Assembly: GCA_026197095.1 (NCBI GenBank)
Contig: JAPHTF010000080.1
Location: forward strand, 1-32,518
DNA length: 32,518 nt
Direction of reading: 5' to 3'
Origin: Gammaproteobacteria bacterium
GTDB lineage: Bacteria > Pseudomonadota > Gammaproteobacteria > UBA6429 > Thiohalophilaceae
The notes beneath the pieces were generated by a model, which was given only the letters and a program-made list of their open reading frames with translations, did no database searches and was not told where the DNA came from. Made by a program: the position numbers and the translations under genes. Shown one piece after another: positions 1 to 32,518 of this stretch. Within the stretch, counting starts at the first letter, position 1. Every line of letters starts with the position of its first letter.

Positions 1-66
1 AACTGTTCAGATAAATGTTATTTTCCTAAAGCTTCGAAAGCATATCTTTGGGAATTAACAAATTAG
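1..66 (+). CDS. C-terminal tail of an unidentified protein (partial)
   Basis: Frame 1 is open from the first base to a TAG at 64-66 and encodes 21 residues containing Cys2, Cys6 and a Trp near the end. The next gene starts only 15 bases after this stop, a spacing typical of genes in one transcript. The fragment is too short to assign a family, and a chance open frame of this length cannot be excluded. It is listed because the spacing suggests the downstream secreted protein is the last gene of an operon entering from the left. Confidence 0.35.
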   Translation, partial: NCSDKCYFPKASKAYLWELTN

Positions 67-81
67 TATTAAATTAAAATT

Positions 82-774
82 ATGAAAGAACAAAGTAAAT
101 GGCTGCAAGGTATTTTATTAATACTGTCGTTATTACTGACACCGATTTCCTGGGTTAATGCTAATAACGAATTACTTCCTATCCTAAATAAAAGTGCCTT
201 TGATGGATTCACAATAACGCCAACTAAAACAATATTACATGACTATAATTATAAAGATCATGATCAAAAGCTAATAACATTTAAAAGCTGCAAGGACGCT
301 TTAGATTTTAATATTTCTGATATTGCAGAACATAATTATTTCCGTTTTAAATTGTTGCTTGTTGCCTGCAAGGGGATCAATAAATACCACACGGCACAAA
401 GCTCTTCGCAATCGCTATTTCCAGCGAAATTAGATGATCAGTTTTACAAAGATCTTCCTGCATTAACGACATCCTACCTGAGTAAAACTAAATATACACA
501 ACGAGAAAACAAGACGATTCAACAAGCCTATAAATCAATTAAAGTAACCTCAAAAAATAATACTGCCACGCTTATTACAGACGATGATGAAATTTATATT
601 ACTGTATTAGCAAGAGGTGATTTTAATAACGATAAGATTGAAGATTTATTAGTGACATCTGAATGGTATGCCAAGCATGCGCATGGCAAACATACTGAAC
701 TGGTTGTTTTATCTAAAACTGCACAGGACAAACCAGTTCAAATAGAGTGGCGAATGAATACGCTAAAAAAATAA
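82..774 (+). CDS. secreted protein of unknown function with an Asp-rich FG-GAP-like loop
   Basis: This 230-aa protein begins with a clear Sec signal: Lys residues at 2 and 6, a hydrophobic stretch at about 9-22, and probable cleavage after the Ala near residue 27. It should be periplasmic or exported. I do not recognise a family for the body, which is rich in Lys, Asn and Thr and has Cys residues near 70 and 95. Near residues 177-189 there is a GDFNNDKIEDLLV segment; its D-x-N-x-D-x-x-D spacing resembles the calcium-binding loops of FG-GAP/VCBS-type repeats, but only one such loop is visible, so this is a hint and not a domain call. The gene closely follows a truncated frame on its left and ends just before a strong intrinsic terminator, consistent with the last position of an operon. 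Confidence 0.7.
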   Translation: MKEQSKWLQGILLILSLLLTPISWVNANNELLPILNKSAFDGFTITPTKTILHDYNYKDHDQKLITFKSCKDALDFNISDIAEHNYFRFKLLLVACKGINKYHTAQSSSQSLFPAKLDDQFYKDLPALTTSYLSKTKYTQRENKTIQQAYKSIKVTSKNNTATLITDDDEIYITVLARGDFNNDKIEDLLVTSEWYAKHAHGKHTELVVLSKTAQDKPVQIEWRMNTLKK

Positions 775-785
775 TAGTGATATAT

Positions 786-813
786 AAAAAAGCCCGCATA
801 AGCGGGCTTTTTT
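786..813 (+). terminator. Rho-independent terminator, probably bidirectional
   Basis: A perfect 12-bp stem (AAAAAAGCCCGC / GCGGGCTTTTTT) closes a 4-base ATAA loop and ends in a run of T. It lies 12 bases after the stop of the secreted-protein gene. The A tract on the left makes it usable in the other direction too, so it can also terminate the minus-strand cassette that ends at 855. Confidence 0.93.
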
Positions 814-818
814 ATTTC

Positions 819-846
819 GGGATTCCTGCTTACGCGAGAATGACAG
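819..846. repeat. REP-like dispersed palindrome
   Basis: The segment GGATTCCTGCTTACGCGAGAATGAC is a slightly degenerate form of the GGATTCCCGC..GCGGGAATGAC palindrome scattered in intergenic DNA of many proteobacteria. The ATTC and GAAT arms still pair around a TTAC loop, with one mismatch and one wobble. Only one copy of this type is seen in the window; its family membership rests on recall of the consensus. Confidence 0.55.
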
Positions 847-854
847 CTAACTTT

Positions 855-1022
855 TTATTTTGAGTTTATTTGTTTTTGCCACGCGCCAGACTGATATGCA
901 ATTTTCTGTGCTTCTTCTAGCCATTCTAATCTTTGCAGGGGGGTGGCACTTACCCATAAGCGAAGCTGTGCTTTTTCTGCTTCGGTTAGTTTATTATTTT
1001 TTAAACCAACCTTTTTTTTCAC
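855..1022 (-). CDS. 55-aa small protein, third gene of the DUF4160/DUF2442 cassette
   Basis: This short frame starts with GTG at 1022-1020, which overlaps the TAG stop of the DUF2442 gene by one base (TAGTG), the arrangement expected for translational coupling. An in-frame TAA lies two codons upstream, so the GTG is the only reasonable start; the stop is TAA at 857-855. The protein has a basic N-terminus, then a Trp- and Glu-rich, probably helical part containing TPLQRLEWLEEAQKIA (residues 27-42). I have seen similar short TPxxRLxWLEEA proteins next to small defence or toxin-antitoxin-like genes, but I cannot name a family. An antisense frame at 860-1075 is less plausible because it crosses two coupled genes. 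Confidence 0.62.
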   Translation of the reverse strand: MKKKVGLKNNKLTEAEKAQLRLWVSATPLQRLEWLEEAQKIAYQSGAWQKQINSK

Positions 1023-1288
1023 TACTTAGTTTTTACTTTCAACGGAAATTTATCAGGATTGTTAATAATGTCTAATGATAAATCGACATCTAAGTCAGGC
1101 CAATGGATATGTTCTTTGCCTTGAAGTTCAACATTACTGATTGCTGAAATGTTCGCATCTTTAAACCAAGGAAAATGTTCGAAAGCGAGAAAGTGCTCTT
1201 CATTATTCCAAAGCAACCAAAAACCATGTGATGAGACATTTGTTACTTCAATTGCCGAAGTGTTGGCGCCATGCTGTTTCGATAACAT
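1022..1288 (-). CDS. DUF2442 family protein
   Basis: This 88-aa protein matches the DUF2442 pattern: a beta-rich N-terminal half with a GFWLLWNNEEHFLAFEHFPWF segment (about 22-42), followed by an HIHWPDLDVDLSLDII motif (about 60-75) equivalent to the family's conserved 'i.W..lD.dls.d.l'. The ATG at 1288 is supported by a GAGGAG Shine-Dalgarno seven bases upstream, even though it makes the gene overlap the end of the DUF4160 gene by 41 bases. The two families are found side by side in many bacteria. The biochemical role is unknown; a paired regulatory or toxin-antitoxin-like function is only inferred from size, pairing and overlap. Confidence 0.85.
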   Translation of the reverse strand: MLSKQHGANTSAIEVTNVSSHGFWLLWNNEEHFLAFEHFPWFKDANISAISNVELQGKEHIHWPDLDVDLSLDIINNPDKFPLKVKTK

Positions 1289-1487
1289 TGCGATGCTCCT
1301 CTATGATTTTTTGAATGCTTTTTAACTCAATTTTATTGAAGCCATAGTTACGCGCTAGCTCTATATCTGGTTCTATCCAGAATTTTGCTTCACCACTACC
1401 TGAATATACATGGATATGTGGTCTTTCTTCTTCTCGCGAAAAGAAAAAGAAACGATAACCACGTTCCCGAAATACTGTTGGACTCAT
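1248..1487 (-). CDS. DUF4160 family protein
   Basis: This 79-aa protein is a clear DUF4160 member. It has the N-terminal MSPTVFRERGYRFFFFSREE block, then RPHIHV (about 23-28) with two conserved His, a KFWIEPDIELARNYGF segment (about 35-50), and a C-terminal helix ending ETAWRQHF. It is the first gene of the minus-strand cassette and has a strong GGGAGG ribosome-binding site six bases before the ATG. The downstream DUF2442 frame begins inside it. The fold family has no established enzymatic activity that I can state. The conserved HxH could bind a metal or nucleic acid, but that is conjecture. Confidence 0.88.
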   Translation of the reverse strand: MSPTVFRERGYRFFFFSREEERPHIHVYSGSGEAKFWIEPDIELARNYGFNKIELKSIQKIIEEHRNVIETAWRQHFGN

Positions 1488-1544
1488 TAGAACCTCCCTG
1501 TTCTATTATTAAGTCTAGCTTACTAAATTATTATTGCTAATCAA

Positions 1545-1580
1545 AAGCAATAGATTGCTTCACTGCGTTCGCAATGACGA
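1545..1580. repeat. REP-like palindrome abutting the thiC stop
   Basis: The segment AGATTGCTTCACTGCGTTCGCAATGACG (1552-1579, shown here in two pieces: AGATTGCTTCACTG and CGTTCGCAATGACG) resembles the dispersed 'GTCATTGCGAGC..GAAGCAATCT' repeat common in proteobacterial intergenic DNA; ATTGC and GCAAT are its arms. It overlaps a second inverted repeat, AAGCAAT-AG-ATTGCTT at 1545-1560. On the minus strand the repeat begins right after the thiC stop and is followed by TTTTG, so it might work as a weak terminator. Confidence 0.55.
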
Positions 1581-3485
<1,905 letters not shown>

Positions 3486-3563
3486 TTATTTTTAAATCTA
3501 AATTCAAATCGGACGACCGCGCTTAATCTAGTTACTAAAGACAGTGATTAGATCAGCTTCTCT

Positions 3564-3791
3564 CGCCTTTCCTACGCAAGTACTAACTAGGTCAGGTTCA
3601 ATGGGTAATTCTCAGCCTTTTAATTCCCCTCACCCCAGCCCTCTCCCGAAATGGGAGAGGAGGAGTTTGCCCCCTCATCCTAACCTTCAACTAGCCAATC
3701 GACTAAGCTGTCCCAGCTAAGTCGCTGGTTATCCCGCTAGGGGAGAAGGAACAAAATGTTGAAGCCTAAGGAATATTTGGCACCCCCGGCG
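3564..3791 (-). promoter_or_regulatory. TPP riboswitch (THI element) with a greatly enlarged P3 arm
   Basis: On the minus strand the canonical blocks occur in order: GGGGGTGCC (3787-3779), GGCTGAGA (3617-3610), ATTACCC, TTGAACCTGACC, and GCGTAGG (3577-3571). A short P1 can form between CGCC (3791-3788) and GGCG (3567-3564). These are the hallmark sequences of the thiamine pyrophosphate aptamer, and the element sits in the thiC leader, about 93 bases before the ATG. The distance between GGTGCC and GGCTGAGA is 161 bases, whereas the P3 loop of the E. coli thiC element is about a dozen. The mode of control (terminator or start-site occlusion) is not evident; no U-tailed hairpin is seen between 3563 and 3471. 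Confidence 0.93.
3626..3749. repeat. tandem palindromic repeat units inside the riboswitch P3 arm
   Basis: Two similar direct units occur in plus orientation: CCCCTCACCCCAGCCCTC (3626-3643) and CCCCTCATCCTAACCTTC (3671-3688), identical at 14 of 18 positions. The first runs into an 8-bp hairpin, CCTCTCCC / GGGAGAGG (3640-3660). The second unit's arm CCTTC pairs with GAAGG (3745-3749), and between them sits another hairpin, CGACTAAGCTG / CAGCTAAGTCG (3700-3724, one mismatch), bounded by CTAGC and GCTAG. Flanking arms at 3679-3691 and 3759-3771 can also pair at 12 of 14 positions. Similar 'CCCCTCACCC..CCCTCTCCC' palindromes are dispersed in many bacterial genomes, so these look like inserted repeat elements. 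Confidence 0.7.
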
Positions 3792-3856
3792 GTCGAACGC
3801 TCAAGTTACTGGATAGGCTCTTATATTGCAACCGTAAAAACGCTGTTGGTATTAGC

Positions 3857-4801
3857 CTATTTAAGGAAATTTACAACCATTTCAATAACTTGGGGGTTAT
3901 AAAGAATCCTGCGATGCCCCAGCCCCGAGGTACTTTTAAAGCTGGAATTTGGCCATGCCTGCTGCAGCTGTTCAGACTCTGAAATAGGCACATCTTCGTC
4001 GTCTTCATCATGAATCAGCAGTGCCGGAATATGTCCCAGTGTTTTCGCGGTATGGGTGCCGGAAACCCGTTCAATCAGGTCATCGCCGTATTCCTTTTTA
4101 AATCGTTTAATCATGTACTGCTGGATGGACTCGGGCAGGTACAGGGTGTTACTGAATCGCAAGAGTAAATAGTCGAAATGACTGGGGGCGCTGATGCAGA
4201 CCACCTTTTGGGTATCCATGCCATGGCTTAAGGAGTATGGGGTAACCATGCCGCCGAATGAGTGTGCGACGATGGCGTAAACCGGGCCAAATTTTTCTAC
4301 CAGGGCGCGCTGCACAGCACTTTGTTTAAAAATGGTCGAGGATTTTCCGGGGGTGAGGGCATGGGCATGGTTATCAAATGCCAGTACCCGAAAGCCTGCT
4401 TTTAATAACGGCTCGGCGAAGCCGGCCATTTGGCTGCCCCGCCCGGTCCAACCGTGCACCAGCATCACCAGTGGGGCGTTATCACCGGGTGTGTTTTCCC
4501 AATAATACGTTGCAACCGGCAGTGGGTTGATGTCAATTTCATCGCAGCTGATCTCGATAGATTCAATACTGGGGTTGGTGTCGTTAAACCAGCTAATTTC
4601 GCGTGCGGGAATAATGTCTATGCGATGGGTTTTAAACCAGAGACGATAGGCCCAGCGGCCGATAAGCGAAGGAGCAATAGGCCCTAAGCGTTTGAAAACA
4701 AAACGGAAAATCGCAAGAATCAGCGGCGGCTTATGCAGGTTTTTGCTCTTTTTTTGATCTTCTTTTTTGTCCTGGCCTGCTTTATTTTTAATCATGTTCA
4801 A
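3857..4801 (-). CDS. alpha/beta hydrolase, substrate unknown
   Basis: This 314-aa protein has the alpha/beta-hydrolase core from about residue 108: the oxyanion HGWTG motif (116-120), the nucleophile elbow AHSFGG with Ser181, an acid in the HDEDDEDVP stretch (Asp267 or Asp268) and a catalytic His296 in GLGHRRI. The N-terminus is basic and has a weakly hydrophobic stretch at about 27-50, so it may lie at the inner membrane face. An alternative ATG is two codons downstream. The gene starts 38 bases after the permease gene on the same strand and could be the last gene of the metal-uptake operon, though nothing in its sequence links it to metals. Family members include esterases, lipases and thioesterases, and I cannot choose among them. 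Confidence 0.85.
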   Translation of the reverse strand: MNMIKNKAGQDKKEDQKKSKNLHKPPLILAIFRFVFKRLGPIAPSLIGRWAYRLWFKTHRIDIIPAREISWFNDTNPSIESIEISCDEIDINPLPVATYYWENTPGDNAPLVMLVHGWTGRGSQMAGFAEPLLKAGFRVLAFDNHAHALTPGKSSTIFKQSAVQRALVEKFGPVYAIVAHSFGGMVTPYSLSHGMDTQKVVCISAPSHFDYLLLRFSNTLYLPESIQQYMIKRFKKEYGDDLIERVSGTHTAKTLGHIPALLIHDEDDEDVPISESEQLQQAWPNSSFKSTSGLGHRRILYNPQVIEMVVNFLK

Positions 4802-4839
4802 ATTTCACCATCCCTAATGAATTGAACTCGACAATACCC

Positions 4840-5595
4840 TTATTGCTTGGCTTTTAACAGCCACGCGGCAAAAAGTGCAGCGAGTGCAAGAGCGTAAACA
4901 ACCATCGCGCCGGCGGGTAAATCCAGTAAGGCGGCAAGTATTAAGCCGAGCAGGTAGCCTGCTGCCCCAATAAGGTAACCATAGTGCAACGCGAATTTTG
5001 AGATATTTCTTATTGCGAGTGCAGGCAAAATTAAAGACGCAAAAACCAGGTAGACACCCACCAGTTGGACTGATGCGGTGATAGTTAAAGCAAACAAGAT
5101 ATAAAAAGGTAACGATGATGCGCGCTGCGAAAGCTTGAACCAAATACCGAGTATCACGGCGTACAACATGGCGATGGGAATCAGTTGTTCATAACTGACC
5201 CAAAGGATTTGTCCAACGAGTAATTCCTTGAGTTGTTCGCTGCCCTGCGGATTGGTGGCCAGCAATAAAACACTGCCGCTTGAGGCTAATACAAATAAAG
5301 ACCCGATTAAAGCTTCCTGGATTTGTGGCCAACGTTTTTCAGTAAAATGAAGTACCAATACACCGAGGATTGCAGCGCTCATGGCAATTAGTTGCACTTG
5401 CCAGCCACCGGGCTGCCAGTGAAAACTGTATGCCGCAATAATGCCCAGGCCGGCCACTTGTGCGATGGCAAGATCTAAAAAGATAATGCCGCGCTTTAAC
5501 ACACGTTGGCCAAACGGTACGTGGGTTGCGGTCACCAGCAACCCGGCAAGAAATGCCGGGCCGAGGATACTTAAATCGACTGCTGACCAGCTCAC
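4840..5595 (-). CDS. metal ABC transporter permease, ZnuB-like (ABC-3 family)
   Basis: This 251-aa protein is almost entirely membrane-spanning, with seven or eight hydrophobic segments, the usual size for ABC-3 permeases that import Zn or Mn. It shows the family's G..FLDLAIAQVAGLG segment (about 36-48), which in this family lies next to the ATPase contact, and the LVGVYLVFASLILPALA motif (about 177-193) near the C-terminus. Its ATG overlaps the stop of the binding-protein gene by four bases (ATGA), so the two are co-translated. Pairing with a ZnuA-like protein favours zinc. No ATP-binding subunit gene is next to it, so the ATPase must be encoded elsewhere or be shared. Confidence 0.9.
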   Translation of the reverse strand: MSWSAVDLSILGPAFLAGLLVTATHVPFGQRVLKRGIIFLDLAIAQVAGLGIIAAYSFHWQPGGWQVQLIAMSAAILGVLVLHFTEKRWPQIQEALIGSLFVLASSGSVLLLATNPQGSEQLKELLVGQILWVSYEQLIPIAMLYAVILGIWFKLSQRASSLPFYILFALTITASVQLVGVYLVFASLILPALAIRNISKFALHYGYLIGAAGYLLGLILAALLDLPAGAMVVYALALAALFAAWLLKAKQ

Positions 5596-6500
5596 TGCCG
5601 CTCACCACTTAAGCGTTTAATTGTCACATCAAATAAACTAAACAAGTCATTTACCTGCTCTGCACCGCCCACGGTATACGGCAATTCAACGGCGGGGATA
5701 TTGGTCATTTGTGAAAAACGTTTTGCTGCCCGGGGATTTTGATAGGCGGTATAAACAATCATTGTTGCCGGGCTCAACTTTAATGCTTGTTTTAACGATA
5801 CCAAATGCCCTGCAGTAGTAGGTAAACCGGGTTTAGGTTCCAGCGCGCCGGCTATTTCTATCCCTAGCCAGTCAAATAAATAAACCCAGTCACGATGGTG
5901 CACTATTATACGTTTACCTTTTAAGCCGCTCGCTTGTTGTTGCCATTTTGTTATCGCTTGTTGCCAGCGTTGCTTAAAATCACTATAGCGTTTTTGATAA
6001 TGCTCCTTACCTTGTGGATCAAGTTCAGCTAAGCGTGCATTCAATGCAGTTGCAATAGTGAGTATGCGACGTGGATCAAGATGCACATGTGGGTTACCGG
6101 CTGCGTGTACGTCCCCCATTGTTCTATCCATCGTTTCAACCGGCACATCCAACGTTTTCACCATTGCCGAAGCTTCAAAATAACCTCGCTCATTGGATAA
6201 CACTTTAGTGTTACCTGCCTGGCGTTGCAGTAACGGTAACCAGCCAACTTCTAATTCTGCACCACTACAAATTAATAAATCCGCACGGCGCACTTTTGCA
6301 ATTAAGCCTGGCCGTGCTTCGATATGGTGTGGATCCTGGTAGGCGGTGGTGGCTGAAAATGTTTTTACCCGTTCTCCCCCGAGCTCTTTTGCCAGTGATG
6401 CCCATTCGGGTTCACAGGCAAAAATATTGAGTGCCGCCATGGCTGGTGTGGTCATGGTGAAGATAATCAAAGCGGGAATAAAGTGTATTAATTTTTTCAT
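5592..6500 (-). CDS. metal ABC transporter periplasmic binding protein, ZnuA-like
   Basis: This 302-aa protein belongs to the cluster A-I metal-binding proteins (ZnuA family). It has a Sec signal with cleavage near Ala22-Ala23. Probable metal ligands are in DPHHIEA (His58/His59), GNPHVHLDP (His138/His140) and IVHHRDW (His201/His202). The WLGIEIAGALEPKPGLP segment (211-227) marks the subgroup whose members are usually annotated as zinc-binding. The long His-rich loop seen in many ZnuA proteins is reduced to a short stretch around 129-140. It would capture metal in the periplasm and hand it to the permease encoded next. The outer-membrane protein gene ends 12 bases upstream, so one transcript is likely. 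Confidence 0.9.
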   Translation of the reverse strand: MKKLIHFIPALIIFTMTTPAMAALNIFACEPEWASLAKELGGERVKTFSATTAYQDPHHIEARPGLIAKVRRADLLICSGAELEVGWLPLLQRQAGNTKVLSNERGYFEASAMVKTLDVPVETMDRTMGDVHAAGNPHVHLDPRRILTIATALNARLAELDPQGKEHYQKRYSDFKQRWQQAITKWQQQASGLKGKRIIVHHRDWVYLFDWLGIEIAGALEPKPGLPTTAGHLVSLKQALKLSPATMIVYTAYQNPRAAKRFSQMTNIPAVELPYTVGGAEQVNDLFSLFDVTIKRLSGERQ

Positions 6501-6512
6501 GAGTTTTTATCC

Positions 6513-7715
6513 TTAAAAACGATGTGCACCATGCGCACCCAGGGTGACGATATATTGCACGAAGAAAAGGTTATCCGTGTCTGCATAGGAATCATCTTTT
6601 GCATACTGAATACGGATACGGCTGTATTCACTGTGCGAATAATCCAGCATGATGGTGGAGCGCTTTGGTGTGTGCCCGTTCACGCTTAAGCCTGCTTCAT
6701 CTAAAACACCGCTATCCGATCCCGTGTTAGTCGCTTCAAGCTGATCGTAGCGATACCCTGCTCGCCAGCGAGGCATAAACTGGTAAATCGCCTGCACGTA
6801 GCCACCGCTTTGTTTCCCCTGGTAGGTTGAGGTTTCGAATGGACTGCTATTGACCATATCCACCCGGCCATCTTCTTCACGCTCAAAATACTCGGCCTGG
6901 AATTTAAAGTTTCGTTCCCGGCTATTTCCTTTGGGTGACCACTTCCAGACAAAGTCGATGATGTTGTACTGGCTATTACCATAAAAAGTCGGGATTTCAG
7001 TTACCGTGCTGTGAGCATGTGTCGCTGCTGCTCGGCCATTTGATTCTGCACTCATATGAGAAAAGCCGAGTTGCCAGGCATTACTGACACCCACATCGCC
7101 GCCTAGCTTGGCAAAAACAACATTCACGCCTTTGCCATCTTTAGCCGCGCCACCGCTTGGGAAACGTCCACCACGTAAACCTTCTACACCCAGTTTTAAA
7201 TAGGTATCGGTCGGCGCCAGCCAGCTAACCTGTAGACCATCATCAACAAGCTGGTTACCAAACAAGGCGCGGTACATCAATGGTGCATCGACAAAGTCCC
7301 AACTGTGGCCATGCTGGTTGTTTAAGTAGCCGATGTCTGAGTAAAAACGCCCGGCCTTAATAGTCACGCCATTCCCCATTGCCAGTGTTTCAATAAAGGC
7401 TTCTTCAAGTTCGACTTCTGTCTCACCTTCATGATCGGCAATGGCAGTAGTGAGCTTGCCATAAAACATATCATCAATATTTGCACTTATGATCAGTTCG
7501 TTGTGACCAAGGTAATAGCCATTCTCTCCACGAGAGGCTTCACCACCGAGCATAAAGCCAGGCAGTGCATAATCCGTCGTATTTGAGTAACTGCCAAAGC
7601 GACCATCAATGACCAGGCTAATATCCGGATTAAAGTTACCCTGGTTTGCGGCAAAACTTACTGAGTGAAGGCTGGCAAATAGCAGCGCGCCTGCATAAAT
7701 AGAATAAGTATTCAT
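6513..7715 (-). CDS. outer-membrane beta-barrel protein of the metal-uptake cluster
   Basis: The ATG at 7715 is preferred over a GTG at 7739: it follows GAGGA at good spacing and opens directly into a signal peptide (hydrophobic at about 6-20, cleavage near SFA). The GTG start would put the Shine-Dalgarno inside the gene. The 400-aa product has many alternating, aromatic-rich strands and ends in Phe, the hallmark of outer-membrane barrels. I recognise no named porin family. His-rich patches occur (NNQHGHSW, THAHSTV and the C-terminal HGAHRF). Position directly before the ZnuA-like gene suggests it carries metal or a metal complex across the outer membrane; this is inference from context. No TonB box or plug domain is apparent, so passive entry is more likely than TonB-driven uptake. 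Confidence 0.8.
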   Translation of the reverse strand: MNTYSIYAGALLFASLHSVSFAANQGNFNPDISLVIDGRFGSYSNTTDYALPGFMLGGEASRGENGYYLGHNELIISANIDDMFYGKLTTAIADHEGETEVELEEAFIETLAMGNGVTIKAGRFYSDIGYLNNQHGHSWDFVDAPLMYRALFGNQLVDDGLQVSWLAPTDTYLKLGVEGLRGGRFPSGGAAKDGKGVNVVFAKLGGDVGVSNAWQLGFSHMSAESNGRAAATHAHSTVTEIPTFYGNSQYNIIDFVWKWSPKGNSRERNFKFQAEYFEREEDGRVDMVNSSPFETSTYQGKQSGGYVQAIYQFMPRWRAGYRYDQLEATNTGSDSGVLDEAGLSVNGHTPKRSTIMLDYSHSEYSRIRIQYAKDDSYADTDNLFFVQYIVTLGAHGAHRF

Positions 7716-7754
7716 TAAGTGTGTTCCTCTAAAAATCACGATCGTAAAAATTAT

Positions 7755-7775
7755 CTGTCATTAAATAAGTGACAG
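7755..7775. promoter_or_regulatory. 21-bp inverted repeat, candidate operator or weak terminator
   Basis: CTGTCATTAAATAAGTGACAG is an imperfect palindrome (9-3-9, one mismatch) between the small His/Cys protein gene and the outer-membrane protein gene. Its symmetry and size suit a Fur/Zur-type dimer site, but it does not match the gammaproteobacterial Zur consensus I know. On the minus strand it can also form a hairpin followed by ATAATTTTT, so it might be a weak terminator or attenuator. The sequence alone does not separate these options. Confidence 0.45.
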
Positions 7776-7794
7776 TTAAAAAAGTTTGTGCGAT

Positions 7795-8061
7795 TTAGAT
7801 AGAGCGAGGAGGTGCGCGAACGGCGTAGTAACGGCTGACTGTTTTTGCTGTCGAGGCCTGGGCCAGTACATCCGGATTTTGAAATTGTTTAATTATTGCT
7901 GTGCTTTGAACCGAGCTGGTTGCAGCATGATCAAATGATTTTGCACTGACACAATATTCACAAACATCACTTGCGATATGATCATGATAAACGTGATCAA
8001 TCATTCCCCACTGGCTAAGCAGCAAGGTAATAGTGAGTATAATAAGGTGTAGTCGTTTCAT
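7795..8061 (-). CDS. small exported protein with His/Cys motif, DUF2946-like
   Basis: This 88-aa protein has an N-terminal hydrophobic segment (about 5-20) that is a signal peptide or a single anchor. It is followed by a compact cluster of possible metal ligands: His23, His26, His28, Cys34, Cys37 and His45 (the segment reads HVYHDHIASDVCEYC). The tail ends with RAPPRSI. Small proteins with an H..H.H....C..C pattern and a terminal RAPP motif are common in proteobacteria near metal-transport genes and are often annotated as DUF2946; I assign this only by resemblance. It is the first gene of the minus-strand metal cluster, 79 bases ahead of the outer-membrane protein. A periplasmic metal-binding or chaperone role is inferred. 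Confidence 0.65.
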   Translation of the reverse strand: MKRLHLIILTITLLLSQWGMIDHVYHDHIASDVCEYCVSAKSFDHAATSSVQSTAIIKQFQNPDVLAQASTAKTVSRYYAVRAPPRSI

Positions 8062-8338
8062 TTAGAGCCAGTATAAATAATTAAGATAGAAGAATCGAGA
8101 GATTAATATCTGGGTTAATCGAGTTTCATCGCAAATACTGCTGGTGAAATACCCGCTTATCCCACCCTGGAACTCTCCCTGGTACTGCTCGTATAAATTA
8201 ACCTTATGCCCCGATGCTGGATTTTGAAGTTAAAACGTCTTTCACTTATTGCAGGCCGTGACTAAAGTGCTTACTCTATTTGCATTGATTAAATGTCATA
8301 ATAATAAAGAATAAACTTAATTTTGCGGGAAGTGGCTC
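8062..8338. other. intergenic region between the divergent metal cluster and pcm-like gene
   Basis: This 277-base stretch must hold the promoters for both flanking transcripts. No open frame with a start codon is convincing. A block at about 8105-8215 is more GC-rich than its AT-rich flanks and contains the direct repeat CCAGGG..CCAGGG on the minus strand, as well as GGTG/CACC arms that could pair. I tested it by eye against the cobalamin and TPP riboswitch blocks and found no match. It may be a structured leader of the minus-strand small-protein gene. Confidence 0.4.
8280..8307 (+). promoter_or_regulatory. possible sigma-70 promoter of the pcm-like gene
   Basis: TTGCAT (8280-8285) and TAATAA (8302-8307) are separated by 16 bases and lie about 30 bases before the start codon. 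The match is moderate and the surroundings are AT-rich, so this is a tentative call. Confidence 0.3.
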
Positions 8339-9001
8339 ATGAATGTACTGAATTTTGAAGAAGCGCGTCACAACATGGTTGTGCAGCAGATCCAACCCTG
8401 GAATGTGAGGGATGATAAGGTTTTAGAGCTGATTCAGACTCTGCCACGTGAAGACTTTGTCCCTGCGAAATATAAAGAGCATGCCTTTACCGATATGTTT
8501 ATACCTTTAGGTAATGGACAGGAAATGCTGTCACCTAAACTTGAAGCTTACATCCTGCAGGCCTTACAAGTGCACGACAAAGAGAAAGTTTTAGAAATCG
8601 GTACCGGCACCGGTTATATGACCGGTTTGCTTGCGAGCCAGGCACGCCACGTGATCACGGTTGATATCCATGAGGAATTTCAGCACAAGGCAAAAGAAGT
8701 ACTCGAAGCGCATAATATTAAGAATGTGACTTTTGAAGTGGGTGATGCGCATTTAGGCTGGGATGAGCATAAACCGTATGATGTGATCGTCGTGACCGGC
8801 TCAATGCCAGTTTTGCCCGAGAGTTTTCAGCGTAACTTGAATGTTGGTGGCCGATTAATCGCGATTGTGGGGGATGCCCCGGCAATGGAACTGATTATGA
8901 TTACACGGGTCAGTGATAATGAATGGTCGCACAAGTCTTTACTTGAAACCTGCGTTCCTGCCCTTATTAATGCGGTGGAGCCAGAGCGATTTGTACTATA
9001 G
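8339..9001 (+). CDS. protein-L-isoaspartate O-methyltransferase family protein
   Basis: This 220-aa protein has the Rossmann SAM-binding motif I, VLEIGTGTGYMTG (84-96), the post-I acidic residue in VITVDIHEE (about 105-113) and the PYDVIVVTG motif (about 145-153), in the order seen in PIMT enzymes. Before them, EMLSPKLEA (63-71) stands where typical PIMTs have ISQPYIVA, so Ser and Pro are kept but the block is divergent. Isoaspartate repair is therefore likely but not certain. A GGAAG ribosome-binding site precedes the ATG. A gene of this type upstream of a rhodanese and tolC is, to my recollection, a recurring order in gammaproteobacteria; a strong terminator shows it is mostly transcribed alone. 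Confidence 0.85.
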   Translation: MNVLNFEEARHNMVVQQIQPWNVRDDKVLELIQTLPREDFVPAKYKEHAFTDMFIPLGNGQEMLSPKLEAYILQALQVHDKEKVLEIGTGTGYMTGLLASQARHVITVDIHEEFQHKAKEVLEAHNIKNVTFEVGDAHLGWDEHKPYDVIVVTGSMPVLPESFQRNLNVGGRLIAIVGDAPAMELIMITRVSDNEWSHKSLLETCVPALINAVEPERFVL

Positions 9002-9033
9002 CTAATGTTAAGGTTATTTAGCCGACTCAAATC

Positions 9034-9062
9034 AAAGCCTGTTACTCTTAACAGGCTTTTTT
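9034..9062 (+). terminator. Rho-independent terminator after the pcm-like gene
   Basis: An 11-bp perfect stem, AAAGCCTGTTA / TAACAGGCTTT, encloses a CTCT loop and ends in six T. It is 33 bases after the methyltransferase stop and separates it from the rhodanese/tolC operon. Confidence 0.93.
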
Positions 9063-9094
9063 CTTGGCACAATTTAAACGAGTTTAATTAATCT

Positions 9095-9424
9095 ATGCGT
9101 CATTTTAGCGCCATACAGTTATATGAGTATTTATCTCAGTTAAGTGAAAGCGATGAGGCGCCATTATTATTAGATGTGCGTGAACCCTGGGAGTTTGAGT
9201 ATTGCAGCATAGAAGGCTCAGTATTGATCCCAATGGGAAAATTACCCGCCAAACTTACTACATTAGATCCATTAAGAGAGACCATTATGATATGTCATCA
9301 TGGGATTCGAAGCCGGCAAATGGGGTATTATATGGAACAAGCAGGATTCAAAAACATTACCAATCTTGATGGTGGTGTTGAACAGTGGGCAGAAGACGTC
9401 GACAAGACGATGAAACGCTATTGA
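9095..9424 (+). CDS. single-domain rhodanese-like sulfurtransferase
   Basis: This 109-aa cytoplasmic protein is one rhodanese domain. It has LLLDVREPWEFE (24-35), the active-site loop CHHGIRS with Cys67 as the persulfide-carrying residue, and the closing NLDGGVEQW motif (about 90-98). Length and motifs match stand-alone GlpE-like proteins. The physiological sulfur donor and acceptor are unknown. It begins 32 bases after the terminator of the methyltransferase gene, so it probably has its own promoter there, and it ends 17 bases before tolC, suggesting shared transcription. A functional link with efflux is not implied by the sequence. Confidence 0.92.
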   Translation: MRHFSAIQLYEYLSQLSESDEAPLLLDVREPWEFEYCSIEGSVLIPMGKLPAKLTTLDPLRETIMICHHGIRSRQMGYYMEQAGFKNITNLDGGVEQWAEDVDKTMKRY

Positions 9425-9441
9425 GGTTTATGGAGAGACTT

Positions 9442-10752
9442 ATGAATAAATTCAGCTTTAATGTTATGACTCTGACACTTTTGTCTTTGTTAAGTTTTTC
9501 ATCAAGCGCTGATGACTTAATCACTGTGTATAAATTGGCCCAGCAAAATGATACCCAGTTTCGTGCCGCACAAGCTGAATACAAAGCCCTGCTCGAATCT
9601 AAAAACCAGAGTATTGCCGGTTTTTTACCCACCATTTCGGCTAATGCTTATTACAACCAGAATGATGACAAGACAGGTACCACACTGAATGATTACAAAA
9701 CCGATGGTTATAGCCTGAACCTGACGCAACCGATTTATCGGCATACAAATTATGCTGCGCTGAATCAGGCCGATGCCGTAGTTGCCCAGGCGCATGCTAA
9801 TTTTGAAAATGCCAGGCAAGATCTGATTATCCGTGTAGTAAAACAATATTTTGCCGTGCTGGCGGCGTTTGATGATTTGGAATTTGCCAAAGCAGAACGC
9901 AAAGCCATTCAACAACAACTTAATCAAACGCAACAACGTTTTAACGTAGGTTTAATTGCCATTACTGATGTACATGAAGCCAGGGCGCTTTATGACCAGG
10001 CTGTGGCACGTGCAATTGTGGCTGAAAATACCTTAGCCATTAGCCAGGAAGTATTAAGAGAAATCACGAATAAAAATTTCACTTCACTTTCCAGCTTATC
10101 GACTGATCACCCCTTAGTCGGACCTGAGCCGGCTGATATTAATCAATGGATTAAAACGGCAAACAATCAAAACGCGTTATTAATGGCCAGTCAAAAAGGC
10201 GTTGATGTTGCCCGTGCTGAAGTGTCTCTGCAAAAAGGTGGTCACTACCCTACACTTGATTTAACCGCGAGCCACTCGAAGACTAACTATGGGGCAGATA
10301 CCCCAACCTATGGTCAAACTGAAAAAACCAGTAACGCTCTTTCATTGCAATTAAATGTGCCGCTTTATCAAGGTGGTTTGGTCAATTCTAAAACACGTGC
10401 GGCGGCTTACCGGTTAACCCAAGCGCAAGAGATACTTGATCAAACACGACGTGCAACTGAACGCCAAACACGTAATTCTTATCTCAGCGTGATTGCAAAC
10501 ATCAGCCAGGTTAACGCGTTAAAACAGGCACTGGCTTCAAGCTTAGTGGCGTTAGAAGCGACACAAGCCGGGTTTGAAGTGGGCACACGTACTACGGTTG
10601 ATGTTTTAAATTCACAACAAGGGCTTTTCCGTGCTCGCCGGGATTATGCGCAAGTCCGTTATAATTATGTACTTGAAACATTAAGTCTTAAATTAGCGGC
10701 GGGTACGTTATCTATTAAAGATGTTGAGCAGCTTAATCCCTGGTTAAAATAA
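9442..10752 (+). CDS. tolC: TolC-family outer-membrane efflux channel
   Basis: The start is set at 9442 because GGAGAG lies seven bases before this ATG and the encoded N-terminus is a clean signal peptide (hydrophobic at about 9-18, cleavage after SSSA). Longer versions reach back into the rhodanese gene and add only an Arg-rich shadow. The 436-aa product has the two repeated coiled-coil halves of TolC: YKLAQQNDTQFRAAQAEYKA near the N-terminus, the LTQPIYR strand (about 94), the second-half LNVPLYQGG strand, and the GTRTTVDVLNSQQ motif near the C-terminus. It would form the trimeric exit duct for the adaptor and RND pump encoded next. Confidence 0.94.
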   Translation: MNKFSFNVMTLTLLSLLSFSSSADDLITVYKLAQQNDTQFRAAQAEYKALLESKNQSIAGFLPTISANAYYNQNDDKTGTTLNDYKTDGYSLNLTQPIYRHTNYAALNQADAVVAQAHANFENARQDLIIRVVKQYFAVLAAFDDLEFAKAERKAIQQQLNQTQQRFNVGLIAITDVHEARALYDQAVARAIVAENTLAISQEVLREITNKNFTSLSSLSTDHPLVGPEPADINQWIKTANNQNALLMASQKGVDVARAEVSLQKGGHYPTLDLTASHSKTNYGADTPTYGQTEKTSNALSLQLNVPLYQGGLVNSKTRAAAYRLTQAQEILDQTRRATERQTRNSYLSVIANISQVNALKQALASSLVALEATQAGFEVGTRTTVDVLNSQQGLFRARRDYAQVRYNYVLETLSLKLAAGTLSIKDVEQLNPWLK

Positions 10753-10788
10753 TTAACAAAAGAATAAAGAATATTGGGAGACATCATA

Positions 10789-11811
10789 ATGTTCACTTTA
10801 CGTGGTTCGACTTCTTTAGCAGCTTCAGTGGCATCGCCTTTAGTCATTATTGCCTCATTACTTTTAGCACCGGCCATACAGGCAGAGGATAAAGCAGATT
10901 GGGCCTTTGCCAGGAATGTTTATATTGATGAAGAGCGTGTACTTGATGGTCTTGTTGAAGCGGTACACCAGGCAACAATATCGGCACAAACATCAGGCCG
11001 CGTGGTTAAAATACATGTGGATGTTGATGACGCGGTAAATAAAGGTGACATTCTTGTTGAGTTTCGCAACAAGGATCAAATGGCGTCTTATAAGGTTGCC
11101 AAGGCCGCGTTTGATGAAGCCGAGTCTGAATTTAAACGTATTGAAGATATCTACTCCAAGAAGCTGGTTGCTAAAACAGCGTTAGATAGAGCCAGTGCCA
11201 GCTATAAATCAGCGAAGGCGCGGCTAGAACAGGCTAACGAAGCGTTGGAAAACACTATCGTTCGTGCACCCTACAGTGGCATTGTGGTTAAACGCCATAT
11301 TGAACTTGGTGAGTTAGCCAAGTCTGGCCAACCATTAATGACCGGGTTATCCCTTGAAGCGTTACGTGCGAATGTTGCTTTGCCACAAGACCTGGTGAAC
11401 ATCGTTCGAAAGCAAAAAAAGGCGACGGCTATCTTAAAAAATGGCCAACGTTTAGCCGTGACTAACATTACTGTTAGTCCTTATGCCGATGCAAAAAATC
11501 ATACCTTCCAGATGCGTGCCGAACTACCAAAAGGTGATTTTGGTATTTACCCTGGTATGTTTATTAAAGTGGCCATTGTCAGTGATATTAAACAAAGCTT
11601 GCTCGTCCCTGCTGCTGCGGTTGCAAGACGTAGTGAAGTGAGTGCGGTTTATGTCCGGGATGAGAATAAAAAATTATCTTTCCGCCAGGTACGTGTTGGT
11701 GTTTATGTTCCTGCTTCTGATAGTTTTGAAATTCTTGCGGGTCTGGAGAGAAATGAAAAAGTGATGCTTGATCCTGTTGCAGCTGCGGCACAATTAAAAT
11801 TGCAGGAGTGA
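10789..11811 (+). CDS. RND efflux periplasmic adaptor (membrane fusion protein)
   Basis: The ATG at 10789 is preferred over a TTG at 10774 because GGGAG lies eight bases upstream. The 340-aa protein has a signal peptide (hydrophobic at about 14-29, cleavage near IQA), a lipoyl half (TSGRVVKIHVDVDDAVNKGD, about 66-85), a coiled-coil hairpin rich in Ala, Lys and Glu (about 95-145), the second lipoyl half (IVRAPYSGIVVKR, about 151-163) and a C-terminal beta-barrel region with IYPGMFIKV and LLVPAAAV. It would bridge the inner-membrane pump and TolC. No lipobox Cys is seen, so it is probably anchored by interaction and not by lipid. It lies four bases before the pump gene. Confidence 0.92.
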   Translation: MFTLRGSTSLAASVASPLVIIASLLLAPAIQAEDKADWAFARNVYIDEERVLDGLVEAVHQATISAQTSGRVVKIHVDVDDAVNKGDILVEFRNKDQMASYKVAKAAFDEAESEFKRIEDIYSKKLVAKTALDRASASYKSAKARLEQANEALENTIVRAPYSGIVVKRHIELGELAKSGQPLMTGLSLEALRANVALPQDLVNIVRKQKKATAILKNGQRLAVTNITVSPYADAKNHTFQMRAELPKGDFGIYPGMFIKVAIVSDIKQSLLVPAAAVARRSEVSAVYVRDENKKLSFRQVRVGVYVPASDSFEILAGLERNEKVMLDPVAAAAQLKLQE

Positions 11812-11815
11812 GATC

Positions 11816-14800
11816 ATGGCTGAAACGGACAATAAACACCGCGATAATACAAAGCTGGGCCTTTCCGGAAGCATTGCCAAGAAATTTCTGTTATCAGAAA
11901 TCACCCCTTTATTAGCCCTTATTGCTTTTTTGTTAGGTTTGTTTGCGGTAATGGTGACACCGCGTGAAGAAGAACCGCAAATTAATGTAACCTTCGCGAA
12001 TGTGTTTATTCCTTTTCCTGGCGCCTCTGCCAGGGAAGTCGAACAGCTCGTCAGTTTACCGGCTGAACAAATTCTTTCTGAAATTGAAGGGCTAAAGCAT
12101 ATTTACTCTGTTTCCAAACCGGGTATGTCTGTTTTAACTGTTCAGTTTAAAGTGGGTGAAGATCGCACCCAGGCCATTGTACGCTTATATAATGCACTGT
12201 ATTCCAAGCAGGATTGGTTACCTGCCAACTTTGGTACGTTAGCCCCTATCATTAAACCAAAGGGCATCGATGATGTACCTATTGTCACCCTGACCTTATG
12301 GACAACAGATCAAAACCGTGGCGCTTATGATTTGAAAAAAGTGGCGCACACGATTGAAACAGAATTAAAGCGGGTAAAAGGTACGCGTGACATTTACACT
12401 TTAGGTGGCCCACAACAAGTGGTGCAAGTCTTACTCGATCCTGCCGCTCTCGCTGCATATAAATTATCAGTATCTGATTTACGCAAAGCACTGCAAGCCA
12501 GTAATGCCACCCGACCTTCAGGCAATATAGTGAATAACAACCAGGAAATTTCTGTGCAAACAGGTACCTTTCTTGTGACGGCTGAAGAAGTACAAAACCT
12601 GGTTGTCGGTGTGAATGAAGGTAAACCGATTTTTTTACGTGATGTTGCAACTGTGAAAAATGGCCCGGATCAGCCTGAACAATATGCCTGGTTTGGCACC
12701 GGACCTGCTGCAAAATCTAAGAACATTAATGTAACGGGTGAGTCACCCGCGGTAACGATTGCTATAGCAAAACAACCGGGCAGTAACGCGGTGAGTATTG
12801 CGAACCAGGTGATTGAACGTGTTGAGCAACTTAAAGGGGTGTTTATTCCCGAGGGTATTGAAGTCACCGTTACCCGTAACTACGGTGAAACGGCCGATGC
12901 AAAAGCAAAACAATTAATCGGTAAGCTCGCTTTTGCCACCTTCTTTGTTGTACTGCTGGTGTTCTTTGCCCTGGGTAAACGCGAAGCGGTGATTGTAGGT
13001 GTTGCGGTGATTGTAACGCTTGCGGCAACTTTGTTTGCCTCATGGGCATGGGGCTTTACTCTTAACCGTGTTTCATTATTTGCCTTGATTTTCTCTATTG
13101 GTATTTTGGTTGATGATGCGATTGTTGTTGTAGAAAATATTCATCGCCATATGAGTATGGGCGGTAAAAAACTTGTTGATGCTATTCCTGTTGCAGTTGA
13201 TGAAGTTGGAGGCCCGACTATCTTAGCAACCTTTACTGTTATTGCGGCGTTGTTACCGATGGCCTTTGTTTCAGGATTGATGGGGCCTTACATGAGCCCT
13301 ATCCCGATTAACGCCAGCATGGGCATGTTTATTTCTTTAATTATTGCTTTTGTGGTGACGCCCTGGCTTGCGAATAAGATTTTAGCGAACCAGGAATTTC
13401 ATCATGAAGAAAGTTCTTTTGATGAAAAGTTATATAACTTATTCAAAAAGCATGTCAGCCCCTATTTAAATCGCAAAGAAGGCAGTGCGGCACGCCGTAA
13501 GCTGTTTAAGATTATTATTGCCTTGATCATTTTTTCTATCGGACTGGTTGCAGTGAAACTGGTGGTATTAAAAATGCTACCGTTTGATAACAAGTCTGAA
13601 TTTCAAATTGTAGTGGATATGCCCGAAGGCACCTCGCTTGAACAGACTACACGGGTCGTACGTGAGTTAGGTCAGTACGTTGCCAGGGTGCCTGAAGTGT
13701 CTGACTACCAGGCTTATGTTGGCGGAGCTTCACCAATTAATTTCAATGGCCTGGTCAGACAATACTACTTGCGCAAGGGATCGCATGTGGGTGATATCCA
13801 GGTGAACTTGGTTGATAAAACAGAACGGGATCGTAAAAGCCACGAAATCGCTTTTTCCATGCGCGATGATTTACAAGCCATTGGTAAAAAACTGAGTGCC
13901 AACGTTAAAGTTGTAGAAGTGCCTCCTGGGCCACCGGTTATGTCTCCACTGGTGGCTGAGGTGTATGGTCTTGATTACAACGGCCAGATTAAAGCCGCAA
14001 AACAAGTGCGTAAGGTATTTGAACAAACGGAGGACATTGTTGATATCGATGACACGATTGAAGCCGCGGCGCCAAAAATCATCATTAAGGTTGATCAACA
14101 AAAAGCGGCGCAGTTAGGTGTATCACAACATGATGTTGTCACAACATTACATGCTGCGCTGAGTGGTGAAGATGCAAGTTACGTGCATCCACTTAATGTT
14201 AAATACCCCTTGCCTATCCGGCTCGAGTTAAGTGTTGCTGATAAAGCGAATGTTCAAAGCCTGCTGGCTTTACATGTACAAGCCAGTAATGGTGATGTTG
14301 TGCCTTTGTCAGAGTTCGTGACACTTATTGATACATTTTATGAGCAATCTATTTATCACAAAGACATGCTGCCTGTTGTCTATGTGACAGCGGATATGGC
14401 CGGCGATTTAGATAGTCCTTTGTACGGCATGTTCGATATTCGTGGGAAAATATCTGAGACACCTATCGCTGATGGAAAGCCCATTAAACAAACACTTATC
14501 AATCCACCAGAGAACCCATACGAATACAGCATCAAGTGGGATGGTGAATGGCAAATCACTTATGAAACATTCCGTGATATGGGTATCGCTTATGCGATGG
14601 GACTGATTTTAATTTATCTGCTCGTTGTTGCGCAGTTTAAATCTTATCTCGTGCCCTTAATCATTATGGCGCCTATTCCATTAACTCTGATTGGTGTTAT
14701 GCCGGGGCATGCATTGATGGGTACACAGTTTACCGCGACCTCGATGATCGGCATGATTGCATTGGCAGGAATTATTGTTCGTAACTCAATCCTGTTAGTT

Positions 14801-15061
14801 GATTTCATCAATCAACAGGTAGATGAAGGTATAGCATTTGAAGAGGCGGTCATTCGCTCGGGTGCTGTTCGTGCAAAACCTATCGTCTTGACGGGTTTAG
14901 CGGCCATGTTAGGTGCCTTATTTATTATCACCGATCCTATATTTAGCGGTCTGGCGATATCACTCATTTTTGGTATTTTGGTATCAACTGTATTAACGTT
15001 GGTCATTATCCCAATTATGTATTATGCGTTTATGTATAAAAAAATGAGTAATGCAAAATAA
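11816..15061 (+). CDS. RND efflux pump, inner-membrane permease (HAE/AcrB superfamily)
   Basis: This 1081-aa protein has the full RND layout: TM1 at about 28-47, a large periplasmic loop with the EEPQINVTF and PGASAREVEQLVSLPAE motifs, a block of TM segments (about 365-530), a second periplasmic loop, and the final TM block (about 920-1070). The proton-relay pair Asp433-Asp434 is present in GILVDDAIVVVENIH on TM4, and the GxxxxP-type blocks of the family are recognisable. It works as a proton-driven trimer with the adaptor and TolC genes upstream. The substrate cannot be read from the sequence. No regulator gene is adjacent, so local control is not evident. Confidence 0.94.
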   Translation: MAETDNKHRDNTKLGLSGSIAKKFLLSEITPLLALIAFLLGLFAVMVTPREEEPQINVTFANVFIPFPGASAREVEQLVSLPAEQILSEIEGLKHIYSVSKPGMSVLTVQFKVGEDRTQAIVRLYNALYSKQDWLPANFGTLAPIIKPKGIDDVPIVTLTLWTTDQNRGAYDLKKVAHTIETELKRVKGTRDIYTLGGPQQVVQVLLDPAALAAYKLSVSDLRKALQASNATRPSGNIVNNNQEISVQTGTFLVTAEEVQNLVVGVNEGKPIFLRDVATVKNGPDQPEQYAWFGTGPAAKSKNINVTGESPAVTIAIAKQPGSNAVSIANQVIERVEQLKGVFIPEGIEVTVTRNYGETADAKAKQLIGKLAFATFFVVLLVFFALGKREAVIVGVAVIVTLAATLFASWAWGFTLNRVSLFALIFSIGILVDDAIVVVENIHRHMSMGGKKLVDAIPVAVDEVGGPTILATFTVIAALLPMAFVSGLMGPYMSPIPINASMGMFISLIIAFVVTPWLANKILANQEFHHEESSFDEKLYNLFKKHVSPYLNRKEGSAARRKLFKIIIALIIFSIGLVAVKLVVLKMLPFDNKSEFQIVVDMPEGTSLEQTTRVVRELGQYVARVPEVSDYQAYVGGASPINFNGLVRQYYLRKGSHVGDIQVNLVDKTERDRKSHEIAFSMRDDLQAIGKKLSANVKVVEVPPGPPVMSPLVAEVYGLDYNGQIKAAKQVRKVFEQTEDIVDIDDTIEAAAPKIIIKVDQQKAAQLGVSQHDVVTTLHAALSGEDASYVHPLNVKYPLPIRLELSVADKANVQSLLALHVQASNGDVVPLSEFVTLIDTFYEQSIYHKDMLPVVYVTADMAGDLDSPLYGMFDIRGKISETPIADGKPIKQTLINPPENPYEYSIKWDGEWQITYETFRDMGIAYAMGLILIYLLVVAQFKSYLVPLIIMAPIPLTLIGVMPGHALMGTQFTATSMIGMIALAGIIVRNSILLVDFINQQVDEGIAFEEAVIRSGAVRAKPIVLTGLAAMLGALFIITDPIFSGLAISLIFGILVSTVLTLVIIPIMYYAFMYKKMSNAK

Positions 15062-15085
15062 TTATAAAGTAGGTTTTATTTTTTC

Positions 15086-15658
15086 ATGAGTTTGTCGTTA
15101 AATGAAAAACTTTGTCATGCCCAGCATAGTCAATTACTGATTATCGATATACAAGATCGCCTGGCATCGGCGATGCCTGCTGATGTTTTGGAAAAAGTGA
15201 TTAAGCAAAATAACGTGCTTTTAAATGCTGCGAGTGAACTGGGCATTCCCGTCATTCACAGTGAGCAGTATCCTAAAGGTTTGGGCAATACAGTCGCTGA
15301 AATCTCGCAGCATATTCCTGATACCGGTGTTTCTATTGAAAAAACCTGTTTCTCTTGTTCTGAAGCTGATGGTTTCTATGATGTGCTAGCAAAGAACAAA
15401 CGCCAGCAAATTGTTATTACAGGAATAGAGTCGCATATTTGTGTTTTACAAAGTGCCATTCAACTCCAACGGCATGGTTATACTGTTTACGTTGTCGAAG
15501 ATGCTGTCTGCTCACGTAAAAAGTCAAATCATAAGAACGCTATAAAGCGTTTACGCCAAAGTGGTGTTATTATTACTAACGTTGAATCCGTTGTGTTTGA
15601 GTGGCTTAGAGATGCCTCTCATCCTGCCTTTAAAACTATCAGCGCACTAATCAAGTAA
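15086..15658 (+). CDS. isochorismatase-family cysteine hydrolase
   Basis: This 190-aa protein has the isochorismatase-like fold and its catalytic triad: Asp21 in LLIIDIQDRL, Lys86 in IEKTCFS, and Cys119 in GIESHICVLQ, the last within the usual 'cis-peptide then Cys' motif. Members hydrolyse amides or vinyl ethers (for example nicotinamide, carbamoyl compounds, isochorismate); the substrate here is unknown. Length is typical of the YcaC-like group. It lies 24 bases after the RND pump and 17 before the lipid A acyltransferase, so it sits in a continuous run of plus-strand genes with no terminator seen. Its position may reflect operon layout and not a pathway link. Confidence 0.9.
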   Translation: MSLSLNEKLCHAQHSQLLIIDIQDRLASAMPADVLEKVIKQNNVLLNAASELGIPVIHSEQYPKGLGNTVAEISQHIPDTGVSIEKTCFSCSEADGFYDVLAKNKRQQIVITGIESHICVLQSAIQLQRHGYTVYVVEDAVCSRKKSNHKNAIKRLRQSGVIITNVESVVFEWLRDASHPAFKTISALIK

Positions 15659-15675
15659 AGCCTGTTTAAACTATT

Positions 15676-16602
15676 ATGAAAAAAAATAAATTTAATATTA
15701 AACCCTTTCTTGGACCGAAACACTGGCCAACCTGGATTGCACTGGGCTTTTTACGTTTATGTACATTGATGCCATACCGCATGCAAATGGGGTTAGGTCG
15801 TTTTTTTGGTTATTTAAGTTATGTTTTACTTCCAAGAAGAAAACATATTGTTAAAACAAATATTCGTCTCGCTTTTCCTGAGCTAAATCATGCTGAACGG
15901 AAAAAACTTGTCATAAAAACATTTGCCTCTACCGGCATGGGTATTTTTGAAACCGCCATGGCCTGGTGGGGAAGTGAACGTCGATTAAAATCGATGGTAA
16001 CCATCAAAGGTTTAGAACATTTACAAAATGCCTTAGCACAAGGTAAAGGTGTGATTTTATTGAGCGCACATTTTAGTAGTCTTGAATTAAGCGGACGTTT
16101 ACTTTCTTTTACTCAACCCTTTCAGGTTACCTATAAGCGCGCACATAATCCGTTAATGGAAGCCGTGCTTAAATATTCGCGAAAGAAACATTTTCTTGAT
16201 GCAATAAATACCTATGATACGAGAGAAATGATAACTGGCCTGAAAAAAAATGTTGCCACCTGGTATGCCATGGATCAGGATCTTGGTGCACGACTTCATG
16301 TCTTTGCACCCTTTATGGGAATTCCAGCCTGTACCCTGGTAACAACATCAAGACTGGCAAAAATGAGTGGAGCACTTGTTGTACCCTATTTTCCGAAACG
16401 ACTCGATGATTGTTGCAAATATGAATTAACGATTCATCCCGTGTTAGAAAATTTTCCTTCGGGTGATGATTTAAAAGACACCACAAGAATTAACGACCTA
16501 ATTACAGAAGCAGTTAAAAATGCTCCCGATCAATATTTGTGGGTACATCGACGCTTTAAAACTCGCCCACCCGGCGAACCAGACGTATATACAAAATTAT
16601 AA
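15676..16602 (+). CDS. lipid A late acyltransferase, LpxL/HtrB-like
   Basis: This 308-aa protein belongs to the lysophospholipid acyltransferase family that transfers a fatty acyl chain from acyl-ACP to Kdo-lipid A at the inner membrane. It has an N-terminal hydrophobic segment (about 18-33), the catalytic HX4E motif HFSSLE (His132, Glu137), the TYKRAHNPLMEAVL substrate block, the YAMDQD segment, and the family's closing YLWVHRRFKTRPPGE motif. The sequence does not decide between LpxL and LpxM, and the acyl length is unknown. It ends three bases before waaA, so the two lipid A/Kdo steps are co-expressed. Confidence 0.9.
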   Translation: MKKNKFNIKPFLGPKHWPTWIALGFLRLCTLMPYRMQMGLGRFFGYLSYVLLPRRKHIVKTNIRLAFPELNHAERKKLVIKTFASTGMGIFETAMAWWGSERRLKSMVTIKGLEHLQNALAQGKGVILLSAHFSSLELSGRLLSFTQPFQVTYKRAHNPLMEAVLKYSRKKHFLDAINTYDTREMITGLKKNVATWYAMDQDLGARLHVFAPFMGIPACTLVTTSRLAKMSGALVVPYFPKRLDDCCKYELTIHPVLENFPSGDDLKDTTRINDLITEAVKNAPDQYLWVHRRFKTRPPGEPDVYTKL

Positions 16603-16605
16603 ATT

Positions 16606-17826
16606 ATGTGGCGCTACAGATTTTTACTTTTAGTTTTTTTTACCCCTCTTGCCTTTTATACCTTATGGCAAAGTTTTCGTGCTTTTGAATTTCGTTATTT
16701 TCTTCAACGTTTGGCTATATTCTATGGCCGCAAACCAGGTAAGAATGGGATATGGATTCATGCAGCTTCTGTTGGTGAAGTGAATGCAGTAATCCCTTTA
16801 ATTTTAAAAATTCGCGAAGATAATCCGTCACTCACTGTTACGTTGACTAGCAACACCGTTACAAGTGCAGCAGTAATCAATAAACAATTACCAAATAATA
16901 TTCAACACTATTATTTCCCTTTGGATTACCGCTGGGCAGCAAAACGCATTATCAAACAAATAAATCCCAAAGTTATTTTTATTGTTGAAACTGAATTTTG
17001 GCCGAATTTATATACCGAGTTACACAAAAAAAATATTCCTTTAATCATTATCAATGGCCGAATCTCTGAAAAAACATTACTCGCTAAAGATTGGCTAAAA
17101 AATATCTATACCCAAATTCTCCCTTTAATCACAAAAGTGTATGCGCGCTCTGAAACCGACCAATCACGCTTTATTCAACTGGGGCTAGAGCCGGACAAAA
17201 GCAAGGTACTCGGTAATATAAAATTCTCTTCCATAACAGAACTAAAGATTGACCCCATAAAATTTGACCGACCATATGTGCTGGCTGCCTCGACCCGCGA
17301 GGATGAAGAGAAAATTGTTGTTGAAGCATGGTTAAAATCAAATCATCAAGATCATCTGCTCATTATCGTGCCCAGACACCCTAACCGCATTTCAGAAATA
17401 CTCACCCAGCTTAAATCTTTAAACCTTAATATTGCGGTTCGAAGCAAAAATGATCCCATTACAGCAACAACAGATGTTTATATTGCAGATACCATTGGCG
17501 AACTTAAAGCGTTTATCGCAGGTTCTGATTTTGTACTCATGGGAGGTTCTTTTGTGCCTAAAGGCGGACATAATATCCTGGAAGTGGCACAATTAGGTAA
17601 AGCGGTTATTTTTGGCCCAGATATGCGTAGCTTTGAAGATGAAGCAGCACTTTTTTTACGGTCTATGGCAGGCATACAATGCACATTGGAACAATTACCG
17701 GTAAATTTTAATCAGCTCTTTAATAAGAGAAAAGAGCTTGAGAAGAACAGTAAAAGTTTAATTGAACAAAATAAAAATATTGTTGATGAGTATTATCATA
17801 ATATAGAAAATATAATAAGGCTTTAA
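16606..17826 (+). CDS. waaA: 3-deoxy-D-manno-octulosonic acid transferase WaaA
   Basis: WaaA transfers Kdo from CMP-Kdo to the lipid A precursor at the cytoplasmic face of the inner membrane. The 406-aa protein starts with a membrane anchor (about 5-21), followed by the acceptor-domain motif [11 protein letters not shown] with the catalytic Glu58, the VETEFWPNL motif (about 126-134), the NGRISEK motif, and the C-terminal nucleotide-binding [14 protein letters not shown] block (about 315-328). All hallmarks of GT30 are there. Enzymes of this family add one, two or more Kdo; the presence of kdkA in the same window suggests a monofunctional enzyme. It is separated from rfbA by one base. Confidence 0.95.
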
Positions 17827-17827
17827 A

Positions 17828-18703
17828 ATGACAAGAAAAACTAAAGGAATTATTTTAGCCGGCGGTTCAGGTACTCGACTACACCCACTTACTCATTCAT
17901 TAAGTAAACAACTTATACCTGTTTATGATAAACCCATGATTTATTATCCTCTATCAGTATTAATGCTGGCGGGTATACGGGATGTGTTAATCATTACTAC
18001 ACCACATGATCAGCAGTCATTTATTAATCTACTCGGTTCAGGCAATCAATGGGGCATGAATTTCACTTATGAAGTCCAACCAAATCCTGATGGGCTGGCA
18101 CAGGCGTTTATCATAGGTAAAGAATTTATTGGTAATGATAATGTTAGCCTAGTGCTAGGTGATAATATTTTTTACGGCCACGGTATGGATAAGCTTTTGA
18201 AAAGCGCCAAAGAAAAAGAAAAAGGCGCAACCGTATTTGGTTATTATGTAAAAGATCCTGAGCGCTATGGTGTGGTTGATTTTGATGACAACGGCCAGGC
18301 AATAGATTTAGAAGAAAAACCTGAAAAACCAAAAAGTCATTACGCGGTTACAGGTTTATATTTTTATGATAATGATGTCATTGAAATTGCAAAAAGTATT
18401 AAACCTTCTCACCGTGGTGAACTTGAAATTACCGATGTGAATAAAGCTTACCTCAAACGAGGTGACTTGAATGTCGAATTGATGGGACGTGGTTATGCAT
18501 GGTTAGACACCGGTACTCATGCATCATTGTTGCAGGCAGCAAATTTTATCCAGGTAATGGAAGAACGCCAGGGTTTGAAAATTGCCTGCCCTGAAGAAAT
18601 CGCCTATGCACAAGGTTATATTGATGCAGCCCAAATTGAAAAGTTGGCAAGCCCGTTAGCCAAAAGTGGTTATGGTCAATACTTAATGGATTTACTTAAA
18701 TAG
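17828..18703 (+). CDS. rfbA: glucose-1-phosphate thymidylyltransferase
   Basis: RfbA (RmlA) makes dTDP-glucose from dTTP and glucose-1-phosphate, the first step toward dTDP-L-rhamnose. The 291-aa length is normal. The nucleotide-binding signature [13 protein letters not shown] (10-22) is intact and is followed by [29 protein letters not shown] and the [10 protein letters not shown] segment near the sugar site. It starts one base after waaA, so it belongs to the same transcript, and it opens a four-gene rhamnose block in the order A-C-D-B, which differs from the B-D-A-C order of enterobacteria. Confidence 0.97.
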
Positions 18704-18710
18704 AGTAGCC

Positions 18711-19289
18711 ATGAAAATACTTACGACAAATCTTCCCGGTGTTATTGTTTTTGAACCAAAAGTATTCGGCGATAAACGTGGATTTTTTCTAGAAACCTTT
18801 CGTGAAGATATATTACAAGACGCAGGAATCAATGCCCGCTTTGTACAGGATAATCATTCCCGCTCAACAAAAGGCGTTTTACGGGGTTTGCATTACCAGA
18901 TGATACATACTCAAGGAAAACTTGTGCGTGTCGCAACAGGTGCTGTTTTTGATGTTGCTGTAGATATCCGTCATGCTTCTCCAACATTTGGGCAATGGTA
19001 TGGCACGCAACTAGATGAAGATAATATGCGCATGATGTATGTTCCACCAGGCTATGCACATGGTTTTGTTGTTTTGTCTGATATAACTGATTTTATATAC
19101 AAATGCACAGATTATTATCATCCCCAATCAGAACAAGGCATTGCCTGGAATGACCCGGACATTGGAATCAAGTGGCCAACTTCAGACGTTGCTCTTTCTG
19201 AAAAGGACAAAAAAAATATCCTTTTAAAAGAGCAATCATCAGCTAATTTACCCGCTTATCAAGAATTCAAGATATTAACTGAAAAATGA
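18711..19289 (+). CDS. rfbC: dTDP-4-dehydrorhamnose 3,5-epimerase
   Basis: RfbC (RmlC) epimerises C3 and C5 of dTDP-4-keto-6-deoxyglucose. This 192-aa cupin has the expected N-terminal FGDKRGFFLETF block (19-30), the catalytic RGLHYQ motif with His61, and the VPPGYAHGFVVLSD strand (111-124) followed by Tyr130 in FIYKCTDYY. The frame ends in an ATGA overlap with rfbD, indicating coupled translation. Length and motifs are standard and nothing is missing. Confidence 0.97.
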   Translation: MKILTTNLPGVIVFEPKVFGDKRGFFLETFREDILQDAGINARFVQDNHSRSTKGVLRGLHYQMIHTQGKLVRVATGAVFDVAVDIRHASPTFGQWYGTQLDEDNMRMMYVPPGYAHGFVVLSDITDFIYKCTDYYHPQSEQGIAWNDPDIGIKWPTSDVALSEKDKKNILLKEQSSANLPAYQEFKILTEK

Positions 19290-20164
19290 AACTCCTTATT
19301 ACAGGTGCACAAGGCCAGGTTGGCGCTGAACTCGTCCGCATTGCAAGCCAGCATGATCATGATGTTATTGCGGCTTCACGATCTGAGCTGGATGTGACTA
19401 ATAAAAAAAATGTCATAGAATGTATTACGCAGCATCATCCTGACATTGTCATTAACGCAGCAGCCTATACTGCCGTTGATAAGGCAGAAGAAGAAATTGA
19501 TACTGCTTATGCCATTAACCATACTGGCGCTGAAAACCTGGCGTTAGCTTGTACAGAATTAAACATCCCCCTTTTCCATATTTCCACTGATTATGTTTTT
19601 GATGGTTCAAAAACGACATCATATTCCGAAGATGATGATATTTCACCTCTTGGTGTTTATGGCAAAAGTAAATGGGCCGGGGAAGAATCTATTCGTAAAC
19701 AAATGGATCAATTTATTATTCTGCGTGTGGCGTGGGTATTTGGCGCACAAGGAAATAATTTTGTTAAAACCATGTTGCGACTTGGAAGAGAACGTGATGA
19801 GTTAGGCATTGTCGCTGACCAATTTGGTGGTCCTACTCCCGCAGTTGCAATAGCAGGGACATTAATTTATCTGGCTGAACTTTACCAAAAAGAGAACACG
19901 CTTAAATGGGGCACTTATCATTATTGTGGTACTTCAAAGACAAGCTGGTATGAGTTTGCTAAAGAAATCTTTCATCAGGCACATAATACAGGTCTTTTAA
20001 ATAAAGAACCTAACATTAACTCTATTACGACATCTGAATACCCGACTCCAGCAAAAAGACCAATAAATTCGATGCTGGATTGCACCAGGATAAATAATAC
20101 ATTCGGTATTAAAATGCCTGAATGGCGTATTGCTTTACATAACATTTTATCTGAACTTAAATAA
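19286..20164 (+). CDS. rfbD: dTDP-4-dehydrorhamnose reductase
   Basis: RfbD (RmlD) performs the last step, reducing dTDP-4-keto-L-rhamnose to dTDP-L-rhamnose with NAD(P)H. This 292-aa short-chain dehydrogenase has the N-terminal GAQGQVG dinucleotide loop (7-13), the INAAAYTAVDKAE motif (about 56-68), ISTDYVFDG (99-107) and the catalytic YGKSK with Tyr125 and Lys129. The start overlaps the rfbC stop by four bases. The C-terminal KRPINSMLD motif is typical of the family. Confidence 0.97.
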   Translation: MKLLITGAQGQVGAELVRIASQHDHDVIAASRSELDVTNKKNVIECITQHHPDIVINAAAYTAVDKAEEEIDTAYAINHTGAENLALACTELNIPLFHISTDYVFDGSKTTSYSEDDDISPLGVYGKSKWAGEESIRKQMDQFIILRVAWVFGAQGNNFVKTMLRLGRERDELGIVADQFGGPTPAVAIAGTLIYLAELYQKENTLKWGTYHYCGTSKTSWYEFAKEIFHQAHNTGLLNKEPNINSITTSEYPTPAKRPINSMLDCTRINNTFGIKMPEWRIALHNILSELK

Positions 20165-20180
20165 ACATTTGGTATTAATA

Positions 20181-21311
20181 ATGACTGCAAAAAAATCGTA
20201 TGAACCAAAACGACTACTTATAACGGGTGGAGCGGGTTTTATTGGCGCGAACTTTGTTCATTATTGGTTAAAGACCTATCCAGGCAATCGTGTTGTAGTA
20301 CTCGATGCTTTAACTTATGCAGGAAATATTGAAAATCTTTCTTCAGCAAAATCTAATCCGGATTTTCGTTTTGTGCATGGCAATATTCTCGATTACGAAT
20401 TGATGGCCCGTTTACTGCGTGAAGAGAAAATAGACACGATTGTTCATTTTGCTGCTGAGTCTCATGTCGATCGCTCTATTACCGGCCCCGATGCATTTAT
20501 AGAAACAAATGTAAAAGGAACCCATGAATTATTAAAAGCAGCCAAAACCGTTTGGCTGGATGAAAATCCAGGTATGCCGCATTTGTTCCAGCATGTTTCT
20601 ACCGATGAAGTTTATGGCACACTGAAAGAAAATGATCCTCCTTTTAGAGAAGATACACCCTATGCGCCTAACTCACCCTATGCTGCGAGCAAGGCTTCAT
20701 CAGATTTTTTTGTTCGTTCTTATCAGGAAACATATGGCCTTAATACCAATATCTCTAATTGCTCAAATAATTATGGTCCATACCAGTTCCCAGAAAAACT
20801 CATTCCTTTAGTTATTACAAATATTTTAGAGAGTAAAGCATTACCAATTTATGGTGATGGCAAACAAATACGTGACTGGTTATACGTTGATGACCATGCC
20901 AGGGGTATAGACCTTATTATTCGAAAAGGCCGGACTGGTGAACCTTATAATATTGGTGGCATAAACGAATGGGCCAATATTGATATTGTTAAATTAATTT
21001 GTGAGCTCGTTGATAAACGCATAAAAGAAGATCCTGCTTTACAAAAACAATATCCTGATGCGCCAGTTTGTCAGGGTAATGTTGCTATCGATCTTATCAG
21101 ACACATAAAAGATAGACCCGGACATGATCGCCGTTATGCCATAGATCCATCTAAAAGTAATAAAGAAATTAATTATCAACCAGAAGAAATTTTTGAAACA
21201 GGTATAGCAAAAACTGTAGATTGGTATTTAACGAATGAGAATTGGTGGCGCTCTATTATGTCAGGAGAATATCAAAACTGGATAAAGCAACAATATACAG
21301 AAAATGATTAA
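20181..21311 (+). CDS. rfbB: dTDP-glucose 4,6-dehydratase
   Basis: RfbB (RmlB) dehydrates dTDP-glucose to the 4-keto-6-deoxy sugar used by RfbC. The start at 20181 is chosen because an upstream in-frame start at 20130 lies inside rfbD and adds 17 residues not seen in the family; the Shine-Dalgarno before 20181 is weak. The 376-aa protein shows GGAGFIG (16-22), the HFAAESHVDRSI block, STDEVYG and the catalytic YAASK motif, and the GDGKQIRDWLYVDDH segment. It is longer than the usual 350-360 residues by a small amount, mainly from a short N-terminal extension. It closes the rhamnose block and abuts kdkA convergently, with 22 bases between. Confidence 0.96.
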   Translation: MTAKKSYEPKRLLITGGAGFIGANFVHYWLKTYPGNRVVVLDALTYAGNIENLSSAKSNPDFRFVHGNILDYELMARLLREEKIDTIVHFAAESHVDRSITGPDAFIETNVKGTHELLKAAKTVWLDENPGMPHLFQHVSTDEVYGTLKENDPPFREDTPYAPNSPYAASKASSDFFVRSYQETYGLNTNISNCSNNYGPYQFPEKLIPLVITNILESKALPIYGDGKQIRDWLYVDDHARGIDLIIRKGRTGEPYNIGGINEWANIDIVKLICELVDKRIKEDPALQKQYPDAPVCQGNVAIDLIRHIKDRPGHDRRYAIDPSKSNKEINYQPEEIFETGIAKTVDWYLTNENWWRSIMSGEYQNWIKQQYTEND

Positions 21312-21333
21312 TTTACATAAAATTATCAACTAT

Positions 21334-22059
21334 CTATAAGATATCATCCCAACCATAACCTCGTAACAGGGAACGCCAGTTCTCTTCTAAAAAATAAAAT
21401 ACATCTTCATTCATGGCTATTTTATTTAAAGACCGTTTCAGTCTGAGTAAATTGTCTTTTTGCCATTTCAACCGGGGTTTTCGAATTCCGCATTTGTCAA
21501 AATCAATCAAATAACAGCGCCCACCGTCATCAAGCATAATATTATTTGCATTCAGATCCGCATGATAAACACCATCTTCATGAAAACGGCGTATTACACT
21601 TCCAATAGTAATCCAATATCCCTCAGCAAGCTCCTCGGTCATCAATATATTCATTAATGTTCTTGAGTGAGGAATCCTGTGCATCATAATGTCTGCCCTG
21701 TAAAAAATGCCTTTTCTTTCAACTTGTATAGCAGCAGGTACTGGTACAGGCAGGCCTTTTTTCTGCATTCTCTCAAGTAATAACCATTCTCTCCATGGCC
21801 TGGAGAGTTTTAGCCCTAACCATAGATATTTTTCATTTGATATTTTCGAGACTAATCCACCACGTTGATAATGTCGTAAAACAAAATCTCTTCCCTGATG
21901 TTGAACAAAAAATGTCGTAGCTCGACCTTCTGCAAAGCCTACAATAGCTGAGCGCTGTGCCCATACACGTGAATTGAAACTCACATCATCAATATTATTA
22001 AAAATATCTGAGTCATAACGGATATGTAGACCATTTTTGTGGCGTTCAATCTTGTTCAT
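21334..22059 (-). CDS. kdkA: 3-deoxy-D-manno-octulosonic acid kinase
   Basis: KdkA phosphorylates the Kdo residue on Kdo-lipid A at the inner membrane, using ATP. This 241-aa protein is of normal length and has the kinase-like core: FVLRHYQRGG (about 58-67) with the ATP-contacting region, PVPVPAAI (about 103-110), the catalytic loop YHADLNANNIMLD and the metal-binding LIDFDK motif. It is transcribed towards rfbB and away from an OpsX-like heptosyltransferase. In Haemophilus influenzae kdkA and opsX are likewise neighbours and act one after the other on a single Kdo. That parallel, together with waaA nearby, strongly supports the assignment. Confidence 0.92.
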   Translation of the reverse strand: MNKIERHKNGLHIRYDSDIFNNIDDVSFNSRVWAQRSAIVGFAEGRATTFFVQHQGRDFVLRHYQRGGLVSKISNEKYLWLGLKLSRPWREWLLLERMQKKGLPVPVPAAIQVERKGIFYRADIMMHRIPHSRTLMNILMTEELAEGYWITIGSVIRRFHEDGVYHADLNANNIMLDDGGRCYLIDFDKCGIRKPRLKWQKDNLLRLKRSLNKIAMNEDVFYFLEENWRSLLRGYGWDDIL

Positions 22060-22149
22060 TTTAGGTATAATTTCTTAGTTTATAAATACTTCTGTATTAT
22101 AATGCTAATTTCATTAAAACCTAAAATAAAAATATTTGCCTGATTTGTG
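22060..22149. promoter_or_regulatory. divergent promoter region of kdkA and the OpsX-like gene
   Basis: The 90-base AT-rich gap has a perfect TATAAT at 22098-22103 for the plus strand, and the overlapping ATTATAAT gives TATAAT (22101-22096) on the minus strand too. Neither has a good -35 at the ideal distance (TTAGTT and TTAGGT are the nearest). Both genes probably start from this one symmetrical -10 region. Confidence 0.5.
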
Positions 22150-23211
22150 ATGCCTGATTTTACAACTGAACCCAAAAGTATTTGTATATTGAGATTATCG
22201 GCAATAGGCGATATTTGTCATACATTACCCATAATGCGGACGATTCAAGCTAACTGGCCTAAAACAACGATTACATGGATCATAGGTAAAACTGAATATG
22301 AGCTAATAAAAAGTATTCCTGACATCAATTTTATTGTATTCGACAAGAAAAAGGGCTTTAAAGAATATTTAAGAATACGAACTCAGCTGAATAATATTCA
22401 ATTTGATCTACTCTTGCATATGCAAATGTCATTAAGAGCAAGTTTAATAAGCTTAATGATAAAAACAAAAGTAAAAATAGGTTTTGATCGTAAACGAGCA
22501 AAAGATGGGCAATGGCTCTTTACAAATAAAAAAATAAACCCTGGATCTCATCAGCATGTTATCGATAGTTTATTTGGCTTTTCGGAAATATTAGGTATTA
22601 AAGAACACAAACTCATCTGGGATATTCCCATCCCAGAAGGTGATCGAATTTCTGCAAATACTTTAATTAGTAATCGTTCAAACTATATCATTATCAGTCC
22701 TTGCTCCAGTAAAGACTACCGCAATTGGAATACTCAAGGTTATGCATCAATTGTAGATTACATAGCTGAAAAATATCACTACGATATTATATTAACAGGC
22801 GGAAACTCGGAAACTGAAAAGAGGTATGGAAATGAAATTATACATTCCTGTAAGTTCCCTCCATTGAACCTGATTGGACGAACAAACCTTAATGAGCTCT
22901 TATCAATAATCGCTGGTGCCAAATGTATGATTAGCCCAGATTCAGGTCCTGCACACATGTCTACAGCTGTGGGTACACCTGTTATTGGATTATACGCAAC
23001 AACCAATCCAGATCGTGCCCGCCCCTATTTAAGTGCTGAGTGGGTGATTAACCGTTATCCTGAGGCTATTTATAAAAAATATCATAAAAAAGTTAACGAT
23101 GTTGCCTGGGGGACACGGGTTCGAGATGACTGGGCAATGAATATGATAACAGTTGAAGATGTAAAATATATGATTGATAAATTTTTTAAACAATTACCTG
23201 GGTCAAAATAA
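22150..23211 (+). CDS. heptosyltransferase, family GT9, OpsX-like
   Basis: This 353-aa protein has the GT9 layout: the N-terminal LRLSAIGDICHTLPIMRTI block (about 14-32), a KVKIGFDRKRAKDG segment, and the C-terminal sugar-nucleotide domain with PCSSKDYRNW, LIGRTNLNELLSII and the conserved SPDSGPAHMSTAVGTPVIGLY. The tail, including NRYPEA..K and W..RVRDDWAMN, resembles the OpsX type of heptosyltransferase I, which acts on phosphorylated Kdo. A GTG one codon upstream (22147) is an alternative start, and no clear Shine-Dalgarno is seen. It is divergent from kdkA and is followed by a second GT9 gene 14 bases on. The OpsX label is by resemblance; GT9 membership is firm. Confidence 0.82.
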   Translation: MPDFTTEPKSICILRLSAIGDICHTLPIMRTIQANWPKTTITWIIGKTEYELIKSIPDINFIVFDKKKGFKEYLRIRTQLNNIQFDLLLHMQMSLRASLISLMIKTKVKIGFDRKRAKDGQWLFTNKKINPGSHQHVIDSLFGFSEILGIKEHKLIWDIPIPEGDRISANTLISNRSNYIIISPCSSKDYRNWNTQGYASIVDYIAEKYHYDIILTGGNSETEKRYGNEIIHSCKFPPLNLIGRTNLNELLSIIAGAKCMISPDSGPAHMSTAVGTPVIGLYATTNPDRARPYLSAEWVINRYPEAIYKKYHKKVNDVAWGTRVRDDWAMNMITVEDVKYMIDKFFKQLPGSK

Positions 23212-23225
23212 ATACGAAGTTAATT

Positions 23226-24233
23226 ATGAAAATCTGGACAGATAAACAAACCTGGCTATCTAAAAATGCGCGGCAAAAAGCATCTACTTTAAACGCTGAA
23301 AATATTACGCGGATTGCGGTAATAAAGCATGCCGGGCTTGGGGATATGTTAGCGACTCGCCCCTTGTTGAATGTCCTTAAAGAGGCCTTTCCAAATGCGA
23401 TTTTAACACTAAACGTTACTTCAAATTATATTAAAGGTATACCTGACGATATTGTTGACCGCGTGCATATTTCAAAAGGTAATGATAAAAAATATGGCTT
23501 TTTTGAAGCATTGAGAAGCTTCAAGGAACTTGGGCCACAAGATATTATCTTTGATATCACGATGACGAACCGTTCATTTTGGATAACGTTATTAAATTCT
23601 GCCACTCTTAAAGTTGGTTTTAAACACAAAGGATTAGAACGTTTTTTATATGATATTGCTATTTCCCGTTCATATTACAGATTTGAAGCAGAATCATTTC
23701 TTGAGCTAGCAAATATCATCGGCATTCAATATAAATGGCCTCCTAATTACGATTTCCCTATTGCAGAAAGAAGTTATCAAAAACCTTATATTATCTATTT
23801 TCCTACCTCATCCACGCCCGAGAGGGGATGGCCATTAGACTATATGGCTGAACTTATTAAACAAATGTGTGCTAAATATCCTCAACATGATCATCTTTTA
23901 TTAGCTGGTTTAGCTGATTGGGAACTAGAGGCGGCAAAATCTATCGCCAATGAAGTAGGTACAGCTGATAATTTCAAAATGCTCAATGCCGGAGCAGATG
24001 ATTTTTCATTGATTTGTCATGCGTCAGCGTTGGTTTCGACTGACACGGGTTTACGTCATCTTGCGATTGCTGCAAACACCCCTACAGTATGTTTTTTTCG
24101 TGAAGAATTTAATATTCAACGATATTTGCCAATATTTGGAAACCACAAAGCAGCCATAGCGGATGAATCAGGGCCGGCTTCAGTTTCTGTTGCTGCAAAA
24201 GCAATTGATGAGATTTTGTCACAAGAAGCTTAA
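23226..24233 (+). CDS. glycosyltransferase family 9 protein (heptosyltransferase-like)
   Basis: This 335-aa protein is a second GT9 member. It has VIKHAGLGDMLATRPLLNVLK (about 34-54, the acceptor-side block, quoted only in part by its key residues His37, Gly41 and Asp42), a FDITMTNRS segment, FPTSSTPERGWPLDYMAELI and the C-terminal VSTDTGLRHLAIAANTPTV motif in the place of 'DSGPAH'. The His of the usual PAH triplet is kept as RHL. It likely adds a further heptose or related sugar to the inner core after the OpsX-like enzyme, judged by order and spacing only. The acceptor and donor are not proven. Confidence 0.85.
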   Translation: MKIWTDKQTWLSKNARQKASTLNAENITRIAVIKHAGLGDMLATRPLLNVLKEAFPNAILTLNVTSNYIKGIPDDIVDRVHISKGNDKKYGFFEALRSFKELGPQDIIFDITMTNRSFWITLLNSATLKVGFKHKGLERFLYDIAISRSYYRFEAESFLELANIIGIQYKWPPNYDFPIAERSYQKPYIIYFPTSSTPERGWPLDYMAELIKQMCAKYPQHDHLLLAGLADWELEAAKSIANEVGTADNFKMLNAGADDFSLICHASALVSTDTGLRHLAIAANTPTVCFFREEFNIQRYLPIFGNHKAAIADESGPASVSVAAKAIDEILSQEA

Positions 24234-24275
24234 TCTAAGCATCACGTTAAATTAGGGCTTAATTTTACTTAAATT

Positions 24276-24304
24276 TTTTAAATATTAAGCATTTATAGTA
24301 GAAT
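24276..24304 (+). promoter_or_regulatory. possible promoter of the ugd operon
   Basis: TAGAAT (24299-24304) is a good -10 about 40 bases before the ugd start; the -35 position (TTTTAA at 24276-24281) is poor. The 112-base gap between the GT9 gene and ugd is the most likely place for a new promoter because it is AT-rich and much wider than other gaps in this run. Confidence 0.35.
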
Positions 24305-24345
24305 ATATCCCTATTTATTAAAAAATATATCAGGAACTGAACTAA

Positions 24346-25692
24346 ATGAAAATTGTAGTTGTTGGCACAGGCTATGTAGGACTTGTTACCGGAGCATGTT
24401 TTGCTGAACGTGGAAATCGAGTCACCTGCGTTGACATTGACGAAAAAAAAATCAACAACCTGCATAAAGGTATTCTTCCCATTTATGAGCCCGGCCTGGA
24501 AGAGCTGGTCAAAACCAATGTTGAGGAAGAACGATTATTTTTTACTACATCAATAGCTGATGTTATTGATGGTGCAGACTTAATATTTATAGCAGTAGGA
24601 ACCCCTCCTGGCGAAGATGGTTCGGCTGATCTTCAATATGTATTAGGTGTAGCCAGTGATATTGGCAAACACATGACAGACTATGCTGTTATTGTCGATA
24701 AATCGACCGTTCCCGTCGGAACAGCGGATAAAGTCACGGCACAAATTCAATTCGAACTTGATAAACGAAAGCTTGATATAACATTTGATGTTGCCAGCAA
24801 CCCTGAGTTTCTTAAAGAAGGCGCGGCAATTGAAGACTTTATGCGCCCTGATCGTGTTGTTATCGGCACTGCAACCGATAAAGCTGCTGAAATGATGCGT
24901 GACTTATACAAACCCTTCGTACGCAATCATCAGCACATCATCATTATGGGCATCCGTGATGCTGAAATGACGAAATACACCGCTAATTCAATGCTTGCGA
25001 CCAAAATTTCATTTATGAATGAAATTGCCAACCTCTGTGATATTTTAGGTGTCGATGTTGAAAATGTCCGCCAGGGCATTGGTTCAGATAGCCGGATTGG
25101 CTTCTCATTTATTTACCCCGGGTGTGGCTACGGTGGCTCTTGTTTCCCTAAAGATGTTCAGGCGTTAATACGCACCGCAAACTCCGTTGATTACGATGCC
25201 ATTATTTTAAAAGCCGTTGAACAACGGAATAATCAGCAAAAATACCGTTTATTTGAAAAAATCGTTGATCGCTATGGTAAAGATCTCAGCGGTATGACTT
25301 TCGCATTATGGGGGTTGGCATTTAAACCCGGCACGGATGATATGCGTGAAGCTCCATCTAAAGTCATCTTGCATGAACTTATCGCAGCCGGTGCCAAAGT
25401 AGTGGCGTATGATCCCGTTGCCAGCGAGATTGCGCGTGAAGAGTTACCCAAAGAATGGTTTAATCATGGGCATTTAAAACTGGTTGAACACCAATATGAT
25501 GTATTTCCTGATGTCGATGCACTTATTCTGGTTACTGAATGGAAGCCGTTCAATAACCCTGATTTTGAAAAAATGAAAACGTTAATGAAGTCTCACGTTA
25601 TTTTTGATGGGCGTAATCAGTACGAACCTAAACTTATGCATAAACTAGGATTCAGTTACTTATCAATAGGACGGGACGCTACAAATGGATAA
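24346..25692 (+). CDS. ugd: UDP-glucose 6-dehydrogenase
   Basis: Ugd oxidises UDP-glucose twice with NAD+ to UDP-glucuronate. The 448-aa length is normal. It has the N-terminal [10 protein letters not shown] loop (7-16), the NPEFLKEG motif, the catalytic [12 protein letters not shown] segment with Cys266, and the [17 protein letters not shown] motif of the C-terminal domain. AGGAA precedes the ATG at slightly long spacing. The stop overlaps the start of the UDP-glucuronate decarboxylase gene by eight bases, so the pair make a two-step route from UDP-glucose to UDP-xylose. Confidence 0.96.
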
Positions 25693-26632
25693 TTATCATC
25701 GCAAGCGTATCCTTATAACAGGTGGCGCAGGTTTTTTAGGCTCACACCTCAGTGAGAGGTTATTAAAAGAAGGTAACGAAATCCTTTGTTTAGATAACTT
25801 CTTTACAGGCACCAAGGAAAATATTGCTCACTTGATGGATGATCATAACTTTGAACTCATTCGTCATGATGTGGAATTTCCAATTCATCTTGAGGTTGAT
25901 GAAATTTATAATTTGGCCTGTCCCGCTTCGCCCCCCCATTACCAGCACAATCCTATTCATACTAATAAAACCAGCGTGTTAGGTGCCATCAATATGCTTG
26001 GCCTAGCAAAACGCAATAACGCCAAGATAATGCAGGCATCAACCAGTGAAGTTTATGGTGATCCTCATGTACATCCTCAAACTGAAGACTACTGGGGTAA
26101 CGTAAATCCAATCGGCATTCGTTCTTGCTATGATGAAGGTAAGCGTTGCGCAGAAACTTTATTTTTTGACTATCATCGCCAACATAATTTAAAGATTAAG
26201 GTTGCGCGGATATTTAACACTTATGGCCCGAACATGCATCCCAATGATGGCCGTGTAGTTTCGAACTTTATTCTGCAGGCACTAAGAGGAGAAGATATTA
26301 CGATTTATGGCGATGGTTCACAAAGCCGTTCATTTTGTTATGTTGATGAACTTATCGATGGTTTTATCCGTTTAATGGCTTCAGGTGATGACTTTACCGG
26401 CCCCGTCAACCTGGGTAACCCGGTTGAATTCACGATAAAAGAGCTTGCTGAAAAAGTTATTGAAATGACTAATTCAAAGTCCAAACTCACTTTAAAACCT
26501 TTACCTCAGGATGACCCAAAACAACGTCAACCTGATATCACTCTTGCTAAAAAAGAATTAAGCTGGGAACCAAAAATCAAACTAGAAGAAGGTCTCAAAA
26601 GCACTATTAAGTATTTTGAAAAATTCTTATAA
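25685..26632 (+). CDS. uxs: UDP-glucuronate decarboxylase (UDP-xylose synthase)
   Basis: Uxs converts UDP-glucuronate to UDP-xylose with enzyme-bound NAD+. This 315-aa short-chain dehydrogenase has GGAGFLGSH (13-21), the [12 protein letters not shown] signature (76-87) characteristic of UXS rather than epimerases, the TSEVYGDP block (120-127) and the catalytic Tyr149/Lys153 in SCYDEGKR, then the NTYGPNM and [16 protein letters not shown] motifs. It lacks any formyltransferase domain, so it is not ArnA. The overlapping ugd gene supplies its substrate. UDP-xylose is an uncommon donor for gammaproteobacterial LPS. Confidence 0.95.
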
Positions 26633-26662
26633 CAATCTATCACTGCCTGGCCAGAAACTTAC

Positions 26663-27589
26663 ATGACATACTTTACAAATAAAAAGCCAGGCATCAGTGT
26701 CGTTATCCCTAATTATAACGGCAAGAGTTTACTTGAACAAAACTTACCCAGCATATACGTGGCCCTTGAACAAGCGAACGTGGAGTATGAAATCATCGTC
26801 ACTGATGATTGCTCATCCGATGACAGTATTGAATTTCTAAAAAGCACCTACCCAGATATCAGAGTTATTTCTACAGAAACAAATCTTGGATTCTCTGGCA
26901 ACTGTAATAATGGTATTAAGAATGCATCACTAACACTAACATGTGTTACAAATACTGATGTCAATTTTGATATCAACTATTTTAAAAATGCATTACCTTA
27001 CTTTGCTGATGAAAATCTCTTTGCTGTTAAAGGGAAGATAGTAAATTATGAAGGTGACCCAGAGAATATCACCACAATAAATGAAACCTGTCTAACCTAC
27101 ATAAAACGCGGCATCATCCGCTTTAAGTGTGACATTGAACCAGACAATAAAAAAATCAACAAAAATATTGGTGGACAATATGTCGGTCTTGGTTGTTGTT
27201 TTGTAGCAAATACTCATCACCTTAAATCAATAGGCGGCTTTTATGAAATATTCTCCCCGTATTACTGGGAGGACTCAGATCTTGCAATTACAGCTTTAGA
27301 ATATGGCTATAACTTAATTTATGAAAAAGATTGTGTTATATATCATAACCACGGTTCAACAATAAGCAAAACTCAAGCAAAGTTAAAAAGAAAAATAATT
27401 TCCAATAGAAATAAATTTATCTTTACATGGCTTCATCTTAAAGGAATCAAAAACTGGATAATAAATATTTTATTTATTATTTTAAACCTTTTTACCCGAT
27501 GGATTGTTCTGGATATAAAATACTATATCAGCTTATATTCAGCCATTATAAAATTCGTAACAAAGCAACCCCGTACTTCACTACTCTAG
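26663..27589 (+). CDS. glycosyltransferase family 2 protein
   Basis: This 308-aa GT-A enzyme has SVVIPNYNGKSL (about 11-22), the TDDCSSDDS motif (about 47-55), a TNTDVNF segment containing the metal-binding acidic residue, and the acceptor-site YWEDSDLAITALEYGY motif. The C-terminus has a hydrophobic stretch at about 263-285 that may dip into the membrane. The fold resembles dTDP-rhamnosyltransferases, which would fit the rfb genes upstream, but sugar specificity cannot be read from motifs. It is followed seven bases on by a methyltransferase gene. From here on the DNA is noticeably more AT-rich. Confidence 0.85.
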   Translation: MTYFTNKKPGISVVIPNYNGKSLLEQNLPSIYVALEQANVEYEIIVTDDCSSDDSIEFLKSTYPDIRVISTETNLGFSGNCNNGIKNASLTLTCVTNTDVNFDINYFKNALPYFADENLFAVKGKIVNYEGDPENITTINETCLTYIKRGIIRFKCDIEPDNKKINKNIGGQYVGLGCCFVANTHHLKSIGGFYEIFSPYYWEDSDLAITALEYGYNLIYEKDCVIYHNHGSTISKTQAKLKRKIISNRNKFIFTWLHLKGIKNWIINILFIILNLFTRWIVLDIKYYISLYSAIIKFVTKQPRTSLL

Positions 27590-27596
27590 GAATTTT

Positions 27597-28130
27597 ATGG
27601 ATACCGATAACAACAGTAAAATTTTAAATCTTGGATGTGGTAACACAAAAAAAGAGAATGAAATTGGAGTAGATATAATAAAAACTGATGCTGCTGATGT
27701 TGTCTGCAACCTAGATAAATACCCATTACCTTTTGCCAGTAATTCTATCGATAAAATATATTCAAATCATTGTTTTGAACATATTAATGACCTTGTTGCT
27801 TTAATGACAGAACTTCACCGCATTCTCAAGCCTGGTGGAACACTTGATTTCACCGTTCCTCATGTAAGTAATATTGAATACTATCGAGATCCAACTCATA
27901 AAACACCTTTCATATATACAACAGTAGATTATTTCATTAAGGGCATGAAACCACTTGAATATACGAAAGCTGACTTTGAATATATAGAAAGGACAATGCG
28001 ATTTGGCCGGGGATTAAAAGGAAAAATTGGAAAATTGCTTTTTAAGTTATCACCACGAAAATACGAAAAGTATTACACATGGCGATATCCTTGTTATGAA
28101 ATTAACTTTAAACTTAGGTGCTTAAAGTAA
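27597..28130 (+). CDS. SAM-dependent methyltransferase (Methyltransf_11-like)
   Basis: This 177-aa protein has a class I SAM fold: motif I LNLGCGNTKKENEIGVDI (about 10-27), then the YPLPFASNSIDKIYSNHCFEHI block (motif II/III region, about 42-63) and RILKPGGTLDFTVPH (about 77-91). The short length and the C-terminal basic, aromatic segment are common in methyltransferases of polysaccharide loci. Target atom and substrate are unknown. It meets the minus-strand methyltransferase gene tail to tail with a seven-base gap and no visible terminator hairpin. Confidence 0.82.
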   Translation: MDTDNNSKILNLGCGNTKKENEIGVDIIKTDAADVVCNLDKYPLPFASNSIDKIYSNHCFEHINDLVALMTELHRILKPGGTLDFTVPHVSNIEYYRDPTHKTPFIYTTVDYFIKGMKPLEYTKADFEYIERTMRFGRGLKGKIGKLLFKLSPRKYEKYYTWRYPCYEINFKLRCLK

Positions 28131-28137
28131 TATATTA

Positions 28138-28857
28138 TTAACCAAAAATAGCTCGCCATAATCGTATAAAAATATTCTTTTTAGGTATTTTATAATGGTC
28201 AACCATCATTTCACCAGTTGAAATTGTTTTAATTTTTTCATGTTTACCCTTTTCTAAAACGATCATACTGTCGTAGTAATGTATAGATTGTACCGTTTTA
28301 GTAAAATCACTAACCTTTAACCTTGAATATTTTTTTGCATTCCATGCATTTAACATATCAATAAAGTTTTTGCTGTACTCAATAAATGTCCCTCTTCTTT
28401 TATATCCACCTCCATGTCGCCTCCAATATGATGTATGTAAATCTTCACAAATATAAACACCATCATCTTTCAAGCAAGAGAAAATTTCTTCAAATGTATT
28501 TTTTTGCTGCCTCATGGAGTGCCCTCCATCATCAACGATAATATCTACTTCACCAATCGTATCTGCTACACTTTTTAAAAAACTTCTATCTTCCTGATCA
28601 CCTATCAATATTTCGATATTATCAGCAGCTAATTTTGCACAATTTGGATTAATGTCTACACCATAAATTTTTGTGCCTTCTCCAAAATATTCTTTCCACA
28701 TATTTAATGAGCCGCCTTGATTTACACCAAACTCAATAATTTTTACTGTCTTACCTTTATATTTTGATAAATGTCGTTCATAGACATCAAGGTAAATTTC
28801 ATATTTTGTAATTAAGTTTTTTTTATTATTTTTAATAAAATCATAAAACGAATTCAT
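28138..28857 (-). CDS. SAM-dependent sugar-type methyltransferase (MycE/CmcI-like)
   Basis: The ATG at 28857 follows the stop of the upstream GT4 gene by five bases and is preferred over a TTG at 28881 inside that gene. The 239-aa protein has IIEFGVNQGGSLNMWKEYF (motif I), KIYGVDINP, and VDIIVDDGGHSMRQQ followed by CLKDDGVYICEDLHTSYW. The Asp-Asp-Gly-Gly-His stretch matches the metal-binding type of O-methyltransferases acting on sugars of antibiotics and polysaccharides. It is transcribed with the GT4 gene, opposite to the rest of the locus, so the pair may add and methylate one sugar. Confidence 0.82.
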   Translation of the reverse strand: MNSFYDFIKNNKKNLITKYEIYLDVYERHLSKYKGKTVKIIEFGVNQGGSLNMWKEYFGEGTKIYGVDINPNCAKLAADNIEILIGDQEDRSFLKSVADTIGEVDIIVDDGGHSMRQQKNTFEEIFSCLKDDGVYICEDLHTSYWRRHGGGYKRRGTFIEYSKNFIDMLNAWNAKKYSRLKVSDFTKTVQSIHYYDSMIVLEKGKHEKIKTISTGEMMVDHYKIPKKNIFIRLWRAIFG

Positions 28858-28862
28858 GTTAT

Positions 28863-29990
28863 TTAAACCCCGTAATTGCAATCAAGCTGATTGATAATTG
28901 CATCTAAATTTTTATAATGTAACTCTTCTGAAAACTGTTTATCTGCGTAATTTTTTCCATTTTTTGCCAGTCTATTACAAAATTCTTTGTCTGACACTAA
29001 TTTGTCCAATGCCCTTTCTAAACCTACGGCGTCATCAGACTCAAACAACAAGCCTGTTTCTCCATCAACAATGATTTCTGGTACTCCACCACAATTTGAA
29101 CCAATCACAGCAGTTTCGGCTCGCATTGCTTCAGGTAAAACTAACCCAAATGTTTCACAGCGGGTTGCCAAAACCACAACATCAAAACATGACATGATAC
29201 TGGTAGGATTTTCATGAAAACCAAGAAAGTGTATAAACTGTTTATTACTTTTTATATTCGCTAAATTCTCAAGTTTTTTATAATATGCCTGATCCATCAC
29301 GTGTCCAATAATAGACAGGCTAATATTGTTTCTATTTTGGTATATATTTTTGACAGCCTGAATAACCAGGTGCTGCCCCTTACCTTCCTCTACCCGTCCG
29401 AATATCGCAACTTTAAATGAGCTTGGATCCACACCTTTTCCACCCAGGTAATCTTTACATGAGTCGCACCTGGTTCCCTCCGGTACGCCGTAGTAAAGCA
29501 GGTGAATTTTTTCACTTTGTAGAGGAAGAAATTTTATTGCATCATTATATAGTGTCCTTGTTATGACCTGGTATGCATCAACATTTTTATAAAGGAATGT
29601 ATGATAAATATCCCTTTTATGACGAGTAAGAGCCATTTGTCTCATATACATTATCTTCACTGGTTTCTTACAAAATGTTTTTGCCAAAACAGCCAGGAAT
29701 AAATCCTTGCCCCAATGGACATGAATAATATTTATATTTTCCATATCCAGCAATTTAGCTAGCTTATAAGCGGCAATAATAGGGATATGTCGATTAATAG
29801 TCTTTAAGTATCGTTTTTTGATCGACTGGCTGCTTAATTTCTGATCGAGAAATGAGTTCTGCTTTAAAACAGCCAGAACATCATATTTTTTACTGGATAA
29901 AAAATAGTTGGTTACTTTATTGACATAAAGCTCCAAACCACCATAACCAGATGATAAACATAGCTCAAGTATTTTCAATGACATGCCCAT
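28863..29990 (-). CDS. glycosyltransferase family 4 protein
   Basis: This 375-aa GT-B enzyme has the N-terminal SGYGGLELYVNKV acceptor loop (about 14-26), an IIHVHWGKDLFLAV segment, and the C-terminal donor domain with VAIFGRVEEGKGQHLVIQAV and the E-x7-E element in LPEAMRAETAVIGSNCGGVPE (given by its key Glu and GGVPE residues) followed by ETGLLFE. A CDSC pair occurs in mid-protein (about 178-181), unusual for this family and possibly a metal site or chance. A second in-frame ATG lies two codons in. It is first of a two-gene minus-strand unit. Donor sugar unknown. Confidence 0.87.
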   Translation of the reverse strand: MGMSLKILELCLSSGYGGLELYVNKVTNYFLSSKKYDVLAVLKQNSFLDQKLSSQSIKKRYLKTINRHIPIIAAYKLAKLLDMENINIIHVHWGKDLFLAVLAKTFCKKPVKIMYMRQMALTRHKRDIYHTFLYKNVDAYQVITRTLYNDAIKFLPLQSEKIHLLYYGVPEGTRCDSCKDYLGGKGVDPSSFKVAIFGRVEEGKGQHLVIQAVKNIYQNRNNISLSIIGHVMDQAYYKKLENLANIKSNKQFIHFLGFHENPTSIMSCFDVVVLATRCETFGLVLPEAMRAETAVIGSNCGGVPEIIVDGETGLLFESDDAVGLERALDKLVSDKEFCNRLAKNGKNYADKQFSEELHYKNLDAIINQLDCNYGV

Positions 29991-30047
29991 TCATGATTAA
30001 CAAAAATCAGATAATTTTTTAATTATACTGTAAAATCAACAAATTAA

Positions 30048-30076
30048 GTTACAAATTTACCTCGAAACTATATAAT
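30048..30076 (+). promoter_or_regulatory. sigma-70-type promoter of galE
   Basis: A perfect -10 TATAAT (30071-30076) is 33 bases before the galE ATG, with GTTACA at 30048-30053 (17-base spacing) as a partial -35. The 118-base gap between the divergent GT4 gene and galE is AT-rich and otherwise featureless. Confidence 0.55.
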
Positions 30077-30108
30077 CCGTCCATTAAAATCAAATATTGG
30101 TTTAACAA

Positions 30109-31125
30109 ATGACAATTTTGATCACTGGAGGAGCAGGTTACATTGGCTCCCATACATGCATAGAATTAATCACGGCCAGTTATGATATTGTTGTGCTTGA
30201 TAACCTCTCGAATAGTCAAAATACCGTTCTGGATCGAATTAAAAAAATAACTAAAGCGATTATCCCTTTTGAAAATGTCGATCTTCGAGACACAGAAGCA
30301 TTAGAAGCAGTTTTTAAAAAATATAATATTTCTGCTGTTATTCATTTTGCCGGATTGAAATCTGTAAATGAATCCATCAATAAACCAATTGAATATTATG
30401 ATAACAATATCGCAGGAACTATAAACCTTTGTAAGGTTATGCATCAATTTGATGTAAAAAAAATGATATTTAGTTCATCGGCTGTTGTTTACGGTAATCC
30501 CGAAACTGTACCCATAAAAGAAAACTTTCCTCTAAGCACATTCAATCCCTATGGCCAGTCCAAGTTAATGACTGAACAAATTCTGAATGACATATTCATT
30601 TCAGATAATGATTGGCAAATAGCTTTGCTCAGGTATTTTAATCCTGTTGGAGCGCATAAAAGTGGGTTAATTGGTGAGGCACCAGGCGGCATACCCAGTA
30701 ATTTAATGCCCTACCTTTCCCAGGTAGCCGTTGGAAAACTCGATAAACTACATGTCTTTGGTGGAGATTATGATACCCCCGATGGTACCTGTATACGTGA
30801 TTTCATTCACGTAGTAGATCTAGCTAAAGGCCATGTAAAAGCATTAGATTATTTTAAGAACAAGAAAAAAGGTGAGGTTTTAACATTAAATCTGGGAACG
30901 GGAAAAGGCTATTCAGTACTCGAACTCATACATACTTTTCAAGATATTACAGGAAAGAAAATTCCTTACGACATAGTAGACCGTCGTCCAGGTGATATAG
31001 TAATAAGTTATGCATCACCTGAATTAGCTGAAAAAGTACTTTCATGGAAAGCAGAAGAGAGTCTAGAAGATATGTGCAGAGATACCTGGCGCTGGCAGTC
31101 ACAAAACCCATCCGGTTATGAATAA
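30109..31125 (+). CDS. galE: UDP-glucose 4-epimerase
   Basis: GalE interconverts UDP-glucose and UDP-galactose (some also the N-acetyl forms) with tightly bound NAD+. The 338-aa length fits exactly. It has GGAGYIGSH (7-15), DNLSNS (31-36), HFAGLKSVNES (79-89), the catalytic SSSAVVYG (122-129) and Tyr148/Lys152 in YGQSK, then RYFNPVGAH and DGTCIRDFIHVVDLA. Its last eight bases overlap the next GT4 gene. It supplies UDP-galactose or UDP-GalNAc for this glycan locus. Confidence 0.96.
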   Translation: MTILITGGAGYIGSHTCIELITASYDIVVLDNLSNSQNTVLDRIKKITKAIIPFENVDLRDTEALEAVFKKYNISAVIHFAGLKSVNESINKPIEYYDNNIAGTINLCKVMHQFDVKKMIFSSSAVVYGNPETVPIKENFPLSTFNPYGQSKLMTEQILNDIFISDNDWQIALLRYFNPVGAHKSGLIGEAPGGIPSNLMPYLSQVAVGKLDKLHVFGGDYDTPDGTCIRDFIHVVDLAKGHVKALDYFKNKKKGEVLTLNLGTGKGYSVLELIHTFQDITGKKIPYDIVDRRPGDIVISYASPELAEKVLSWKAEESLEDMCRDTWRWQSQNPSGYE

Positions 31126-32215
31126 AATTAACTCCAAATATTCAAATACAGCAGTTATATGCCTTTCACCTTTTCATGGTGGAATGGAAATGGATGCGGT
31201 AAGAATAGCTAAATTAATTTCATCAGATGTAAATGTTTACCTTATAGCAAAATCAAATAGTCCTATCAGCAATAATTATTCAGATGAACTATATAAAAAC
31301 AGTATAGAACTAAAAACGATACAATTTAACGCTAAATATAGCCTTGCAATCGCTTACAAAACACGAAAAATACTTAAACAACATAATATAAAAAATGTAA
31401 TTTATTTAGGTGCTTCAGAGCTACATGCCTTAAATTTAGCATTTTCAGGTTTAGATATTAATCTAATAATTCGCCACGGCACAACAAAAAGCAGACCTAA
31501 GAAAGATTTCCTGCACCGACTAATTTATAAGAACGTAAATTACCACGTTGCTATTTGTGAGCATCTTGCCAAAAACATTAAATACATCTTCCCCTTTGGC
31601 AAACATACAAAATTAAAAACTATCTACTCATCCTTGCGTAATTTGCCAGAAATAGTTTCGAAACCTGCTCGAAGCAATAATCAGATAATTAAACTTATCC
31701 ATGTAGGCAGGATCATTGATGTTAAAGGGCAAAAAGATGCCGTTGATGCCTGTGAAGTATTATTCGAAAATAATATTCCATTCGAACTGAATCTTTTAGG
31801 AGATTTTGAACCCGGTTGTAAAGCAGATTTTATACAGCACCTAAAGTCAAAGCCCTATCATAACCAAATTCATATCAAAGGTTTTCAAAAAAACCTGGCA
31901 GAATACTATAGTCAAGCTGATATTTTATTGTTTCCAAGTTATGGCGAAGGACTCAGCAACACTTTTATTGAAGCGCTGAGTTATGGGATTATATGTTTAT
32001 CGTATAATAATACTTCATTTCCAGAATTACATGATCTTGGCTTTGAATTTTATATAGCAGAAAACCTTAATATTGACTCACTAAAACATAATCTATTAGA
32101 GGCCAGTGAGTATTTGAAATCTAAAAAACTACCCATAAATAATAATGTAAAACTTGCACAGTCATTATTCTCACAACAGCGTGAGCTTTATGATTATCTG
32201 AACCTATTAAAATAA
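31118..32215 (+). CDS. glycosyltransferase family 4 protein
   Basis: This 365-aa GT-B enzyme has a short acceptor loop near the N-terminus (SPFHGGMEMDAVRIA, about 17-31), the LIHVGRIIDVKGQKDAVDA segment (about 193-211), and the C-terminal FPSYGEGLSNTFIEALSYG element (about 272-290) with the family's two Glu residues. It overlaps galE by eight bases and so is translated with it, which hints at a UDP-galactose donor but does not prove it. AT-rich codons are prominent. Confidence 0.87.
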   Translation: MNKINSKYSNTAVICLSPFHGGMEMDAVRIAKLISSDVNVYLIAKSNSPISNNYSDELYKNSIELKTIQFNAKYSLAIAYKTRKILKQHNIKNVIYLGASELHALNLAFSGLDINLIIRHGTTKSRPKKDFLHRLIYKNVNYHVAICEHLAKNIKYIFPFGKHTKLKTIYSSLRNLPEIVSKPARSNNQIIKLIHVGRIIDVKGQKDAVDACEVLFENNIPFELNLLGDFEPGCKADFIQHLKSKPYHNQIHIKGFQKNLAEYYSQADILLFPSYGEGLSNTFIEALSYGIICLSYNNTSFPELHDLGFEFYIAENLNIDSLKHNLLEASEYLKSKKLPINNNVKLAQSLFSQQRELYDYLNLLK

Positions 32216-32234
32216 CTAAACAACATAATTAAAT

Positions 32235-32518
32235 ATGAAAAATATAATTAGAAGCATTAAAAAACGTTATAACTGGTTAACCAAAGTTCGTTTTGATAAA
32301 AAATCTGGCTTTTATTTTTATCTTCAATACGGCAAACGAATATACATACGTCACCCAAGACATTTTTTACCTGAAAGTGATATTTGTTATTTATGTGAAA
32401 CAATTTTATTCCACTACTACACTCCATCAAATGAAGACTTTATTGTAGATTTAGGCGTGGGTTATGGTGATGAGGCAGTTTATTTGAAAAATATATCGCC
32501 TGATGTACATTACCTCGG
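32235..32518 (+). CDS. FkbM-like methyltransferase (N-terminal part, cut by the window end)
   Basis: A frame opens with ATG at 32235 and stays open to the last base, giving 94 residues. After a basic N-terminus it reads EDFIVDLGVGYGDEAVYLKN (about 69-88), which matches motif I of FkbM-type SAM methyltransferases (V-D-x-G-x-x-x-G). It starts 19 bases after the GT4 stop. The C-terminal catalytic part lies outside the window, so completeness cannot be judged. Confidence 0.7.
   Translation, partial: MKNIIRSIKKRYNWLTKVRFDKKSGFYFYLQYGKRIYIRHPRHFLPESDICYLCETILFHYYTPSNEDFIVDLGVGYGDEAVYLKNISPDVHYL

Follow-up and report, generated by a model that had tools for sequence, protein, structure and literature searches.

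Can the sensing domain of a riboswitch take in dispersed repeats, and what becomes of the switch if it does? Both questions are raised by positions 3564–3791 of a 32,518-nt stretch of gammaproteobacterial DNA (hereafter the window), which a sequence-only reading had described as a TPP riboswitch with palindromic repeat units filling its P3 arm. The present analysis adds that the element is encoded on the minus strand and precedes thiC, that the Rfam fit uses a false, repeat-derived 5' half, that the same repeat occupies the same arm in four genera, and that the second repeat unit is a composite found elsewhere in the genus. We consider it rather probable that this is a thiC TPP riboswitch, apparently still workable and acting on translation, whose P3 arm was invaded once by a REP-like palindrome that was later lost or replaced in some lineages.

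All of the conserved aptamer blocks that had been claimed for this locus were recovered: GGGGTGC, CTGAGA, ACCC, ACCTGA and GCGTAGG follow one another in order, and 3564–3791 corresponds exactly to the span from P1 to P1 (Table 1). Complementary strands for P1, P2, P4 and P5 are present by sequence, although both covariance models used here fit a decoy 5' half instead. Read from the sequence, P2 pairs GGGT with ACCC, P3 opens with GCC (3781–3779) and closes with GGC, and the GAACCTGA...GCGTAGG portion is complete. Counted on the minus strand, the gap between GGTGCC and GGCTGAGA is indeed 161 nt. The downstream gene was called as thiC by NCBIfam model NF006763.1 (1066.9 bits against a cut-off of 650), and its start (3470) lies 93 nt past the aptamer P1, which places the riboswitch upstream of a thiamin gene. 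Promoter and terminator scans returned no sites. On motifs and context, the element is classed as a predicted TPP riboswitch despite its sub-cut-off Rfam score.

Table 1. Features of the riboswitch locus, in coordinates of the source contig.
Feature	Position	Strand	Basis
Predicted TPP riboswitch aptamer including both P1 strands; P3 arm enlarged	3564–3791	−	Motifs, covariance hits, sequence reading
P1 helix, CGCC with GGCG	3788–3791 with 3564–3567	−	Read from sequence
True aptamer 5' half CGCCGGGGGTGCC (5' strands of P1, P2, P3)	3779–3791	−	Sequence reading
Aptamer 3' half, GGCTGAGA ... ACCC ... GAACCTGA ... GCGTAGG	3571–3617	−	Sequence and covariance alignments
P3-arm insert, 161 nt, between GGTGCC (3784–3779) and GGCTGAGA (3617–3610)	3618–3778	−	
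REP-A, the proximal REP-like unit (ends approximate), with hairpin CCTCTCCC/GGGAGAGG and tail CTGGGGTGAGGGG	3626–3664	−	
Decoy GGGGTG in repeat tail, taken for the aptamer 5' half by covariance models	3631–3636	−	RF00059 and family model
Distal composite unit (ends approximate), a REP-A hairpin interrupted by a palindrome	3671–3750	−	Similar composites in genus
42-nt palindrome AACCAGCGACTTAGC...GGCTAGTT nested in distal unit	3689–3730	−	
5' switching strand CGACCGC, overlapping P1	3789–3795	−	Leader comparison
Proposed anti-P1 strand GCGGTCG, upstream of thiC Shine-Dalgarno	3514–3520	−	Leader comparison
Probable thiC Shine-Dalgarno AGGA	3479–3482	−	Read from sequence
thiC, phosphomethylpyrimidine synthase, 629 aa, controlled gene	1581–3470	−	NCBIfam NF006763.1

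The repeats proposed to fill the arm were found again in full. A repeat search recovered the two direct units with 14 of 18 identical positions (3626–3643 and 3671–3688); the 8-bp hairpin lies at 3640–3647 and 3653–3660, and the palindrome nested in the second unit is evident from the sequence as well as from its copies. REP-A has the general form CCCTCTCCC-loop-GGGAGAGGG-CTRGGGTGAGGG, and in the distal unit the palindrome interrupts the REP-A hairpin right after GGGA. Within its own genome (G000, a draft of 3.12 Mb in 201 contigs), the 161-nt insert has nine further matches, seven of them with E of 4.3e-4 or better; the two at E 2.8–5.3 were disregarded. The matches elsewhere in this genome cover about 32–53 nt at 82–89% identity. 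The exact hairpin pattern CTCTCCCN{2,8}GGGAGAG occurs at three sites in the 3.12 Mb, the window's included, and the reversed-pattern control at none. REP-A is thus a short palindrome dispersed through the genome, as REP elements are, with three exact hairpin sites and, besides the window's own, at least seven confident matches in this draft; the abstract of one REP study gives a usual number of more than 100 copies per genome (PMC2817692). Because this and many related genomes are drafts, all such repeat counts are lower bounds.

Copies beyond this genome tell the same story. The riboswitch query matched 34 of 58 genomes (own included) at E<=0.01, and among the matches listed most fall on its REP-like part. 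The REP-A form was seen at 39 places among the loci examined, riboswitch copies and some near-copies counted; at the 32 places outside riboswitches, flank likeness averages about 6 of 14 or less, with a few near-copies. Six other copies of the 42-nt palindrome were found. Three belong to the own genome; G003, G004 and G005 have a single copy each, in which the same GGGAT/AACC junction comes after a CTCCC hairpin arm. The distal stretch (query 3671–3757) matched four of eight genus genomes, own included, at 80–92% identity. A single-copy insert was rejected as a description, as its units recur in the own genome and the genus. At a contig end of G000 (C135; L003 1–700), a BIME-like mosaic combines REP-like hairpins with the 42-nt palindrome, which is present twice. 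The search for a mobile enzyme serving REP-A covered the Y1_Tnp genes of the genome and their flanks: two such transposase genes (IS200/RAYT-like; L113, L114) are present, up to 1.5 kb on each side contains no REP-A hairpin-plus-tail unit, apart from isolated 9-mer matches that each have one mismatch, and neither gene could be linked to the repeat.

The low Rfam score is explained by the insert itself. RF00059 does hit the window (40.3–40.4 bits, E about 1–2e-6), but below the Rfam cut-off of 54.3, which is a filing rule and no structural feature; at the gathering threshold, the window yields no Rfam family at all. The score falls short because the model pairs the decoy GGGGTG of the repeat and not the true 5' half, and the Rfam alignment was rejected as a picture of the true aptamer for the same reason. 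Among the other family genomes that have TPP hits, 27 in number, 11 also score under the RF00059 cut-off. Side matches to mir-320 and Clostridiales-2 (E 0.38 and 4.2) were dismissed as chance. Twelve relatives whose arms are ordinary (eight from the family and four from the class) served to build a family covariance model. For G021, G007, G032 and G025 this model bridges the insert and joins the true halves, leaving out 63–66 nt, and it does so for G009 with 25 nt left out; in G036, G015, G008 and the window it picks a false 5' half. A covariance fit spanning the insert was accordingly obtained in relatives, but in the window both models take the decoy. A repeat that offers a decoy half can drop a riboswitch under standard cut-offs. 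The REP-A tail CTRGGGGTGAGG (window 3626–3640, minus strand; also the riboswitch arms of L015 and L018) resembles the TPP 5' half GCTAGGGGTGCC. Elsewhere in the aptamer, the stretch from ACCC to ACCTGA exceeds the model by 4–18 nt in G025, G008, G032, G036 and G007, and is longest in G008.

How widely is the arrangement distributed? In a family sample of 40 genomes, 28 had a TPP hit and the P3 arm could be read in every one: seven arms contain REP-A (four genera), two a GTAG-type repeat, and 19 are ordinary. The REP-A carriers are G000 and G007 (g1), G032 and G036 (g16), G025 and G008 (g2), and G021 (g15). Ordinary arms of 20–21 nt occur in G001, from the window's genus, and in G022, from the genus of G032 and G036. 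The idea that dispersed repeats had landed in the P3 loop is borne out, the units being multi-copy, their surroundings differing elsewhere and the arms of G001 and G022 being ordinary; the insert is neither single-copy nor an ordinary arm shared by all relatives. Since G025, assembled in three contigs, also has the repeat in P3, the arrangement is no artefact of the window's assembly alone.

Other repeats have used the same arm. In G009 (g3) and G015 (g9), P3 holds the different, GTAG-type repeat TAGGGTGGGCA..GCCCACC, whose pattern matches on both strands, riboswitch copies included, number 23 in G009, three in G015, one each in G032 and G036, and none in G000. A second GTAG-type unit stands directly past the aptamer of G009, ahead of the anti-P1 strand (L104 1625–1644). 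G008 carries an extra 51-nt unit inside its P3 repeat; a query with this unit matched seven places in G008 (riboswitch included), 22 in G025, three in G021 and one in G023, and among five other copies inspected the flanks of L213 and L217 are alike and the remaining ones differ. Further repeats have evidently landed inside the P3 arm both in the window's genome and in G008.

Outside the family, long arms of this kind were not encountered among the arms that could be measured. Across the class, the pattern GGTGAGGGGN{4,24}GCTGAGA hit nine of 369 genomes (five matches for the reversed-pattern control), and only the family members G000 and G008 among these nine have a TPP riboswitch by motif; the pattern is narrow, the carrier G021 in the same sample being missed. 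Arms outside the family were taken from the best 80 thiC loci of a longer list, for 40 of which the motif search gave a length; L115, being identical with the G015 contig and arm, was dropped, as were the misreads L155 and L187. The remaining 37 distances from GGGG to CTGAGA range from 16 to 52 nt, against 172 in the window by the same measure, and none of these 37 arms appeared repeat-like by eye.

Whether REP-A entered the arm once or several times is judged from position, flanks and phylogeny. Its orientation is identical in all seven carriers, the hairpin starts 28–32 nt into the arm and the tail stops 8–14 nt before CTGAGA. Likeness of the 5' flanks (11 nt beyond the repeat, offsets up to 4) was set against that among 31 distinct dispersed copies: it averaged 6.52 for the seven carriers versus 4.80, with none of 5000 draws as high, and 7.17 versus 4.81 with one carrier per genus, with two of 5000 as high. 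An earlier flank comparison gave 8.1 versus 6.0 of 14. One old insertion is favoured because orientation, spacing and outside flanks agree among the carriers. On a ThiC tree of 16 rows (six of them fragments), the carriers need six changes (five to six in bootstraps), well-supported branches force at least three, and no more changes are needed by 429 of 500 shuffled labellings, the carrier label being unclustered; a wider ThiC tree likewise mixes carriers with non-carriers. This scatter requires repeated losses, replacements or insertions, and it leaves position, orientation and flanks to carry the case for a single origin. Arm content turns over fast, as G032, with REP-A, and G009, with the GTAG-type repeat, are well-supported sisters.

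The same absence of clustering would also suit independent insertions, in which REP-A would have reached the P3 loop, as a favoured or tolerated site, several times in the same orientation. Other repeats did reach P3 separately, namely the GTAG-type repeat in G009 and G015, the 51-nt unit in G008 and the palindrome in G000. The shared orientation, the nearly constant spacing and the similar outside flanks speak against such a history, which we regard as possible but fairly unlikely. On balance, we lean towards a single old insertion, which would have been followed by repeated loss or replacement.

Has the insert spoiled the sensor? The motifs GGGGGTGC, CTGAGA, ACCC, ACCTGA, GCGTAGG and P1 GGCG are kept in every one of the 14 leaders of this type, including that of the window. 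CGACCGC is exact in 11 of them (altered in G025, G008 and G021) and GCGGTCG in 13 (CCGGTCG in G011). In ViennaRNA predictions, the native arm beats the shuffled mean for P2, P3 and P4 pairing in nine of nine cases, narrowly in G032. Singly, five of the nine outdo all but six or fewer of 100 shuffles, the numbers of shuffles as good as the native arm being 0 (G036), 4 (G008), 5 (G009), 5 (G025), 6 (G000), 18 (G015), 20 (G032), 27 (G021) and 31 (G007). For the window, predicted P3 base pairing is 0.06, and the stability of the insert is unremarkable (z −1.2; 26 of 200 shuffles as good). By our own reading, its minimum-energy fold includes P2 and P3 but lacks P1. Absolute pairing is low in several leaders, including the ordinary one of G023, which makes ViennaRNA without ligand a weak judge. 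The low P3 pairing and the preference of two covariance models for the decoy would fit a damaged switch, with decoy and long arm hindering folding and thiC left constitutive or off. The intact core motifs and P1/anti-P1 strands of the window, together with the retention of core motifs by carriers in four genera, make such damage unlikely.

From the observed anatomy, repeat identity, distribution and intact core motifs, the following course of events is proposed for a riboswitch that apparently still works. A REP-like dispersed palindrome would have entered P3, most likely once, before at least four genera of the family split, and would then have been repeatedly lost or replaced among the descendants; in the window's lineage, a second REP-like unit and its nested palindrome would have been added. 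P3 may tolerate such repeats because they can fold on themselves without disturbing P1, P2, P4, P5 or the binding loops. The 3564–3791 RNA is expected, from its sequence, to bind TPP, and control is probably translational: without TPP, CGACCGC would pair with GCGGTCG and the thiC Shine-Dalgarno would be open, and with TPP, P1 would form and the freed GCGGTCG would help to close it. When the anti-P1 strand was barred from pairing, Shine-Dalgarno openness rose in 13 of 14 leaders (the exception being G015, 0.64 to 0.61), and start-codon openness fell in five (G032, G025, G008, G015 and G011). This constraint was run without a shuffled control, and keeping any bases from pairing will generally free the bases opposite them; given this and the five falling start codons, we infer rather than observe a translational switch.

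A more far-reaching and improbable possibility is that P3 is a retained and repeatedly used harbour for mobile palindromes and that the tail of REP-A, in which CTRGGGGTG reproduces the aptamer 5' half, was exapted as a competing P2 strand; a mobile repeat would then have been drawn into a ligand sensor, tuning the switch, and kept across genera. Ordinary lineage-specific growth of P3, with convergent G/C-rich hairpins posing as repeats, can appeal to other TPP riboswitches with long P3 arms (PMC12632268, in part) and is very improbable, as it is already contradicted by the own-genome matches, the dispersed copies with differing flanks and the composite unit copied within the genus. The locus thereby offers a concrete, testable instance of interspersed repeats enlarging an arm at the periphery of a natural aptamer, and both carriers and insert-free near relatives are available.

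In its core motifs, helices, controlled gene and leader position, the element resembles TPP riboswitches of the thiC leader type (RF00059); unlike the usual members, it has a 161-nt, repeat-filled P3 and a sub-cut-off score owing to the decoy 5' half. The literature searched, among matches listed by title or abstract opening and with subscription papers mostly outside its coverage, contained no interspersed repeat inside an aptamer. The word riboswitch is absent from the main text of the GTAG REP paper (PMC3733652), excerpts of PMC3088659, PMC2267715, PMC1590033 and PMC4596501 hold nothing on repeats inside aptamers, and among the papers listed PMC2873474 alone names both TPP riboswitch and REP. 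In a review seen in excerpt, MITE-made riboswitches are deemed conceivable (PMC10969869), and BIMEs are described in part of another paper as acting as attenuators (PMC2965389). REP-A resembles REP/GTAG repeats and BIMEs, as portrayed in passages of two studies, in being a 20–40-bp palindrome found in dimers and mosaics (PMC3733652, PMC2817692); unlike them, it is assigned to no published family and linked to no transposase. The repeat of G009 and G015 begins with GTAG, as GTAG REPs do (PMC3733652, in excerpt).

Large P3 arms are known elsewhere, as had been noted for this locus: the thiC riboswitch of Klebsiella pneumoniae, studied in a reporter, has a P3 likewise lengthened by extra nucleotides. 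That arm differs in having two short insertions (nt 21–37 and 42–48), a repeat origin being unstated in the parts of the paper available (PMC12632268). The insert also resembles the variable insertions of riboswitches, which are long and nonconserved, occupy tolerant sites and form stem-loops that fold apart from the core; in the excerpted account, no interspersed repeat is named as their source, unlike in the window (PMC2258182). Like the window, a pneumococcal leader combines an interspersed repeat with riboswitch control in one transcript, as passages on the BOX element describe; there, BOX lies between two T-box riboswitches, whereas in the window the repeat lies inside a single aptamer (PMC3049150).
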